From contig NZ_JAJCVJ010000001.1 in the NCBI RefSeq assembly GCF_020567425.1, positions 434,001 through 498,000 of the forward strand: a DNA stretch of 64,000 bases, in the 5' to 3' direction. Below are positions 1 to 64,000 of the stretch, one piece after another; the first letter of the stretch is position 1, and each line of letters starts with the position of its first letter. Under the pieces are notes generated by a model. The model made no database searches. It saw only the letters and a list, made by a program, of their open reading frames with translations, and was not told the origin of the DNA. The DNA comes from Salinirubrum litoreum. Lineage in GTDB: Archaea > Halobacteriota > Halobacteria > Halobacteriales > Haloferacaceae. A program made the translations under genes and the position numbers.

Positions 1-386
1 TCGGAGACACCGCGAAGAAACTCCAGAAGGTCGCCGACATGGCGGAGGACGTGTACCGCAAGCTGAACGAACTCCGCGAGCAGGTCGTCGAGACGAAGGA
101 GACGGTCGAGGAGACGAAAGCCCGCGTCGACAGTCTCGAAGCGGACACCGCCGAACAGCGCGCCATCCTCGAGGCCCTCGCCGAACAGCAGGGTATCGAC
201 ATCGACGACGTCATCGCCGAGGCACACATCTCGGAGGCCGAGGCCGCCGAGGCGGACGCCGAGGGTGGTGACTCCGACGACGCTGGCGGAGCGACCGACG
301 GCACCGCCGACACCGGCGGGACCGACAGCACCGACAGCGATACGACCGACGACACCCAGCACGCGTCGGCCGACCCCTCGAACTGA
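1..386 (+). CDS. DUF5798-like small acidic protein (5' truncated by window)
   Basis: The reading frame is open from the first bases of the window, so the start lies just upstream. The residues visible before the first internal ATG (base 39) fit the usual short N-terminus of this haloarchaeal family. A predicted coiled coil (KLNELREQVVETKETVEETK and onward) is followed by a disordered Asp/Ala/Gly/Thr tail. I recognise the N-terminal pattern as DUF5798, a haloarchaea-restricted family of unknown function. The family call rests on memory; the coiled coil and acidic tail are visible directly. Confidence 0.7.
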   Translation, partial: GDTAKKLQKVADMAEDVYRKLNELREQVVETKETVEETKARVDSLEADTAEQRAILEALAEQQGIDIDDVIAEAHISEAEAAEADAEGGDSDDAGGATDGTADTGGTDSTDSDTTDDTQHASADPSN

Positions 387-467
387 CCGCCGTTCTGCGA
401 CCCCTGTGCGTTCTCGGGGCCACCGAGGACAGTAACACTAACAACCGGTGGCAACATTTGCGACCGC

Positions 468-1448
468 ATGACCACGCATCGGGAGCCACTCGACTCGGTC
501 CTCGACACCATCGGGGAGACGCCCCTCGTCCGGGTCCACGCCTCGCCCGACGCCGTCCCCGTCTACGCGAAACTGGAGTCGTTCAACCCCGGCGCGAGCA
601 TCAAGGACCGCATCGGGAAGTACATGCTCAAAGCCATGCTGGACGACGGCACCCTCGAACCGGGCGGGACCGTCATCGAACCGACCGCCGGCAACACCGG
701 CATCGGCATCGCGGTCGCGGCCGGCCAACTCGATCTGAACGCGGTGTTCGTCGTCCCGGAACGGTTCAGCGTCGAGAAACAGCAGTTGATGCGCGCGCTC
801 GGTGCGGAGGTGATCAACACCCCCAGCGAGGACGGGATGGGTCGGGCCATCGAGCGGGCACACGAACTCGCCGGAGAACTGGACAACGCCGTGGTCCCCC
901 AGCAGTTCTCCAACCCGCTCAACGCCGAGGCGCACTACGAGACGACTGCCCCCGAAATCTACGACGCACTCGACGGCGAGGTCGGCGCTGTCGTCGCCGG
1001 GTGTGGCACCGGCGGGACGCTGATGGGGATGGCCGAGTACGCCCGCGAACAGCACCCCGACACCCACGTCGCCGCCGTAGAACCCGAGGGGTCGCTGTAC
1101 GCGACCTTCCTCGGGCGTGACGCGGAGGAGGCCGAGTACAAGACCGAGGGCATCGGCACCCACGACACCAGCACGAACGAACTGTTCGACCCCGACCTGG
1201 TCGACGACGTGATCCAGATTCCGGACCGGCGGACCCACGAGGAGATGCAGCGACTCGCACGCGAGGAGGGACACCTGGTGGCCTCCAGTGCGGCCGCGAA
1301 CTCGCTCGCCAGTCTGCAGATCGCTCGTGACATCCGGGACGGCGAGATCGACGCCCCGCACGACTCGGTGGTGACGGTCTTCGCCGACTCCAGTGAACGC
1401 TACCTCTCGAAGGGCGTCTACCGCTCGTTCGAGGAGTGGGAGAACTGA
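468..1448 (+). CDS. Cysteine synthase family PLP enzyme (CysK/CBS type)
   Basis: A 326-residue fold-type II PLP enzyme. PGASIKDR (41-48) carries the Schiff-base lysine K46. TAGNTG (73-78) is the substrate-carboxylate loop, and GTGGT (180-184) binds the PLP phosphate. The family makes cysteine from O-acetylserine and sulfide, or cystathionine from serine and homocysteine. Length fits CysK-type enzymes without a CBS regulatory domain. It has no operon partner: the next gene is on the other strand. The exact acceptor or donor (O-acetylserine, O-phosphoserine or homocysteine) cannot be read from the sequence, so no gene symbol is given. Confidence 0.93.
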   Translation: MTTHREPLDSVLDTIGETPLVRVHASPDAVPVYAKLESFNPGASIKDRIGKYMLKAMLDDGTLEPGGTVIEPTAGNTGIGIAVAAGQLDLNAVFVVPERFSVEKQQLMRALGAEVINTPSEDGMGRAIERAHELAGELDNAVVPQQFSNPLNAEAHYETTAPEIYDALDGEVGAVVAGCGTGGTLMGMAEYAREQHPDTHVAAVEPEGSLYATFLGRDAEEAEYKTEGIGTHDTSTNELFDPDLVDDVIQIPDRRTHEEMQRLAREEGHLVASSAAANSLASLQIARDIRDGEIDAPHDSVVTVFADSSERYLSKGVYRSFEEWEN

Positions 1449-1507
1449 GACAGGTCGATCGCGGCGAGCACCGACAGACGAGTGGTTCGGTGCGTCTCGG
1501 TCACGGC

Positions 1508-1720
1508 TCAGTCACGTCGGCTCGTTTCCTCCAGTTGCCGTGCCTGCTCGCCGACCCGCCCGAGTTCCCGGCCCGCCTCCTCGTCACCGCTCCCGTGGGC
1601 ACGTCGCACGGATCGATCGAGCGGCGAGGGGACGAACTGTGAATCGTCGTCGTCGCTCTCGTCCGTCTCGGCGGTCCCGCCGAACAGGCCGTGAAGCCAC
1701 GCCCGAAGTCGGTCGAGCAC
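1508..1720 (-). CDS. Small hypothetical protein, 70 aa
   Basis: It starts with GTG only 6 bases after the stop of the CoA-binding protein gene, so the two are probably co-transcribed. The N-terminus is amphipathic and hydrophobic (LDRLRAWLHGLFGG), followed by an acidic, Ser/Asp-rich middle and a charged C-terminus predicted to be helical. No recognised domain. The composition and the tight spacing support a real haloarchaeal gene; function unknown. Confidence 0.6.
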   Translation of the reverse strand: MLDRLRAWLHGLFGGTAETDESDDDDSQFVPSPLDRSVRRAHGSGDEEAGRELGRVGEQARQLEETSRRD

Positions 1721-1726
1721 GGTCGG

Positions 1727-2149
1727 TCACCCGAGCAATCGGCCGTGTTCGACTTTCATGCACCTGTCCTGCACGACGCGAAGCCCGGCCTCCTCGGCGC
1801 GTGCTGCGGCCTCGTCGTGACTGATACCGAGTTGAAGCCAGATCGCCTGCACGTCGCCGCGCGACTGCTTCCGGTCGAGCACCTGGTCGACGATCCCCGG
1901 CACCTCGTCGCTCGGCCGGAAGACGTTCACGAGGCCGACGTCGGCGTCCACCCCGGCCAGCGAGTCGGCCGGTTCGACGCCGAAGATCTCGTCGGCGTAG
2001 GGGTTGACCGGGTGGACCTCGTAGCCATGCTCGCGGAGGTACGCCGGGATGTCGTGGGCCGCCTTCCCGGGCGTGGCCGAACACCCGACGACCGCGACAC
2101 GCTGGAGGTCGAGCAGTTCGCGGAGTCCGTCGTCGCTCGTGATGGGCAT
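1727..2149 (-). CDS. CoA-binding (YccU-type) Rossmann protein
   Basis: A 140-residue single-domain protein of the CoA_binding family. VAVVGCSATPGKAAHDI (about 18-34) is the dinucleotide/CoA-binding loop, and HPVNPYADEIFG and DVGLVNVFRPSDEV follow in the expected order. It resembles the N-terminal CoA-binding domain of succinyl-CoA ligase alpha subunits but has no ligase part. Stand-alone members have been linked to protein CoAlation or CoA sensing; the role here is unknown. It is first in a two-gene unit with the 70-residue protein. Confidence 0.85.
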   Translation of the reverse strand: MPITSDDGLRELLDLQRVAVVGCSATPGKAAHDIPAYLREHGYEVHPVNPYADEIFGVEPADSLAGVDADVGLVNVFRPSDEVPGIVDQVLDRKQSRGDVQAIWLQLGISHDEAAARAEEAGLRVVQDRCMKVEHGRLLG

Positions 2150-2222
2150 ACGCGGTCTGAGGGCGTCCTGTGAGAAAAGCCTTCAGTCGGCGTGTGCCGG
2201 TCGCGCAGTCCCACGCCGCCGC

Positions 2223-2834
2223 TCACTCGGAGGCCATCCGGAGCGTCGGCGGAGCGTCTTCGGCGGTCGTGATCACGCCGTCGAACAACTGCTTCAGCGT
2301 GTTCATCGTCTGCTCGTCGTGTGCGGTCGAGTCGATGGCGAACAGCCCCAGCGCGTCCACACTCTGGATGCGCCCGGTGAAGACGTGCAGGAACCGGAAG
2401 ACGGTCTGGAGGTTCGAGTACATCAACAGCGTCGACAGCGAGTGGACCATGATTCGGTTGCGTCCGATCCCCCGGTTGGCCGTGAACCCCTGCAGAACCT
2501 CGGAGAGTTTGATCCCGATGCCGGTCATGTCGACCGGCGAGGAGGCGTACTTCACCAACTCCGTCTCGGTCACGTCCCCGACACCTTGCTGGCGCGTCAC
2601 GCAGTCGACGACCGCGACCGGTTCGGTCTCGTAGTCGACGCGCTCGCCGTACTGCCCGAGGACGCGGTCGGCGCTGTCTTTCGTCGTCACGACGACGGCT
2701 CCCTCGCCGCGTTCGGTTCCCTGCGCGAGGAGGTCGAGTCCGAGCGCCCGCTTACCGGTCAGTGGCGGTCCGGAGACGAGCAGGTTCGTCCCTGGCTCGA
2801 CTGCCGCGTCGAGGACCGGCGAGAGCTCATACAT
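2223..2834 (-). CDS. RecA/KaiC-like (Rad55-family) protein with degraded nucleotide site
   Basis: A 203-residue RecA-fold protein of the haloarchaeal RAD55/KaiC-like group. The P-loop is GPPLTGKR (22-29): the Ser/Thr that should follow the Lys is Arg. The strand that normally ends in the Walker B Asp reads IMVHSLSTLL, with His131 where Asp is expected. The rest of the fold is intact, including the loop after the first strand and a C-terminal strand-rich end. It may bind nucleotide weakly or act as a scaffold. Homologues are often annotated as signal-transduction ATPases. It lies alone between a CoA-binding gene and a UbiA gene on the same strand. Confidence 0.75.
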   Translation of the reverse strand: MYELSPVLDAAVEPGTNLLVSGPPLTGKRALGLDLLAQGTERGEGAVVVTTKDSADRVLGQYGERVDYETEPVAVVDCVTRQQGVGDVTETELVKYASSPVDMTGIGIKLSEVLQGFTANRGIGRNRIMVHSLSTLLMYSNLQTVFRFLHVFTGRIQSVDALGLFAIDSTAHDEQTMNTLKQLFDGVITTAEDAPPTLRMASE

Positions 2835-3029
2835 GTGTCACCCTCGTCGCTCCTCCGCCGGACCGGGGGGTCGTGCTGTCGCGACGCTCGGTCCCACCGG
2901 GACTCATGAAGTCGTGCGAATATTTGCCGAACTGGTGATATTCTTTTTGATCGTCACTCCTGCCGGTCGCCAAGCCGGTCGATCGGCGGCCGGCGTTCAC
3001 GCCACCGCCGGTGGACCGCCCGGGCGGAC

Positions 3030-3896
3030 TCACGCGACACCTCCCAGCAGTGCGGCCGACCGCCCGACGACGAACGCCACGGCAGCGAGGTACATCCCGT
3101 GTTTCAGTCGACGCTGGCCGAGCCCCGGGTCGCGGAAGGCGGCGACCGACGCCCCCAGCATCACGAGGTCCGCCGGAATCACGACCAGCAGGTACGCCAC
3201 GCCGAACGCGCCCGCGAGGAACGGGTACGCGCTGGCGAGCACCGCGGCGGTCATGATGGCGACGCCGACCCACAGCGCCGGTCGCTCGCCGACCGCGATG
3301 GGGAGCGTTCGCAGTCCCTCCTCGCGGTCCCCGGCGACGTCCTCCACGTCTTTCACGATCTCGCGGGTGACGGTCGCCACGCCCGCCAAGAGGAACAGCA
3401 CGACAGCGCCGGAGATGTTACCCACTGCGGCCCCGCCGAACAGGAACGTACTCCCGGTGAGGTAGCCCACCACGAGATTCCCGACGCCCGGAAGCCCTTT
3501 GAACAGTTTCGTGTAGGCAACCAGCGCGAGGAGGTTCACGACCGCGATGAGCTGTGCCGGACGCGGGACGAGCAGAGTGCCGACGACCGCCAGTCCGAAC
3601 AGGACCGCGCTGAACGCGAGCGTCCCGCGCGGCGAGACTGCACCGCGTGGAATCGGTCGGTCGGGTCGGTTGATCCGGTCGATGTCGCGGTCGAAGTAGT
3701 CGTTGATCGCGTTGCCCGCCCCGGTCGCCGAGAGGGTGGCGACGACTGCGGCGACGACCGGGAGCCACTGCGTTCCGAGGTGGGTGAGACTGGGACTGGC
3801 GACGAACGCACCGGTGGCCGTGAGCACGCCTGCGGCCACGGCGTTGCCGGCCCGCGAGAGATCGACGAGCCCGCGTGCAGTCTCACCGAGTTGCAT
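3030..3896 (-). CDS. UbiA prenyltransferase, probable digeranylgeranylglyceryl phosphate synthase
   Basis: A membrane enzyme of 288 residues with about eight hydrophobic segments. It has both Asp-rich motifs of the UbiA superfamily: NDYFDRDIDRINRPDRP (65-81) and DVEDVAGDREEG (183-194). The geranylgeranylglycerol-phosphate geranylgeranyltransferase subgroup adds the second isoprenoid chain to archaeal membrane lipid precursors. I chose the ATG at 3896 because the conserved N-terminus (MQLGETARGLVDLSRAGN) begins there and a TATA-like ACTTATC lies about 26-32 bases upstream; an in-frame extension to 3989 is not domain-like. Other UbiA roles (menaquinone, haem) are less likely from the motifs. 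Confidence 0.88.
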   Translation of the reverse strand: MQLGETARGLVDLSRAGNAVAAGVLTATGAFVASPSLTHLGTQWLPVVAAVVATLSATGAGNAINDYFDRDIDRINRPDRPIPRGAVSPRGTLAFSAVLFGLAVVGTLLVPRPAQLIAVVNLLALVAYTKLFKGLPGVGNLVVGYLTGSTFLFGGAAVGNISGAVVLFLLAGVATVTREIVKDVEDVAGDREEGLRTLPIAVGERPALWVGVAIMTAAVLASAYPFLAGAFGVAYLLVVIPADLVMLGASVAAFRDPGLGQRRLKHGMYLAAVAFVVGRSAALLGGVA

Positions 3897-3993
3897 CGCC
3901 CGGTGGTGGACGCCCCGGCGCGATAAGTGACACGGAGTGCGGTCGGGGGTCGACTGGATGTGGGTGGTGTATCGGCCGGTGGAAATCACGCCG

Positions 3994-4000
3994 TTTATTA
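3994..4000 (+). promoter_or_regulatory. TATA box of tRNA-Arg
   Basis: TTTATTA lies 27-33 bases before the first tRNA base, the normal archaeal TBP-box distance. No other gene on this strand starts nearby. Confidence 0.7.
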
Positions 4001-4026
4001 GTCGGACCGTGGTACTGCTGTGTGAA

Positions 4027-4101
4027 GGGCGCTTAGCTCAGTCTGGACAGAGTGCTTGGCTTCGGACCAAGTTGTCGTGGGTTCAAATCCTGCAGCGCCC
4101 A
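4027..4101 (+). tRNA. tRNA-Arg (anticodon TCG)
   Basis: A full cloverleaf can be drawn. The acceptor arms GGGCGCT and AGCGCCC pair over seven bases, with discriminator A at 4101. The D arm is GCTCAG...; the anticodon stem CTTGG/CCAAG closes the loop CTTCGGA, giving anticodon TCG (reads CGA). The T arm carries the GTTCAAATC loop. No intron is present and CCA is not encoded. The region immediately downstream is A/T-richer and leads into a foreign-looking gene. Confidence 0.96.
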
Positions 4102-4180
4102 TGATTCTCTCGACTCTCCCGCGGTTGGCGCTACTCTACCTCCGGGAGTCTAGACCTCGCCGATTGTATTCGATGCCCAC

Positions 4181-4264
4181 CCGTTCAATAACCGGTTACC
4201 GTTCAGTAATCCTGACTCTCTCAGCCCATCAATAATAAGATAGCGCTATGCCTGTTGTTAACAA
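4181..4264 (+). promoter_or_regulatory. Promoter region with palindromes upstream of the beta-helix gene
   Basis: Two imperfect direct repeats, CCGTTCAATAA (4181-4191) and CCGTTCAGTAA (4199-4209), are 18 bases apart and flank the perfect palindrome TAACCGGTTA (4189-4198). An A/T-rich TATA candidate (AATAATAAGATA, about 4231-4242) follows. A second perfect palindrome, TTGTTAACAA, is at 4255-4264, where a transcription start is expected. The arrangement resembles operator sites for a dimeric regulator; this is inference. Confidence 0.4.
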
Positions 4265-4290
4265 ACATCTTGACTCTGGGGGAAGGAATC

Positions 4291-6009
4291 ATGATCGACG
4301 ATACCGGTGAGGACGCTCACGGACGGTGCCCGGACGAATCGCCAGCAAAGAACCAACTGCAAGAAGTTGCATCCTACCGCCGTGACCTGTTAAGAGGGCT
4401 CGTGTTTGTGGGGGGATGTACCGCCAGTGCCGGTGCGTTCGCACCAGAGGTGGCTGCTGCAACACTCTGTGTTGACCCGAGCGACCCCAGTTGCTACGAT
4501 ACGATTCAGACCGCGATAGACGACGCGGACGAGGGTGACACGATCGAAGTGATCAAGAGTGATGGACCGTACAACGAGGCCATCCTGATCACCAAATCAA
4601 TCACGCTTATCGGTGACCCAGGTGGTACTGAACCAGGGGTCGGTCCCGATGCACCAGTCCTGGATGGGAGCGGATTAACGGGCGTGAACGGAATTTCGTT
4701 CCTAGAGGGGGTATCCGATGCCTGGATCGAAGGGTTCGAGATACGGAACTATAGATTCGATTCTGAAAATGGAGGATTCGGACGCGGGATCAGTGGTGAA
4801 GACAACCGAGAACCTACCGCGAACGTCACGATTCGCAACAACTACGTACACGATACGGGGTGGTCGGGAATCGCCGTAGCACACTGGTCGGATTTACACA
4901 ACAACTGGGAGGTCACGAATAACGTCGTGGAGACTGCGACGAGACACGGAATACGGGTCTCGAACTGTCCCAACTCGACGATAGCGAACAACGTAGTAAG
5001 AGGTGGGCCAGCCCTCAAGTGCGGGATTTTGACCGAATCAAAACGGAACAGGGAGAGCACGACCTCACTCACTGTATCGGATATCTCTGTCAAAAACAAC
5101 ACTGTCCATGGAGAATTCAGTGTGTGCGGTATCGAAGCATCCGCCTGGAATTTAGCCCAAGGCGACCCCGTCAAGATCCGCGGTGTCACAATCGCCAAAA
5201 ACACTGTTCGAGGCGAACTGTCTGGAAGCGAGGGTAACTCAGACTCGGTTGAGGGGTTCGATCCAGCAGGGATTAAAATCATGACACTGGCTCCGGGCAG
5301 CACGGTGGAACGAGTCAATATACGGGACAACGAGATTTCCAACAGTGTTGTTGGTGTCAAGTTACGAGAATTCTTCGATGGGCAACCGGAGGTACTGGGG
5401 GGAACAATAGACGCAGTATCGGTTTCTGGAAATACCATCGAGAAATCAGGTCATGGTGCGTATCTGGAGGGAGATGCGATGGAAGTTTCTATCGAAGAGA
5501 ACACGATCTCGGACGGTCTACACACAGGCATTCGAATCATCGAGAGATCTGATGCAGATAGTATCAGTGTCAACTCGAACGACCTGGTGAACAACGAAAA
5601 CTGGGGAATCGAACACCGCGGCTCCGGTGTTCTCGACGGGACGAACAACTGGTGGGGTACAAAGACCGGACCGAGCGGTGGAGTACAAGATCCAGAGACC
5701 GGAGAGATCGCTAACGGCGATGGCGACAGAGTCGACACGGACATCCGATTCGACCCGTGGCTCGAAGAACCAGTGGCGGATGGAGGTCCGCCTCCAGTCG
5801 GTGGCTTCCAAAATCCACCGACAGACCCAGACGGAGACGGACTCTACGAAGATATCAACGGGGACGGCACGTTCGACATCGTGGACGTTCAGGCGCTGTT
5901 CGCGAATCTCGACGACTCTGCTGTAACCAACAATCCGGACGCTTTCGACTTTAACGGTGACGGACAGGTAGACGTCGTTGACGTTCAGCGGCTCTTCAAC
6001 GAGCTGTAA
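4291..6009 (+). CDS. Tat-exported parallel beta-helix protein with C-terminal dockerin-like module
   Basis: The protein has 572 residues from the ATG at 4291, which has a purine-rich GGGGGAAGGA just upstream; an in-frame TTG at 4255 is less likely. Residues 30-58 look like a Tat signal (twin Arg 30-31, hydrophobic stretch, Ala-rich cleavage area). The middle (about 65-480) is a right-handed beta-helix of the NosD/pectate-lyase type with many N-N-x-V and G-I-x-V coil repeats. A 61-residue C-terminal part has two calcium-loop repeats, DINGDGTFDIVDVQALF and DFNGDGQVDVVDVQRLF, the dockerin I pattern. It is probably a surface or secreted carbohydrate-active or adhesive protein. Codon use is visibly A/T-richer than its neighbours. 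Confidence 0.85.
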   Translation: MIDDTGEDAHGRCPDESPAKNQLQEVASYRRDLLRGLVFVGGCTASAGAFAPEVAAATLCVDPSDPSCYDTIQTAIDDADEGDTIEVIKSDGPYNEAILITKSITLIGDPGGTEPGVGPDAPVLDGSGLTGVNGISFLEGVSDAWIEGFEIRNYRFDSENGGFGRGISGEDNREPTANVTIRNNYVHDTGWSGIAVAHWSDLHNNWEVTNNVVETATRHGIRVSNCPNSTIANNVVRGGPALKCGILTESKRNRESTTSLTVSDISVKNNTVHGEFSVCGIEASAWNLAQGDPVKIRGVTIAKNTVRGELSGSEGNSDSVEGFDPAGIKIMTLAPGSTVERVNIRDNEISNSVVGVKLREFFDGQPEVLGGTIDAVSVSGNTIEKSGHGAYLEGDAMEVSIEENTISDGLHTGIRIIERSDADSISVNSNDLVNNENWGIEHRGSGVLDGTNNWWGTKTGPSGGVQDPETGEIANGDGDRVDTDIRFDPWLEEPVADGGPPPVGGFQNPPTDPDGDGLYEDINGDGTFDIVDVQALFANLDDSAVTNNPDAFDFNGDGQVDVVDVQRLFNEL

Positions 6010-6205
6010 ACCACTACCACTCGTCGTATCATCTTTTCGTGCGTGTTGTTTGAGAGATCCACCCGTCGGTCAAGGAGGAGCGATACTGCGCTCTGTTTTA
6101 CGAGCCGACGTATCTCGGAGGGATTCGACGGTTGACTCACAAGCGAGAGTCACAGACTCGGTCGGAAAGTCGGCCGGAGACGGAGCAAGACTCTCGACGT
6201 CCGCC

Positions 6206-6403
6206 TCACTGCAGAATATCGCCGATTCGCCGCGGTTCGCCGGACAGCGCCGGTTCCTTCTCGACGATCTTCAGCACCTCGTGATCCGTCACGTCGGGGT
6301 ACGACTTCTCGGTCGCGTCCTCGATCAACGACTTCTCCAACCGGAACTCGGTGCCCTGATACACCACGTCCACACCGTGCTCGTCGAAGGAAAGGGCCGT
6401 CAT
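6206..6403 (-). CDS. DUF5800-type small protein, 65 aa
   Basis: A compact acidic 65-residue protein matching the haloarchaeal DUF5800 pattern as I know it: ALSFDEHGVDVVYQGTEFRL at the start, YPDVTDHEVLKIVE in the middle and PRRIGDIL at the end. Function unknown. A TATA-like GTTAAATA at about 6426-6433 (reverse strand) lies about 23-30 bases before the ATG, so the mRNA is probably leaderless. The gene is monocistronic and closes the A/T-rich islet on its downstream side. Confidence 0.8.
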   Translation of the reverse strand: MTALSFDEHGVDVVYQGTEFRLEKSLIEDATEKSYPDVTDHEVLKIVEKEPALSGEPRRIGDILQ

Positions 6404-6536
6404 ACACCTCGCTAGCCAACCAGCGTATTTAACGGTGTCTCACCGGGACCGCACTCCTCTCCCCCGCCTCCCACCTCCCTCTCCCCGCGGCAGGACCCGA
6501 CTCACCACGCGGCGTCTGACGCGCGTCGTACGGTAG

Positions 6537-6542
6537 TTTAAG
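6537..6542 (+). promoter_or_regulatory. TATA box of the bactofilin-like gene
   Basis: TTTAAG ends 25 bases before the GTG at 6567. This supports a leaderless transcript and decides for the GTG start. Confidence 0.55.
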
Positions 6543-6566
6543 AGGATAGGGGCGAATCTCGTAGGC

Positions 6567-7424
6567 GTGTCACTGGCATCGGACCCACTGGATCGACTGG
6601 AGATTCCCGACGGTACCGTCGTCGAGGAACACGACCTCGTCACCGACGGGGACGTGCTGATCGGTGGACAGAGCACCGTGGAGTTCGGGGTCCGGGGCAG
6701 ATCAGTCATCGCGGGCGAACGCGTGACGTTCGGGGGCGGCATCGAAGCCGAGAGCGACTGCCGACTCGACATCTGGTGTGACGTGGACGGCAACGTCCTC
6801 GTCGGCGAGGACGCCTACCTCGGCGAACGCGTCCACATCGACGGCCAACTGATGGTCTCCGGCGACCTCGACATCGGCGACGACGTGGACATCGACGAGG
6901 GGTTCGAGGCGAACGGCTGGATCGTGATCCGGAACCCGATGCCGACCATCGTCTTCTACTTCGTCCTCCTCTCACAACTGCTCCGGGTCGGCGAACAGGA
7001 CGCCGCCGACGAACTCGCGTCGGCCATCACCGACGGCGGCGGGAGCGACGTGGCTCCGCTGGTCGTCCCGCGCGGCGCGTCCGTCTCGGACGACGCGTGG
7101 CGGGTCTCCACCCCGGCGACGGTCGGCGACGACTGCCGACTGCACGGCAACATCCGCGCCGAGGAGGTCGACGTGGGCGCGGACAACAACATCTTCGGGA
7201 GCATCCGCGCCCGTGGCGACATCACGGTCGGTGAGGGCACCCGCGTCCACGGCGACGTGACGACTCGCGGCGGGTCGGTCACCATCGCCGAGGGGGCGCG
7301 CATCCTCGGAGACGTGAACTGCGGCGACCTGACGGTCCACGAGGGGGCGACCGTCGACGGGACGATGCGCGCTCGCGGCGAGATGCGCCTGGTCCGGAGC
7401 GACACCAGCAGGGACGCCGAGTAG
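6567..7424 (+). CDS. Bactofilin-like polymer-forming protein
   Basis: A 285-residue protein, GTG start, made almost entirely of short beta-helical repeats (VxIGxxxxVxGxI...) as in bactofilins and left-handed hexapeptide proteins. Two repeat blocks (about 20-120 and 165-275) are separated by a hydrophobic segment, MPTIVFYFVLLSQLL (126-140), that could be a membrane anchor or an interdomain helix. Bactofilins polymerise without nucleotides into membrane-associated filaments that influence cell shape. No catalytic His typical of hexapeptide acyltransferases is evident, so a structural role is favoured. Confidence 0.75.
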   Translation: MSLASDPLDRLEIPDGTVVEEHDLVTDGDVLIGGQSTVEFGVRGRSVIAGERVTFGGGIEAESDCRLDIWCDVDGNVLVGEDAYLGERVHIDGQLMVSGDLDIGDDVDIDEGFEANGWIVIRNPMPTIVFYFVLLSQLLRVGEQDAADELASAITDGGGSDVAPLVVPRGASVSDDAWRVSTPATVGDDCRLHGNIRAEEVDVGADNNIFGSIRARGDITVGEGTRVHGDVTTRGGSVTIAEGARILGDVNCGDLTVHEGATVDGTMRARGEMRLVRSDTSRDAE

Positions 7425-7501
7425 TCGCACTGGGAGGCTTCAGCACGCAGTATCGCAGCCGGCGTCGGGCCGAGCATCCGGTCGTTCACGCAGCATGACA
7501 G

Positions 7502-7509
7502 CTTTTATC
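7502..7509 (+). promoter_or_regulatory. TATA-like element before 7538/7573
   Basis: CTTTTATC is 29-36 bases before the ATG at 7538 and 64-71 bases before the ATG at 7573. Its distance fits a transcript that begins near 7532-7538, that is, directly at the short upstream reading frame. Confidence 0.5.
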
Positions 7510-7537
7510 ACAGTAGCGTGGATGTATCTCGTAGCGT

Positions 7538-7576
7538 ATGGGCCGGGGTAGCATCTGCTGGGCGGTCGCGGGATGA
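7538..7576 (+). other. Candidate 12-codon upstream ORF overlapping the next start
   Basis: An ATG at 7538 opens a 12-residue frame (MGRGSICWAVAG) whose TGA at 7574-7576 overlaps the ATG at 7573 in an ATGA arrangement. With the TATA element at 7502-7509, this ATG would be at or near the 5' end of the mRNA. It could be a translated leader coupled to the downstream gene, or chance. Confidence 0.3.
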
Positions 7577-8064
7577 AGCGGTCCGCCTACTGGGAGGAGG
7601 TGACGACACTCGTCGAGCGGTCCCGCGAGGAGTGTGCGTCGTTCGACCCGGCGGCCGACGAGAGTGATCCGCACGTCCCACTCGCGGCCGGCGTCGGGCC
7701 GATCATCGAACTCTACGTCGACTCCCGGCGCGAGTCCGAACCGCTGTCGGCCGTCGAGGAGTCGCTGCTGGAGGGGGTGCTGAACGACTGGCTCGACCAG
7801 TTCGCGGCGTGTCACGACACGGTGCCGGACGACCGGGTGTCGCTCCACGAGGTGGCGATGTGCTACGCCGACCACGGCTCACTGGTCTCGACCGGTCGGG
7901 ACCTCGTCGGACTCGACGCCGCGACTTCCTCCTCGACCCCCGCCGCCTCCGCTTCCGCCTCGGCTTCCTCGGGCGGTACAGGGACGGACGGCGGTGCCGA
8001 CACGACAGGTGACCAGACGACCGGTCGCTCGCGGGACCGCGAGGACCGCGAGCCGGTTCGCTGA
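7573..8064 (+). CDS. Hypothetical protein, 163 aa, with Ser/Ala-rich tail
   Basis: The first 110 residues look like a folded, helix-rich acidic domain (YWEEVTTLVERSREECASFD; LLEGVLNDWLDQFAACHDTV). After residue 115 it becomes a Ser/Ala/Gly/Thr-rich disordered tail with a charged end. No family recognised. The frame cannot extend upstream beyond the TAG at 7549-7551. The GTPase gene follows 37 bases later on the same strand. Confidence 0.65.
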   Translation: MKRSAYWEEVTTLVERSREECASFDPAADESDPHVPLAAGVGPIIELYVDSRRESEPLSAVEESLLEGVLNDWLDQFAACHDTVPDDRVSLHEVAMCYADHGSLVSTGRDLVGLDAATSSSTPAASASASASSGGTGTDGGADTTGDQTTGRSRDREDREPVR

Positions 8065-8101
8065 CCGAAAGACCTTCTCCCCCGACGGCTGAACTGGAGG
8101 T

Positions 8102-9283
8102 ATGCTCTCTATCGCGCTCGCCGGCAAGCCCAACGCTGGCAAGTCCACCTTCTACAAGTCGGCCACACTCTCGGACGTGGACGTGGCGAACTACCCGTTC
8201 ACCACCATCGACGCGAACCGGGGCGTGACCCACGCCCGCACCGACTGCCCCTGTCTCGACCTCGACGAGCGCTGTGGCAACGACGACTGCCACGACGGGA
8301 AGCGCTACGTCCCGGTCGAACTGCTGGACGTGGCCGGACTCGTCCCCGGTGCCCACGAGGGGAAGGGTCTCGGCAACCAGTTCCTCGACGAACTGACGAA
8401 CGCGGACGTGATCCTGAACGTCGTCGACGCGTCGGGGGGCACGAACGCCGAGGGCGAACCGGTCGAGGTCGGGAGTCACGACCCACTGGAGGACGTGGAC
8501 TTCATCGAACGCGAGATGGACCTCTGGCTCGCTGGCATCGTCGACCGCAACTGGGAGTCGGTCGAGCGCAAGTCCCGGTCGCCGGACTTCGACATCGAGG
8601 ACGCCCTGACCGACATGCTCACCGGCTTCGGCGCGACAGAGGCCGAGGTGGCGAAGACACTCCGGGACCTCGACTACCCCGACGATCCGATCCAGTGGAC
8701 CGACGCGGACCGCGAGGCACTCGCCAGCGACGTGCGTGCCAGAACCAAACCCATCGTCCTCGTCGCCAACAAGATCGACGACGCCCCGCCGGAGAACGTC
8801 GAGCGCCTGCGCGAGACGGGCAAGACGGTGATCCCGACCACGGCAGACGGGGAACTCGCACTCCGGAAGGGCGCGGAGGCGGGTATCGTGGACTACGATC
8901 CGGGCGATCCGGACTTCGAGATCGTCGGCGACCTGAGTCCGGCACAGGAGCGGGGTCTCGAACAGATCCGGGAGGTGATGGCGGAGTACGGCGGCACCGG
9001 CGTCCAGCAGGCCATCGACACGGCGGTCTACGACGTGCTGGACCACTTCACCGCGTTCCCGGTGCAAAACGAGACACGCTGGACCGACGGGACCGGCAAC
9101 GTCCTCCCCGACGCCTTTCTCCTCCCCCGCGGGTCGACCCCGAAGGATCTGGCCTACGCGGTCCACTCGGACATCGGCGACGGCTACCTCCACGCGGTGG
9201 ACGCTCGCGCCGGCCGGCGGATCGGCGAGTCGCACGAGTTAGACGAGGGCGACGTGATCAAGATCGTCTCGACCGCGAAGTGA
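8102..9283 (+). CDS. OBG-family GTPase with TGS domain (archaeal MJ1332 type)
   Basis: A 393-residue translational GTPase. The G1 loop is GKPNAGKS (8-15), the G3 region [12 protein letters not shown] (76-87), and the G4 motif ANKID is in [11 protein letters not shown]. The C-terminus is a TGS domain (about 310-393, ending [10 protein letters not shown]). A Cys cluster C49, C51, C58, C63 inserted after G2 could bind zinc, as in archaeal members of this YchF/OBG branch. Relatives associate with ribosomes; the cellular role in archaea is not settled. It has no obvious operon partner, since 189 gene-free bases follow. Confidence 0.92.
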
Positions 9284-9337
9284 CGACTCGGTCCGGTGCC
9301 CGTCTCGTGGCCGTCACCCCCCGGGACGACGCCTCGG

Positions 9338-9408
9338 TCCCCACCGGTTCGACCGAGCAGTCCCCGACCGGTTCGACCGAGCAGTCCCCGACCGGTTCGG
9401 CCGAACTG
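9338..9408. repeat. 24-bp tandem repeat, three copies
   Basis: A unit TCCCCGACCGGTTCGACCGAGCAG occurs as a 23-base first copy (9338-9360), an exact copy (9361-9384) and a variant (9385-9408); a decayed fourth may follow. It sits in the intergenic region between the GTPase and M24 peptidase genes. The period is a multiple of three and one forward frame reads an 8-residue repeat (PTGSTEQS), but no start or conserved ORF covers it. Confidence 0.85.
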
Positions 9409-9472
9409 TCCGTGACCGAGTCACCCGAGTCGTACACCACCTATTTCGTCCACCGACCAGAACCACCGAGTT

Positions 9473-10582
9473 ATGACCCCAGCCGAACGCCGGACTCGCG
9501 CCTGCCAAGAGCACCTCCGGGAGGGGCCGGCCGACGCCGTGATCTGCTTCCCGAGCACGAACCTCCAGTACCTCACCGGCTTCGTCGAGGAACCGGGTGA
9601 ACGCCACCTGCTGCTGTTCGTCCCCGAGTCGGGCGATCCGGTGTTTCTCGTGCCGGACCTCTACGAACACCAGGTGCGCGACGACTCGTGGATCGGCGAC
9701 GTGCGGACGTGGACCGACGGGGACGACCCCCGCGAGTCGGTCGGCACCATCGCAGCAGACCTCGGACTCACCGGCGGGCACCTGCTCGTCGACGACACGA
9801 TGTGGGCGCGGTTCACGCAGGACCTGCGGGCCGTCCTCCCGGAAGCGACCTTCGGCCTGGCGAGCGAGGTGCTGGCCGACCTGCGCGTCCGGAAGGACGA
9901 CGCCGAGATCGACGCCCTCCGGCGGGCCGGGGCGGTCGCCGACCGGGTGATGGCCGCCCTCCGAGATCTCGGAGGGGAGGCGGTCGGACTGACCGAAGCA
10001 GACCTCGCCAGAGAGATTGAGCGTCGACTGACCGACGCCGGCGGGGAGGGCGTCTCCTTCGAACCGGTCGTCGGGAGCGGCCCGAACGGTGCGAAACCGC
10101 ACCACCGGCACGGCGACCGGATCATCGACGCCGGCGATCCGGTCGTGCTGGACTTCGGGACGCGCGTGGACGGCTACCCCTCCGACCAGACCCGGACCGT
10201 CGTCTTCGACGGTGAGCCACCGGAGCACTTCGCCGAGGTCCACCGCGTCGTCCGCGAGGCACAGCAGGCCGCCGTCGACGCGGTCCAACCGGGCGTGACC
10301 GCCGAGTCCGTCGACGCGGCGGCACGCGAGGTGATCGAGTCGGCCGGCTACGGCGAGCAGTTCGTCCACCGGACCGGCCACGGCGTCGGCCTCGACGTCC
10401 ACGAGGAACCGTACATCGTCGCCGGCAACGACCGCGAACTCGACGCCGGGATGGTCTTCTCGGTCGAACCGGGTGTCTACCTCCCCGACGAGTTCGGCGT
10501 CCGTATCGAGGACCTGGTGGTCGTGACCGACGACGGCTGTGAACGACTGAACGACGCCGAGCGGGACTGGCAGTTCGACTGA
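9473..10582 (+). CDS. M24 family metallopeptidase (Xaa-Pro dipeptidase-like)
   Basis: A 369-residue pita-bread-fold peptidase. The creatinase-like N-terminal domain spans about 1-140 and the catalytic domain 145-369. The five expected metal ligands are all present: D227 (VVLDFG), D238 (SDQTR), H303 (RTGHGVG), E332 (SVEPGVY) and E346 (RIEDLV). The family removes residues next to proline from short peptides in the cytosol. Specificity (PepQ or another M24B member) cannot be decided. A tandem repeat lies directly upstream. Confidence 0.92.
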   Translation: MTPAERRTRACQEHLREGPADAVICFPSTNLQYLTGFVEEPGERHLLLFVPESGDPVFLVPDLYEHQVRDDSWIGDVRTWTDGDDPRESVGTIAADLGLTGGHLLVDDTMWARFTQDLRAVLPEATFGLASEVLADLRVRKDDAEIDALRRAGAVADRVMAALRDLGGEAVGLTEADLAREIERRLTDAGGEGVSFEPVVGSGPNGAKPHHRHGDRIIDAGDPVVLDFGTRVDGYPSDQTRTVVFDGEPPEHFAEVHRVVREAQQAAVDAVQPGVTAESVDAAAREVIESAGYGEQFVHRTGHGVGLDVHEEPYIVAGNDRELDAGMVFSVEPGVYLPDEFGVRIEDLVVVTDDGCERLNDAERDWQFD

Positions 10583-10674
10583 GCGCCGGGAGCGCGGGGA
10601 GCGTCGACTCGGATCGAGACGCGTCGAGCGAGCGCGCAGAAACCGTTTTCTCGCTGGGCCTCGCCCGGACAGTC

Positions 10675-10980
10675 ATGACTGCCGACAGCCTGTCCGAGCG
10701 CGACCTCGAGACCGCGATCGAACTGTTCCTCGCGCGCAACTTCCCCCAGATCGACATGCACGGCGGCTCGGCCGGGATCGAGGGGATCGACCGCGAGACC
10801 GGCGAGGTGTGGATCACGCTCGGCGGTGCCTGCGCCGGCTGTGGCATCTCGCCGCTGACGGTGAGCGCGCTCCAGTCCCGACTGGTCGCCGAGTTCGACG
10901 AGATCGACCGTGTCCACACGTCCACAGACGGCGGGTTCGGCGACCACGACCGTCCCGACCTCTCGGACGTCCCGTTCTGA
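10675..10980 (+). CDS. NifU C-terminal domain protein (Fe-S scaffold-like)
   Basis: A 101-residue stand-alone NifU-like domain. The invariant CxxC is C53-A-G-C56 in GGACAGCGIS, preceded by the typical helix ELFLARNFPQIDMHGG. Such Nfu proteins carry or transfer a 4Fe-4S cluster between two subunits. The acidic tail (GDHDRPDLSDVPF) is haloarchaeal. It follows the M24 gene by 92 bases and probably has its own promoter. Confidence 0.9.
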   Translation: MTADSLSERDLETAIELFLARNFPQIDMHGGSAGIEGIDRETGEVWITLGGACAGCGISPLTVSALQSRLVAEFDEIDRVHTSTDGGFGDHDRPDLSDVPF

Positions 10981-11174
10981 GGCGGCGGCGGGGCAGCTTC
11001 TGCGAGGTCGAGACCAGCCGCCGATCGACTCCCGCTCTCGTACGTGACACCGAGACTAACTTTTACTCGCAGTGGTGTACTCGTTAAGCGCCGCATAACG
11101 CCGGTCGCATATGCACGAGCGGCGCGAACCGTGAAAATAGCTAAATACCGGCAAAGAATACTGGATGGTAGACC

Positions 11175-11348
11175 ATGTCAGTGGGTGACCGGAGTCCGGC
11201 GGTCGTACAGGACGAGCGCGTCTTCCACGTGGTCTGCCGGGAGTGTTCGACGGAGTCGTTGGCGCGGACGCGGGCGGTCGCACGGGAGTTGGCGAACCGG
11301 CACAAACAGCGGTCCGATCACCGGGTCGTGATCGAACGCATCGACTGA
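11175..11348 (+). CDS. Small protein, 57 aa, with single CxxC
   Basis: A complete short frame from ATG 11175 to TGA 11346-11348. It reads a C-R-E-C pair (residues 21-24, in FHVVCRECSTESLA), then an amphipathic helix and a C-terminal HRVVIERID. A TATA-like TAAATA at 11142-11147 is 28-33 bases before the ATG, supporting expression. It resembles the many small haloarchaeal proteins with one zinc-knuckle half that may dimerise. Function unknown. Confidence 0.7.
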   Translation: MSVGDRSPAVVQDERVFHVVCRECSTESLARTRAVARELANRHKQRSDHRVVIERID

Positions 11349-11501
11349 CGCGCACGAACCAGCGGTCCCTTCTTTCACGGACGACCAGGGTGGCTCCGGA
11401 CTCACCGCACAGAGCCCCGCTGCGGACGCGGCTCGTCCCCCCACGTGTTGCGAAGTTTCACAGAGGTATTTACGTCCGGGCCGGGAGGGAACGAACACTG
11501 G

Positions 11502-12326
11502 ATGTTACGCGACGTACTCGACCCCGTTCGGCGGGACCGCCGGACTCTCACGCTGTTCACCCGCGACGGTCCCGACGACGCGGTGGATACCGTCCGACGC
11601 CACTTCGCGGTACGGAACGTCGACGTGACGGTTCGCCGGACGTCCGCTCCGGAGCCTGCCGGCTTCGCGGTCCTCCACGACGACGACGGCGAGTGTATCG
11701 AGGCGGGATCGCTGTCGGGGCTCTCCGCCTACCTCTCACCCGACGTGTGGGGACAGGTCTTCGACGCGGACCGGGTCGACGAGAGGCCCGACCGGCCCGC
11801 GCTCCTCCGCGCCGTAGACGACGGCGTCTACGTCGTCGAGAACGCCGGGAAACTCCCGCTGCTCCGTGCCTCCCACCAGATCGAACACCTGGCGACGGGG
11901 TCGGAACCGGGGACGCTGTTCGCGGGGTTCCAGCAGCTCTCGAACATCCGGGACGACTTCGGGACGTGGGACCGGTACCGTCGCCTCGCGGCCTACGACA
12001 CCGACGTCCACGTCTTCGGGTCGCCGGACCAGGCGTTCCCGGACGACGAGTCGCTGACGGTCCACGGGTCCGACGCCGCAGAGATCGGCGACACCTGGTT
12101 TCTCGTCTACCTGGGGGCGGAGTGGGCCGGCGTGTTGATCGCAGAACAGGTGGCGTCCGCCCCCGATGGTCCTCGCTACGACGGCTTCTTCTCGTTCCGC
12201 CGTGATCTCGCCGAGACGGCCGCGACCTATCTCGCGGAGACCTATCTCGACAAATCAGACCTCACCTGGCCGGCAGTAGACGGCGGGACTGACCCGGTCG
12301 TGGACGACGGAGACCTGCGGGACTGA
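11502..12326 (+). CDS. DICT sensory domain protein
   Basis: A 274-residue protein of the haloarchaeal DICT type, a domain named from diguanylate cyclases and two-component systems. The N-terminal region (RRTLTLFTRDGPDDAVDTVRR) and the central DICT part (LLRASHQIEHLATGSEPG ... FQQLSNIRDD ... RLAAYDTDVHVFG) are in the usual order, with the closing WFLVYLGAEWAGVLIAEQV strand. There is no output domain, so it is likely a single-domain sensor or partner protein. I took the ATG at 11502; an in-frame upstream start at 11445 adds residues unlike the family. Confidence 0.8.
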   Translation: MLRDVLDPVRRDRRTLTLFTRDGPDDAVDTVRRHFAVRNVDVTVRRTSAPEPAGFAVLHDDDGECIEAGSLSGLSAYLSPDVWGQVFDADRVDERPDRPALLRAVDDGVYVVENAGKLPLLRASHQIEHLATGSEPGTLFAGFQQLSNIRDDFGTWDRYRRLAAYDTDVHVFGSPDQAFPDDESLTVHGSDAAEIGDTWFLVYLGAEWAGVLIAEQVASAPDGPRYDGFFSFRRDLAETAATYLAETYLDKSDLTWPAVDGGTDPVVDDGDLRD

Positions 12327-12346
12327 TTCGGCCGTTGACGGCGGAC

Positions 12347-12685
12347 TCAGGCCAGCGACTCGATGTGTGCGACCAGGTCGTCTTTCGACTGGACGCCGAC
12401 GAACCGTTCGCCTTTCTGTCCGCCCGCGTAGAACTGGAGGGTCGGCACGCTCCGGACGCCCTCGTTCTTCGCGAGCGTCTGGAGTGCGTCGATGTCGACC
12501 TTCGCCACGACCGCGTCGGTCTCCGCTGCGATCTCGGCGACGGTCGGTTCGAGCATCTTGCACGGGCCACACCAGTCCGCGTAGAAGTCCACGAGGACGA
12601 CGTCGTTGTCCACGACGAGTCGTTGCAGGTGATCTTCACTCTCGACGTGAATCGGTTCAGAACTGACTGCCTCTGTCTCGCTCAT
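12347..12685 (-). CDS. trxA: Thioredoxin
   Basis: A 112-residue classical thioredoxin with active site WCGPC (C39, C42), the cis-proline loop VPTLQFYAGG, and a short acidic N-terminal extension. It is a cytosolic dithiol reductant. It is monocistronic: the next gene on this strand starts about 2 kb away. A TATA-like CTTAACC on the reverse strand at 12708-12714 lies 23-29 bases before the ATG. Confidence 0.95.
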   Translation of the reverse strand: MSETEAVSSEPIHVESEDHLQRLVVDNDVVLVDFYADWCGPCKMLEPTVAEIAAETDAVVAKVDIDALQTLAKNEGVRSVPTLQFYAGGQKGERFVGVQSKDDLVAHIESLA

Positions 12686-12707
12686 GCACGTACATCGGCA
12701 GGGCCAC

Positions 12708-12714
12708 GGTTAAG
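12708..12714 (-). promoter_or_regulatory. TATA box of thioredoxin gene
   Basis: CTTAACC on the reverse strand lies 23-29 bases upstream of the ATG at 12685, giving a leaderless mRNA. Confidence 0.5.
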
Positions 12715-12788
12715 CGTTCATCCCGAGTGTCGGCGCGGCGCACGACCGGGAAAGCGTCCCTGTGACAGCGGGGGCCGCGTGTCGACGC

Positions 12789-14780
12789 TCAGTTCGCGTC
12801 TCGAATCTCGTCGAGCGCCTCGGGGTTCTCGATACTGCTCATGTCGCCGAGGTCCTCGCCGGCGTAGATGGACGCGATGGCCCGACGGATGATCTTCCCC
12901 GATTGAGTCTTCGGGAACTCGTCGACGAACAGCACCTCGCGGGGCCGGAACGGTTTCCCGAGTTCCTCGCCGACCAGTTCCCGGAGGTCTGCCCGGAGGT
13001 CGTCGCTTCGGTCGTAGCCGTCCTCGAGCACCACGTAGGCGACGACCGCCGTCCCCGTCGTCTCGTCCGGGACACCGACCGCAGCCGCCTGGTTCACCGC
13101 GTCGTGTTCGATCAGCACGCCCTCGACCTCTGCGGGACCGACCTTCCGGCCGGCGACGTTCAGCGCGTCGTCGGCCCGCCCGTGGAGGAACCAGAAGCCG
13201 TCTTCGTCCTTCTGTGCCCAGTCGCCGTGATCCCACAGCGGCGGGTCCGCGAAGGTGGACCAGTACTCCTCGAGGTAGCGCTCGTCGCCGTCCCACAGCG
13301 ACTTGGTCATCGAGGGACAGGAGTCGCGGGCGACGAGGAAGCCGCGTTCGTGACTGTCGGCGACCGACTCGCCCGCAGAGTCCACGATGTCGACGTCCAT
13401 CCCGAGTCCCGGTCCACCGAGCGAACACGGTTTCAGCGGCTGGTTCGGCATCGGCATCAGGAAACAGCCGCAGATCTCCGTGCCGCCCGAGATGTTGATG
13501 ATCGGTGCCTCGCTCCCGCCGACGTGCTCGTAGAACCACTGCCAGGACTCGGGGTCCCAGGGTTCGCCGGTCGACCCGAGCAGGCGGAGCGAGGAGAGGT
13601 CGTGGCCGCTCAGTGGCTCCTCACCGTGTTTCCGCAGGGCGCGGATCGCGGTCGGGGAGATGCCGAACACCGACAGCGCGTGGCGGTCGATCATGTCCCA
13701 GAATCGGTCGGGACCGGGGTAGTCCGGCGCGCCCTCGTACATGAAGATGGTCCCGCCGAAGGTGTGGTTCCCGATCAGCGTCCACGGCCCCATCATCCAG
13801 CCGATGTCGGAGACCCAGAAGAACCGGTCGCCGGGCTTGTGGTCGAAGCCGAAGTAGATCTCCTTCGCGCACTGCAGTTGGACGCCGGCGTGGGTGTGGA
13901 CGATCCCCTTCGGTTTGCCGGTGGTGCCAGACGAGTAGAGCAACATCGACTCCTGATCCGAGGGGAGCGACTTGGTGTCGTACTCGTCGGACTGCGTGGC
14001 GACCGCGTCGGCCCACCACTCGTCACGGTCGCCGAGGGCGAGGTCGTGGCCGAGTCGGTCGTAGACGACCACGTCCTCGACGCAGTCGGCCTCGGCGATC
14101 GCCTCGTCTGCGGTGTCCTTCAGCGTCACCTCGCTCCCCCGGCGGGAGAAGCCGTCGGCGGTAAAGAGGACGGAACACTCGGGGTCGCGGAGGCGCGTGG
14201 CGGTCGCGTCCACGCCGAACCCGGAGAAGATGGGCACCGCGACCGCGCCGACTTTGAAACAGCCGTAGAGAATCGAGACGACCTCGGGCACCATCGGCAT
14301 GTAGAGGCCGACGGTGTCGCCAGTGCCGACGCCGACCGATTCGAGGTAGTTCGCCACCCGGTTCGACTGCTGGGCGAGTTCGTGGTAGGTCACCTCCCGC
14401 ACCTCTCCGTCCTCGCCCTCCCAGATGGTGGCGACCGTGTTCCGCGTCGGGGAGTCCACTGCGGCGTGGCGGTCCACGACGTTGTGCGCGAGGTTCAGTT
14501 CCCCACCGGGGTACCAGTCGGTGAACTGCGGGCCGTCGGTGTCGTCGCGCACCGTGTCGTAGTCCTCGAAGAAGTCGACGTCGAGGTAGTCGACGAGTTC
14601 GTCCCAGAACCAGTCGACGCCGGAGGCCGGTTCGCCGTCGATGTCGGTCGTCGTGCGCCGTATCAGCGACTCGTAGTCTGCGATGCCGTACTCGTCCATG
14701 AACTGCTGGACGTTGGTCGCCGCGGCGAACGCGGGGTCGGGTTCGTGGACGACCTCGTCGGTGTCGGGGACGGTGTCCAT
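12789..14780 (-). CDS. Acetyl-CoA synthetase-like AMP-forming acyl-CoA ligase
   Basis: A 663-residue adenylate-forming enzyme. The P-loop-like YSSGTTGKPKG is at 282-292 and SGGTEI is the A5 motif. GRADDALNVAGRKVGPAEVE leads to the hinge, and KTQSGKIIRR carries the catalytic Lys near the C-terminus. The N-terminal WYPGGELNLAHNVVDRH is characteristic of acetyl/propionyl-CoA synthetases. It activates a short-chain acid with ATP and CoA in the cytosol; acetate versus propionate or longer chains cannot be fixed. I chose the ATG at 14780; the upstream extension to 14882 is basic and unlike the family. Confidence 0.88.
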   Translation of the reverse strand: MDTVPDTDEVVHEPDPAFAAATNVQQFMDEYGIADYESLIRRTTTDIDGEPASGVDWFWDELVDYLDVDFFEDYDTVRDDTDGPQFTDWYPGGELNLAHNVVDRHAAVDSPTRNTVATIWEGEDGEVREVTYHELAQQSNRVANYLESVGVGTGDTVGLYMPMVPEVVSILYGCFKVGAVAVPIFSGFGVDATATRLRDPECSVLFTADGFSRRGSEVTLKDTADEAIAEADCVEDVVVYDRLGHDLALGDRDEWWADAVATQSDEYDTKSLPSDQESMLLYSSGTTGKPKGIVHTHAGVQLQCAKEIYFGFDHKPGDRFFWVSDIGWMMGPWTLIGNHTFGGTIFMYEGAPDYPGPDRFWDMIDRHALSVFGISPTAIRALRKHGEEPLSGHDLSSLRLLGSTGEPWDPESWQWFYEHVGGSEAPIINISGGTEICGCFLMPMPNQPLKPCSLGGPGLGMDVDIVDSAGESVADSHERGFLVARDSCPSMTKSLWDGDERYLEEYWSTFADPPLWDHGDWAQKDEDGFWFLHGRADDALNVAGRKVGPAEVEGVLIEHDAVNQAAAVGVPDETTGTAVVAYVVLEDGYDRSDDLRADLRELVGEELGKPFRPREVLFVDEFPKTQSGKIIRRAIASIYAGEDLGDMSSIENPEALDEIRDAN

Positions 14781-14914
14781 GTCCGGCACTGCTTGCCGAC
14801 CGGCCGAAAAGATTCCGGAAGTTCGTGATAGACGGGTCGCCCGGTTGGACTGTCGCACTCGACGGCACTGCGGTAGTGCCATCCTTTTTGCCGACTCGAC
14901 TGCAAGGTTCGGGT

Positions 14915-15499
14915 ATGTACGTCCGGGACGCCAAGAACCGAGACGAGGTCTGGTTGCTCGACCACATCGAGGCGATGGGCCTCGACGACGAAGCCTTCAG
15001 GTCCCGAGACTACGTCATCGCGGTCGACGAGGAGACGAACGACCGGGCGGGCTTCGGTCGCATCCGCATCCACAAACACGACGAGGGTGACTTCTGTGAA
15101 CTCACCGGCATCGGCGTCCTCGACGGCTGGCGCGGCCAGGGAGTCGGCGCACACGTCGTCGAGCGACTGCTCTCGGAGGCGAGCGACAACGGGTTCGAGA
15201 CGGTCTACTCGTTCACCGATCAGCCGAACTACCTCGGGCAGTTCGGATTCCGGCCAGTCGAGTCGACCGACCTCCCCGAACACGTCGCCGCTCGACTGGC
15301 CCGAAAGTCGGACGCGCTGGACGGTGATCTCGTCGCGCTCCGGATCGGTGTCGACGACTTCGAGATGCCGGATCGCCTCCGCGAGGCGTTCAAGTACGCG
15401 GCCAGCGAGACGCCGGCGACGACCGGCGACGAGGAGCGTCCGGAGGACTTCGGCATCGACCCAGACTCGGCGACGTACAAGTACGACACCGGGAACTGA
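14915..15499 (+). CDS. GNAT family N-acetyltransferase
   Basis: A 194-residue protein with the GNAT acetyl-CoA loop RGQGVG (73-78) in GVLDGWRGQGVGAHVVERL, followed by YLGQFGFRPVE. The C-terminal tail EDFGIDPDSATYKYDTGN is acidic and haloarchaeal. Start ATG 14915 follows a T-rich element (CTTTTTG at about 14883). It is transcribed divergently from the acyl-CoA synthetase. The acceptor is unknown; the length and conserved tail suggest a protein or small-metabolite acetyltransferase. Confidence 0.85.
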   Translation: MYVRDAKNRDEVWLLDHIEAMGLDDEAFRSRDYVIAVDEETNDRAGFGRIRIHKHDEGDFCELTGIGVLDGWRGQGVGAHVVERLLSEASDNGFETVYSFTDQPNYLGQFGFRPVESTDLPEHVAARLARKSDALDGDLVALRIGVDDFEMPDRLREAFKYAASETPATTGDEERPEDFGIDPDSATYKYDTGN

Positions 15500-15564
15500 G
15501 GCGACTCTGTCCCCCTCTCGGGGCGACGGCGGTCGGCCTGCGACCACCCCGACGCTGGCGGGGC

Positions 15565-15810
15565 TCAGGTCCGGTCGTCGAGGAAGTCGGTACTGAAGAC
15601 GATGTACGCCAGCGCCGAGCAGAACAGGATGGGCGGCAGGATCATGAAACCCCACAGCGGGTCCATCCCCCACAGCAACACGAGTACCACGCTGCTCAAC
15701 CCCAGAAAGAGGAAGGGGGCGACCGCGAGCGCGGCCCGGCGACGGTTCTTGTTCGACTCGCTCTCCAGCGGTGAACTCTTTCCGTCACCGTCGCCAGCCG
15801 GGACTGCCAT
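15565..15810 (-). CDS. Small two-helix membrane protein, 81 aa
   Basis: Two clear transmembrane segments (ALAVAPFLFLGLSSVVLVLLW and GFMILPPILFCSALAYIVF) are joined by a short loop, after a charged cytoplasmic N-terminus rich in Asp/Ser/Asn. The ATG at 15810 is preferred over an in-frame start at 15837. No function known; the type is common among haloarchaea. Confidence 0.7.
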   Translation of the reverse strand: MAVPAGDGDGKSSPLESESNKNRRRAALAVAPFLFLGLSSVVLVLLWGMDPLWGFMILPPILFCSALAYIVFSTDFLDDRT

Positions 15811-15894
15811 GTCCTCCCCTCGGGACCGCACCGACAAAAGGACCCCGCTCTCGGCGACGGACGACCGCAGAGAGCGCCCGCTCGCTCGCCGTTC

Positions 15895-16179
15895 TCACTC
15901 CGCCTCGGCGTTCTCCAGCCGCGAGGCGAGTTCGACGAGACCGAACAGCGTCCCGAGGAGAACGAGCGAGAGCACGACGCCCGCGCCGGCCATCGTCGCC
16001 GGTGTCGTCGCCACCGTCACGAGTCCGAACAGCGTCGCCTCGGGACCGACCACGCTCCCGTTCGACCCGACGAAGAAGCCGATCATCCCCGACAGCAACA
16101 CGACCGAGACACCGACCGCGAGCAGGATCGGTTTCCCACTGGCGCGTTCTGTCACGGCCTCGTCTACGCGTTCTGTCAC
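15895..16179 (-). CDS. Two-helix membrane protein, 94 aa
   Basis: GTG start at 16179. Residues 18-40 and 53-85 form two hydrophobic segments separated by a Gly/Ser/Val loop, with charged ends. Unknown function. It lies 84 bases upstream of the start of another two-helix protein gene on the same strand; the two may share a transcript. Confidence 0.6.
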   Translation of the reverse strand: MTERVDEAVTERASGKPILLAVGVSVVLLSGMIGFFVGSNGSVVGPEATLFGLVTVATTPATMAGAGVVLSLVLLGTLFGLVELASRLENAEAE

Positions 16180-16337
16180 ACCTCACGGTGAGGTCGGCGC
16201 GGTATAGGCGCTTTCGGTCCACTCTCGGGGTCGCCGAGTCGAGGCCGGGGTTGAGGTCGCCGGGTTCGAGGCCGAGGTCGGAGTCGTCGGAATCGACACA
16301 GAGTCGCCGAACTGCGGCCGGCCACCGAATCACCGGA

Positions 16338-16344
16338 GTATAAG
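16338..16344 (+). promoter_or_regulatory. TATA box of cytidine deaminase gene
   Basis: GTATAAG is 25-31 bases before the ATG at 16369. Confidence 0.6.
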
Positions 16345-16368
16345 CCGGCGGTCGCAGAATCGGGAGCT

Positions 16369-16806
16369 ATGCCCGAACCACTCGTCGAACGCGCCCGCGA
16401 GGTGCTCGCGGACGCCTACGTCCCCTACTCCGAGTACCGCGTCGGCGCGGCACTCCGAACCGCCGACGGCGAGGTCTTCATCGGCTGTAACATCGAGAAC
16501 GCCAACTACAGCAACAGCCTCCACGCCGAGGAGGTCGCCGTCGCCGAAGCCGTCAAGTACGGCCACCGGGAGTTCGACCGCATCGCCGTCTCCTCGGGCG
16601 TCCGCGACGGCGTCACGCCCTGCGGGATGTGCCGCCAGACGCTCGCGGAGTTCTGCGACGACGACCTCGTCGTCGTCTGCGACGAAGGCGGGGAGGAGAC
16701 GACCGAGTACACGCTCGGGGACCTCCTGCCGAACACCATCTCGCTCGGGACGCTGGAGGCCGCCGAGGGTGTCGACGACACGCACCCCGAACCGGACGAG
16801 GAGTGA
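16369..16806 (+). CDS. cdd: Cytidine deaminase
   Basis: A 145-residue homotetrameric-type cytidine deaminase. HAEE (52-55) provides the zinc ligand H52 and proton shuttle E54, and PCGMCRQ gives the other ligands C85 and C88. The substrate-binding NIENANYSN is present. It converts cytidine or deoxycytidine to uridine or deoxyuridine. Canonical enzymes use three Cys, or His and two Cys; this has the His variant. The acidic C-terminal tail is haloarchaeal. A uridine phosphorylase gene follows 0.5 kb downstream, so both act in pyrimidine salvage. Confidence 0.94.
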   Translation: MPEPLVERAREVLADAYVPYSEYRVGAALRTADGEVFIGCNIENANYSNSLHAEEVAVAEAVKYGHREFDRIAVSSGVRDGVTPCGMCRQTLAEFCDDDLVVVCDEGGEETTEYTLGDLLPNTISLGTLEAAEGVDDTHPEPDEE

Positions 16807-16907
16807 GCGGCGTCGCGGCGACCGACAGTTCCCGCCATCGGCGTCAGACGCCCGACAGACAGACGACCGACACCTGCGGAAGCCTTTTGCCGAAACCGCC
16901 CGACGTA

Positions 16908-17273
16908 GTGGAGGTGAAGCGACTCATCGCCGGCGTCCGCCGGAACCTCCCCGGTGGACTCCTCACGCTGGTCTCTGCTGTGGTCGTCGGCCTCGGTGGC
17001 AACGTCGTCCCGACCGCACCGACGCCCGGACTCTGGATCGTCGGTGTCGGCGTCACACTCCTCGTCGCGGGCGTGTTGGCGACACCCGGCGTCCGAGGCC
17101 TGCTGGACCGCACCTTCGGACTGGACCTGACACCGGACGCGACACGGACCCTGATCGCGCTGTTCGGCGTGCTGGCGGTCACGCTGACGGTCGCCTTCCT
17201 CGCCGGGAACCCCGACGTGGTGAGCGATCCGACCTCGTTGATCGGATCGACGGCCCGAGTGCGGACGCCGTGA
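16908..17273 (+). CDS. Membrane protein, 121 aa
   Basis: GTG start (in-frame ATG absent; the longer upstream frame overlaps cdd and is unlike protein). Three or four hydrophobic segments: LLTLVSAVVVGLGGNVV, LWIVGVGVTLLVAGVLA, and TLIALFGVLAVTLTVAFLAG. Function unknown. It lies between cdd and uridine phosphorylase, all on the same strand, so a link to nucleoside uptake is conceivable but unsupported. Confidence 0.6.
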   Translation: MEVKRLIAGVRRNLPGGLLTLVSAVVVGLGGNVVPTAPTPGLWIVGVGVTLLVAGVLATPGVRGLLDRTFGLDLTPDATRTLIALFGVLAVTLTVAFLAGNPDVVSDPTSLIGSTARVRTP

Positions 17274-17312
17274 CGACGTCGACGGAGACCGTGTCGGACC
17301 CGAGTGAGAGCC

Positions 17313-17320
17313 TATTTATC
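17313..17320 (+). promoter_or_regulatory. TATA box of uridine phosphorylase gene
   Basis: TATTTATC lies 24-31 bases before the ATG at 17344, so this gene has its own leaderless promoter rather than depending on cdd. Confidence 0.65.
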
Positions 17321-17343
17321 CGCCCCCGGCGAACGACCGGGCC

Positions 17344-18162
17344 ATGACTGGCGACAGCGAGGACCCCAACGACGAGGTCCAGTACCACCTCGAAGTCGGC
17401 CCCGGCGACGTGGCTGACGCCGTCCTGCTCCCCGGTAACCCCGAGCGTGTGGACAAGATCACCGCGCTGTGGGACGACCACGCGGAGGTCGCCCACCATC
17501 GCGAGTACCGTACCGCGACCGGCACCTACGACGGGGCGGACATCTCCGTCACCTCGACCGGCATCGGTTCGCCCTCCGCTGCCATCGCGATCGAGGAACT
17601 CGCCCGCGTCGGGGTCGATACCTTCGTTCGGGTCGGGTCCTGTGGCGCGATCCAACCGGAGATGGACGTGGGTGACCTGGTGATCACGTCTGGCGGTGTC
17701 CGGCAGGAGGGCACCTCCGACGAGTACGTCCGGGAGGACTACCCCGCCGTCGCCGACCACGAGGTCGTCTCCGCGCTGGTCGCCGCCGCCGAACGACTCG
17801 ACTACGACTACCACGTCGGCCTGACGATGTCGGCCGACTCCTTCTACGCCGGGCAGGGCCGACCGGGCTTCGAGGGGTTCGAGGCCGCTGGCAGCGACAC
17901 GCTCGTGCAGGAACTGCAGGACGCGAACGTCAAGAACATCGAGATGGAGGCCGCCGCGCTGTTGACCATCGCTAACGTCTACGGCCTGCGGGCCGGCGCG
18001 GTCTGTTCGGTGTACGCGAATCGGGTGACCGGCGAGTTCCGGACCGAGGGCGAGTCGAGAGCCGCCGAGACCGCGAGTCTGGCCGTGAAACTCCTCGCCC
18101 GGATGGACGCGGTGAAAGCCGAGGCCGGCGTGGATCGGTGGCACGCCGGCCTGTCGCTGTAG
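17344..18162 (+). CDS. Uridine phosphorylase-like nucleoside phosphorylase
   Basis: A 272-residue NP-I family phosphorylase. The phosphate-binding LLPGNPERVDKI comes early, and GIGSPSAAIAIEEL, VGSCGAIQPEMDVGDLVI and NIEMEAAALL (ribose/base binding) follow in order. The family cleaves uridine with phosphate to uracil and ribose 1-phosphate. Neighbouring cdd would supply uridine, and haloarchaea can route ribose 1-phosphate into central metabolism. Specificity for uridine is likely but not certain. Confidence 0.88.
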   Translation: MTGDSEDPNDEVQYHLEVGPGDVADAVLLPGNPERVDKITALWDDHAEVAHHREYRTATGTYDGADISVTSTGIGSPSAAIAIEELARVGVDTFVRVGSCGAIQPEMDVGDLVITSGGVRQEGTSDEYVREDYPAVADHEVVSALVAAAERLDYDYHVGLTMSADSFYAGQGRPGFEGFEAAGSDTLVQELQDANVKNIEMEAAALLTIANVYGLRAGAVCSVYANRVTGEFRTEGESRAAETASLAVKLLARMDAVKAEAGVDRWHAGLSL

Positions 18163-18279
18163 GTCACGACCGGTGGCCGGACGAACGCCGTCTGCTCGGC
18201 CGTCGCCGTAATCATCATCGACGATGGTCCGGATTCGCCCGCCATCGGGTCGTTCGCGGGCGGACAGTTTCGCAGGCCC

Positions 18280-18285
18280 TTTATC
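18280..18285 (+). promoter_or_regulatory. TATA box of NDH-2-like gene
   Basis: TTTATC lies 23-28 bases before the ATG at 18308, supporting that ATG over an in-frame start at 18224. Confidence 0.6.
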
Positions 18286-18307
18286 AGATGACGCCACACC
18301 TTCACCC

Positions 18308-19489
18308 ATGACTGCCGATGTCGTCGTACTCGGGGCCGGATACGCCGGTGCCGGTGCGGTGAAACGTTTCGAGGACGAGATCGACGCCGGCGAGGCGAAC
18401 CTGACCTGGGTGTCGGAACAGGACTACCACCTCGTGCTCCACGAGGTCCACCGCGTCATCCGCGATCCGTCGGTGGAGTCGAAGGTCGCCATCCCGGTCT
18501 CGGAGATCAAGTCCCCCTCGACGAACTTCGTCCAGGACCACGTCACCGGCGTCGACACCGACGCGCGCACCGTCCACGTCGCGGACGGCGACGACATCGA
18601 CTACGACTACCTGCTCGTGGCACTCGGCTCCGCCACCGCATTCTACGGCATCGAGGGACTGGAGGAGTACAGCCACACCCTCAAGAGCCTCGACGACGCC
18701 CGCGCCATCCACGAGGACGTGAAGCAGGCCGCCGCCGAGGCTTCCCGCACCGACCCGGCACAGGTCGTCGTCGGCGGGGCCGGCCTGTCGGGCATCCAGA
18801 CCGCCGGTGAGATCGCGGAGTACCGCGACAAGCACCGCGCACCGATCGACATCAAACTGGTCGAGGGACTCGACGAGGTCTTCCCCGGGAACGACCCCGA
18901 ACTGCAGGGTGCCCTCCGGAAGCGCCTCGAAGCGGCCGACATCGACATCCTGACCGGCGACTTCATCTCGAAGGTCGACGAGGAGACGATCTACCTCGGC
19001 GGCGGCGAGGACGAGGCGCCAGAGGAGTTGCCCTACGACGTGTCGGTCTGGACCGGCGGCATCACCGGCCAGGAGGAGGTCGCGGAGGCGAACGTCGAGA
19101 AGGACGAACGCTCGAACCGCATCTACGCGGACATGGACTTCCAGACGAGTAACGACCGCGTCTTCGCCATCGGCGACTCGGCGCTGATCGACCAGGGCGA
19201 CGACGAGTTCGCGCCGCCGACCGCACAGGCCGCGTGGGGTGCCGCAGAGGTCGCCGGCGAGAACCTCGCCCGATCGGTTCGCGGTGCGCCGCTGAAGTCG
19301 TGGACCCACACCGACAAGGGGACGCTCGTCTCGGTCGGCGAGAAGGCGGTCGCCCACGGCGTCGACCCACTGCCGATCGACACGTTCGGCGGGTTCGGCG
19401 CGAAGTTCCTGAAGAAGGCGGTCGCGGTGCGGTGGATCGCGGACGTGACCTCGCTCGGGCGTGGTCTGAACGCCTGGAGCGACATGTGA
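18308..19489 (+). CDS. NAD(P)/FAD-dependent oxidoreductase (NDH-2-like)
   Basis: A 393-residue flavoprotein of the type-II NADH dehydrogenase family. FAD loop GAGYAG is at 8-13; the second Rossmann loop GGAGLSGIQTAGE binds NAD(P)H; VFAIGDSALI is the FAD-ribityl motif. HEVHRVIRD is typical of haloarchaeal members. The C-terminus (FLKKAVAVRWIADVTSLGRGL) is amphipathic and could attach to the membrane, as NDH-2 does. Such enzymes pass electrons from NADH to quinone. Sulfide:quinone oxidoreductase is less likely since the expected Cys pairs are missing. Confidence 0.85.
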   Translation: MTADVVVLGAGYAGAGAVKRFEDEIDAGEANLTWVSEQDYHLVLHEVHRVIRDPSVESKVAIPVSEIKSPSTNFVQDHVTGVDTDARTVHVADGDDIDYDYLLVALGSATAFYGIEGLEEYSHTLKSLDDARAIHEDVKQAAAEASRTDPAQVVVGGAGLSGIQTAGEIAEYRDKHRAPIDIKLVEGLDEVFPGNDPELQGALRKRLEAADIDILTGDFISKVDEETIYLGGGEDEAPEELPYDVSVWTGGITGQEEVAEANVEKDERSNRIYADMDFQTSNDRVFAIGDSALIDQGDDEFAPPTAQAAWGAAEVAGENLARSVRGAPLKSWTHTDKGTLVSVGEKAVAHGVDPLPIDTFGGFGAKFLKKAVAVRWIADVTSLGRGLNAWSDM

Positions 19490-19547
19490 CGCTCGGCGAC
19501 TGACACCGCAATCTGCCACGGACTTCCCCCGACCGTATCCTCGTCTT

Positions 19548-20486
19548 TCACCGATTTCTCCCGACCGGGAACTTCACCCGGTCCGGATGCTGGTTCAGTT
19601 CCGCCAGCACACGCCGCGAGAGTTCGTTTCTGACACGCGCGCCCCGGCGTGGGTGGGTCGTGTACCGCAGTCGCAGTTCGACCCACGACTCCTGTTGCCG
19701 GACGTTGACGCTCGGGTGGTCCTGCACGTCGAGTTCGACCGGCGTCCGGGCGAGCGCGTCGGTGTACTCCGCGACGCCGCGCGTCATGTCGTCGCCGAGG
19801 TACGCTTCGGCGACGTCGACCATCCGCTCGCGGGCGAAGTCCAGGTCGGTCTCGTAGGCGACCTGCACGACGACCTCGTTCCAGATGGCGTCGAAGCCGG
19901 CGGTGTAGTTGACGACCTCCGAGGAGAGGACGACGCTGTTCGGCACCGTCACCACCCGCCCGGAGGGCTGGTTCGACGCGACGAGTTCGCCGTCGATCTC
20001 CCACAACTCCGTGACGAGGAAGTCCACCTCTACCACGTCGCCCTTCCGCCCCTCGATCTCGACGCGGTCGCCGACCTCGTAGGGCCGCTTCGTCATGATG
20101 TAGACCCACCCGAGGAGTGACAGCAGTGGCTGCTGGAGGGCGAAGGTGATGGCGAAGCCGATGACGCCGAAGGAGACGAGGACGCCGACCCACTGGTTCG
20201 TCACGATGCCGAGGACCGCGACGACCGTCACCGCACCGAAGGCGAGTCGGAGGACGTTCCGGGCGTCGTGGGCCCGGCGCTTGTTCGCGCTCCGGGCGAC
20301 GAGATACCGCGAGATCAGCAGGTAACACCCGTTCGCGCCGAGGACCACGCCGAGGGCGTACAACGCCTTCGCCGCCAGCAGTGTGAACGCGAACTCGTCG
20401 AGCAGCGGCGTCCCCTCGACGAGTGCGCCGGCGACCCCAGCGACGAGTGCGAGGAGCAGGGAGACGTAGCCGACTGGTCGTTTCAC
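19548..20486 (-). CDS. MscS-family mechanosensitive channel, 312 aa
   Basis: GTG start at 20486; the longer frame to 20762 is a shadow of the M20 gene. Four hydrophobic helices (about 5-25, 30-50, 70-90, 95-120) lead into the pore-lining segment and the beta domain: PYEVGDRVEIEGRKGDVVEVDF, then VTVPNSVVLSSEVVNY. The C-terminal domain is shorter than in E. coli MscS. It gates under membrane tension and protects against osmotic downshock. A second MscS gene is at 30282-31463. It is convergent with the NDH-2-like gene; 58 bases separate the stops. Confidence 0.88.
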   Translation of the reverse strand: MKRPVGYVSLLLALVAGVAGALVEGTPLLDEFAFTLLAAKALYALGVVLGANGCYLLISRYLVARSANKRRAHDARNVLRLAFGAVTVVAVLGIVTNQWVGVLVSFGVIGFAITFALQQPLLSLLGWVYIMTKRPYEVGDRVEIEGRKGDVVEVDFLVTELWEIDGELVASNQPSGRVVTVPNSVVLSSEVVNYTAGFDAIWNEVVVQVAYETDLDFARERMVDVAEAYLGDDMTRGVAEYTDALARTPVELDVQDHPSVNVRQQESWVELRLRYTTHPRRGARVRNELSRRVLAELNQHPDRVKFPVGRNR

Positions 20487-20517
20487 GGTCGGGTGTCGGT
20501 CGGGTGGTCGAAAAGGG

Positions 20518-21786
20518 TTAGGTTCCGCCCGCCGGCCGACCGCCTGCCGCGTCGGCGACGGCACCGGCCAGCACGCGCGTCGCGGTCGCGCAGTCGGCCC
20601 AGTCGGTCCACTCGCGGGGGTTGTGCGAGATGCCGTCTTCCGAGGGAGCAAAGAGGAGACAGGCGTCGGTGACGCTTGCCACGTGCATCGTGTCGTGGGC
20701 CGCGCCGGAGTGCAGGTCGATCGTCTCGACTCCGGCCCGGTCGCCCGCGTCGTGGGCCGCACTCCGGAGTCGGTCGCTCATCGCCGTCGGGTCGAGGTCG
20801 AAGGGACGCTCGAAACTCGTCTCGACGCCCCGGTCGGCCGCGAGCACCGAGAGGCTGGCCCGTGCCGACTCGACGATGGTCTCCATCGCCTCGCGGGTCA
20901 CGTCCCGCACGTCGACGCCGAGTTCGACGCGGCCGGGGACGACGTTCGTCGCGTTCGGCGAGACGGTCGCAGAGCCGACCGTGCCGACCGCGGTCTCGGA
21001 GTCCTCGGCGACGACCTCGGTCGCGGTCGCCTCCACGTCCAGGACGAACTCGCTCGCGGCCGCCAGCGCGTCGGTTCGCTGATCCATCGGCGTCGCGCCT
21101 GCGTGGTTCGCCTCGCCGAGAATCTCGACGTGACAGTGGGTGATCCCGGTGATCGTCGTCACGACGCCGACCGGCACGCCGGCCGATTCGAGCCGTGTGT
21201 CCTGTTCGATGTGGAGTTCGTACCAGGCGTCCCACTCGCTGGCGTCCAGACGGCCCTCCCCACGGAAGTCGATGTCGTCGAGTGCGTCCCCGAGTGTGGT
21301 GCCGTCGTCGTCCGCCAGCGCGATGGCGTCCGCGACCGACCGCTCGCCGGCCGCGACCGAGGAGCCGAGGAGGCCGTCGCCGAACCGGCCGCCCTCCTCC
21401 TCGGTGAAGGAGACGACCACGACCGGGCGCTCGGCTTCGACGCCGGCGTCCTGCATCGCCCGGACGGTTTCGAGCGCGGCGTAGACCCCGAGCGGTCCGT
21501 CGAAGATGCCGCCCTCCGGGACCGAGTCGAGGTGGCTCCCGACAGCCACCGGCGCGGCGTCCGGGTCGGCGGAGTCCGGGTCCCAGCGTCCGGCGACGTT
21601 GCCCACCGCGTCGACTGCGACGGTCAGGCCGGCGTCTCGGAGTCGCTCGACGAGGTACTCGCGCGCCTCGCGGTTGGCCTCGGTGCCACAACGGACGGTC
21701 CGGCCCCACCCCTCGTCGGTCGGAACCCGGCCGAACTCGCCGGTGGCCTCGATGTCGGCTCTGAGTCTCTCGGCGTCTACCTGCAT
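20518..21786 (-). CDS. M20 family Zn-dependent amidase/carbamoylase (AllC-type)
   Basis: A 422-residue enzyme of the hydantoinase/carbamoylase branch of M20. Metal ligands: H85 and D96 in GSHLDSVPEGGIFDGPLG, E130-E131 in FTEEEGG, H191 in YELHIEQ, and a C-terminal His in ISHNPREW. EANHAGATPMDQRTDAL is the family's dimer-domain signature. It hydrolyses N-carbamoyl amino acids, ureidoglycine-type compounds or allantoate; the substrate cannot be decided. It ends 31 bases upstream of the MscS start, so co-transcription is possible. Confidence 0.88.
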   Translation of the reverse strand: MQVDAERLRADIEATGEFGRVPTDEGWGRTVRCGTEANREAREYLVERLRDAGLTVAVDAVGNVAGRWDPDSADPDAAPVAVGSHLDSVPEGGIFDGPLGVYAALETVRAMQDAGVEAERPVVVVSFTEEEGGRFGDGLLGSSVAAGERSVADAIALADDDGTTLGDALDDIDFRGEGRLDASEWDAWYELHIEQDTRLESAGVPVGVVTTITGITHCHVEILGEANHAGATPMDQRTDALAAASEFVLDVEATATEVVAEDSETAVGTVGSATVSPNATNVVPGRVELGVDVRDVTREAMETIVESARASLSVLAADRGVETSFERPFDLDPTAMSDRLRSAAHDAGDRAGVETIDLHSGAAHDTMHVASVTDACLLFAPSEDGISHNPREWTDWADCATATRVLAGAVADAAGGRPAGGT

Positions 21787-21847
21787 GTGTCTGCGGTTTC
21801 GCGGGTCCGGTTATGTGGGTTGCTATCTCACTTCGCGGTATCGCGTC

Positions 21848-22666
21848 TCACTCCGGAAACAGCTCTTCCTCGCGCTCTATCGCGTCGATCCGGGCCACGT
21901 CCTCGTCGTCCAACGCGAGTTCACCGGCCCGCAGATTCGCCTCCAGGTGCGACCGACTCGACGCCTTCGGGATCACCGCGATGTCCTTCGCCCGGAGCCA
22001 CGCGACCGCGACCGCCGCCTCGGTCGTCTCGTGCTTCTCCGCGACCGCCGTGATCTCGGGCAGCTCGAACACCTTCCCGCCGGCGAGCGGGGAGTAGGCG
22101 ACCAGCCGGTAGCCGTGCTCGCGGGCGTGTTCCAGCAACTCGGGTCGCCGAAACAGCGGGTGGTACTCGGTCTGGTGGGCCACCAGCGGGCTGTCGAGGA
22201 TCGACACCGCCTCGTCGAGTTCAGCGACCGTGAAGTTGCTGACGCCGACGCCCCGGACCACGCCGTCCTCGCGGAGCGCGTCGAACGCAGGCAGTGTCGT
22301 CGCCGGGTCGTAGGTGTCGATGGGCCGGTGAACGTACAGCAGGTCGATGGTCTCGACGCCGAGTTTCTCGCGACTCGCCAGCGTCGACTCGCGGACGTCT
22401 GCGGCCGCGAGACTGTCGGCCCACACCTTCGTCGCCACCAGCACGTCCTCGCGCGGGACCGGCGAGTCCGCGAGGCCCTCGCCGACGACCGCCTCGTTCT
22501 CGTAGATCTGTGCGGTGTCGAGGTGGCGGTAGCCCACGTCCAGCGCGGTCGTGATCGCCTGCGGATCCTCGATGCCCATCGTCCCGAGTCCGACCGGCGG
22601 GATGGCTCCGGGTGTGAGCGCGTCGGCGCTCGTCTCGCTCACAGTGTCTTCCGTTTCGTTCGTCAT
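21848..22666 (-). CDS. Aldo/keto reductase
   Basis: A 272-residue (beta/alpha)8 reductase. Catalytic residues D50 and Y55 (HLDTAQIYENEA), K80 (VATKVW) and H113 (LLYVHRP) are all present, and PKASSRSHLEANL binds NADPH. I took ATG 22666; the extra 31 residues upstream are not conserved-looking. It reduces aldehydes or ketones, substrate unknown; 2,5-diketogluconate reductase-like members are its nearest pattern. Confidence 0.88.
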   Translation of the reverse strand: MTNETEDTVSETSADALTPGAIPPVGLGTMGIEDPQAITTALDVGYRHLDTAQIYENEAVVGEGLADSPVPREDVLVATKVWADSLAAADVRESTLASREKLGVETIDLLYVHRPIDTYDPATTLPAFDALREDGVVRGVGVSNFTVAELDEAVSILDSPLVAHQTEYHPLFRRPELLEHAREHGYRLVAYSPLAGGKVFELPEITAVAEKHETTEAAVAVAWLRAKDIAVIPKASSRSHLEANLRAGELALDDEDVARIDAIEREEELFPE

Positions 22667-22719
22667 GCCCCCCGGTGGTGTCCGGGGGAACTTAAACCGC
22701 GTCGTCCCGTCGGTCGCCT

Positions 22720-23076
22720 TTACACCGAGTCGTCCGGGTCGTGGTGTTCGCGCATCCACTCCGCCTCGGTCGCGTAGCGGTCGCGCTCTGCGGGATCGTC
22801 GACCGGTGCCAGTCGTTCTTCGGGCGCGTCGATGGCGGCCGTCACCGTCGGGGCGGAGCGGGCGAAGCCGTGGTGGGACCGCTCCTGCTGGAGGTACTGG
22901 CTCCCGTCGGGCGTCGCGTAGACGATCACGAGGATGTTCGGCGAGTCCGACGAGTAGGTCCGCTCGACCATCCAGAGCCGACGTGTCCGCGTCTCGTCGC
23001 TCCTGCCGTCCGCCGGCGTCTGTTCGGTCGTCACCCCGTCGCGGACGGTCGCCTCGCCGTGGGTCGTCTCTGTCAT
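22720..23076 (-). CDS. Hypothetical protein, 118 aa
   Basis: It starts with ATG 23076, is acidic throughout, and has a central strand-like core, RLWMVERTYSSDSPNILVIVYATPDGSQYLQQER, ending in a charged C-terminus. Not recognised as a named domain. The aldo/keto reductase start is 53 bases downstream on the same strand. A cytosolic protein; function unknown. Confidence 0.6.
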   Translation of the reverse strand: MTETTHGEATVRDGVTTEQTPADGRSDETRTRRLWMVERTYSSDSPNILVIVYATPDGSQYLQQERSHHGFARSAPTVTAAIDAPEERLAPVDDPAERDRYATEAEWMREHHDPDDSV

Positions 23077-23182
23077 ACCTGTCCCTTCGACTGCCGGGAG
23101 CATATACCCGGAAATCGCTTCCCGGCGGGTGAGAACCGCCGGGACTCGGCGGACGGTCTCTGTTCCGGAGCCGTCGACGGTC

Positions 23183-23839
23183 TCAGCCGTCGAGTATCCC
23201 GTGCAGATCGTACAGCGAATCGAGGTCGTGGGTCGGGTCCGGTTCGGGCGTGTGGCCGGCACGGTGGCTCCGGCGGACGAACGCCGAGTCGATCCCGACC
23301 GCCTCGGCCGCCGCCACGTCCGAGTCCGAGTCGCCGACGAACAGCGGGTTCCGGGCGTCCAGTGCCCGCACCGCCCGGTCGAGGTAGTAAGGGTTCGGCT
23401 TCTTCCGGTGGAGGCTCTCGACGGTCGGCTCTCTGCCGATCGCGGGGTCGAACAGGTGCGCCATGTCGAAGTGCGAGAGGAGGAAGTCGATCGTCGTCTG
23501 CTGGTTCGTGGAGACGATCGCCTTCGGGAGTTCGATCCCGGCCACGGCGTCGACGTCGTCGTACAGCGACTTCTGTCCGGCCCGGATCGCGTCCTGCTGG
23601 GCGACCGAACTCGCGTGGTCGCGGCTGGCCCAGAGCGTCTCCGGATCGACGCCGTAGGTCTCTGCGACCCGGTGGACCGTCTCCGGCGCGACACCGAGCG
23701 TCATCGCCTCGACGTGCTCCTCGGCGGGGTCGGTGACGCCGACCGTCTCGAAGGCGATCCGAGTGGACTCCACGAGGAGCGACCGGTCCGCGAGGTCCAC
23801 GAGGACGCCGTCGTTGTCGAAGATGACCGCGTCGTACAC
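23183..23839 (-). CDS. HAD-superfamily hydrolase
   Basis: A 218-residue protein with GTG start at 23839. Motif I is DNDGVLVD (the second Asp is the general acid), motif II Ser/Thr lies in AIVSTNQQ, motif III Lys in KKPNPYY, and motif IV is GDSDSD. The cap is the small helical insertion (LADRSLLVESTRIAFETV...). The family dephosphorylates small metabolites, phosphoglycolate being a typical substrate. It shares the strand with the SDR gene, 61 bases apart. Confidence 0.85.
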   Translation of the reverse strand: MYDAVIFDNDGVLVDLADRSLLVESTRIAFETVGVTDPAEEHVEAMTLGVAPETVHRVAETYGVDPETLWASRDHASSVAQQDAIRAGQKSLYDDVDAVAGIELPKAIVSTNQQTTIDFLLSHFDMAHLFDPAIGREPTVESLHRKKPNPYYLDRAVRALDARNPLFVGDSDSDVAAAEAVGIDSAFVRRSHRAGHTPEPDPTHDLDSLYDLHGILDG

Positions 23840-23900
23840 ACCGGAGAGAGCGCCCGTGTCGGCAAAACGCTTCCCACTGTCTCGACGACGCTCCGGTGCG

Positions 23901-24746
23901 TCAGATCGCCGGCGTGTCCAGCGAGAACGGCTCGGGTCGGCGACCGTCCACGTCCACCACGTCGTACTCCCGCGCGAGTTCCGCGACCCGCGCGACCGTC
24001 CCGGTTCGCGCGCCGACGTTCGGATCGCCGGCCAGCGCCGCGACGACCCGACCGACGAACGCCGGAGAGTGCGTCTCCGCCGGTACCGCCGCGCCCGCCT
24101 CGGCGAACGTGGCTTCGACACGCTCGGTCCGGGTGAACCCCGGCTGGACGACCAGCGACGTGACCGCAGTCTCCGCCTCGCGCAGTTCGTAGGCCATCGC
24201 CCGGCCCAGTCGTTCGACCGCGGTCTTCGCCACGTCGTAGGGGAGACTCCCGCGATACTTCGGGCCGTCACCGGCCGACACCGTGACGATCAGCCCACGT
24301 TCGCTCCGCCGGAGCAGGGGGACCGCGAGTCGACTGGCGGTGAAGGCGGGCCGGACACCGGCGTCGAACATCGCATCCCACCGGCGGGTCGACTGCTCCC
24401 AGAAGGGCGCGTCGAACGACTCGTCGTAGCCTTCGTAGCCACCCCACGCGTTGTTGACGAGCAGATCCAGTCGGCCCTGTTCGCTCGTCATGCGCTCGAA
24501 CAACAGGCGCACGTCTTCGTCGTCGGTGTGGTCACACCGGACCGCGATGCCGGTGCCGCCCGCCGCCGTCACCGCCTCGGCCGTGGCGTCCACGGTTCCC
24601 GGCAGGTTCTCCGTCCTGTCGTCGGCGACGCTTCGGCCCGTGACGTACACCGTCGCGCCCGCCGTGCCGAGTTCGACGGCGACACCGCGCCCCACACCTC
24701 TGCTCGCACCCGTCACCACGGCGACCCGCCCCGAGAGATCGGTCAT
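23901..24746 (-). CDS. Short-chain dehydrogenase/reductase
   Basis: A 281-residue classical SDR. NAD(P) loop TGASRGVG (12-19), NNAWGG (98-103), and catalytic S157, Y170 and K174 (YDVAK) are present. VYVTGRSVADDR after strand 2 suggests NADP preference. Substrate unknown. The C-terminal extension of about 30 acidic residues is haloarchaeal. It is followed by the HAD gene on the same strand. Confidence 0.88.
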   Translation of the reverse strand: MTDLSGRVAVVTGASRGVGRGVAVELGTAGATVYVTGRSVADDRTENLPGTVDATAEAVTAAGGTGIAVRCDHTDDEDVRLLFERMTSEQGRLDLLVNNAWGGYEGYDESFDAPFWEQSTRRWDAMFDAGVRPAFTASRLAVPLLRRSERGLIVTVSAGDGPKYRGSLPYDVAKTAVERLGRAMAYELREAETAVTSLVVQPGFTRTERVEATFAEAGAAVPAETHSPAFVGRVVAALAGDPNVGARTGTVARVAELAREYDVVDVDGRRPEPFSLDTPAI

Positions 24747-24822
24747 AGGGCCAACACGCTCCGCGAGAGAATGTAGCTATCGCGCTCTGAGGACCACTGC
24801 TCTCGTGCCCTGAGGACCATTC

Positions 24823-25710
24823 CTATCGCGTCCCTGAGACCACCGCGAGGGCGGTGGTGAGCGCGTACAGTCCGATCCCGACGAGCACGATGGTCCCGCC
24901 GGCCGCGAGTCCGAACGCGTACGAGAGCGTCACGCCGACGAGCACCGCGACGAGACCGGAGAGCACCGCGAGCAGGACCGACTCGCGGAAGCTCCGGGCG
25001 ACCTGTGTGGCGGTGGCGACCGGGACGACCAGCATCGCGGCGACGAGGATGACACCCATCATCTGCATCGCGCCGACGACGACCAGCGCCGTGAGGAGCG
25101 CGAGCAGCCGGTTGATCCGTGGCACGTCGATCCCCGCCACGTGGGCCGACGACTCGTCGAAGGTGACGTAGACCAGTTGTCGGTAGGTCAGCAGGACGGT
25201 GCCGGTGACGAAGACGCCGAGGACGAGGAGGAGTTCGACGTTCGCCTGCGTGAGCGTCGAGAGACTCCCGAACAGGTACTGGCCGATGCTGACCGCGATG
25301 CCCCCGTCGGTCAGGCTGACGAGAACCGTGCCCAGCGCGAACCCGCCGGAGAGCACGATGGCCATCGACACGTCGTTGTAGACGTCGGTGTACTCCGAGA
25401 GCAGTTCGATCACGAGGCCGGCGACGACCGCGACGGCCAGCGCGGTCAGTGCCGGCGGGACAACGACCCCGAGCACGCTGGTCAGGAACAACCCGACGGC
25501 GACCCCGGCGAAGGCCGTGTGCGCCAGCGTGTCGCCGATCATCGCCATCCGGCGGTGGACGAGGAAGGACCCCACGAGCGGCGCGACGACCGCGATGCAG
25601 ACCCCGGCGATCACTGCCCGACGCATGAAGCCGTAGCTCAGCATCTCGGTCAGGAAGCCGACGACGAGCGGCGGGTGGGTGCCGGCGACGCCGGCGGACA
25701 GCGCGCCCAT
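24823..25710 (-). CDS. Zinc/manganese ABC transporter permease (ZnuB/ABC-3)
   Basis: An ABC-3 family permease of 295 residues with about eight transmembrane helices (GVCIAVVAPLVGSFLVHRRM; GFALGTVLVSL; LALLTALVVVGAMQMMGVIL; GTIVLVGIGLYALTTALAV). It forms the channel for metal import. The ATG at 25710 overlaps the ATPase stop (TGATG); a GTG one codon earlier is possible. It is the third gene of the operon substrate-binding protein, ATPase, permease. Confidence 0.93.
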   Translation of the reverse strand: MGALSAGVAGTHPPLVVGFLTEMLSYGFMRRAVIAGVCIAVVAPLVGSFLVHRRMAMIGDTLAHTAFAGVAVGLFLTSVLGVVVPPALTALAVAVVAGLVIELLSEYTDVYNDVSMAIVLSGGFALGTVLVSLTDGGIAVSIGQYLFGSLSTLTQANVELLLVLGVFVTGTVLLTYRQLVYVTFDESSAHVAGIDVPRINRLLALLTALVVVGAMQMMGVILVAAMLVVPVATATQVARSFRESVLLAVLSGLVAVLVGVTLSYAFGLAAGGTIVLVGIGLYALTTALAVVSGTR

Positions 25711-26450
25711 CACGGGTGGTCGTGTGCGAGGAGTCGCTGGTTCGCGCCGTAGGCGGCCTGGAGCGCGTCGCTCTCGGAGAAGTCCAGCGTGTCCCCGTGA
25801 AAGTACAGTTCCCGGTTGATACAGGCGACCGAGGTCGCGTAGGCGGTGACCACGCCGATGTCGTGTTCGACCAGCAGGACCGTCAGGCCGTCGTCGTTCA
25901 ACTCGCCGAGGAGGTCGTAGAACGCCTCGCGCGACTCGGCGTCGACGCCGACGGCCGGTTCGTCCAGCACGAGGAGGTCGGCGTCGCCGGCCAGTGCCCG
26001 CGCGATGACGACTCGTTGGCGTTGCCCGCCGGAGAGCGCCGAGAGCCGACGACCTGCGAGGTCAGCGACCCCGACGGTCGCCAGGGCGTCGTCGACCGCC
26101 TCGGTGTCGGCCGGGCCGAACCGCCCCCTCCCGACGTGGGGGTAGCGACCCATCCGGACGACCTCCCGGACCGTCACCGGCATCCCGCTGTCGGCCTCTC
26201 TGCCGAGTTGCGCGACGTAGCCGATCCGGGTCCCGTCCGCGAACTCGTCTGCTGGCTCGCCGAACAACCGGACCTCGCCGGCGTCGGGGTCGATCAGTCC
26301 GAGCGCGAGTTTCAACAGGGTCGTCTTGCCGGATCCGTTCGGCCCGACGACGCCGAGGAACTCGCCGGCCTCGACGGTCAGCGACACGTCCTCGACCGCC
26401 GGCCGGTCGCCGTAGCCGAAGGTCACGTCGTCGAAGTCGAGGACGCTCAT
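25710..26450 (-). CDS. Zinc/manganese ABC transporter ATPase (ZnuC type)
   Basis: A 246-residue ABC ATPase. Walker A is GPNGSGKT (36-43), signature LSGGQRQR (139-146), Walker B LLVLDEP (159-165), followed by the H-loop VEHD. It starts with an ATGA overlap to the substrate-binding protein gene and hydrolyses ATP to drive metal entry. Family and context point to Zn2+ or Mn2+ rather than iron. Confidence 0.94.
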   Translation of the reverse strand: MSVLDFDDVTFGYGDRPAVEDVSLTVEAGEFLGVVGPNGSGKTTLLKLALGLIDPDAGEVRLFGEPADEFADGTRIGYVAQLGREADSGMPVTVREVVRMGRYPHVGRGRFGPADTEAVDDALATVGVADLAGRRLSALSGGQRQRVVIARALAGDADLLVLDEPAVGVDAESREAFYDLLGELNDDGLTVLLVEHDIGVVTAYATSVACINRELYFHGDTLDFSESDALQAAYGANQRLLAHDHP

Positions 26451-27589
26451 TCCGTCTCCGCTCCGAGTGCGCGGGCCAGCGACGGGAGGTTCACCTGCTC
26501 CATCACGTCGAGGTAGCCCCAGCCCCGGTCGTTCCACTCGGGCGTCAGACTCGGCACCGGCGTCAGCGGCAGGACCCCGGTCGCGTCGGTCTCTGCGACG
26601 AGTTGGCGGGCGGCGCGGTCGGACTCGAACACCGGCGCGAGGACGTACTCCACGTCGTGTTCCGCGATGGCGTCCTGCGCCCGGCGCACGTCCTGCGGTG
26701 TCGGTGCGGCGTCGGGTGCCAGTCCGGTGAGTGCCTCGACGTCGAAGTCGTAGCGCCGCGCGAGATACCGGAACGAGTTGTGGCCGGCGACGAGTATCGT
26801 GTCGCGGGTCCGGCCCGACAGGCGTTCGCGGTAGGTCGCGTCAAGCGAGTCCAGGTCGTCTCGGAGCCTGTCGGCGTTGCTCGCCAGCGTCTCCTGCTGG
26901 TCGGGGACGACCTCTGTGAGACCGGCCTCGATGTTGCCGACCGCCTGTTTCGCTCGCTCGGGGTCGAGCCAGAAGTGCGGATCGACGGCCCCGTGGTCGT
27001 GGTCGTCGTGGCCGTCGTCACTCCCCGATTCGTGGTCGTCGTGATGCTCGTCGTCGTGTGTCTCAGTCTCGGTTTCGTGGTCGTCGTGATGCTCGTCGTC
27101 GTGCGTCTCCGTCTCGTCGTCGTGATGCTCGTCGTCGTGATGCTCGTCGTCGTGCGTCTCGTCGTGGTCCCCGTGTTCGTCGCCGTCGGCAGCCAACAGG
27201 TCGACGCCGGCCCAGGCCTCGACGGTCGGTACGTCGCTCCCGTCGTCACGGAGGTTCCGGCGAATCCGGTCGGCCCACGGCTGGAACCCGTCGCCGACGT
27301 ACAGGAAGGCGTCGGCGTCGAGGACCCGGCGCTGGACGGTCGGGCCCGGTTCCCAGCCGTGGCCGTGCTGGCCGAAGGGAACGAGGTTCCCGACGGATAG
27401 AACGTCGCCGGCGACCGCCGAGGCGAAGTCCGAGACGACGAAGAAGGAGGACTCTGCGGTCTCTCCGGTCGCGGTCCCGTCTGTCGATCCTGACCCGCCC
27501 GTCGTTCCCCTGCCGAGACAGCCAGCGAGTCCGGTGAGCGCCGCACCGCTCGTTCCGAGGAGGAATCGTCGCCGTGTCTGTGATCGCAT
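26447..27589 (-). CDS. Metal ABC transporter substrate-binding protein with His/Asp-rich loop (ZnuA type)
   Basis: A 380-residue exported lipoprotein: twin Arg RRRFLLGTS, then LAGC (C24) as lipobox. The Zn/Mn-binding cluster A-I fold is evident: QHGHGWEPGP (74-83), DPHFWLDPE (203-211), and AGHNSFRYLARRYDF. Between them a 65-residue loop (136-200) is almost wholly His, Asp, Glu and Thr with the repeat HDDEHHDD. Such loops are typical of high-affinity zinc binders and act as a metal chaperone. It is the first gene of the three-gene importer. Confidence 0.92.
   Translation of the reverse strand: MRSQTRRRFLLGTSGAALTGLAGCLGRGTTGGSGSTDGTATGETAESSFFVVSDFASAVAGDVLSVGNLVPFGQHGHGWEPGPTVQRRVLDADAFLYVGDGFQPWADRIRRNLRDDGSDVPTVEAWAGVDLLAADGDEHGDHDETHDDEHHDDEHHDDETETHDDEHHDDHETETETHDDEHHDDHESGSDDGHDDHDHGAVDPHFWLDPERAKQAVGNIEAGLTEVVPDQQETLASNADRLRDDLDSLDATYRERLSGRTRDTILVAGHNSFRYLARRYDFDVEALTGLAPDAAPTPQDVRRAQDAIAEHDVEYVLAPVFESDRAARQLVAETDATGVLPLTPVPSLTPEWNDRGWGYLDVMEQVNLPSLARALGAETE
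26990..27184 (-). repeat. In-frame tandem repeats encoding the His/Asp-rich loop
   Basis: Near-identical blocks encode HDDEHHDD-type units within the metal-binding protein; one can be followed at about 27013-27055 and again at 27073-27115 and 27118-27150. The DNA repeats are near identical at base level, so the loop length may vary between strains by slippage. Confidence 0.8.
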
Positions 27590-27614
27590 ATTAGCAAATC
27601 TACTTCTCTAGTTA

Positions 27615-27630
27615 ATAACTCTTGCCACAG
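27615..27630 (-). promoter_or_regulatory. Promoter/operator candidate of the metal importer
   Basis: On the reverse strand GAGTTATTAACTAG contains a TATA-like TTATTAA about 30 bases before the ATG at 27589, and the site AGTTATTAACT is nearly palindromic. A metal-responsive repressor (DtxR or ArsR type) binding here would block transcription. Repressor identity is inference. Confidence 0.4.
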
Positions 27631-27710
27631 CAATCAAGGGTGTTGTTAACGAGTGAGAGTGTCCGGGTCGCTCCGCAACCACTAAACGCCGTCCACGCCT
27701 GAATCCGGTA

Positions 27711-29162
27711 ATGGCCGACTGGACGGAGACGTACCGCCCGACGACGCTGTCGGAGGTGCGGGGGAACGACAAGGCCCGCGACAAACTGAAGCAGTGGGCC
27801 GAGACGTGGGACGACCACCGGGAGGCGGTCGTCGTTCACGGGAGTCCGGGCGTCGGGAAGACCTCGGCGGCCCACGCGCTGGCGAACGACATGGGCTGGG
27901 AGACGGTCGAACTGAACGCCTCGGACCAGCGCACGGCGGACGTCATCGAGAAGGCCGCCGGCCGCGCGGCGATGAACACGACCCTCGACGGGAGCGCCTC
28001 GGGCGGCACGCGTTCGACCCGACAACTCGTCGTGATGGACGAGGCTGACAACATCCACGGCAACTACGACCGGGGCGGCGCGGGTGCCATCACGTCGCTG
28101 GTGAAAGAGTCCGAACAGCCGATCGTGCTCATCGCCAACGACTACTACGACATGAGCCGCGGCCTCCGGAACGCGACCCAGGAGATCGAGTTCCGCGACG
28201 TGTCCGCCCGATCCATCGTCCCGGTCCTGCGGAACGTCTGCCGGAGCGAGGGCATCGAGTTCGAGTCGGACGCCCTCCAGCGCATCGCCGAGATGAACAG
28301 CGGCGACCTGCGCTCGGCGGTGAAGGACCTGCAGGCCGCCGCGGAGGGGCGCGACGCGATCCGACTGGAACACGTCGTCACGAGCGACCGGGACCGCTCG
28401 ACCGACCTCTTCTCCTTCCTCGACGTGGTGATGAAGGAGGAGGGTGCCGAGGAGTCGATCACGACGGCGTACTCGGTGGACGAGACGCCGGACGACCTGA
28501 CGAAGTGGATCGCCGAGAACGTCCCGAAGGTGTACGACGGGCACGAACTCGCGCGGGCGTACGACCACCTCGCCAACGCCGACCGGTGGCTCGGTCGCGT
28601 CATGGCGACGCAGAACTACTCCTACTGGCGCTACGCGACGGACAACCTCGCCGGCGGGGTCGCGGCCGCGCGCGACGGGACGAAAGGTGGCTGGACGCGT
28701 TTCAACCGACCGCAGTTCTGGCCGAGCAAGAACGAGACGCGGGACGAACTCGTCCAGCGCATCGCAGAGCGCGAGGGCGTCTCGATGGGGACCGCCCGTC
28801 GGGAGATGCTGCCCTTCCTCCAGACGATGACCCACCACTGCAAGCCCCGCGAGTTGACCGTGTTGATGGCGGCGGTCTACGAGTTGGACGAGGCCGGCGT
28901 CTCCTACGTCACGGGGAGTGGCGAGACGACGAACAAGGTGCAGTCCATCGTCGCAGACGCCGAGGAACTCCGCGAGGCGGAGATGCAGTCACACGCCGGG
29001 AGCGCCTTCGAGGGTGCTCGCCGGACGCCCGACGAAGAGGTGGAGGGAGACGACGGGGCGTCGTCCGACCTGTTGGACGACGCCGACGACGCCGACGACG
29101 CCGACAGTGGGAGCGAGGACTCGGACGACGACAGCCAGATGAGTTTCAGCGACTTCGGCTGA
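27711..29162 (+). CDS. rfcL: Replication factor C large subunit
   Basis: A 483-residue AAA+ clamp-loader subunit. Walker A is GSPGVGKT (44-51), Walker B VVMDEAD (107-113), followed by the lid and the all-helical collar domain. The C-terminus becomes very acidic (DDADDADDADSGSED) and ends in QMSFSDFG (476-483), a PCNA-interacting (PIP) motif. It loads the PCNA sliding clamp with small RFC subunits. It starts 121 bases from the divergent metal-importer operon and shares the intergenic region. Confidence 0.96.
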   Translation: MADWTETYRPTTLSEVRGNDKARDKLKQWAETWDDHREAVVVHGSPGVGKTSAAHALANDMGWETVELNASDQRTADVIEKAAGRAAMNTTLDGSASGGTRSTRQLVVMDEADNIHGNYDRGGAGAITSLVKESEQPIVLIANDYYDMSRGLRNATQEIEFRDVSARSIVPVLRNVCRSEGIEFESDALQRIAEMNSGDLRSAVKDLQAAAEGRDAIRLEHVVTSDRDRSTDLFSFLDVVMKEEGAEESITTAYSVDETPDDLTKWIAENVPKVYDGHELARAYDHLANADRWLGRVMATQNYSYWRYATDNLAGGVAAARDGTKGGWTRFNRPQFWPSKNETRDELVQRIAEREGVSMGTARREMLPFLQTMTHHCKPRELTVLMAAVYELDEAGVSYVTGSGETTNKVQSIVADAEELREAEMQSHAGSAFEGARRTPDEEVEGDDGASSDLLDDADDADDADSGSEDSDDDSQMSFSDFG

Positions 29163-29324
29163 GCCGAGGACGCGTCGCCGGCAGTCGGGGAGGGGTAGAG
29201 CGTACGGCGACGGGCGGCTTCCGGGTCACGGACGACACGCCGAGTGACTCTCACGACGGGTCACGGCACTCGGGCGGAGACAGAGAGACAGTCCGGTCTC
29301 GTGGGTGTGGACCCGCGACCGCTC

Positions 29325-30065
29325 TCACATGTACATCCGGTCTTCCGGTTCCTCCTCGGCCGTGCGCTCCATCCGCTGTGCGAGTTCGCTGTAGTACTGC
29401 TGGACTTCGCTGGCGAACCCTCGCAGTGGCTCGGTATCCACGCCGAGGTCGTACACCTCGTTCACCGTCTCCAGAAGCCGAATCCCGGCGTCCACGTCCG
29501 GCGCTCGCGCGTGGACCGGCGTGACGTAGAGACCGACACCCAGCGGGGAGTCGAGTCCTTGCTCGACCAGCGCGGCGTTCACACCCGAGAGGAACCCGTT
29601 GCCCATCGCCGGGATCTCTCGCCCCGCGAGTCGGCGCTGGTGGTAGTCGTCCGTGGCGATGTAGTAGGTGCGGTGGTCCTCGGGACCGTGGGGCACCGGC
29701 ACCCCCGAGAGAACCGCGATCTCCTCGACGCCGTTGTCCGCCGTCCAGTCGAGGATCGCCTCGCTGAGTGTCGCACCCGCGCTGGCCGGGACGAACTGCT
29801 CGCAGACCAGCACCGTCACGTTCAGATCGTCCCGCGAGTAGAGCCGGATCGGATGTCGGGGGCGTCCCTCCACGAAGGGCGTGATCGGGTCCAACCCCTC
29901 GGCGGTGATGTGCCCCTGCTGGGTCAGATCGAGATGCTCCACGAGGTAGTCCACCGCCGTCAACCCCGCGAGGCCGAACTGCGAGAAGCCGACGAGGAGC
30001 GTGTCGCTCGGCTGTGAGTCGTGCGAGACCGTGAAGTCCGTCGAAGTGGGTCCGAACCCGAACAT
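29325..30065 (-). CDS. PAC2-family proteasome assembly chaperone-like protein
   Basis: A 246-residue protein of the PAC2 family: VGFSQFGLAGLTAVDYLVEH near the N-terminus, ITPFVEGRPRHPIRLY, LSGVPVPHG and GNGFLSGVNAALVEQGLDSP. Eukaryotic relatives aid proteasome assembly; archaeal members (arCOG group) are less defined. ATG 30065 was chosen since upstream frame is antisense shadow. A TATA-like GATTTGAC is about 26-33 bases upstream. The C-terminal helix is Glu/Arg rich (AQRMERTAEEEPEDRMYM). Confidence 0.85.
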   Translation of the reverse strand: MFGFGPTSTDFTVSHDSQPSDTLLVGFSQFGLAGLTAVDYLVEHLDLTQQGHITAEGLDPITPFVEGRPRHPIRLYSRDDLNVTVLVCEQFVPASAGATLSEAILDWTADNGVEEIAVLSGVPVPHGPEDHRTYYIATDDYHQRRLAGREIPAMGNGFLSGVNAALVEQGLDSPLGVGLYVTPVHARAPDVDAGIRLLETVNEVYDLGVDTEPLRGFASEVQQYYSELAQRMERTAEEEPEDRMYM

Positions 30066-30281
30066 GTCTCCGACTACGACCGCCGGTGTCAAATCCGTTT
30101 CCCGCACCTCGGCGGCACAGATCTTAGACGAGACCGACACCGACAGCGACCTCGCTGCTGGAATCGACTCCCACGACGACCGACACCGGGCGCGAGTACC
30201 TGCGACGAAACCGACGCGACAACCCGAACCACGACCGCCCCATCCCGAACGCTTTTTTCGGGGGCGGGAGAGGGTTCGGCC

Positions 30282-31463
30282 ATGCTTCCCGCCGGGCTTG
30301 TCGCAGTCGTCGCCGTGCTGTCGTCGGTCGCCCGACCGCTCGCCGCGGCGCTGGGACGCCACGACTGGTTCGGCCAGACCGACGGGACGACGACCGGGAC
30401 ACCCGACGGCGGGGGGACGACCGGGACGCCGACGCCGACGCCCGGCGGCAACACCACCGCACCCAACGGGACCGGCGGCGGGGGCGGCACCACCGACGCG
30501 GGTGAGGCAGTCGTCGGGGCACTCCCGCCGGAACTCCAGGCAGTCGTCGAGGCACTCGCGGCGATCCCCGGCAGTCAGGTCGTCGCGGCTCTGATCATCG
30601 TCTTCACGGGGGCGTACCTCTCGAAGTTCCTCGTCCGTCTGCTCGCCCGCCCGGTCGCTCGGCGGTTCCAGCGCCAGTCGGTCGCACAGACCGTCCTCCG
30701 GGGGGTCCGGGTCGGGACCGTCATCTTCGCCGCGTTCGTCGCCGCCGACGTCCTCGATCTGGGGATCGGCAACGTCGTTCTCTCGGTGACGGTGTTCTCG
30801 GCGGTGCTGGGGATCGTCCTCGCACCCATCGTCGGGAGTGTTCTCAACGGCCTGTTCGTGCTCGCCGACCAACCCTACGAGATCGGCGACATGGTGGAGT
30901 TCGTCGACACCGGCCAGCGCGGCTTCGTCGAGGACATCACGCTCCGGTACACGAAGGTCTTCACGCTGGACAACACGTTTCTCGTCCTGCCGAACGCCTC
31001 GATCCGGGAACGCGACGTGTTGAACTACTCGGCCGAGGACGAACGCACTCGGCTCCGCCTCTCGGTGATCGTCACCTACGAGTCGGACATCCCGGAAGCC
31101 CGCCGGATCATCGAGCGGTCGGCCGCGAACGTCGACGACGTCATCGAGGGTGGGCCGGACATCCGGATCGGGAGCGCACGCTACCCCGCGAAGCCGACCG
31201 CCTACCTCGACACCTTCGGCGACCACGGGATCATGATCACCCTCCGCTACTGGGCGAAACGCCCCTACAAACTCCTGACCGTCAGATCGAAGGTCCAGAC
31301 AGAGGTGTGGGAGGCGCTCGAAGACGCGGACGTCGAGATCGCCTACCCGCACCAGCACCTGGTCTTCGACGAGACCAGCGGCGAGGCACAGGTCGGTGTC
31401 CGGCACCGTGACGGCGAGGGCGGCGGCGACGTGCTGGGTGGCTCACCTCCCCGAGAACGGTGA
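30282..31463 (+). CDS. MscS-family mechanosensitive channel with Thr/Gly linker, 393 aa
   Basis: The first hydrophobic segment (MLPAGLVAVVAVLSSVARPL) is followed by a 60-residue Thr/Gly/Pro linker (about 28-82), then three helices and the MscS core: ADQPYEIGDMVEFVDTGQRG, FLVLPNASIRERDVLNY. The C-terminal domain (LRLSVIVTYESD...) is complete. The N-terminal Thr-rich region looks like an extracellular spacer and is atypical of MscS proteins. The other MscS gene (19548-20486) lacks it. A T-rich TTTTTT at about 30253-30258 is in the TATA position. Confidence 0.88.
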   Translation: MLPAGLVAVVAVLSSVARPLAAALGRHDWFGQTDGTTTGTPDGGGTTGTPTPTPGGNTTAPNGTGGGGGTTDAGEAVVGALPPELQAVVEALAAIPGSQVVAALIIVFTGAYLSKFLVRLLARPVARRFQRQSVAQTVLRGVRVGTVIFAAFVAADVLDLGIGNVVLSVTVFSAVLGIVLAPIVGSVLNGLFVLADQPYEIGDMVEFVDTGQRGFVEDITLRYTKVFTLDNTFLVLPNASIRERDVLNYSAEDERTRLRLSVIVTYESDIPEARRIIERSAANVDDVIEGGPDIRIGSARYPAKPTAYLDTFGDHGIMITLRYWAKRPYKLLTVRSKVQTEVWEALEDADVEIAYPHQHLVFDETSGEAQVGVRHRDGEGGGDVLGGSPPRER

Positions 31464-31509
31464 GAGCGGCCCCCCGAGGTTTCGACGCGGCAGTGAGGTC
31501 GCCAGCGGT

Positions 31510-32064
31510 TCAGGAGACGCGTCGGTACTCGACGAAGTCGAAGTCTTCGCCCGTCTCGCGTGACGTCTCTCGCCAGTCGTCCCACCGGACTTCGGGGAAG
31601 TATCGGTCGCCCTCGTACTCGCCGTGAAGTTCTGTCAACACGAGTCGACCTGCGAGCGGCAGGAACGCCTCGTACACCGCCGAACCGCCGGCGACGTAGA
31701 TCGTCTCGACGCCCATCTCGCGGGCCGCCTCGCGGGCGACGGACAGTGCTTCCTCGACAGAGCCGACCGCGACGGCACCCTCGGGCAAGTCCGACAGCGT
31801 CTCGGTAAGGACGACGCTCAGGCGATCCGGGAACGGTTCACCGAGGCCGGCGACGACGTTCTCGTAGGTCTTCCGCCCGAGGATCACCGGGTGCCCGGTC
31901 GTCGTCTCTTTGAAGTGCCGGAGGTCGGCGCTGTAGTGCCACGGGATCGACCCGTCCGCGCCGACGACGCCGTTCGCCGCGACCGCCGCGATCAGGGCGA
32001 TCTCGATCTCGTCGTCGCCCGGATCTGCGTCGTCTCCGGCCGACGACTCGTGATCGCCGGTCAT
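31510..32064 (-). CDS. Dihydrofolate reductase
   Basis: A 184-residue DHFR with an acidic 20-residue N-terminal extension (DHESSAGDDADPGDDE). Key parts: NGVVGADGSIPWHYSADLRHF with catalytic D47, GHPVILGRKTYENV (NADPH), and IYVAGGSAVYEAFLPLAGRL. It reduces dihydrofolate produced by thymidylate synthase. Its ATG overlaps the thyA stop by ATGA (32061-32064), so the two enzymes are translated from one mRNA, linked by pathway. Confidence 0.94.
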   Translation of the reverse strand: MTGDHESSAGDDADPGDDEIEIALIAAVAANGVVGADGSIPWHYSADLRHFKETTTGHPVILGRKTYENVVAGLGEPFPDRLSVVLTETLSDLPEGAVAVGSVEEALSVAREAAREMGVETIYVAGGSAVYEAFLPLAGRLVLTELHGEYEGDRYFPEVRWDDWRETSRETGEDFDFVEYRRVS

Positions 32065-33107
32065 TCTGCGACCGCGAACTCGATGCCCGGCGCGGGGTCG
32101 TAGTCCCGCAACTGGAAGTCGTCGAAGGTCAACTCGTCCAGGGGAAGGTCCGAGATGTCGATCTCCGGGCGCTCGCGTGGTTCACGCGAGAGTTGTTCGA
32201 GCAGGCCCGGCACGTGGTCGTAGTGGTCACGCTCCTCCGGCGGAGCCGTCTCCGTCAGCCAGTCACGCACCGCGAGGTAGTCCTCGCCTGTCTCGGCGTC
32301 GGCCAGTCGGGACTGGAGGGCGTCGAGGTTGTCGCCGTACCACGCGCCCCGGTCGCCCTCGCCGCAGTAGACGTGCGCGTCGACCACGGTGTGGGAGAAC
32401 TCGCCCGGTTCGAAGCCGGTGCGCTGGGCGATGGCCTCACACAGCAGGCTGTAACAGGCGATGTTGAACGGCACCCCGAGGGCGATATCGCCCGACCGCT
32501 GGGTGAGGTGGACGTTCAGATGATCGCCCTGCACGTTGAACACGAAGCTGTAGTGACACGGTGGAAGCGTCGAGACCGCCGCGTTCGCCGGGTGCCACGC
32601 GTTCACCACGATTCTGCGCGACTGCGGATTCTCCCGCAGGCTGTCGAGGACGTAGGCGATCTGATCGAACGTCCCGTCCTCGTTCGTCCACCGGTGGGCG
32701 TCGTCGGGCCACGACTCGCCCGGTAGCCGGTCCTCGTCCTCCGGGATCGGGTAGCGTCGCCAGAACCGACCGTAGGCCGTGTCGAGTCGGCCCTCGTCGT
32801 CGGCCCATGCGTCCCAGATGGCGGTCTCCTCGCGCAGGGTGCGGATGTGTTCTTCGCCCGAGAGGTACCACAGCAGTTCGTGGATCAGCGAGTTCCAGCG
32901 ATAGCCAGACAGGTCCTTGGTCGTCAACAGGGGGAAGCCCTCCTGCAGATCGACCGTGTAGTGTCTCCCGAACCCGGAGACGGTGTCCACCCCGGTCCGG
33001 TTCGGTTTGTACTGCCCCTCCGACAACACTCCCTCCACGAGATCGAGATACTGGCGCATGAGGTCGTTGTCGGTGTGTCTGTAGCCGGGGCTATCAAACG
33101 TTGGCAT
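32061..33107 (-). CDS. thyA: Thymidylate synthase
   Basis: A 348-residue ThyA-type enzyme. Catalytic Cys C184 lies in LPPCHYSFVFNV, the folate/dUMP loop QRSGDIALGVPFNIACYSLL is intact, and TVVDAHVYCGEGDRGAWYGDNL follows. It methylates dUMP with methylene-tetrahydrofolate, giving dTMP and dihydrofolate. It is the first gene of an operon with DHFR. I favour ATG 33107; a Met at residue 17 is possible. It is divergent from an MBL-fold gene 48 bases away. Confidence 0.95.
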   Translation of the reverse strand: MPTFDSPGYRHTDNDLMRQYLDLVEGVLSEGQYKPNRTGVDTVSGFGRHYTVDLQEGFPLLTTKDLSGYRWNSLIHELLWYLSGEEHIRTLREETAIWDAWADDEGRLDTAYGRFWRRYPIPEDEDRLPGESWPDDAHRWTNEDGTFDQIAYVLDSLRENPQSRRIVVNAWHPANAAVSTLPPCHYSFVFNVQGDHLNVHLTQRSGDIALGVPFNIACYSLLCEAIAQRTGFEPGEFSHTVVDAHVYCGEGDRGAWYGDNLDALQSRLADAETGEDYLAVRDWLTETAPPEERDHYDHVPGLLEQLSREPRERPEIDISDLPLDELTFDDFQLRDYDPAPGIEFAVAE

Positions 33108-33114
33108 CCGGCAG

Positions 33115-33129
33115 GTGTCGGGAAGACAC
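33115..33129. promoter_or_regulatory. Dyad in shared thyA/MBL promoter
   Basis: GTGTC-GGGAA-GACAC forms a 5-base dyad between two divergent start codons (33107 reverse, 33156 forward). It could be an operator controlling both promoters or chance. Confidence 0.3.
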
Positions 33130-33155
33130 AAATCCCTCCCCGCCAAAGGACTGCT

Positions 33156-33734
33156 ATGATCCACAACATCGCACAGGGCGTCCAGGCGTTCACCAGCAAC
33201 GCCTTCCTCGTCTCGGGCGACCGGACCGTCCTCGTGGACACCGGCGCGAACTTCGACGCCGTCTCGCACGTCCGCGACGACGTAGACGAACTCGACGCGG
33301 TGATCCTCACCCACACCCACGAGGACCACGTGGGGAACGTCGAAGCGGTTCGGGACGCGTTCGACGTGGAGACGTGGGGCTTCGACACCGACCAGCCGTG
33401 GGTCGAGAATGCCATCGCCGACGAGGAGACGGTCCGGATCGGCGACGACGACTACCTCGCGCTCCACACGCCGGGTCACAAGGACGATCACCTCTGCTTC
33501 TACGCCGAGTCCGCGGGCATCCTCTTTGCGGGCGATCTGATCTTCCAGAACGGGAGTTTCGGCCGCACCGACCTCGCAGAGGGCGACCGAGACCTGCTGA
33601 TCCAGAGCATCGACCGCGTGCTGGGGACGGTCGACGAGTCGCTCTCGGAGATGCACGTCGGTCACGGGCCCAGCGTGATCGACCGCCCCTACGACGACAT
33701 CGAACTGGCGAGCAGAGCCGCCAGAATGTACTGA
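33156..33734 (+). CDS. Metallo-beta-lactamase-fold hydrolase (glyoxalase II-like)
   Basis: A 192-residue MBL enzyme. HTHEDHVG (53-60) is the di-zinc motif, followed by HTPGHKDDHLC, the metal-bridging Asp in FAGDLIF, and the terminal His in VGHGPSV. Length and order fit short hydroxyacylglutathione hydrolase-like proteins; haloarchaea lack glutathione, so a different thioester or lactone is probable. Divergent from thyA. Confidence 0.88.
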   Translation: MIHNIAQGVQAFTSNAFLVSGDRTVLVDTGANFDAVSHVRDDVDELDAVILTHTHEDHVGNVEAVRDAFDVETWGFDTDQPWVENAIADEETVRIGDDDYLALHTPGHKDDHLCFYAESAGILFAGDLIFQNGSFGRTDLAEGDRDLLIQSIDRVLGTVDESLSEMHVGHGPSVIDRPYDDIELASRAARMY

Positions 33735-33767
33735 ACTGTCGGATTCCGCTTTCTGTGTCGACCCGTC

Positions 33768-34616
33768 TCAGACGGCGTCCAGCAGTGCGTGGTAGGCTTC
33801 GCGGTTCGCCTCAGCGACCGACGCCGGATCGTTCTGTGCCTCGCCGGACAGCGCGGGCAACTCGACGCGGGCGAGGGGATCGAGCATCTCCACGACCGCG
33901 CCGACTCGTTCCTCCAGTTGGCCGTCGCGGGCACTCCCGCGTGCGACCTCGCAGGCTTTCAGATACCGGTCGGCGGCGTACACCCGACAGCGCGTCGGTT
34001 CCACGACCGCGACCGCGTCGAAGCCCACGTCGTCGAGCGGGAGCGCGATGTCGCTGTACGACTCCACGACTGCGGTGTCCGTGGCGCGAATCCGGTCCGC
34101 CACGCGCTCGAACGCCGGGAGGTAGCGGTCGGCCATCAGATCGTTGAACTCGGGGATCGACGAGACGCGCGTCGCGTCGGCCAGTGGAAGCGTGTTCTTT
34201 ACCAGGTCCGGCAGGTCGCCGTCCGACTCCGCCTCGCCGTTGACGACGAACTGCGTGTCGAGGTCAGTCTCACTTCCCCCGCCGGTCACCCGGTCGACGA
34301 GGAAGGTCCGATCCGACTCGCCGAGCAGCCCCTGTCTGCCGGGTGTCGGTCGCCAGAGTCGGTGAACCGGGTTGATCGCCTCCGGTCGGACGTCGCCAGC
34401 AGAGGCCGCCGCGAGGCGCGTCGCGTCCTTCCCGTAGAGGCGGCCGTCGCCCGTGGCGGCCTGTACGTCGTCGTGGTCGAACCAGTAGTCGTTGCCGGCG
34501 CGGGGTTTGAAACCGACCGGGGCGTGGTCCACCTCGGCGAGGTGTGCGAGGAGGCCGACCGAGAAGGTGGTCTTGCCGGCGTCCACGCGGTCACCGCCGG
34601 CGACGAGCAGTCTCAT
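33768..34616 (-). CDS. P-loop ATPase of unknown function
   Basis: A 282-residue protein. The nucleotide loop is GGDRVDAGKTTF (7-18), with DAGKTT resembling CobQ/BioD-like and MobB-like NTPases. It has VGFKPRAGNDYWFDHDD after strand 2 and FLVDRVTGG and VVESYSDIALPL later. The latter is consistent with a switch II-type Asp. Function is not assigned in any family I can name. Its ATG overlaps the stop of the upstream DUF5827-like gene (34613-34616), so the two form an operon. Confidence 0.78.
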   Translation of the reverse strand: MRLLVAGGDRVDAGKTTFSVGLLAHLAEVDHAPVGFKPRAGNDYWFDHDDVQAATGDGRLYGKDATRLAAASAGDVRPEAINPVHRLWRPTPGRQGLLGESDRTFLVDRVTGGGSETDLDTQFVVNGEAESDGDLPDLVKNTLPLADATRVSSIPEFNDLMADRYLPAFERVADRIRATDTAVVESYSDIALPLDDVGFDAVAVVEPTRCRVYAADRYLKACEVARGSARDGQLEERVGAVVEMLDPLARVELPALSGEAQNDPASVAEANREAYHALLDAV

Positions 34617-34879
34617 TCGGCGCGGCCGTAGTAGCCCGGTTCGTCGTCGTCACGGGGTTCGGCGACGACGAGGTCGTCCGAGTTCGTCATGATCCACGGG
34701 ATGGCCCAGTCCAGCAGGACCGCCTCGGTCTCCTCGTCCAACTCGGCGTCCGGATCGAGTTGCTGGAGGAGTCGCGCGATCTCGTAGACGGTGTACATCT
34801 GGTCGGCTTCGAGCAGTTCTTCCGGCGTGTAGAAGTCACACGGGTAGAGGTCCGCGAACTCGTCTTTCGGCGTCGGCAT
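34613..34879 (-). CDS. DUF5827-like small acidic protein, 88 aa
   Basis: An 88-residue helical, acidic protein (CDFYTPEELLEADQMYTVYEIARLLQ; AVLLDWAIPWIMTN) recognised as the haloarchaeal DUF5827 pattern. I take ATG 34879; the longer frame is arginine-rich. Its stop overlaps the start of the P-loop ATPase gene (ATGA), which implies a joint function. Unknown role. Confidence 0.8.
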   Translation of the reverse strand: MPTPKDEFADLYPCDFYTPEELLEADQMYTVYEIARLLQQLDPDAELDEETEAVLLDWAIPWIMTNSDDLVVAEPRDDDEPGYYGRAE

Positions 34880-35152
34880 GGTCCGCGCTACGGACAGGCG
34901 TCTGTAAACGGTGCCGATTCGGACGCCCCTCCGACGACCCACACTCTCGCCGTCGCCCGCCGCGCGTGTCGGCCGAATGTCTAACTCTGTCGGCAGGTGT
35001 GAAACTGGGTCGAACGACGCACAGGATCGTCGCGTTAGCCACGGGAAAGCCCACCGACGAGTAGTCGCGGTCGCTGCTCTGGCTGTCGTTCGTCCGACGA
35101 CCTCTCAATTTATCACAAAAATGAATATCCACGAAGGCCTTCTACTGCACGT

Positions 35153-35572
35153 ATGAGCGACGCGCCGGACCGCCTCGTCACTACCTTCGAAGATTACGGA
35201 GGCGAGTCCCTGCGGGACGTGTGGCTGTTCGACCAGTGGACACACCAGCAGTTGTACACTCGCGACGACGTGGCCTCCGCGCTCGAAGCGCTGGACGTGG
35301 ACGGCTTCGTCGACAACGAACGGTACGGCTACGTCACCCGCGACACCTACGAGGCGCTGTACTACGCGGAGTACGCCTACACGGTTCGTGGCTTCGACAC
35401 CTTCGAACAGTTCAGAACCTTCCTCGCCGACGAGGAGGACCGTGTCGGCGTCCTCGCGTCGTTCGACCGCCGGGACGGCGGCTACGACTGGGGGGCACTC
35501 CACGAGTCGGTATTGGCAGTCGCGGAGGACTACCCGGTCGCCGAGTTCGTCCCGGCCGAAGACGAGACGTAG
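35153..35572 (+). CDS. Haloarchaeal hypothetical protein, 139 aa
   Basis: A 139-residue acidic protein with GGESLRDVWLFDQWTHQQLYTRDDV near the start and WGALHESVLAVAEDYPV near the end. The pattern 'LRDVWxFxxxxxxQLYxRDDV' resembles a haloarchaea-only group (of the DUF7522 sort) of unknown function; the assignment is tentative. An A/T-rich TTTATC at 35109-35114 is a possible TATA element, leaving a leader of roughly 15 bases. Confidence 0.7.
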   Translation: MSDAPDRLVTTFEDYGGESLRDVWLFDQWTHQQLYTRDDVASALEALDVDGFVDNERYGYVTRDTYEALYYAEYAYTVRGFDTFEQFRTFLADEEDRVGVLASFDRRDGGYDWGALHESVLAVAEDYPVAEFVPAEDET

Positions 35573-35650
35573 CTGCCCGGGTGACGAGTCGCCGAGACTT
35601 CGGGTGTCGCCACTGGTCGGCTGGCGTCGAAAGAAGATTCGGGGTTGGAC

Positions 35651-36250
35651 TTACTCGAACAGTTCGACGGCCTGCTCGTAGCGGGCACTCGGTTCGTCCC
35701 AGTCGACGACCTCGAAGAAGTTCTCGACGAAGTCGCCGCGGGCCGGCCCGTAGTCGTAGTAGTAGGAGTGTTCCCACACGTCGAGCGCGAGAATCGGGTG
35801 ACCGCCCCAGATCGCACCCTGGTCGTGCTTGTCGACGACCACGTTACGAAGCTGGTTCGAGAAGGTGTCGTAGACGAGGAGCGCCCAGCCGGACGCGTTG
35901 CCGGCCGCGGCCTCGAACTCGCCCTTCCACGCCTCGTAAGAGCCGAAGTCCTCCGCGATGCGGTCTGCGAGCGCGCCGGCTGGCTCGTCGCCGCCCTCCG
36001 GAGACATGTTCTGCCAGAACAGGTCGTGCAGAATGTGCCCCGAGGAGTTGTGCGTGACGGAGCGGATCGCGCTGGCGGAGCTACCGAACTCGTGGTTCTC
36101 GCGGTTCTCGGCGAGGGTCTCCTCGGCGGAGTTCCAGCCGTTGACGTAGCCCTGGTGGTGGGTGTCGTGGTGCCACGTGAGAACCTGCTCGCTGATGTGG
36201 GGTTCGAGTGCGTCGTAGTCGTACGGGAGTGGGTCGAGTTCGTAGCTCAT
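35651..36250 (-). CDS. sod: Superoxide dismutase (Mn/Fe type)
   Basis: A 199-residue Mn/Fe-family SOD. Metal-ligand positions: His in TWHHDTHHQGYVNGWN, His in HILHDLFWQNM, and Asp and His in ALDVWEHSYYYDYG. The haloarchaeal signature PHISEQVLTWHHDTHHQGY is exact in order. It disproportionates superoxide in the cytosol. The ATG at 36250 is preceded by GGAGG (36261-36265), one of the few genes here with a clear Shine-Dalgarno, and by CTTTAA at 36291-36296 as TATA box. The in-frame start at 36319 is therefore not used. Confidence 0.95.
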   Translation of the reverse strand: MSYELDPLPYDYDALEPHISEQVLTWHHDTHHQGYVNGWNSAEETLAENRENHEFGSSASAIRSVTHNSSGHILHDLFWQNMSPEGGDEPAGALADRIAEDFGSYEAWKGEFEAAAGNASGWALLVYDTFSNQLRNVVVDKHDQGAIWGGHPILALDVWEHSYYYDYGPARGDFVENFFEVVDWDEPSARYEQAVELFE

Positions 36251-36260
36251 GATGATAATT

Positions 36261-36296
36261 CCTCCATCGAATACATACTCGGGATAGCTGTTAAAG
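36261..36296 (-). promoter_or_regulatory. Promoter and Shine-Dalgarno of sod
   Basis: CTTTAA (36291-36296) would place transcription start near 36266-36270. GGAGG (36261-36265) is 11 bases before the ATG. This leadered structure is unusual beside the mostly leaderless genes. Confidence 0.55.
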
Positions 36297-36346
36297 GTTG
36301 AGGAGACGCACGCTAACACCTCACAACCGGGATCGACTCACACCGG

Positions 36347-36973
36347 TCACTCGGCTCTGAACACGTCGTATCGTCGCTCGTACTCCAACTCCTTCGCGAC
36401 CCGATCTGCGACCTCGCGTGACGCCTCCCGCTCGACTATGTAGAGGGCGAGATCGAGTCCGGAGGTGACGCCGCCGGCGGTGAGGATGTCTCCGTCGTCC
36501 ACGACGCGGGCGTCCACTACGTCCGCGCCGCTGGCGCGCAGGTCGTCCAGTGCCCCGTCGTGGGTCGTCGCGTGTCTGCCGTCGGTCAGGCCGGCCTCTG
36601 CCAGCAGCATCCCGCCGGTACAAACCGACGCGACCGTGACGCCCGCCTCGTGGTAGGCGTCCGCCGCCGCCGGAACCGCGCCCTTCTGCGCCTCCGCCCA
36701 CGCGCCGGCCTCACTCCGGCTGTTCCAACCGCCGCCGGGGATCACGAGGAGGTTCGGCAGGTCGGCTTCGCTGTCGGCCGCGTCGGCCAGTACGCCGTCG
36801 GGTTCCACGCGCAGGCCGTGGCTCGCGGTGACGGTCTCGGTCGGGTCGAGCGTGACGAGTCGGGTCGAGAGGTCCGCGCCGTAGGCTGCTGCCGCGCCGA
36901 ACACCTCGAAGGGACCGATCGCGTCGAGTTCGTCGAACCCCTCGTACAGCACGATGTCGATCTGGGTGGTCAT
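36347..36973 (-). CDS. DJ-1/PfpI family protein
   Basis: A 208-residue glutamine amidotransferase-like protein. The nucleophile elbow is ASVCTGGMLLAEAGL with C118, and E15 (FDELDAIGPFEVFG) is the partner acid; ATTHDGALDDL supplies the His. It resembles isocyanide hydratase / regulator-domain DJ-1 proteins but has no AraC domain. The catalytic role (glyoxalase, hydratase or chaperone) cannot be decided. It follows sod on the same strand with its own ATG at 36973. Confidence 0.85.
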   Translation of the reverse strand: MTTQIDIVLYEGFDELDAIGPFEVFGAAAAYGADLSTRLVTLDPTETVTASHGLRVEPDGVLADAADSEADLPNLLVIPGGGWNSRSEAGAWAEAQKGAVPAAADAYHEAGVTVASVCTGGMLLAEAGLTDGRHATTHDGALDDLRASGADVVDARVVDDGDILTAGGVTSGLDLALYIVEREASREVADRVAKELEYERRYDVFRAE

Positions 36974-37606
36974 ACCCGTCAGTGGGTCGGCTACCGCTAA
37001 AAAGGGTGGTCGCAGCACTGGGTCGGCCGGTGAGGTGGTGGGAGCGTCGTCGGCCTCTCGGCTGTGACTGTGGGAACGACCGGACCTCCGCGACTACGAC
37101 TGCGACTGCGACTCGATCGTGACGGCACCGACACCCGCGACCACGACGACGCCAACACCGCGAACCAAGACGACGCCAACACCGCGAACCGCGACAACAC
37201 CGCAGACAGCCACCGCACCAGCACCGCTCCTCGTCGTAGCGCACCGACGAGAAGCCCGCACCCGCACAGCACCGCACTGCGAACAGCACAACAGACCGCG
37301 ACCGCAACTGCACGGTACCGCACCTCGGCCCTCCCCAGCCTCGGCGGGGTTCTCCGCACCGCCCACCCTGCCTCCCTCGCGCGCGTTCCTCGCACGCGCC
37401 GACCGCAGGGTTCTGAGCACACGTCACGCTCTCGTCTATCCGACTCCGGCGACACCCCGGAACCCGGATCGGACGCGATCTGTTGCCGGTCGCCAGCAGC
37501 CGGGGAGGGATAGGGGAGACTACGACGACCGGGTTCCGGCATCTCCGACCCACAGTTCGACACGTTCGTCAGAAGACATTTCATTGCGGCGACCCGACGC
37601 GAGCAC
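36974..37606. other. Gene-free low-complexity stretch of 633 bases
   Basis: No reading frame here looks like protein: all are arginine- or threonine-rich antisense-like frames. It holds a 24-base direct repeat (GACGACGCCAACACCGCGAACC at 37145-37166 and 37169-37190, spacing 24) and a run CCCTCCCCAGCCTCGG ... CCCTCGCGCGCGTTCC (about 37330-37390). That run recalls dispersed GC-rich repeats I associate with haloarchaeal intergenic regions. Strand bias toward A/C over T is marked in 37110-37300. It might be a decayed gene or repeat insertion. Confidence 0.5.
37145..37190. repeat. 24-bp tandem repeat, two copies
   Basis: Copies at 37145-37166 and 37169-37190 are identical over 22 bases with period 24; a decayed third copy begins at about 37193. 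One frame reads DDANTANQ-type 8-residue units. Confidence 0.8.
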
Positions 37607-37744
37607 ATGGGTCACTGTCCGAGTTGTGGCGACCAGATCCGGGAGGTCGTCGAGAGCGACACGGACGCACGGTACAGCGACGCGAACGTCTGGGAGTGTG
37701 AGTCGTGCGGCGCGGTGCTGGGTGTCACACAGATCGGCGTCTGA
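37607..37744 (+). CDS. Small zinc-ribbon protein, 45 aa
   Basis: A complete 45-residue frame with two CxxC pairs (C4-P-S-C7 and C31-E-S-C34), separated by a charged 23-residue loop: the standard small zinc-ribbon layout of haloarchaeal micro-proteins. These have roles in stress responses and regulation in related species; the target here is unknown. Starts ATG 37607, stop TGA 37742-37744. Confidence 0.8.
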   Translation: MGHCPSCGDQIREVVESDTDARYSDANVWECESCGAVLGVTQIGV

Positions 37745-37803
37745 CACGACAGCGTGGCAGACAGGCTCGGCTCTCCGGTCCGGCCCGTCGAGTCCGGGAG
37801 TCG

Positions 37804-38331
37804 TCAGGCCGTCGCGTTCACCGGATCGGCCAGCGGGTACAGCAGCACCGTCGTCGTCTCCGGTCGCTCCAGTGTTCTGATCGGTCGCTCGCCCACGAGA
37901 ACCGTCACCGACCGGAAGTCGCTCGGGAGCGAAGCCGAGACGGTCGCGTGCGACCCGACCGGGCAGTCGGGCGGGGCGTCCCCACGCTCCGCGTCGCGGA
38001 ACGAGAAGACGATCCGGTACCGACGGTCGCCGACCGCCTGCACCCGTGGCTCGGCGAGTTGCTGGTCGCGGTCGTGTGCGAGCGTGGCGTTGACCGTGAC
38101 GAACCGGCTGTTGGCCTGCGACCCGGTGGCGATCCAGCCAGCGTTGGCCGGCGCGTCGGTGAGACACTGCGGGCCACCCCACGAGGCACTGGCGGGCGGT
38201 GCTTCCGGATCGGGCGGCGCGAGGGTGACCGTCCCCGGTTCCTCGCCGACCGTGGCGAAGCCGACGCCGAGGACGCCACCGAGGACGATACCGGCGAGTA
38301 AGACCGCGAGTGCGGACGAGTTGGAGGACAT
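37804..38331 (-). CDS. Membrane-anchored or secreted hypothetical protein, 175 aa
   Basis: An N-terminal hydrophobic segment (ALAVLLAGIVLGGVLGVGFATVG) is followed by an extracellular-type domain of about 145 residues rich in beta strands (FVTVNATLAHDRD, VQAVGDRRYRIVFSFRD, HATVSASLPS). Two Cys, in PQCLTDA and PDCPVG, may form a disulfide. No known domain. It is convergent with the zinc-ribbon gene. Confidence 0.65.
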   Translation of the reverse strand: MSSNSSALAVLLAGIVLGGVLGVGFATVGEEPGTVTLAPPDPEAPPASASWGGPQCLTDAPANAGWIATGSQANSRFVTVNATLAHDRDQQLAEPRVQAVGDRRYRIVFSFRDAERGDAPPDCPVGSHATVSASLPSDFRSVTVLVGERPIRTLERPETTTVLLYPLADPVNATA

Positions 38332-38406
38332 CGGTCGTAGTTCACGCGGCGGTGACAAGAACGTGCGGGGTCGGTCGTCCGGCGGGCACCCCGTGCGACT
38401 GCTCCG

Positions 38407-38889
38407 TCACTCGATCCGCGCTGTCAGCCCGTCACAGGAGCGACAGACACACAACAGCGCGTCCTGCTCCGACGACAGTCGCAGGTCGTGTTCCACGAGC
38501 GACCCGCAGTCCGGACAGTCCCGGAGGCGTGTCACGTCGGTCGACTCCTTCGGCCCGCCGAGCGCCACCACGCGAACCGTCTCGGTCCCGTCGTTGCGAC
38601 CGCGCTGGAACTCGCCGGGGGCGAACCTGACCGTCTCGTCTGCGGCGACGACGACCTCCTCGGTCGGCCCCTCGCGGTCGCCGACCGCGAAGGTCAACTC
38701 GCCCGCGAGGACGTAGAACACCTCCTCCTGATCGGCGTGTGCGTGGTAGAAGGGCGCGAGGTGTGAGTCCGGTTCGACCTCGTAGTAGTTCACCGCCAGA
38801 TCGGTCGTGTCGAGCAGTCGCCCGAGCGGCTTCATCAGGTCTGCACTGCTCAGAAACGCCTCGGCGTCTGCGACTCGCACGTGATGCAT
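38407..38889 (-). CDS. Cupin protein with C-terminal zinc ribbon
   Basis: A 160-residue fusion. The cupin core is HAHADQEEVFYVLAGELTF (metal His and Glu) with FAPGEFQRGRN as the second motif. The C-terminus has CPDCGSLVEHDLRL and CVCRSCDG, a four-Cys ribbon. Cupin plus zinc finger of this type occurs in haloarchaea as a probable sensor or metal-dependent small enzyme. ATG 38889 starts MHHVRVADAEAF; the much longer frame upstream is a shadow of the photolyase. Confidence 0.82.
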   Translation of the reverse strand: MHHVRVADAEAFLSSADLMKPLGRLLDTTDLAVNYYEVEPDSHLAPFYHAHADQEEVFYVLAGELTFAVGDREGPTEEVVVAADETVRFAPGEFQRGRNDGTETVRVVALGGPKESTDVTRLRDCPDCGSLVEHDLRLSSEQDALLCVCRSCDGLTARIE

Positions 38890-38975
38890 ACCGGCGATTC
38901 GCCCGGCGAGACCCTGAGTGTTCCCCCGACGCGGGGACCGTCCCGCGAGACGCGACCGCCGCCGCCGTCGGCCGA

Positions 38976-40412
38976 TCAGTCGTCGTCGCCGCGTGCGGTC
39001 TCGAACATCTCCAGCGCCCGCTCTCTGCGCTCGGAGTGGTCGACGACCGGGGCAGGGTAGTCCTCGGCGACACGCCGACGCTCGAAGTCGGTCAGTTCGT
39101 GCCACTCGTGGATGGCCTTCGGGGAGGCGGCGTCGAGTTCCGGGACGTACTCCTTGATGTACTCGGCGTCCGGGTCGTAGCGTTCCCCCTGCGTCATCGG
39201 GTTGAAGATGCGGAAGTACGGCTGAGCGTCGGTGCCGGTCGAGGCGGCCCACTGCCACCCGCCGTTGTCGTTGGCGGTGTCGTGGTCCGCGAGTTTCTCC
39301 CGGAACCAGTCGTACCCCTCCCGCCAGTCGATCAGCAGGTCCTTCGTCAGGAACGAGGCGACGATCATCCGGACGCGGTTGTGCATGTACGCTTCCTCGC
39401 GCAACTGGCGCATCCCGGCGTCCACGATGGGATAGCCGGTCTCGCCGTCCTTCCACGCCTGCAGGAGGTCCTCGTCGTTCTCCCACGCGATGTCGCGTTC
39501 GTACTCCTTGTAGTTCTGCGAGACGACCTCGGGGTTGAAGAACAGAACGTGCGTGTAGAACTCCCGCCACGCGAGTTGGGACTGGAACTCCTCGACCGAC
39601 TCGACCGGCCCTGCCGAGTCGTCGCCGTCTTCTGCGTCGGCGTCCGCGTCCGTCGCCTCGGCTCTCGCCTGCTCCGTAGCCGCGTACACCTCTCTGATCC
39701 CGATAGTGCCGAACTTCAGGTCGGTCGAGAGGCGCGAGGTCGCGTCTCGGGTCATGTAGTCGCGGTCGGCTTCGTACCGGTAGATGGCGTCCTCGCAGAA
39801 GTCGGCGAGTCGCTCCCGTGCGGCCTCGGTCCCTGCCTGCTGTACCGTTCCCTCGGGGTCGTCGAAGCCCAGATCCTCGAGTGTCGGCAGGTCGTCTCCC
39901 GCTATCTCCGCGAGGTCGTCGGCGTCCGGTTCGGGGTAGGGGTCGTGCTTCTGTCGGTCGCGCCACTTCTTCCAGAAGTAGGTGTACACCGAGTACGGGT
40001 CGCCCGCGTTGGTGGTGATCGACCCCGGTTCGTGGTGGATCGCGTCGTGGACCGACTCGCGCGCTACGTCGGCGTCGTTCAGGGCCTGTCGGACCTCGCT
40101 GTCTCGCTCGCGGGCGAGTCCCGAGTAGTCCTTGTTCCAGACGACGCGCTCGGCGTCGTACTCGGCGGCCAGTTCCGGGAGTACCTCGCGGGGGTCGCCG
40201 TGCGCGACCACGAGGTCCGAGCCGTGGTCGCGGTACCAGTCGCGCAGGGTCGACAGTGCGTCGAGCATGAAGCGGACGCGTGGTGGCCCGGCGTGTGCGA
40301 GCACGTCGCGGTCGAAGACGAACACCGGAACGACCGGGCCCGCCTCGGACGCGACCGAGAGACCACGGTTGTCGCTCGCGCGCAGGTCCCGCCGGTGCCA
40401 GTGTATCTGCAT
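38976..40412 (-). CDS. phr: Deoxyribodipyrimidine photolyase (CPD photolyase)
   Basis: A 478-residue photolyase/cryptochrome. The N-terminal alpha/beta domain (HWHRRDLRASDNRGL) contains the antenna site. The C-terminal helical FAD domain shows FQSQLAWREFYTHVLFF, GYPIVDAGMRQLREEAYMHNRVRMIVASFLTKDLLIDWREG and WQWAASTGTDAQPYFRIFNP, including the catalytic Trp region. It repairs UV pyrimidine dimers with blue light. An inserted Asp/Ala/Glu-rich loop (ATDADADAEDGDDS) is a salt-adapted addition. ATG 40412 chosen; TATA-like TTCTATCA about 35 bases upstream. Confidence 0.95.
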   Translation of the reverse strand: MQIHWHRRDLRASDNRGLSVASEAGPVVPVFVFDRDVLAHAGPPRVRFMLDALSTLRDWYRDHGSDLVVAHGDPREVLPELAAEYDAERVVWNKDYSGLARERDSEVRQALNDADVARESVHDAIHHEPGSITTNAGDPYSVYTYFWKKWRDRQKHDPYPEPDADDLAEIAGDDLPTLEDLGFDDPEGTVQQAGTEAARERLADFCEDAIYRYEADRDYMTRDATSRLSTDLKFGTIGIREVYAATEQARAEATDADADAEDGDDSAGPVESVEEFQSQLAWREFYTHVLFFNPEVVSQNYKEYERDIAWENDEDLLQAWKDGETGYPIVDAGMRQLREEAYMHNRVRMIVASFLTKDLLIDWREGYDWFREKLADHDTANDNGGWQWAASTGTDAQPYFRIFNPMTQGERYDPDAEYIKEYVPELDAASPKAIHEWHELTDFERRRVAEDYPAPVVDHSERRERALEMFETARGDDD

Positions 40413-40486
40413 ACGCGAGCCACGGACGGCGTCGCCGTAAGGATACCGACCCGGTGATAGAAGTGGCCGACGCCCCAACACCACCT

Positions 40487-40633
40487 ATGCGCGACGAAGC
40501 CGAGATCCGGGAGCAGTACGAGTTCCTCGAAGAACAACTCGCCGACGAGGAGATGCGCCACGAGGGCGTCAGACAGATGTTCACGTACTACAAACGCGCA
40601 CTGGGCTGGGTGCTCGAAGAAGAGCACATGTGA
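40487..40633 (+). CDS. Small coiled-coil protein, 48 aa
   Basis: A 48-residue charged helical protein (EAEIREQYEFLEEQLADEEM; MFTYYKRALGWVLEEEHM) opening with ATG 40487. It is divergent from the photolyase, 74 bases between starts. Such short helical proteins are common in haloarchaea; unknown function. Confidence 0.7.
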   Translation: MRDEAEIREQYEFLEEQLADEEMRHEGVRQMFTYYKRALGWVLEEEHM

Positions 40634-40806
40634 CTCTCGCCTGCACCACTAATGGACCGATCGGAGCGTGTGACCGGTCCAATCACACCGAGCCGAACCA
40701 GTTACGACCGCCGTGTCGCACCCGGTTGGACACTGCCCACGACGGAAGCGACCAGCCGGCACCCTCGCGTTCTGTCGTCCCTCGGGCGTCAGACTCCGTC
40801 GGTAGC
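40634..40806. other. Intergenic region without recognisable gene
   Basis: No protein-like frame and no strong repeat is visible between the 48-residue protein gene and the TATA element at 40807. Together with the candidate RNA and the stretch to 41044 this makes 411 bases without a protein gene. Confidence 0.5.
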
Positions 40807-40814
40807 TTTAAGTA
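40807..40814 (+). promoter_or_regulatory. TATA box of candidate small RNA
   Basis: TTTAAGTA in an A-rich context. An initiation site about 25 bases downstream would be near 40834, immediately before the first hairpin. Confidence 0.6.
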
Positions 40815-40833
40815 AAAACACTCGGTACTATGG

Positions 40834-40927
40834 TGTGACGCTTCGCTTGGAGGGCCGAAGCGTCAGCGGGGACCAATTCAGGGCGGCAAGAATCCACGCA
40901 CTCTTTGCGTGGCTTGCTTTCCTTTTG
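40834..40927 (+). ncRNA. Candidate structured small RNA with two hairpins and T-rich end
   Basis: Hairpin 1: TGACGCTTCG (40836-40845) pairs perfectly with CGAAGCGTCA (40856-40865), with loop CTTGGAGGGC exposing GGAGG. Hairpin 2: CCACGCA (40894-40900) pairs with TGCGTGG (40906-40912), extended by GCAAG/CTTGC (40886-40890 with 40913-40917) around an AAT bulge. A T-rich TTTCCTTTTG (40918-40927) follows, as in archaeal terminators. A TATA element precedes it. No protein frame fits. Identity is unknown; it is not RNase P, SRP or box C/D RNA by inspection. Confidence 0.55.
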
Positions 40928-40989
40928 TGATACTCGACCGACCAGTAGTACACCGAGTCTCGACTCCCTCGTGGTACGCAACGAGACGG

Positions 40990-41008
40990 TGTGACGAGGT
41001 GCGTCACA
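40990..41008 (+). other. Third hairpin downstream of candidate RNA
   Basis: TGTGACG (40990-40996) pairs perfectly with CGTCACA (41002-41008) over a 5-base loop. The 9-mer GGTGTGACG occurs here (40988-40996) and at the start of the candidate RNA (40832-40840). The amphi-Trp gene ends 37 bases beyond on the other strand. Confidence 0.5.
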
Positions 41009-41044
41009 GAACGCCGTAGTTCGTGGCTTTCTCGACGGGGCGAC

Positions 41045-41323
41045 TCACTCGACAGACAGTGTCTCGTCGCCGCCACCGCCTTCGGGCCACTCCAGTTCGA
41101 ACTCGATGCTCAGCTCCGGATTCCCGCCGCCTTTCGAGGTCTCGCGTTCGACCTTGACCTCGAAGGTCGGCCGCTCGGGGACGTCGAGGGTCGTCGACTG
41201 GCCGCCCGCAGCGAGTGTCACCGGGTCGCCCGCGTCGAGTTTGTCGGCGACCTGTCGGAGGTAGTCCGCGACTTCGGCTCTGGTCTGTTTGGTCTCGGTC
41301 TCGAACAGCACTTCTTCTGGCAT
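41045..41323 (-). CDS. amphi-Trp domain protein
   Basis: A 92-residue protein of the amphi-Trp family: EVADYLRQVADKLDAGDPVTL, then TFEVKVERE and the terminal LSIEFELEWPEG that names the family. Function unknown; a short all-beta domain, cytosolic. A TATA-like GTTTACC is 23-32 bases before the ATG, indicating leaderless transcription. It is convergent with the candidate RNA region. Confidence 0.88.
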   Translation of the reverse strand: MPEEVLFETETKQTRAEVADYLRQVADKLDAGDPVTLAAGGQSTTLDVPERPTFEVKVERETSKGGGNPELSIEFELEWPEGGGGDETLSVE

Positions 41324-41482
41324 ACTGCGATGTACGTGACCGAGCGGTAAACTCGTGTCGGCGGGTCGCACCGACACCGCCACACCGACTCTCGCCGGGA
41401 GTTCGCCGAGTAGCCTGGGCCTACCGATCAGTTTGGTGTTACCTACCACATCAGTACCCAGTGGGGATGGATAGTTAGCAGA

Positions 41483-41504
41483 AAAGATCACTTTCGTTAT
41501 CTTT
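41483..41504. promoter_or_regulatory. Inverted repeat upstream of PadR gene
   Basis: AAAGAT (41483-41488) and ATCTTT (41499-41504) are inverted, 10 bases apart. They are 62-84 bases before the PadR TATA element, a possible regulator site. Direct evidence is limited to the dyad. Confidence 0.3.
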
Positions 41505-41565
41505 CCCGTGGTAGAGTATTCAGGGTCTACGGGGCCTCGATACACTGAACGGGGGTGGTATGAGC

Positions 41566-41580
41566 GATATATTTATTTAA
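41566..41580 (+). promoter_or_regulatory. TATA region of PadR gene
   Basis: GATATATTTATTTAA places transcription start near 41600-41605, just upstream of ATG 41613. This favours the shorter start over 41508 and 41592. Confidence 0.6.
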
Positions 41581-41612
41581 TTCCGACAGTAATGTCTATC
41601 TGGAACTTACCA

Positions 41613-41888
41613 ATGTACGACTTGACAGGCTTCCAGCGCGATCTGCTGTACGTCATCGCAGGACTGGAAGAGCCCCACGGACTGGCCATCAAAGAAGAAC
41701 TCGAAGAGTACTACGAGAAGGAGATCCACCACGGCCGCCTCTACCCGAACCTCGACACGCTCGTCGACAAAGGGCTGGTCGAGAAGGGCCAGCGCGACCG
41801 CCGCACCAACTACTACACGCTGACCCGGCGCGGTCGGCGTGAGATCGAAGCGCGGGACGACTGGGAGTCGAAGTACGTCGCGGCGTAG
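41613..41888 (+). CDS. PadR-family transcriptional regulator
   Basis: A 91-residue winged-helix regulator: LTGFQRDLLYVIAGLEEPHG, GLAIKEELEEYYEKEIHHGRLYPNLDTLVDKGLVEKG, then YYTLTRRGRREIEARDDW. It lacks the long C-terminal dimer helix of classical PadR, as is usual for short haloarchaeal members. Ligand and target unknown; the upstream dyad might be its own operator. It is convergent with the AI-2E transporter gene, with 5 bases between the two stop codons. Confidence 0.9.
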   Translation: MYDLTGFQRDLLYVIAGLEEPHGLAIKEELEEYYEKEIHHGRLYPNLDTLVDKGLVEKGQRDRRTNYYTLTRRGRREIEARDDWESKYVAA

Positions 41889-41893
41889 ACCGG

Positions 41894-43189
41894 TCAACGA
41901 TCGGGTGCGTCGTCCGTGTCGGTAGCTGTCGGCTCGTCGATCCACTCCATGTCTCCCGTCTCCGCTCCTCTCTCGCCGTCGCTCACGCTGTTCTCGGCGT
42001 CGCCCGTCCCCTCACCGTCTGCTGCCACACCGTCCACGTCTGCGTGCGGTTCGGTGCCTTCGATCATGTGCGTCGGGTCGACCGCGTAGGGTTGGATCGG
42101 CGTCCCGGCGATCAGTTCCGGCAGGACGATGCGCGCGAAGTGGACGACCAGGACGAGCAACATCGGCGCGAGGAAGATCCCGTACCACCCGAACAGTAGT
42201 GGGCCGAACGTGTAGGCGATCATCACCGCGCCGACGTGGAGACTCCGGCCGGAGACGTAGGGCCTGAGCACCAAGTCCGGAATCGTGTCGACGATCACGA
42301 ACGACACCCCGGCGAAGACGGCGACGAACCACAGCGCCTCCTGCTGACCGCCGAGGATAGCCACGAGACCCATGTACGCCGCGACCGGGACGTAGACGAG
42401 TTTCATCCCGACGACCGGGATGAGGCTGGCGACACCCGCGAGCAGGCCGACCAGCGCGGCCGCCGGGATGGCGACACCCTGTGGCGCGACGGTGTTCAGC
42501 AGTGAGTAGGCGATGACACCGATCGTCCCCGTCAGCACCGCGTTGAGGATGTTGCCGAAGAAGATGTTGTTGAAGTCGCGGTCCACCGCGCGGAGGTACG
42601 CCTCGAGGACGCCGGTGTCGTCCCCGAAGCGGCCCCGGACCCATCGGGCGAGTTTGTAGTCGTCCCGGAGGAGGTAGAACGCGAGCGCGAGCATCACGAA
42701 CAGGTGGATCGCACCGATGCCGACGAAGCTGATCGAGTCGCCGATCTGCCCGAGTGAGTTGAGGAGCGTCTCGACCGTCTGCTGGCTCACCAGCGCGTCC
42801 GGCCCGGACTCCCGGACGGTCTGGAACAGTTCGTCGGGACCGGAGACCGTCCCGGTCGCGTTGAGGTACGGCTGGAGTGCGGCGACGGTCGTCCCGCCCT
42901 CACCCCCGTTCAGATACGGTCTGATCTGCTGGAGGCCGACGGCCAGCGCGTACAGCATCAACAGCAGGGCGGGGAGTGCGAGCGCGAACAACGAGACGGC
43001 GGCCGCGAGGCTGGGCGGGCGGAGCCGACGCTTGAGTCGGCGGTGGATCGGCCGGGTCGCGTAGTAGATGAAGACGCCGAAGACGAACGTGCCGACGAAC
43101 GAGTAGAGGACGAACCCCAACGCGCCCACCAGCCCGAGTCCCAGCGCCCACCACGCGAGGCGCGACCGGTCCATGTCGAGGAGGGCCAT
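41894..43189 (-). CDS. AI-2E family transporter (UPF0118 permease)
   Basis: A 431-residue membrane protein with about eight helices. LAWWALGLGLVGALGFVLYS opens, and the family hallmark region GVAIPAAALVGLLAGVASLIPVVGMKLVY is present, followed by FVIVDTIPDLVLRPYVSGRSLHVG. The C-terminal 70 residues are acidic and disordered. Family members export small molecules such as AI-2, or act in Na+/H+ exchange; the substrate here is not known. A CTTTTTGG on the reverse strand at 43213-43220 is the likely TATA box. Confidence 0.9.
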   Translation of the reverse strand: MALLDMDRSRLAWWALGLGLVGALGFVLYSFVGTFVFGVFIYYATRPIHRRLKRRLRPPSLAAAVSLFALALPALLLMLYALAVGLQQIRPYLNGGEGGTTVAALQPYLNATGTVSGPDELFQTVRESGPDALVSQQTVETLLNSLGQIGDSISFVGIGAIHLFVMLALAFYLLRDDYKLARWVRGRFGDDTGVLEAYLRAVDRDFNNIFFGNILNAVLTGTIGVIAYSLLNTVAPQGVAIPAAALVGLLAGVASLIPVVGMKLVYVPVAAYMGLVAILGGQQEALWFVAVFAGVSFVIVDTIPDLVLRPYVSGRSLHVGAVMIAYTFGPLLFGWYGIFLAPMLLVLVVHFARIVLPELIAGTPIQPYAVDPTHMIEGTEPHADVDGVAADGEGTGDAENSVSDGERGAETGDMEWIDEPTATDTDDAPDR

Positions 43190-43261
43190 GCTCGAATGCG
43201 TGCGACCGGGGGCCAAAAAGCTGTCGTCAACCCGAGTTGTTCGGCGTAGGGGACACCTACT

Positions 43262-43277
43262 CGGTCGGTACCGACCG
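43262..43277. repeat. Perfect 16-base palindrome
   Basis: CGGTCGGTACCGACCG reads the same on both strands. It is between the divergent AI-2E permease and ileS genes, about 113-128 bases before ileS. It could be an operator or a cruciform; no flanking gene decides. Confidence 0.6.
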
Positions 43278-43358
43278 GTCTGCGACCGGCGGCCGACAGA
43301 TCGCGGGGGTACCTTCCGTCCCGCGAGTCGGTTCGACAGTCGCGGCGTCGGACCACCG

Positions 43359-43368
43359 TTTTGATATG
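43359..43368 (+). promoter_or_regulatory. TATA region of ileS
   Basis: TTTTGATATG lies 22-31 bases before the ATG at 43390. Confidence 0.5.
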
Positions 43369-43389
43369 CGCCGAACGTCAGATTCGGGT

Positions 43390-46300
43390 ATGGACGACGT
43401 GGACGACCAGTACAGCCCCGAGGACGTGGAGTCCTCGGTCGAGGCGTACTGGGACGACAACGAGGCCTACGACGCGACGGAGGAGGCACACGCCGACGAC
43501 CCGGCCTTCTTCTTCGTGGACGGGCCGCCGTACACCTCCGGACAGATGCACCTCGGGACGGCGTGGAACAAGACGCTGAAAGACGCCATCATCCGGTACA
43601 AGCGCATGGAAGGCCACCGGGTCACCGACCGACCGGGCTACGACATGCACGGCCTGCCCATCGAGGTGAAAGTCGAGGAGGAACTCGGCTTCGACTCGAA
43701 GAAGGACATCGAAGAACACGGGATGGAGGCGTTCATCGACGAGTGCAAGGACTTCGCGGAGCGCAACCGCGTCAAGATGGACGACGACTTCCAGTCCATC
43801 GGCGTCTGGATGGACTGGGACGACCCCTACAAGACCATCTCGCCGGAGTACATGGAGGCGACGTGGTGGGCGTTCCAGCAGGTCCACGAGAACGGTCTCG
43901 TGGAGCAGGGCAAACGCGCCATCAACCAGTGTCCGCGCTGTGAGACCGCCATCGCGGACAACGAGGTCGAGTACCACGAGATCGAGTCCCCGTCTATCTA
44001 CGTGAAGTTCCCTCTGCGCGACCGCGAGGGGAGCCTCGTCATCTGGACGACGACCCCGTGGACCGTCCCGGCGAACACCTTCGTCGCGGTGGACGGCGAG
44101 ATGACCTATCAGGCCGTCCGCGCGGAGAAGGACGGCGACTCGGAGGTCCTCTACCTCGCGGAACCGTGCGTCGAGGACGTCCTGAAGGAGGGTCGGTACG
44201 AGGACTACGAGGTCCTCGAGGAGTTCACCGGCGAGGACCTGGTGGGCTGGGAGTACGACCACCCACTCGCCGACGAGGTTCCCGACTACGCCGACTTCGA
44301 GGGTGCCGGACAGGTCTACACCGGCGACTACGTCGAAGCCGACCGAACTGGCCTGGTTCACTCTGCGCCCGGCCACGGGCAGGAGGACTTCGAGCGCGGG
44401 ACCGAACTCGGGCTGGACGTGTTCTCGCCCGTGCGCGGCGACGGCACCTTCACCGCCGAGGCCGGCACGTACGAGGGTCAGTTCGTCCGGGACGCGAACG
44501 ACGACATCATCGCCGATCTGGACGCGAACGGCTATCTGCTCGCCTCGGGCACCCACCACCACCGGTACGGGCAGTGCTGGCGGTGTGACACGGACATCGT
44601 CTTCCTCGCGACCGACCAGTGGTTCATCACGGTCACGGACATCAAAGACGAACTCCTCGACAACATCGGGGACAGCGAGTGGCACCCGCAGTGGGCCCGC
44701 GACAACCGATTCCGGAACTTCGTCGAGGACGCGCCGGACTGGAACGTCTCCCGCCAGCGCTACTGGGGCATCCCGCTCCCGATCTGGGTCCCGGCCGACG
44801 AGACCGGCCCGTTCTCCGACGACGAGATTCTGGTCGTCGGCACCCGCGAGGAACTCGCCGAGCGTGCCGATCAGGACGTCGACCCCGACGAACTGGACCT
44901 ACACCGACCCTCGGTCGACCCGCTGACGATCACCGAAGACGGGACGACTTACGAGCGCGTGCCGGACGTGTTCGACGTGTGGATCGACTCCTCGGTGGCG
45001 ACGTGGGGGACGCTGAATCACCCGTCTGCGGGCGCGGACAGCGAGTTCGACGACCTCTGGCCCGCCGATCTGATCGTCGAGGCGCACGACCAGACGCGCG
45101 GCTGGTTCTGGTCCCAGCTCGGGATGGGGACCGCCGCGCTGGGTGAGGTGCCCTACGACGAGGTGCTGATGCACGGCTTCGCCAACGACAAGGACGGCCG
45201 GAAGATGTCGAAGTCGCTCGGCAACATCGTCACACCTCACGAGGCCATCGAGCGTGCCGGTCGCGACCCGCTCCGGGCGTATCTGCTGAGCCACGACCAG
45301 CAGGGCGTCGACCTGTCGTTCGAGTGGGACGGCCTGAGCGACGTACAGCAGACGCTCAACATCTTCTGGAACGTCTTCCGGTTCCCGGTCCCGTACATGC
45401 GTCTCGACGACTACGATCCCAGCGAGGCCGACCTCTCGGACGGCGACCTGTCGGTCGTCGACGAGTGGGTCCTCTCGCGGCTCCAGACCGTCGAGCAGGA
45501 GATGAGCGACGCGTGGGACGACTACGAGGTCCACGAGGCGCTGAACACGCTCCTCGACTTCGTGACCGAGGACGTCTCCCGTTTCTACATCAAGGCCATC
45601 CGTCACCGGATGTGGGAGGAGGAAGACTCCCCGAGCAAGCGCGGCGCGTACGCCACGCTGTCGACCGTGCTGGGCGAGGTCGTGCGCCTGCTCGCGCCCT
45701 TCACGCCCTACGTCGCCGAGGAGGTGTACCAGCATCTCGATGGCTCGGCCACCACGGTCCACCAACTCTCGTGGCCCGAAGCCGACGCGGACCTGCGTGA
45801 CCCCGAACTGGAACGGAACGTCGCCGTCCTCCGGCAGGTCGAGGAGGCGGCCGCGAACGCCCGCCAGCAGGGCGGCCGGAAGCTCCGGTGGCCCGTCCCG
45901 CGCGTCGTCGTGGAGAGCGAGGACCCAGCAGTCCGCGAGTCGGTCGAAGCACTCGCGGACCTCCTCTCGGAGCGCGTCAACACCCGCGAGGTGCAGGTGA
46001 CCGACCGGTTCGGCGAACTCGTGCAGGTCGCCGAACCGGAGATGTCGGTCATCGGGCCGGCGTTCGGTGCGGACGCCCAGAAGGTGATGGCCGCAGTCGA
46101 GGGGGCGACCCGCGACGAACTCACCGAGGAGGGCTCCATCTTCGTGACGGTCGAGGGCGACGAGTACGAACTGACCGACGAGATGGTCGGCTGGCGCTCC
46201 GAACCGCCGGAGAACGTCTCCTCGGCCGACTTCGAGAACGGCACGGTGTACGTGGACACCTCGCTGACCGACGAGATCGAGTCGGAGGGGTACGCCCGCG

Positions 46301-46563
46301 ACATCGTCCGCCGGGTGCAGGAGATGCGCAAGCAACTCGATCTCGACGTCGAAGCGGAGATCAGGACCGCCGTCGCGGTCGCCGACGACCGGGTCGCCGG
46401 CTTCGTCGACGAGCACCGCGAGTTCATCGCCGAGGAGACCCGGACCGCCGAGTGGGCCGACGACACCGCCGACCTCGCTACCGTCGAGGAGTGGGAGGTC
46501 GAAGGTGTCGCGGTGACAATCGGCATCGAACGGGTCGCGGTGGACGAACAGACCGCCGACTGA
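43390..46563 (+). CDS. ileS: Isoleucyl-tRNA synthetase
   Basis: A 1057-residue class I synthetase. The HIGH-type motif is PPYTSGQMHLGTAWN (46-60) and KMSKS is at 605-609. Between them is the editing domain, preceded by a zinc-type pair in CPRCETA and followed by CWRCDTD. The C-terminal anticodon-binding and tail regions are complete. It charges tRNA-Ile and edits valine. The ATG at 43390 is supported by the TATA region; an in-frame start at 43237 is not. It is monocistronic. Confidence 0.97.
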   Translation: MDDVDDQYSPEDVESSVEAYWDDNEAYDATEEAHADDPAFFFVDGPPYTSGQMHLGTAWNKTLKDAIIRYKRMEGHRVTDRPGYDMHGLPIEVKVEEELGFDSKKDIEEHGMEAFIDECKDFAERNRVKMDDDFQSIGVWMDWDDPYKTISPEYMEATWWAFQQVHENGLVEQGKRAINQCPRCETAIADNEVEYHEIESPSIYVKFPLRDREGSLVIWTTTPWTVPANTFVAVDGEMTYQAVRAEKDGDSEVLYLAEPCVEDVLKEGRYEDYEVLEEFTGEDLVGWEYDHPLADEVPDYADFEGAGQVYTGDYVEADRTGLVHSAPGHGQEDFERGTELGLDVFSPVRGDGTFTAEAGTYEGQFVRDANDDIIADLDANGYLLASGTHHHRYGQCWRCDTDIVFLATDQWFITVTDIKDELLDNIGDSEWHPQWARDNRFRNFVEDAPDWNVSRQRYWGIPLPIWVPADETGPFSDDEILVVGTREELAERADQDVDPDELDLHRPSVDPLTITEDGTTYERVPDVFDVWIDSSVATWGTLNHPSAGADSEFDDLWPADLIVEAHDQTRGWFWSQLGMGTAALGEVPYDEVLMHGFANDKDGRKMSKSLGNIVTPHEAIERAGRDPLRAYLLSHDQQGVDLSFEWDGLSDVQQTLNIFWNVFRFPVPYMRLDDYDPSEADLSDGDLSVVDEWVLSRLQTVEQEMSDAWDDYEVHEALNTLLDFVTEDVSRFYIKAIRHRMWEEEDSPSKRGAYATLSTVLGEVVRLLAPFTPYVAEEVYQHLDGSATTVHQLSWPEADADLRDPELERNVAVLRQVEEAAANARQQGGRKLRWPVPRVVVESEDPAVRESVEALADLLSERVNTREVQVTDRFGELVQVAEPEMSVIGPAFGADAQKVMAAVEGATRDELTEEGSIFVTVEGDEYELTDEMVGWRSEPPENVSSADFENGTVYVDTSLTDEIESEGYARDIVRRVQEMRKQLDLDVEAEIRTAVAVADDRVAGFVDEHREFIAEETRTAEWADDTADLATVEEWEVEGVAVTIGIERVAVDEQTAD

Positions 46564-46702
46564 GCCAGCGACAGACTCGACAGGACCCTCTGCGACCGAC
46601 TCGTTCGGGTTCACCTTCGTCTCTCTCCGACACGTCCCCTCGACGACGACAGTCACGACCTTCTGACACGTCACCCTCCGAGTAGAAGCGGAATTCTGCG
46701 CG

Positions 46703-46710
46703 TACTTATG
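46703..46710 (+). promoter_or_regulatory. TATA-like element
   Basis: TACTTATG lies 25-32 bases before the ATG at 46735 and favours that start over the ATG at 46708, which lies inside this element. Confidence 0.4.
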
Positions 46711-46734
46711 TCTCTATCGGTGGTCTCTCCGGTC

Positions 46735-46992
46735 ATGCCTCTGCTCACGACACTCTGCCGGCGTGCGCCCTCGGCGGCCACCCGCCCGCGCGACTCTCTC
46801 GCCGACCTCCGCACCGCGATAGCCGGGACGACCGCGACGTTGCTCGCGCTTCCGGTCTACCTCCTGCTCGTCGGCGCGCTCTTGGCCGGTGTCCTCCCTG
46901 ACGGCCACCTCGGGACCGTCGCCGGCCTCCTCGCGCTGACGGCCGGTCTCCGACTCGCTGTCGGTGTGACCGACCTCTTCTCGTCGGCATAG
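46735..46992 (+). CDS. Small membrane protein, 85 aa
   Basis: Two hydrophobic segments (LLALPVYLLLVGALLAGVLP and LGTVAGLLALTAGLRLAVGV) follow a basic N-terminus (CRRAPSAATRPRDS). No function recognised. The alternative ATG at 46708 would add nine residues. It is convergent with the ABC permease gene. Confidence 0.55.
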   Translation: MPLLTTLCRRAPSAATRPRDSLADLRTAIAGTTATLLALPVYLLLVGALLAGVLPDGHLGTVAGLLALTAGLRLAVGVTDLFSSA

Positions 46993-47035
46993 CCGACCCG
47001 ACGTTCCGACACGAACTGGCAGACCGTCTCGACTC

Positions 47036-48181
47036 TCACTTCCGAAGGGCATCCACCGGTCGCTCGTTCGCCGCCTTCCACGCCGGGTACAACCCACTGA
47101 GCACGCTCGTCACGAGGCCGAAGCCCATCGCCAGCAGGACGTACAGCGCGTTCGTCGCGGTGAACGTCGCCAGCGGATCGTTCAACACGACCTGATTCAG
47201 GACCATCCCGGCACCGACCGAGAGGATCGCACCCACGACGCCGCCCGCGAGTCCGAGCAGGCCCGCCTCGACGAGGATCACCTTCACCACGTCGAACTTC
47301 TGGACGCCGACCGCCCGGAGGACGCCGATCTCCTCGCGGCGCTCGATGGTGCTCATCAGCATCACGTTCAGGATGCTCACGCCCGCGACGACCAGCGAGA
47401 TGGAGCCGACACCGATGAGAAAGGCGTTCAGGATGCCGAAGAACTGGTTGATCGACTCCGTGATCGCGCCCAACTCGAAGACGGTCACGCGTTGTTCCCG
47501 CCGGTTCAGCGACTCCCGGACCGCCATCGCGGTCGCGTTCGCCTCCTCGCCCGTCTCGGCGTTCACGACCACCTGCGAGAAGCCGTCCTCCTCGAAGTCG
47601 TTCGGCGGGACGATCACGGCGTTGTTCGGGTTCACCGGCGAGAAGCCGTCCTGCTGGACCAGCACGGCCTTCACCCGGTACGTCTGGCCGTCCAGTGTGA
47701 TGCTGTTGCCGGCCCGGATGCCGAACCGGTCGGCGACCGCCGCGCCGACGACTGCGCCCTCCCGCAGTTGGTCCGGCACGCGCCCACCCGAGGCCTCGTA
47801 CAGCGACCCGGGTGACTCCATCCCGTAGACCGTCACGACGCTCCTGTCACTCCCGCGTTCCAGCACCGACTGCCGCGTCTTCACCGGCACGACACTCGCC
47901 CCACCGGCCGCGCGTTCGATGTTCACCACGTCCCGGTCCGACAGTTCTTGCACCCCCTCGCTGAACGCGGGGGAGACGATCACTTCGCTCCCAATCTCGC
48001 CGAGCGAGGAAGTCGCGCCGGTCTGGAGGGTCGCACCGAACATCCCCAGCGAGGCGATGGCGAGGACGCCGATCACGATGCCGAGCACCGCCAACCCGGA
48101 CCGGAGGCTGTTCCGCGAGAGGTTCCGCCGGGCCATCAGCGTCGCCGGGAACCGGCGGGAGAGTCTATCGAGAAGCTTCAC
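47036..48181 (-). CDS. MacB/FtsX-like ABC transporter permease
   Basis: A 381-residue permease with GTG start overlapping the ATPase stop (GTGA). N-terminal helix (LAVLGIVIGVLAIASLGMFG), a 220-residue extracellular MacB_PCD domain, and three C-terminal helices (LIGVGSISLVVAGVSILNVML; LLGLAGGVVGAILSVGAG; YVLLAMGFGLVTSVLSGLYP). MSTIERREEIGVLRAVG is the FtsX signature. It couples ATP hydrolysis to extracytoplasmic work such as lipoprotein or peptide export. Last gene of a three-gene operon. Confidence 0.92.
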   Translation of the reverse strand: MKLLDRLSRRFPATLMARRNLSRNSLRSGLAVLGIVIGVLAIASLGMFGATLQTGATSSLGEIGSEVIVSPAFSEGVQELSDRDVVNIERAAGGASVVPVKTRQSVLERGSDRSVVTVYGMESPGSLYEASGGRVPDQLREGAVVGAAVADRFGIRAGNSITLDGQTYRVKAVLVQQDGFSPVNPNNAVIVPPNDFEEDGFSQVVVNAETGEEANATAMAVRESLNRREQRVTVFELGAITESINQFFGILNAFLIGVGSISLVVAGVSILNVMLMSTIERREEIGVLRAVGVQKFDVVKVILVEAGLLGLAGGVVGAILSVGAGMVLNQVVLNDPLATFTATNALYVLLAMGFGLVTSVLSGLYPAWKAANERPVDALRK

Positions 48182-49143
48182 GTCCCGTAGTCGTCCTCCT
48201 CCGTCCGGATCAGCCCGTCCACGAGGTTGATCGTCCGGTCGGCGTACTTCGTCACCTGCGAGTCGTGGGTGACCGCGATGACGGCCACGTCGTCCTCCTC
48301 CTTGATGCGGGTGAACTCCTCCAGGATCGTACGACCGGTCTCCCGGTCGAGGTTCCCGGTCGGTTCGTCGGCCAGCAGGATGCGGGGTCGGTTCACCAGC
48401 GACCGCGCGATGGCGACGCGCTGTTTCTGGCCGCCGGACAACTGGTTCGGTCGGTGTTCGAGTCGGTCGCCCAGTCCGACCCGCGAGAGGAGGTCGATGG
48501 CCCGGTCGTGGGCGGTCGGGTCGTCGTCGAACAGCGTCGGCACTTCGACGTTCTCGGTCGCCGTGAGCGTCGGGATGAGGTAGAAGTTCTGGAAGACGAA
48601 GCCGATGGAGCGTTTCCGTTCCAGCGTCATCTCCTCGTCCGAGAGGTCGGTCACGTCACGCCCGTTCAACAGCACGACGCCCTCGGTCGGTGCGTCGAGG
48701 AGACCGAGCACGTTCAGCATCGTGGACTTGCCACTGCCGGAGGGACCCATGATGGCGACGAACTCGCCGGGGCGGGCCACGAAGTCGATCCCCTTCAGCG
48801 CCTCGACGATTTCGCCGCCGGTGTCGTACCGTTTTCTGACGCCTCGGAGTTCGATCACCGGGTCGACATCTGCGAAGTCGTCGGTGTCGATCTCGTCTGC
48901 ACGTTCGCTCGTCTCCTCCTCGTCGCCGGTCTCGTGTTCGTCTGCGTCTGCAGTCCCGAGGTCTTCCTCGTCGTCGACCACCGGTTCCGCTGCGTCTGCG
49001 ACCTCGGCGTCTCCCTGCTCGCCGGTCTCGGCCACCGCGTTCACGTCTTCAGGGTCGTCGGTCTCGGCAACCGCGTTCACACCTTCAGCGTCGTCGCTCT
49101 CGGCCAGTACGTCCTCGACGGACCACTCGTCGTCCCGGCTCAT
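48178..49143 (-). CDS. MacB/LolD-type ABC transporter ATPase with acidic N-terminal extension
   Basis: A 321-residue protein whose last 225 residues are an ABC ATPase: Walker A GPSGSGKST, signature LSGGQKQRVAIARSL, Walker B ILLADEPTGNLD. The first 95 residues are Asp/Glu/Ala-rich with repeats of VNAVAET; typical family members start near the segment PVIELRGVRKRY. The extension may be disordered and regulatory. Starts in ATGA overlap with the CARDB protein gene; the permease follows. Confidence 0.92.
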   Translation of the reverse strand: MSRDDEWSVEDVLAESDDAEGVNAVAETDDPEDVNAVAETGEQGDAEVADAAEPVVDDEEDLGTADADEHETGDEEETSERADEIDTDDFADVDPVIELRGVRKRYDTGGEIVEALKGIDFVARPGEFVAIMGPSGSGKSTMLNVLGLLDAPTEGVVLLNGRDVTDLSDEEMTLERKRSIGFVFQNFYLIPTLTATENVEVPTLFDDDPTAHDRAIDLLSRVGLGDRLEHRPNQLSGGQKQRVAIARSLVNRPRILLADEPTGNLDRETGRTILEEFTRIKEEDDVAVIAVTHDSQVTKYADRTINLVDGLIRTEEDDYGT

Positions 49144-50615
49144 CGGCGGTTCCGGTAGAACAGGTAGCCGACCAGCGCGAGCCCGGCGACGATCACGACG
49201 CCCCCGCCGAGCACCAGCGGGAGCGAGAACCCCGTCTGTTGCTGTTGTGACTGTTGGGCTGGCTGGGCGTTCACGTCCGACACGTCCACCTCGACCACCT
49301 CCGAGACTCTGCTCCCGTCGGCGATGTAGCTGATCCTGACCGGGACCGTCTCGGTGCCGGCGTCCACGTCGGCGTAGAGGTCGAACGACACGAAGTCGCT
49401 CGCCGGGACGGTACCGACGAAGTACTCGCGGTAGGGGCGGGCCGGCCGTACGCCGTCTGCCGGGACCACCGAGAGGACCACGCTGTTCACCTCGCCGAGG
49501 CCGACGTTGCTCGCGCTCCCGGTGAGGTGGAGCCGACCACCTTCGGTCTCCACGTCCACGCCGGTCAGCGAGACACGACCGGGGTTCGCCGCGTAGGCCA
49601 GCGTCGTCGTCGCCTCGCCGGCCTGTCCCCCGGTCTCGTAGTCGGCGACGACGCGCAGGTCGCTCGTTCCCTGCCCGGAGACGTTCACCAGCACGGTGTC
49701 GCTCGTCCGGGCCGGGAGGTCCGGCGCGGAGGTTCGACCGACGACCTGGCCGTCTCGTTCGAGTCGGACCGTCAGTTCGGACAGCGGCGCGTTGCCGAAG
49801 TTCGACACGTCCACCGCGACCGGGGGCCGGGTGCCGTCGCCTCTGACCTCGGCCGCGACCGACACGTCCTCGTCGAGTTCGGCCACGTCGAGCGTCCGCG
49901 TCTCCGAGACGACACGGCGACTCCCCTCGTCAGTCAGGTACGACAGCGTGGCGTTCAGCGTCCCGTCGCCCGCCGCCTCGGGCGTCGCCTCGAACCGGAA
50001 GGTCCGCTCTGCACCGCTGTCGAGACGCGGCGAGACGCGGGTGTCGTTGGCGACCCGCATCCGCTCGCCGGCCAGCGTCAGTCGGAGGTTGTTCGCGGTG
50101 TCGGCCTCGCCGTTCGAGACCGTCACGCGCACCGGCACCTCGTCGCCAGCCACCGCGTCCTCTGCGTCGATGGAGAGTCGCGGGCCACTGTCACGGACGC
50201 GGATGGCGACCGGATACCGGAGTTGGAGCGGTTCGCCGCCGCTCTGGCCGTAGACGACGAGTCGGAGGTTCCGGACGCCCGATTCGCGGAACTTCACCGT
50301 CAGGGGCACGTCGACGGAACCGCCGGGCGGGACCGTGCCAACGTCGCGGACACGGGCGTACTCCTCGAACTGGCCGGGGCCGCTTCTGAGTGCGACCGCG
50401 TTGATCCGGTACGTGGCGGAGGGTTCGCTGGCGGTGCCGGCACCGTTCCGTATCGTGGTGGTGAAGGTGATCAGTTGGCCGGGGGCTGGCTGGTCGTCCG
50501 AAACGGTAACGTCGGTGATCGACACCTGCGCGGACTGCGCGACCGCGAACCCGGAGACCGACAGCGACGACGCGACTAGGAGGACCGTGAGGAGGAGGAC
50601 GGCGGGGCGTTTCAT
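49140..50615 (-). CDS. Secreted CARDB-like multidomain surface protein with C-terminal anchor
   Basis: A 491-residue protein. Sec signal (LLLTVLLVASSLSVSGFAVAQ), then about four Ig-like/CARDB domains (QVSITDVTVSDDQPAPGQLITF; PRLSIDAEDAVAGDEVPVRVTV; VDVSNFGNAPLSELTVRL; VSLTGVDVETEGGRLHLTG). A Gln-rich linker (QPAQQSQQQQ) leads to a C-terminal membrane helix and YRNRR stop-transfer. It heads the operon and may be the extracytoplasmic partner of the MacB-like ATPase and permease. Confidence 0.88.
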   Translation of the reverse strand: MKRPAVLLLTVLLVASSLSVSGFAVAQSAQVSITDVTVSDDQPAPGQLITFTTTIRNGAGTASEPSATYRINAVALRSGPGQFEEYARVRDVGTVPPGGSVDVPLTVKFRESGVRNLRLVVYGQSGGEPLQLRYPVAIRVRDSGPRLSIDAEDAVAGDEVPVRVTVSNGEADTANNLRLTLAGERMRVANDTRVSPRLDSGAERTFRFEATPEAAGDGTLNATLSYLTDEGSRRVVSETRTLDVAELDEDVSVAAEVRGDGTRPPVAVDVSNFGNAPLSELTVRLERDGQVVGRTSAPDLPARTSDTVLVNVSGQGTSDLRVVADYETGGQAGEATTTLAYAANPGRVSLTGVDVETEGGRLHLTGSASNVGLGEVNSVVLSVVPADGVRPARPYREYFVGTVPASDFVSFDLYADVDAGTETVPVRISYIADGSRVSEVVEVDVSDVNAQPAQQSQQQQTGFSLPLVLGGGVVIVAGLALVGYLFYRNRR

Positions 50616-50769
50616 CTACCGTACGTCTTCAGCCACCGGCGGCAAATAGTTGTGGGACGGAACGCCGGCGAGTCGTCGGAATCGCCGATCCCGCCGAGAC
50701 GAGGTCGGTCGTCGTTCGTCGCCTGTCGCTCTCGCTCCGTCGTCGCCACCGATCACGCTCGCCCGGAGA

Positions 50770-50777
50770 TTTTTATG
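50770..50777 (+). promoter_or_regulatory. TATA box of Hel308-like gene
   Basis: TTTTTATG is 24-31 bases before the GTG at 50801 and justifies this non-ATG start. Confidence 0.6.
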
Positions 50778-50800
50778 CGGCTCCGGCACCACCTACCGGT

Positions 50801-52840
50801 GTGCACGTCCGAGACCTCCCCCTGCCCGATCCCGTCGTCGCGCACTACGAGTCGGCGGGGATCGGCGACCTCTACCCGCCGCAGGCCGAGGCAGTCGACG
50901 CCGGCGTCTGCGAGGGGAGAAACGTCGTCACGGCCATCCCGACCGCCAGCGGGAAGACGTTCGTCGCCGAGTTAGCGATGCTGACGGCCGGCGGGCCCGC
51001 CCTCTACATCGTCCCACTGCGCGCGCTGGCCCGCGAGAAGTACGAGTCCTTCGCCGAACTGCCGGGTGTCGAGGTCGGCATCTCGACGGGCGACTTCGAC
51101 TCCGCCGGCGAGGGACTGGCCGACTACGACGTCGTCGTCGCCACCAGCGAGAAGGTCGACTCGGCGATCAGAAACGGCGCGACGTGGATCGACGACCTCG
51201 CCTGCGTCGTCGTCGACGAGATCCACCTCCTCGGCGCGGAAGGCAGGGGGCCGACGCTGGAAGTGACACTCTCGAATCTCCGGCGGCGGACACCCGGCGT
51301 CCAACTCGTCGGCCTGTCCGCCACCGTCGCCAACCCCGGCGAGGTTGCAGACTGGCTCGACGCCGAACTGGTCGAGTCCGACTGGCGACCGGTCGATCTC
51401 AGAACCGGCGTCTACGCCGAGGGGACGGTCGCGTTCGACGACGGGAGCGACCTCACCGTCGAGGTGCCGACCGATACGCCCGACGACCCCGAGACGGCCG
51501 CGACCGCCGAACTCGTCGCCGAAGCGGTCGACGCCGGCGGGCAGGCGCTGTCCTTTGTCCGCTCCCGGAACGAGGCCGAACAACTCGCGGCCCGACTCGC
51601 CGAGGACGACTACCCCGGCGCACCCGAGGTGGCAGACGCGCTCCGGGCGCTCGACCCGACCGACACCGGCGAGCGACTCGCCGACTGCGTGGCGTCGGGG
51701 GTCGCGTTCCACCACGCGGGCCTGCGGAGCGACCACCGCAGGCTGGTCGAGACCGCGTTCCGCGACCGGAAGCTGACGGCGCTGGCGGCGACTCCGACTC
51801 TCGCCGCAGGTGTGAACGTCCCCGCTCGCAGGGTCGTCGTCCGCGATCAACAGCGGTACACCGGCTCCGGGATGGAGTGGCTTCCGGTCCTCGAAGTCCA
51901 CCAGATGTGCGGCCGGGCGGGCAGGCCACATCTCGACCCCTACGGCGAGGCGGTCCTCGTGGCGGACGCCGACTCCCGCGACGAGGTGACGGAGCGGTAC
52001 GTCGGTGCCGACCCGGAGGCGGTCGAGTCGAAACTGACGGGCGAGCAGGCGCTCCGGACGCACGTCCTCTCGACGGTCGCGTCGGGGTTCGCCGACTCCG
52101 AGTCGGAGATGCTGGAACTGCTGTCGGCGACGTTCTACGCCCACCAGACACCCTCTGCCGACCTCTCGGGTGAGGTGAAGGCGGCGATCGGCGACCTCGT
52201 TCGGATGGAACTGCTCCACGCCGGCGACGGTCTCTCGGCGACCGACATCGGGTCGCAGGTGTCTCGGCAGTATCTCGCACCGGAGAGCGGGGCACGTATC
52301 GTCTCGGGGCTGCGGACCGTCGCCGGGATGGAACGCGTGACGAGTCTGACCGTCCTCGAACTCGTCTGTGACACGCCGGACGTCCACGACGGCTATCTCG
52401 GCAACCAGGAACGGGCCGCCCTCTACCAGTTCGCCCGCGAACACGCCGACGAGTTCACGAAACCGATGGGTGGCTCGGACGACTTCGAGGGGTGGCTCCG
52501 GGCGGTGAAGACCGCCCGCGTGATCGACGAGTGGCTGGCGGGGGAACCGGCGGACAGACTCGTGGAACGTTACCGGATCGCCCCGGGCGACCTGGAGTCC
52601 CGACTGGAGCGTGTCGAGTGGTTGCTGGGCGCGGCGGACGCGCTGGCGGGGGTGCTCGACATCGACGTGCCGAAGCTGACGGCGGTTCGGGCGCAGGTGG
52701 CGGCGGACGGCGAGTCGACCGACCTCGATTCGGGCGGGGCGAACGACTCCGGATCGGGCGAGTCGGCGACCGACGAAGCAGAATCGGCTACCGATCGGGA
52801 CGCGACGACCGGGGAGGGCGACACACCGGCAGAAGACTGA
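50801..52840 (+). CDS. Hel308-like superfamily 2 helicase
   Basis: A 679-residue Ski2-family helicase with GTG start. Q-motif region YPPQAEAV, motif I PTASGKT (47-53), motif II DEIH (139-142), motif III VGLSATV, motif V/VI HHAGLRSDHR and QMCGRAGRP. The C-terminal domain matches Hel308 winged helix and ratchet, but the helix-hairpin-helix end is short and replaced by an acidic tail (GANDSGSGESATDEAESATD). Hel308 acts on stalled replication forks. A second, full-length Hel308 may exist elsewhere in the genome. Confidence 0.88.
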   Translation: MHVRDLPLPDPVVAHYESAGIGDLYPPQAEAVDAGVCEGRNVVTAIPTASGKTFVAELAMLTAGGPALYIVPLRALAREKYESFAELPGVEVGISTGDFDSAGEGLADYDVVVATSEKVDSAIRNGATWIDDLACVVVDEIHLLGAEGRGPTLEVTLSNLRRRTPGVQLVGLSATVANPGEVADWLDAELVESDWRPVDLRTGVYAEGTVAFDDGSDLTVEVPTDTPDDPETAATAELVAEAVDAGGQALSFVRSRNEAEQLAARLAEDDYPGAPEVADALRALDPTDTGERLADCVASGVAFHHAGLRSDHRRLVETAFRDRKLTALAATPTLAAGVNVPARRVVVRDQQRYTGSGMEWLPVLEVHQMCGRAGRPHLDPYGEAVLVADADSRDEVTERYVGADPEAVESKLTGEQALRTHVLSTVASGFADSESEMLELLSATFYAHQTPSADLSGEVKAAIGDLVRMELLHAGDGLSATDIGSQVSRQYLAPESGARIVSGLRTVAGMERVTSLTVLELVCDTPDVHDGYLGNQERAALYQFAREHADEFTKPMGGSDDFEGWLRAVKTARVIDEWLAGEPADRLVERYRIAPGDLESRLERVEWLLGAADALAGVLDIDVPKLTAVRAQVAADGESTDLDSGGANDSGSGESATDEAESATDRDATTGEGDTPAED

Positions 52841-52918
52841 GAGACCACCTGTCGCGGTCGTGACGCCCCGTCGCCAGACCGCGTCGAAGCTATCAGCTGA
52901 GGTGTGCTATTTCGTCCC

Positions 52919-54130
52919 ATGCATCGGCGCGCCTTCCTCGCCACCGCCGGTCTCGGTGGTCTCGTCGGGATCGCAGGCTGTGCCGGGAGCGGTCCGGCCG
53001 GTAGTGGTGACACTGGTGGCTCCGGCGGCGGAAGCGGCACCCCCCGCCAGTCCGCCACCGCGACCGACGGGTCGCCGGCCAGTGTCCCGCCACCGGAGCG
53101 GTTCCGGAACGTCGAACTCCCGGTGCCGGAGGACGAACTGAATCGCGGCGCGAGCGAGGACGGCATCCCGGCGATCGTCGATCCGGTGTTCGCCGACGAC
53201 TGGTCCGCGGTGGACGACTCGCTGTCCGACGACTCCCGCGTCATCGGCGTGGTTCGAGACGGGGACGCCCGTGCCTACCCACTCGCCGTGCTGAACTGGC
53301 ACGAGATCGTCAACGACTCGTTCGACCTGCCGGTCCTCGTCACCTACTGCCCACTCTGCGGGAGCGGCGTGGTCGCCGACCGCCGCATCGACGGCCACCC
53401 GGCGGTCTTCGGCGTCTCGGGCCTGTTGTGGAACTCCGACCTCGTGATGTACGACAGTGTGACCGACAGCCTGTGGAGTCAACTCCTCGGGACCGCGATT
53501 CGAGGACCGGCCACCGGCACCGAACTGACGCTCTTGCCGGCGACGATGGCGACCTGGGGCGAGTGGCGCGCCGAGTACCCCGAGACGCGCGTCCTCCTCC
53601 CGCCGCCGGAGTCGAACACGGTGCGTGGTCGCCGGCAGGCGAGAGACTACGACCGCGACCCCTACGCCGGCTACGACCGATCGGCCCGCATCGGGATCGG
53701 CTACAACGACTTCTCGGACGACCGACTCGATCCGAAGGCGAGCGTGATCGGTGTCTACGCCGACGGCGTGGCACGGGCGTACCCCCGCGAAGCAGTCTGG
53801 GAGGCCGGCGTCGTCAACGACACCGTCGGCGACCTGCCGGTCGTCGTCTCCGCGAGCGTGAACGGGAGTCTCGTCGCCTACGACCGGCGGGTGGCTGGTG
53901 AGACGCAGAGCTTCGAGCGCGACCCGGCGACAGCCACCGGAGACGGTACCGGCGACCGAACCGCGAGTGCCGTCCTCCGTGCCGGCGACAGCACGTGGGG
54001 CCTGCTGACGGGCGAGGGTCGCGCCGGGCCGCTGGCCGACACGAGGCTCCGACGGGCGAACGACCGGTCACAGCTGTTCTGGTTCGCGTGGGCCGACTTC
54101 CACCCCGAGACCGAGATCTGGCGGCCGTGA
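52919..54130 (+). CDS. DUF3179 lipoprotein
   Basis: A 403-residue exported protein with a Tat-like lipobox start (MHRRAFLATAGLGGLVGIAGC, in which C21 would be lipidated), followed by a Gly/Ser/Thr linker. The DUF3179 core has VTYCPLCGSG (two Cys), VSGLLWNSDLVMYDS, ATWGEWRAEYPET and ending FWFAWADFHPETEIW. The family is of unknown function. ATG 52919; cytosolic copies do not occur, so this is surface-facing. It is convergent with the enoyl-CoA hydratase gene. Confidence 0.88.
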   Translation: MHRRAFLATAGLGGLVGIAGCAGSGPAGSGDTGGSGGGSGTPRQSATATDGSPASVPPPERFRNVELPVPEDELNRGASEDGIPAIVDPVFADDWSAVDDSLSDDSRVIGVVRDGDARAYPLAVLNWHEIVNDSFDLPVLVTYCPLCGSGVVADRRIDGHPAVFGVSGLLWNSDLVMYDSVTDSLWSQLLGTAIRGPATGTELTLLPATMATWGEWRAEYPETRVLLPPPESNTVRGRRQARDYDRDPYAGYDRSARIGIGYNDFSDDRLDPKASVIGVYADGVARAYPREAVWEAGVVNDTVGDLPVVVSASVNGSLVAYDRRVAGETQSFERDPATATGDGTGDRTASAVLRAGDSTWGLLTGEGRAGPLADTRLRRANDRSQLFWFAWADFHPETEIWRP

Positions 54131-54241
54131 GTCCGGGTCGGTCCCCCGACGAGTCCGGCCACCGACCTTCTATTCACTCTGTTCGCGTAATTGTCAAAAC
54201 ACAGATTTGAAAGTGCTGGCCTCGGTAGGCTGAGATGTCGG

Positions 54242-54287
54242 CAGGCGCGGGCGGCCACTCGTGCCTCTGACTGGCCGCCACGGCCTG
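54242..54287. other. Long imperfect hairpin in convergent intergenic region
   Basis: CAGGC (54242-54246) with GCCTG (54283-54287) and GGCGGCCA (54250-54257) with TGGCCGCC (54272-54279) form a stem with internal loop. It lies between two convergent genes (stops at 54130 and 54336). It may terminate or insulate transcription; a candidate only. Confidence 0.35.
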
Positions 54288-54335
54288 TCGGCGTTCGTGG
54301 GAACGACTGCCGACTCCTCCTCGCTTCCTGCCGAG

Positions 54336-55223
54336 TTACCGCCCCTGCCACTCGGGGTCTCGGCCGTCGAGAAACGCGTCGATCCCCTCGTCCTTGTCCT
54401 CGGTGGCGAACAACTCGACGAACAGTTCGCGCTCGTAGTCGAGACCGGCGTCGAGGTCGCGTCGCTGGCTGGCCCGGAGTGCCTCGGTCGCGTGCCGCAC
54501 GGCGATCGGCGGGTTGGCGGCGATGGACTCTGCGAGATCGTACACAGCCCCGTCCAGTCGTTCGGCCCCGACTGCCTCGTCGATCAGGCCGATCTCACTC
54601 GCTTCTTCGGCGTCGACGAGTTCACCAGTGAGCACGAGTCGCATCGCCTGCCCGAGTCCGACCAGTCGCGGGAGTCGCTGGGTCCCGCCACCGCCGGGCA
54701 TGATCCCGAGTCCGATCTCGGGTTGCCCGATCTTCGCGTCCTCGCGGGCGATCCGCAGGTCGCACGCCTGAGCGAGTTCACACCCACCACCCAGCGCGTG
54801 GCCGTTGACACGAGCGACGACGGGGACGGGGCAATCGGCGACCGCCTCGTAGACACGCGGGCGGCGGCTGGCTCCTCGCTGGTCGACGACACCGCGCTCA
54901 CGGAGTTCTGTCACGTCCGCGCCGGCGACGAACGCCTTCGCGTCGTCAGCGCCGGTCAGGACGACGGTCCTGACGCTCGGCAGTGAACTGGAGTCCTCGT
55001 CTGCTTCGGTCCCGGCGTCCGCGATAGCGTCGAAGACGGTCTGGAGTTCCGCGCGGACCGCCGCGTTCAGCGCGTTTCTGGCGTCCGGGCGGTCGATCAC
55101 CACGGTCGTCACGCCCGGCGCGTCGGTTCCGTCCGGGCGCTCGTCGCGGAGCACCCGGAGGTGATCGGCACGCTCGCCGGCCTGCGTCAACTGGTCGTCC
55201 GGACTCGCGTCGTCGTCACTCAT
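54336..55223 (-). CDS. Enoyl-CoA hydratase/isomerase family protein
   Basis: A 295-residue crotonase. Oxyanion-hole segments AFVAGADVTELRER and NGHALGGGCELAQACDLRIA, with PEIGLGIMPGGGGTQRLPRLVG carrying the catalytic Glu. It hydrates trans-2-enoyl-CoA. The first 45 residues form an acidic extension. It overlaps the HCDH gene by 8 bases; both enzymes perform consecutive beta-oxidation steps. Confidence 0.93.
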   Translation of the reverse strand: MSDDDASPDDQLTQAGERADHLRVLRDERPDGTDAPGVTTVVIDRPDARNALNAAVRAELQTVFDAIADAGTEADEDSSSLPSVRTVVLTGADDAKAFVAGADVTELRERGVVDQRGASRRPRVYEAVADCPVPVVARVNGHALGGGCELAQACDLRIAREDAKIGQPEIGLGIMPGGGGTQRLPRLVGLGQAMRLVLTGELVDAEEASEIGLIDEAVGAERLDGAVYDLAESIAANPPIAVRHATEALRASQRRDLDAGLDYERELFVELFATEDKDEGIDAFLDGRDPEWQGR

Positions 55224-56097
55224 CGAACTCCCCCGAGACGCCGACGATGTCGCCGTCCTCCCAGACGTAGAACCCCTCGCCGGTCTTCTTGCCCAGTTTC
55301 CCGGCGCGGACCTTCCGGCGAAGCAGTTGCGGCGGGCGGAAGCGTTCGCCGAGTTCCGCCCGGAGGTGTTCGAGAATGTCCAGCCGCACGTCCAACCCGA
55401 CCACGTCCCCGAGTTCGAGCGGTCCCATCGGGTGGTTGTAGCCGAGTTCCATCGCCGCGTCGATGTCGGAGGGAGAGGCGACGCCCTCCTGTACCATCCG
55501 CACCGCCTCGACGCCGACCGCGACACCGAGTCTGGAGGTGGCAAAGCCCGGCGCGTCGGTCACGGTGACGGCGGTCTTGTCGATGCCGGCGACGAACGAC
55601 TCCGCGAACTGTTCGGTGTCGGTGTCGGTCTGTTCGGCGACGACGACCTCTACCAGCGCCATGATGTGGACCGGGTTGAAGAAGTGCAGTCCGACGAACC
55701 GCTCGGGGCGGTCGAGCGCGCTGGCGATCTCGGTGACGGACAGCGAGGAGGTGTTGGTCGCCAGCACCGCGTCCTCGGGCGCGAGCGCCTCGGCCTCGCA
55801 CAGCACGTCCTGTTTCAACGCGGTGTCCTCCGGGACCGCCTCGATCACGAGGTCGGCGTCGCCGACCGCCGCGTCGAGGTCGGTGGTCCCCGCGAGTCGG
55901 TCGAGGGTCGCGTCGCGTTCGCTCTCGGTGACCTTCCCGCGTTCGACGCCGCCAGCGAGGTTCTCCCGGATCGACGCGAGACCCTCCGCGACGATCTGCT
56001 CGTCTACGTCGCGCAGGGTGACGCTGTGGCCCGCCATCGCCGCAACCTGTGCGATGCCGTGGCCCATCGTCCCCGCACCAAGTACACCGACGTTCAT
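55216..56097 (-). CDS. 3-hydroxyacyl-CoA dehydrogenase
   Basis: A 293-residue NAD-linked dehydrogenase. VGVLGAGTMGHGIAQVAAMAGHS is the nucleotide loop; LHFFNPVHIMALVEVV carries the catalytic His; GVGVEAVRMVQEGVAS and PMGPLELGDVVGLD lie in the C-terminal domain. It oxidises 3-hydroxyacyl-CoA in beta-oxidation or poly-hydroxyalkanoate metabolism. It is co-transcribed with the enoyl-CoA hydratase gene, and it precedes it. Confidence 0.94.
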   Translation of the reverse strand: MNVGVLGAGTMGHGIAQVAAMAGHSVTLRDVDEQIVAEGLASIRENLAGGVERGKVTESERDATLDRLAGTTDLDAAVGDADLVIEAVPEDTALKQDVLCEAEALAPEDAVLATNTSSLSVTEIASALDRPERFVGLHFFNPVHIMALVEVVVAEQTDTDTEQFAESFVAGIDKTAVTVTDAPGFATSRLGVAVGVEAVRMVQEGVASPSDIDAAMELGYNHPMGPLELGDVVGLDVRLDILEHLRAELGERFRPPQLLRRKVRAGKLGKKTGEGFYVWEDGDIVGVSGEFDE

Positions 56098-56175
56098 GAT
56101 GGATCGGCCGGCCGGGGAGCGGTTAAGTGGTTCGGGACTCGCCGGCGTCGGCGACAGGTGACTCGGCCGCGTCGA

Positions 56176-56670
56176 TCACCGGAGCACCGACACCAGAATC
56201 ACCGCGCCGAGCAGGAGAAACACCAGCGCGGTCACCGGTTGTCCGCCGGTCGCGCCGAGGTAGGCACCGTAGCCGATGCCGGCCGCGACGACGCCGACGA
56301 ACGTGCTCGCGCCGGCGTGGACCAGTTCCAGTCGGGTCGTGTCGGCCTCCCTGCCCAGTTGCTCGCCGACGCCGATGCCGTGTTCGCCGACGTCCCACGC
56401 CAACACCGCCGTCAGCAGGCCGACCAACAGCACCTCGGGACCGGCACCCTGCACCCCGGCGAACAGCACCCCGCCGACGAGCAGTGTCCCGCCTGCACCG
56501 AGCGTCCGGCGGCCGCCGGTCAGCAGCCCGACACCGACCGCGAGCAGTCCCGGTCCGGCGAGCGCCAGCCCCGAGACACTACCGAGCGCGACCGACAGTG
56601 CAGCACACATCCCCGCCAACACCGCGAGTGAGGTGCTGACGACCGCCGGCTTGCGGGTGATCTCGCTCAC
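56176..56670 (-). CDS. Multi-helix membrane protein of DUF58 operon (DUF7519-like)
   Basis: A 164-residue protein with GTG start overlapping the DUF58 stop (GTGA). It has five to six hydrophobic segments (VSTSLAVLAGMCAALSVALG, LALAGPGLLAVGVGLLTGG, LVGLLTAVLAWDVGEHGIG, ALVFLLLGAVILVSVL). It is the last gene of the DUF4129-DUF58 operon. I recall this as the DUF7519 type; function unknown. Confidence 0.75.
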   Translation of the reverse strand: MSEITRKPAVVSTSLAVLAGMCAALSVALGSVSGLALAGPGLLAVGVGLLTGGRRTLGAGGTLLVGGVLFAGVQGAGPEVLLVGLLTAVLAWDVGEHGIGVGEQLGREADTTRLELVHAGASTFVGVVAAGIGYGAYLGATGGQPVTALVFLLLGAVILVSVLR

Positions 56671-57956
56671 GCCGACCACCGCCCGCGCGCTCTGGTGATC
56701 TCCGCCGCCAGCGACTCCTCGCCCCAGTCCACGACCCGAAGTCCCGAGGCCCGCAGGCGACTGATCCGGTTCCGGCGCTGGACACGCGCCAGGCGGTGCC
56801 CCGGCGTGTCGGCGGTCGTCGGGTCCGGACTGACGACCGTCACGAGGTGGCCGTAGGCGTCCAGTCGCCGGGCGACCGAGGCCACGTAGTCGTCACACAG
56901 CGGCGTGAAGAACAGCAACTGCGCGTCCGAGGGGAGCAGTCGCCTGAGTCGTCTGAGCCTGATCGAGGGGAAGAAGTCCTCGCCGCTCGGCGTCGGTGAC
57001 AGCGCCGGATGCGTCGCCAACAGTTGCCGAGCCTTCACCCGGTGGTCCGATCCCGACCCCGGCGCGAGCCACAGGTCCTCCGGGCCGAACGCCGCCACGC
57101 CAACCCGGTCGCCCCCGCCCTCCAACGCGACGAACGCGCGGCCCGCCGCGTCGACGCTACGCTCGACCGCGTTCGGGGCGTCCTCGCCCGCCTGTCGGTA
57201 CGCCTCGGATCGCGCGTCGATCAACAGGACCACGGTGGCCGCGCGCTCCTCGCGGAACTCAAGCGTCGAGAGTTCGCCGGTTCTGGCCCAGCGGTTCCAG
57301 TCGATGCGCCGGAGTGGGTCTCCCGGACGGTAGTGGCGCGTCGAGTAGAACTCCACGCCGGTCCCGGCTACGTCGGTCGCAACTCGGCCGGTGTACTGGG
57401 TCGTCAGCCCACGGAGCGGCAGGTCGGTCGTCGCCTCCAGTCGAGGCGTACAGCGCATGGTCGTCTCCGTCTCCAGTGTCGTCTCGCGTTCCAGTGCGCC
57501 GCTCGGGTCGCGAGCGATCACCTGTGTCGGCTCCCAACTGTGCTCGCCCCGTGTCGCGTCGACGGTGTAGCCGAACGTCGCCTGCTTGCCGGGGCGGAGG
57601 GCGGTCCCGTGACGCGCCGACCCGCCCGACACAGACAGCGCCTTCGGCACGCCGTCGACGACTCGCAGGTCGGCGACTGGACTGTCACCGACGTTCCGAA
57701 CCGTCAGCGTCACGCGCACGTCGTCGCCGGGTGTCGGCGTCGTGTCCGAGAGCTCCCGGTCGAGTTCGAGTGAGACGCTGGGCTGGCTGGCACTCCGGGC
57801 GTAGGCGGCGCAGGCGACCCCGAGTACGCCGGCCAACAGGAGCCCGGGCTGACGGGCGAGGATGGCGACACCGCCGGCGAGCAACGCGAGTCCAGCGGCT
57901 CCGATCCAGCGATTCGTCGGCACGGTCCGATCCAGCGAGCGCCGGTGCTCGCTCAC
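56667..57956 (-). CDS. DUF58 (vWA-like) membrane-associated protein
   Basis: A 429-residue protein with GTG start. Two N-terminal helices (GAAGLALLAGGVAILARQP, LLLAGVLGVACAAYARS), a CARDB-like extracellular domain, and the DUF58 signature RHYRPGDPLRRIDWNRWA, leading to a vWA-like half with LLIDARSEAYRQAG. Its MoxR-type ATPase partner is not encoded within this cluster. Unknown role in surface or secretion maturation. Confidence 0.9.
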   Translation of the reverse strand: MSEHRRSLDRTVPTNRWIGAAGLALLAGGVAILARQPGLLLAGVLGVACAAYARSASQPSVSLELDRELSDTTPTPGDDVRVTLTVRNVGDSPVADLRVVDGVPKALSVSGGSARHGTALRPGKQATFGYTVDATRGEHSWEPTQVIARDPSGALERETTLETETTMRCTPRLEATTDLPLRGLTTQYTGRVATDVAGTGVEFYSTRHYRPGDPLRRIDWNRWARTGELSTLEFREERAATVVLLIDARSEAYRQAGEDAPNAVERSVDAAGRAFVALEGGGDRVGVAAFGPEDLWLAPGSGSDHRVKARQLLATHPALSPTPSGEDFFPSIRLRRLRRLLPSDAQLLFFTPLCDDYVASVARRLDAYGHLVTVVSPDPTTADTPGHRLARVQRRNRISRLRASGLRVVDWGEESLAAEITRARGRWSA

Positions 57957-58510
57957 CGGTCACCCTCCTGGAGTCGGACCAGTGCGTCAACCGTGTGCTG
58001 TGCCCCACGCGAGAACGCCGACCCACGACTGAGCAGGCCGCGAATCCTGGTCCCCAGCGGCACCTCCGGGGCGTTCCGACTCAGGAACCGGGCCGCCACC
58101 GGGTCGTCGGTCCACGAGCCGTCGTCGACCCGCTCCTCTGCGGTCTCCTCCGAGACGCCGGTCTGCGTGACCAGCGTCTCGACGGCGGCGTCGTACAGCG
58201 TCTGGCGGGCGCGCTTCCGGTGTTCGACGCCGTGGGGTGCCCAGCCGCCGAGTCCCTGCAGCTCCGACTCCAGTTCGTCGCCGGGCGTCGGCACCGAGAA
58301 TCTGACTTCGGGGTCGCCGGTCTCCGCCGCGTACGCCTCCTGACTCCGGCGTTCGTTCACCAACCGGACGCCTTGGACGAGCGCCAGCAGGCCGACGAGC
58401 GTGACGAACAGGTAGTCCAGCGAGACGGTGCTGGCGAGGCCACGCTGGACGACGACGGCGAGACCGAACAGCGTGGTAACCACGCCGAGCAGGAGAGCAA
58501 CGCGATTCAC
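57953..58510 (-). CDS. Membrane protein of DUF58 operon (DUF7269-like), 185 aa
   Basis: GTG start. Two N-terminal helices (LLLGVVTTLFGLAVVVQRG, YLFVTLVGLLALVQGVRLV) and a soluble C-terminal domain (FSVPTPGDELESELQGLGG ... RKRARQTLYDAAVETLVTQ). It overlaps the DUF58 gene start (GTGA, 57953-57956), so they are translationally linked. I recall the type as DUF7269; function unknown. Confidence 0.75.
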   Translation of the reverse strand: MNRVALLLGVVTTLFGLAVVVQRGLASTVSLDYLFVTLVGLLALVQGVRLVNERRSQEAYAAETGDPEVRFSVPTPGDELESELQGLGGWAPHGVEHRKRARQTLYDAAVETLVTQTGVSEETAEERVDDGSWTDDPVAARFLSRNAPEVPLGTRIRGLLSRGSAFSRGAQHTVDALVRLQEGDR

Positions 58511-58678
58511 GCTGTTCCCTCCGAGTCGGTCGAGGTCACGCGCCGACCTCCCGGTTCGCTGACTGGTGGGGGCGGAAGTCGGGGACTGCGGGGGTTCGCT
58601 CCACGTGACCGGGTAGCACGATGGGCGGTTTAGGGGTTTCGGGACGCTCTCGTGGGTCCGAGAGACGAGCGACGGACC

Positions 58679-58903
58679 TCAGGTCAGTTCCGCGAGGAAG
58701 AGCAGAATCTGCGGGGCGACCAACAGGACGAGACCGACGACGATCAACAGGGCCGGCAGGATCAGCAGGCCCATGTCGGTCAACAGCCACAGGCCGAGTC
58801 CCGCGAGCACCGCGAGGACTCCGAGGATACGGAGCAACCAGACGAACGCGCCTTCCAGTTCCGAGTCGGCGACGACTTCGACGACCTCCAGTGCTTCGTC
58901 CAT
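58679..58903 (-). CDS. Small two-helix membrane protein, 74 aa
   Basis: An acidic N-terminus (MDEALEVVEVVADSELEGAF) precedes two hydrophobic segments (VWLLRILGVLAVLAGLGLWL; LLILPALLIVVGLVLLVAP). It lies between the DUF4129 gene (79 bases upstream) and the DUF7269-like gene. Membership in the operon is probable. Confidence 0.65.
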   Translation of the reverse strand: MDEALEVVEVVADSELEGAFVWLLRILGVLAVLAGLGLWLLTDMGLLILPALLIVVGLVLLVAPQILLFLAELT

Positions 58904-58982
58904 CGTTCACCCGCAGTATCACGGGCCAGACCTTTCAGTGCTGTGGCCTCTCGGTCTGCCGACCGCGCGTCGCGTCTCGTCG

Positions 58983-59918
58983 TCACTCGGCGTCCGCGTA
59001 CGTTTCCTCGATCCGCCTGAGCGCCGACACGGCCCGTTCTTCTCGCTCGCTCGTCACGTCCTCGCCGCCGTAGCGAACTTCCTCGAACAGTCGAGTGAGT
59101 TCGTCCACGTCGTCGCTCGCCATCCCCGCCTCGACTGCGGCCGTGGCGAACTCGGCCGGGGTACTCGACCGGGGGTTGTCCACGTCGAGACTGTCGGTCA
59201 TCTCGACCCACGCGCGGTAGACTTCGTTCTGCACGTCCGCGTCGCGTTCGATGCGGTCGGCGGCGTCTCCCGCCGCGCGGCCGACTGCGGCCACGTCCGG
59301 GTCCGGCCCGTCGTCGTCGGGGTCGTCGAACGACTCCTCCTCGTCGCCGCTGGCGACGAACAGCAGCAGGACCGACCCCGCGAGTGCGACCACGAGGAGG
59401 ATGGCGAGAATGGCCGACGGGGTCGAGACGGTCTGGCTCGCTCCCTCCGCGAGACCGGACGACCCGCCACCGGAGGGGAGGATGCCGGTGCCGTTCGCCG
59501 AGGGCGCGGGGAACAACCCGCCGCCCGCCGCCGACCGGCAGGAGGTGAGCAGCGCCCAGACCAACCCGACCGGAATCCCGAACGCGAGTGTCAGCGAGGC
59601 GGGGACGAGGACGGTCCGGGTCTGGTAGTACGCGACCGCTCCCATCAGGAGGAACGCGCCGACGATACCGAGGACGACGAGCGGGTCGGCGAGCCACGGG
59701 TAACAGAAGCCGACCGCCATCCCGCCGCCGGCCGCCTCCTGTTGGGTGCCGAAGTCGCCGTCACTCCCGGTGCCGACACCCGGTTGCTCGGCCGGCCCGA
59801 CGCCGAGTCCGCTGCCGCCTTCCTGGACGGTCGCGGAGTCGAGCGTGGCGGCGGCCAGCGAGAGGGCGACGACCGCGAGGACCGCGACCCCGACGGTCAG
59901 GGCGGTGTTCCTGTCCAC
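58983..59918 (-). CDS. DUF4129 domain protein
   Basis: A 311-residue membrane protein. Signal helix (ALTVGVAVLAVVALSLAAATL), Gly-rich extracellular spacer, three more helices, then a cytosolic DUF4129 domain (YRAWVEMTDSLDVDNPRSSTPAEFA ... DVDELTRLFEEVRYG). I favour a GTG at 59918; a TTG at 59936 is also open. A TATA-like CACCTAACC lies 24-33 bases before 59918. DUF4129 proteins carry a C-terminal transglutaminase-associated module and cluster with DUF58. Confidence 0.82.
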   Translation of the reverse strand: MDRNTALTVGVAVLAVVALSLAAATLDSATVQEGGSGLGVGPAEQPGVGTGSDGDFGTQQEAAGGGMAVGFCYPWLADPLVVLGIVGAFLLMGAVAYYQTRTVLVPASLTLAFGIPVGLVWALLTSCRSAAGGGLFPAPSANGTGILPSGGGSSGLAEGASQTVSTPSAILAILLVVALAGSVLLLFVASGDEEESFDDPDDDGPDPDVAAVGRAAGDAADRIERDADVQNEVYRAWVEMTDSLDVDNPRSSTPAEFATAAVEAGMASDDVDELTRLFEEVRYGGEDVTSEREERAVSALRRIEETYADAE

Positions 59919-60087
59919 GTACGATGGTAGCGCCAACCGTGGGTTAGGTGTTTCGGGTACGACACTGCGGCAGTTCGGGAGGGACGCGACAGAGTCACGT
60001 CTCGGAGGGGTGCCGGCGGGGCGTCAGGGGGACCACGAGAAGGGTGCCTCTGTCGGCAGTGGGGGGCGGTGGCGGAGTCGGTCTCGG

Positions 60088-60312
60088 TCAGGCGGCCCGG
60101 CGCGTCCGAAGCCATCGACGGAGCGCCGGGCCACGCCACAACAGGAGTCCGGACAGGACCAGCGCGGGGAACGCGATGACCTGCACGACGAGACGGAACG
60201 TCGGGTCGGCGGTGAACGGCGAGTAGACGAACGTCCCGAGCACGGCCGCCAGCAGGAGGTGGACGAGTCGATGCGTCGACCGTCGCCACGCTCGCGTCTG
60301 CTGACCGGTCAC
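60088..60312 (-). CDS. Small two-helix membrane protein, 74 aa
   Basis: GTG start at 60312. Two hydrophobic segments (LVHLLLAAVLGTFVYSPF and LVVQVIAFPALVLSGLLLW) lie between basic ends (RAWRRSTHR; RRWLRTRRAA), the usual topology of a small integral protein. Unknown function; separate from the DUF4129 operon by a 151-base gap without recognisable content. Confidence 0.5.
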   Translation of the reverse strand: MTGQQTRAWRRSTHRLVHLLLAAVLGTFVYSPFTADPTFRLVVQVIAFPALVLSGLLLWRGPALRRWLRTRRAA

Positions 60313-60496
60313 GGGACGCCACCTCGCCGCCGGGGGTCAGGGTCCTCGCGAGAGGCCGGGGGGCCGCCGGATTCGGTGGGGAGTGCCGACGCACTCGTCG
60401 TGTCGGTCATCGTCTCTGTCGAGCGACCCTGCCGATGTAAGTCGTTCCCCAACAGGTTGGCGACAGCTACGTACCCCCGCCCGCGAAAGGCGTCGT

Positions 60497-61132
60497 ATGC
60501 TCAACGCACGACTCCGGGTCGCGCTCCCCCCGGACACGTGGATCAGCGACGTGTCACAGGGGTTTCCGAACGCCGAGTTCCGACTGTTGACCGGTGTCGC
60601 ACTCGACGACGGCGCGCTCGAACTCGGCGAGGTACTCGGTGACGCGGCGGAGTCGGCGGTCGAGGCGGTACGGTCGCACCCGAACGTCGCGGACTACAAC
60701 CTGCTGTACGCCGACGAGCGCCGGGCGTTGGGACGCTACCGGACCAGTGATGCCGGTCTGTACGAACTGGCCGCAGACACGACGTTCCCCCCGGAGTATC
60801 CCGTCATCGTGCGTGACGGGTGGTTCGTCTACGAACTGAGCGGCACCAGACAGGAGTTCGACGCGCTCCGTACGACGCTGGACGAGGCGGGACTCCGGTA
60901 CGAACTCCTCTCGCTCGTCACGCGCTCGGAGTCGAGCGGACTCCTCACCGACCGCCAGCGCGAGGTGCTCGGTGTCGCACAGCGCGCGGGGTACTACGAG
61001 GTCCCACGCCGAACGACCCTCCAGACGGTCGCGGAGCGCGTCGACATCGACAAGTCGACCGCCAGCGAGATTCTCCGCCGGGCCGAAGGTCGACTCGTGG
61101 ACTGGTACTTGCGCGAAGAAGCCGACCGGTGA
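60497..61132 (+). CDS. HTH-10 (bacterio-opsin activator type) regulator
   Basis: A 211-residue DNA-binding protein. The C-terminal HTH-10 is LTDRQREVLGVAQRAGYYEVPRR ... LQTVAERVDIDKSTASEILRRAEGRLV (about 151-205). The N-terminal part (LRVALPPDTWISDVSQGFPN, DYNLLYADE, FPPEYPVIVRDGWFVYEL) is the typical Bat-associated sensor fold. Haloarchaeal members regulate energy and stress genes; target unknown. It is convergent with the amidohydrolase gene. ATG 60497 chosen by domain start. Confidence 0.9.
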   Translation: MLNARLRVALPPDTWISDVSQGFPNAEFRLLTGVALDDGALELGEVLGDAAESAVEAVRSHPNVADYNLLYADERRALGRYRTSDAGLYELAADTTFPPEYPVIVRDGWFVYELSGTRQEFDALRTTLDEAGLRYELLSLVTRSESSGLLTDRQREVLGVAQRAGYYEVPRRTTLQTVAERVDIDKSTASEILRRAEGRLVDWYLREEADR

Positions 61133-61154
61133 GCGTGTCCATCGGAACAGGCGC

Positions 61155-62462
61155 TCACGCGATACCGTCTGCCACCAGTCGCTCGGCGACGGCGTGGGCC
61201 TCCCGCCGGATGCGGTCGGCGTCTGCCACGACCACCTCGCCGTCACGCTGGCAGACCTGCCCGTCGACCATCGTGAACTCCACGTCGTCGCCGTGTGCCG
61301 AGAAGACGAGGTGCGAGAGCGGATCGTACAACGGCGTCGCGCGTGTCACGTCTGTCGTCAGTCCGACGACGTCGGCACGCCAGCCCTCCCGGAGTCTCCC
61401 GACTCGGCCGAAGCCGGCGGCTTCAGCACCGGCGACGGTCGCCATCTCGAAGACGGCGCGGGCCGGGAGCGCCTCCGGGTCGTAGCCCTCGACCTTCTGG
61501 AGGACGCTCGCCTGCTTCATCTCGGTGAAGGGATCGAGCGTGTTGTTGCACGGCGGGCCGTCGTTGCCCAGTGCGACCGTGATGCCGCGCTCGCGGTAGT
61601 CGGTGATGGGTGCGACGCCGGAGGCGAGTTTCATGTTCGAGGAGGGGCAGTAGGTGACGTTCGTCCCGGTCTCGGCCAGAATCTCGCGTTCCCGGTCGTC
61701 GGTGTGGACACAGTGGGCCAGGACCACGTCCTCGCCGGTCAGACCGACCTCGTGCAGGTACTCGACGTTCCGCATCCCGGTTCGTGCCTCGACGGTGGCG
61801 ATCTCGTCGCGGTTCTCGCTCGCGTGGGTGTGGATCGTCACGCCCTCGTGGCGATCCGCGAGGTCCCGACAGCCTCGCAGGCAGGCCTCGGAGCAAGTGA
61901 CGGCGAAGCGCGGCGTCACGGCGTACCGGAGTCGGCCCTCGGGGTCGTGGTACCGCTCGATCAGTTCCTCCGAGCGCCCGAGGCCGGCGTCGGTCTCCTC
62001 CTGCAGGTCCGCCGGCGAGTCCCGGTCCATCAGCACCTTGCCGAGTCGGCCCCGGATACCCATCTCGCGGGCGGCCTCGAAGGCCTGTTCCGCGTGCGCG
62101 ACCGAGAGGTGGTCGATCACGGTCGTGACGCCGGACTCGAGCAGTTCGAGGTAGCCGAGTTCGGCGGCGACCCGCATCTCGTCGGCCGAGAGGCTGGCCT
62201 CCATCGGGAGCACGTGGTCGAACAGCCAATCGAGGAGCGTCGCGTCGTCGGCGATACCCCGCCCGAGGCTCTGGACCGAGTGAACGTGCGCCCCGACCAT
62301 CCCCGGCGCGAGGAGGTCGTACGACTCCTCGACGTGGTCCGGATACTGCTCGCGGAGGGTGTCTGCGTCGCCGACCGCCGCGATCACCTCGTCGCGCACG
62401 ACGATCGCACCGTCCTCGACGACGGTCTCCGCGTCGGCGACGACGGTTCCGGTGAGTAACAT
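61155..62462 (-). CDS. MtaD-type amidohydrolase (methylthioadenosine / S-adenosylhomocysteine deaminase-like)
   Basis: A 435-residue metal-dependent deaminase. H59 and H61 (GAHVHSVQS), IHTHASENRDEI, AHCVHTDDREREIL and VALGNDGPPCNNT (metal Asp) are in the expected order. Substrates of the family are S-adenosylhomocysteine, methylthioadenosine and related adenosines, plus chlorohydrolase targets. The context (HTH-10 gene downstream, hisD upstream) does not decide the substrate. Confidence 0.85.
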   Translation of the reverse strand: MLLTGTVVADAETVVEDGAIVVRDEVIAAVGDADTLREQYPDHVEESYDLLAPGMVGAHVHSVQSLGRGIADDATLLDWLFDHVLPMEASLSADEMRVAAELGYLELLESGVTTVIDHLSVAHAEQAFEAAREMGIRGRLGKVLMDRDSPADLQEETDAGLGRSEELIERYHDPEGRLRYAVTPRFAVTCSEACLRGCRDLADRHEGVTIHTHASENRDEIATVEARTGMRNVEYLHEVGLTGEDVVLAHCVHTDDREREILAETGTNVTYCPSSNMKLASGVAPITDYRERGITVALGNDGPPCNNTLDPFTEMKQASVLQKVEGYDPEALPARAVFEMATVAGAEAAGFGRVGRLREGWRADVVGLTTDVTRATPLYDPLSHLVFSAHGDDVEFTMVDGQVCQRDGEVVVADADRIRREAHAVAERLVADGIA

Positions 62463-62618
62463 TCCCGCCCGCACTGTGTGACGCCGGGATAAGAAAGATG
62501 CGATGCAGTCGTCGGTGCGGGAGTCCGGGTGTCACAGCCGTCACCGGACGACCGATCACCACACCGGGCCAGCGACGGAAGCCACGACGCCGGCGGTCGC
62601 CTCAGCAGGCACGGTCGA

Positions 62619-63917
62619 TCAGTCTTCGTCTTGGTCCTCGCCCTCGAATCGTTTCCGGACGCTCTCGGCGTGGCCCTCCAGCCCTTCGGCCTCCGCCAGC
62701 GTCGTGATCGTCGCCGAGAGGTCGGAGAGGCCCTCGCGGTCCAGTCGCTGGACCGTCGTGGAGCGCACGAACTCGTCGACCGACAGGCCGCCGTACACCT
62801 TCGCCCCGCCGTTCGTCGGCAGGACGTGGTTCGTCCCCGAGGCGTAGTCGCCGGCCGCGACCGGCGTGTGCGGGCCGAGGAAGACGCTCCCGGCGTTCGA
62901 GATGCGATCCAGCAGGGCCTCGTCGTCGTCGGCCACGATGGAGAGATGTTCGGCGGCGTACTCCTCGGCGAACAGCACCGCCTCCGACATCGACCGCGCG
63001 AGGAAGACGCCCGACGCGTCGTTCGCCAGCGCCGACTCGACGATGTCGGCCCGCGCTCGCTCGGGTGCCTGCGCCTCGACTTCCGCGGCGATGGCTTCCG
63101 CAGTGGCCTCGTCGTCGGTCACCGCGACGACCGACGCCTCCGGGTCGTGTTCGGCCTGCGCCACCAGATCACTGGCGACGAGCCGCGCATCGGCGGTCTC
63201 GTCGGCGATCACCAGCACCTCGGAGGGACCGGCGAGGAAGTCGATCTCCACGGTGCCGCGCACCTCGGCTTTCGCCGCCGTCACCCACTTGTTACCGGGG
63301 CCGACGATCTTCTGCACACCCTTCACCGTCTCGGTGCCGTACGCCAGCGCCGCGACCGCCTGCGCACCGCCGGCGGCGTACACCGCGTCCGCACCCGCCT
63401 CGTGGATCGCGGCGAGCGTCACCGGGTTCATCTCGTCGGCCGGGGGCGTGGCGACCGCGACGTGGTCCACGCCGGCGACCTTCGCCGGGACGACGCCCAT
63501 CAGCACGCTGGAGGGGTACGCGGCGGTGCCGCCGGGCGCGTAGACGCCGACCCGGTCGAGCGGCCTGAACCGGCGACCCAACTCGCGGACGCCGGCCGAA
63601 TCGAACGACTCGCGCCAGTCGTCGGGCACCTGTCGCTCGTGGAACTCGCGGACGTTGTCGGCCGCCTCGCGGATCGCGGCCAGCACGTCGTCGTCCACCG
63701 ACTCGTGGGCACGGGCAACGTCGTCGGTGATGTCGATGTTGCCGACCTCGACGTCGTCGAACTCGCGGGCGAAGTCGCGGAGGGCGACGTCCCCCTCTGC
63801 GCGGACGCGCTCGGTGATCTCGCGCACGTCGCTCCGGACCGCGTCGATCCCGGCGTCCCGGTCGAACAGGGCGCTCCGGGCGTCGGGACCGAGATCCGCG
63901 ATAGCGTGTACGTCCAT
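62619..63917 (-). CDS. hisD: Histidinol dehydrogenase
   Basis: A 432-residue enzyme. Conserved VGVYAPGGTAAYPSSVLM, GPGNKWVTAAKAEV, IDFLAGPSEVLVIAD, and EEYAAEHLSIVAD with catalytic His are in order. The C-terminal GDYASGTNHVLPTNG is the substrate part. It oxidises L-histidinol to histidine in two NAD-linked steps, with zinc. Full length, ATG at 63917. The last 83 bases of the window upstream are not annotated. Confidence 0.96.
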   Translation of the reverse strand: MDVHAIADLGPDARSALFDRDAGIDAVRSDVREITERVRAEGDVALRDFAREFDDVEVGNIDITDDVARAHESVDDDVLAAIREAADNVREFHERQVPDDWRESFDSAGVRELGRRFRPLDRVGVYAPGGTAAYPSSVLMGVVPAKVAGVDHVAVATPPADEMNPVTLAAIHEAGADAVYAAGGAQAVAALAYGTETVKGVQKIVGPGNKWVTAAKAEVRGTVEIDFLAGPSEVLVIADETADARLVASDLVAQAEHDPEASVVAVTDDEATAEAIAAEVEAQAPERARADIVESALANDASGVFLARSMSEAVLFAEEYAAEHLSIVADDDEALLDRISNAGSVFLGPHTPVAAGDYASGTNHVLPTNGGAKVYGGLSVDEFVRSTTVQRLDREGLSDLSATITTLAEAEGLEGHAESVRKRFEGEDQDED

Positions 63918-64000
63918 ACCGGATCGTGGGGTGGCTCGTGAAAAGACGTTCCGGAAGCGGTCGCGGTCGTGGTCTGTCCCGGAGACGCCACCATCTCGCA

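Follow-up and report, generated by a model that had tools for sequence, protein, structure and literature searches.

The window, a stretch of 64,000 nucleotides of Salinirubrum litoreum DNA, almost certainly contains an RNA gene on its + strand. Our combined reading, which we consider likely, is that this gene encodes a non-coding RNA of about 92 nt with its own TATA box, that the RNA belongs to an order-wide family which includes hts10 of Haloferax volcanii, and that it docks on a partner. One member of the family, hts10, is already known, and the family as a whole is not in Rfam. The window RNA is a new member of this partly known family of small RNAs (sRNAs), notable for its conservation.

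Results

The RNA gene is located in the interval 40634-41044, which separates the flanking coding regions and is 411 bases long, as the earlier note had counted. That note described a TATA box, two hairpins and a T-rich end at this locus, and each of these elements is present where it was placed. The TATA box TTTAAGTA can be read directly from the sequence at 40807-40814 and forms, together with a BRE-like CGGTA at 40800-40804, a promoter spanning 40800-40814. The small RNA, of about 92 nt, probably extends from 40835 to 40926, its 5' end being placed by the spacing from the TATA box and its 3' end by the T-rich stretch. Hairpin 1 (40836-40865) has a perfect 10-bp stem, TGACGCTTCG/CGAAGCGTCA, in the window copy and a 9-bp stem in the family, and carries an exposed GGA in its loop (40849-40851). 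It is followed by the partly unpaired linker AGCGGGGACC (40865-40874), which is 99-100% identical in 215 copies of the RNA. Hairpin 2 (40880-40922) consists of a conserved base, AGGGCGGC, a variable GC-rich stem and a U-rich loop, and contains the bulged 12-bp hairpin claimed at 40886-40917, in which GCAAG and CCACGCA pair with TGCGTGG and CTTGC and AAT is bulged. The T-rich end TTTCCTTTTG (40918-40927) is the probable termination region. That the window RNA is transcribed is suggested by analogy, as its Haloferax paralogue hts10/HVO_2213s was detected by sequencing (PMC3956466). The fold of the window sequence by itself exceeds that of shuffled sequences only moderately (z of -2.2 on the + strand and -3.7 on the - strand), and comparison with relatives was therefore needed.

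The RNA is conserved throughout the order. A 181-base query gave matches at E<=0.001 in 91 of 99 relatives' genomes, and R1, a covariance model built on the first 54 nt, found the core in 241 of the 243 genomes of the order that were at least 90% complete, i.e. in 71 of 73 genera, so that the conservation in related genomes on which the earlier note had made its proposal depend is borne out. In a sample of the phylum, searched with R1 under the stricter filters of the large phylum and order searches, at which weak matches may be lost, every match was inside the order. A pattern match with two mismatches was seen in G309, which belongs to a different family of the phylum. Within the family of the window organism, 49 of 54 genomes have at least two R1 matches, a few of the extra ones being weak, and the window's own genome likewise has a second copy elsewhere; the other families of the order mostly have one match. 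The segment TGGAGGGCCGAAGCGTCAGCGGGGACC shows 99-100% identity per position in the 215 copies (196 of them distinct), a figure somewhat favoured by selection as the copies were partly gathered by the motif itself; the R1 result is independent of exact identity to this motif. No covariance model of Rfam 15 matched at its gathering score, and permissive thresholds returned nothing relevant; a literature text search for the RNA sequence found no paper, viral contigs contained no exact match to a 25-base pattern, and phages gave no match. The earlier note had called the unit unnamed, which is correct in that no Rfam family covers it, but one family member already bears the name hts10.

The 5' domain and its promoter are almost fixed. 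In 207 of the 215 copies the start of a TATA-like box lies 26-29 nt before the RNA, and the conserved upstream columns (-35/-34, -31 and -27 to -24) are the BRE and TATA positions. Stem 1 and UGGAGGGCC are 99-100% identical in the same copies. The folding prediction gives the GGA in the loop of hairpin 1 an unpaired probability of 0.94-0.98; this apical trinucleotide and a portion of the linker following GCGGGG are the most exposed segments. Between the invariant blocks the loop has variants of 2, 3 or 4 bases, which shift every reading frame and make a conserved peptide unlikely; with the frames broken by an indel inside the conserved block, no conserved reading frame of a peptide-coding mRNA was found among these copies. 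RNAalifold on a MAFFT alignment showed no covariation in stem 1, because this stem hardly varies, and its pairing therefore rests on folding and complementarity. Compensatory changes had been expected in both stems; the invariance of stem 1 limits them to hairpin 2.

Apart from its base, hairpin 2 is hardly fixed in sequence, yet it folds with z<-2 in 70 of 72 copies chosen to be deliberately divergent (median -4.7), so the stems are kept in relatives rather than destroyed. RNAalifold on the MAFFT alignment missed this hairpin, and it was therefore examined without a global alignment. Among 54 pairs of relatives compared ungapped, 130 pair cells had changed, 42 of them by double compensatory changes; a slid-partner control gave 20 of 420, which makes these changes about sevenfold commoner than in the control. 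Counted over all changed cells, the proportion that still pairs differs little (0.52 against 0.47 in the control), at least partly because indels were left unaligned in this comparison. Mixed pair types also occur near the loop; as these pairs are predicted, they serve as illustration rather than as proof. The loops of the 72 copies are 61% T, compared with 25% T in the region, and the T fraction of the ten bases after hairpin 2 is 0.39, compared with 0.21 upstream. The fixed spacing from TATA box to RNA, the near-invariant 5' domain, the structurally conserved 3' hairpin, the T-rich end and the lack of a conserved reading frame together support the proposed stand-alone small RNA, some 90 nt long and with its start near 40834.

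Copy A, the window type, is located between the gene for a 48-aa protein (40487-40633 in the window, + strand) and the gene for a RosR-like regulator of the PadR family (41613-41888, + strand), both of them conserved neighbours outside the RNA, and this arrangement is common to most families of the order. The 48-aa protein gene lies directly upstream of the RNA on the same strand in 116 of 209 loci, with 72-100% identity; the protein has no match in Pfam or NCBIfam and is a candidate partner of the RNA. In 119 of 209 loci the regulator (PF03551), which is related to the solved hsRosR, follows downstream on the + strand, and an amphi-Trp gene on the opposite strand is often found between it and the RNA. 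Second copies are located among varied, unrelated genes, and two haloarchaeal plasmids carry copies that the PLSDB gene table leaves unannotated.

Judged by gene order, the second Haloferax copy is very probably hts10 (HVO_2213s) of H. volcanii, of which the window copy would be a paralogue in the same family. Around this second copy the order is E1-alpha, Lrp, TrkA, a small Lrp-like protein, a DUF-type protein, the RNA and a transducer (names read from the protein sequences rather than taken from Pfam results), and it coincides with that of HVO_2209 to HVO_2214. HVO_2209 is oadhA4 (PMC8305020) and HVO_2212 has 78 aa (PMC12850539), which is also the length of the small Haloferax Lrp-like ORF counted from its first ATG. 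The 54-nt core is common to the window RNA and to both Haloferax copies, A and B; hts10 would thus share, judged by the copies of its Haloferax relatives, the 5' core of the window RNA. It differs from the window RNA in listed length (161 nt, compared with the approximately 92 nt inferred here) and in locus, the window RNA being the other paralogue, at the locus of the 48-aa protein and PadR genes. hts10 (2078656-816/F) was found by sequencing and prediction and was also found in 18 further genomes; a mutant deleted for it shows mild growth changes (PMC3956466). When both Haloferax copies lie on one contig, their strand is the same, and in four genomes they are 0.58-0.73 Mb apart; in a fifth (G375) the distance is larger, which may reflect where the circle was opened. 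H225.2R (96 nt, conserved) was the first candidate for identity, but it is HVO_2213s that agrees with the gene order and with the distance between the Haloferax copies. HVO_2908s was rejected as the window-type copy, because copy A in Haloferax lies about 5 kb from the FEN1 gene, which is HVO_2873 in H. volcanii (PMC7776575).

Discussion

We propose a mechanism in which the invariant 5' domain, i.e. the 9-bp stem, the exposed GGA loop and the GCGGGGACC linker, would act as a single docking surface for one conserved partner, whilst the 3' hairpin, which varies freely yet is never missing, would with its U-rich loop and tail end the transcript and stabilise or protect it. We give this partner-docking mechanism about even chances. 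The partner would more probably be a protein or an RNP than a variable set of mRNAs, since the invariance of the whole 5' domain is explained more easily by a conserved protein or RNP than by mRNA seeds. Tentatively, the RNA may be a housekeeping RNP RNA specific to haloarchaea, found throughout the order and under constraint like that on a core stable RNA, docking on the ribosome, RNA polymerase or another protein via the GGA-loop hairpin and the GCGGGGACC linker, with its loss in the hts10 deletion masked by the second copy. The presence of two copies in most genomes of the window's family suggests such a reason for the mild hts10 phenotype, and we infer that the phenotype reflects redundancy with the second copy; it fits redundancy, and equally a minor role.

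The exposure of G-rich segments is also what would be expected of a trans-acting sRNA that pairs with several mRNAs via short G-rich seeds (the GGAG loop and the GGGGACC linker), and other intergenic haloarchaeal sRNAs, e.g. sRNA132, do affect mRNA levels (PMC6560208). However, the invariance takes in the entire 5' domain including its stem, beyond the needs of a seed, and a 13-base complement of the linker, searched as an exact 13-mer in 40 genomes, is essentially confined to the RNA genes themselves, with no conserved site outside them; we hold this explanation to be unlikely. Pairing with rRNA appears more doubtful still. The invariant loop UGGAGGGC, with its exposed GGA, could allow a ribosome-associated RNA whose GGAGG, as a mimic of the Shine-Dalgarno motif, pairs with CCUCC at the end of 16S rRNA; the 16S rRNA of the window's genome ends in CACCTCCT, and H. 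volcanii does have ribosome-associated RNAs (PMC6104027). Such pairing would comprise only 5 bp, since its extension needs a U and all 215 copies have a G after GGAGG, and the complementarity of the whole RNA to rRNA is at the level of shuffled sequences, as judged by duplex energies, on which ground a role as an antisense guide of rRNA was also rejected. The evidence thus counts against pairing with mRNA or rRNA as the main cause of the invariance.

Since the 48-aa protein gene and the PadR gene are conserved neighbours, the element might act in cis, as leader, trailer or regulatory element of one of these genes. Nearly all copies have their own TATA box, the RNA is often separated from the PadR gene by the opposite-strand amphi-Trp gene, and second copies with the same core lie among unrelated genes and on plasmids, so that we consider a cis element very improbable. 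Docking of a stand-alone RNA on a conserved partner remains our preferred reading.

Haloarchaeal sRNAs are described as showing very little conservation, since of 27 tested 22 were confined to H. volcanii (PMC3956466), and an RNA that is near-invariant across a whole order stands out against them and points to a core partner. The intergenic sRNA132 of H. volcanii resembles the window RNA in its location, but is confined to the genus Haloferax (PMC6560208), whereas the window family reaches 71 of 73 genera, and this restriction rules out identity. The intergenic, ribosome-associated s194 is of similar size (97 nt; PMC6104027), but other haloarchaeal genomes are listed as lacking it (PMC3956466), and its locus, HVO_2011s2, is a different one; identity is ruled out as s194 is not conserved. 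The archaeal SRP RNA (RF01857) of the same genome contains the linker 10-mer AGCGGGGACC at its positions 55-64 (L225). The sRNA locus has no Rfam match, the Rfam consensus reads differently at the 10-mer site, and shared runs of up to 12 occur with shuffled sequences, so that we treat the shared 10-mer as a coincidence; similarity to RNase P was likewise within the shuffled range.

Two good genomes of the order, G067 (family f9) and G069 (family f11), gave no R1 match, which indicates that some lineages can do without the RNA. Together with the f2 genomes they stand for families within the order, most of them small in genome size, from which the RNA is missing, and other absences in these genomes could point to its partner. 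A degenerate copy, TTGGAGGGCCGAAGCGTCAGAGGGACTATC, was seen on the - strand near position 2030 of L220 (G298), in AT-richer DNA and without an obvious terminator hairpin; it may have decayed or been captured. Copies of a third lineage (L222 3001-3120, which is pHLAC01; L167; L055), one of them on a Halorubrum plasmid, are possibly carried by a mobile element; they keep the invariant core and have a conserved 3' part of their own, CCGAC...TGTGTGGCATT..CCCCTTTTGTGCTGG.
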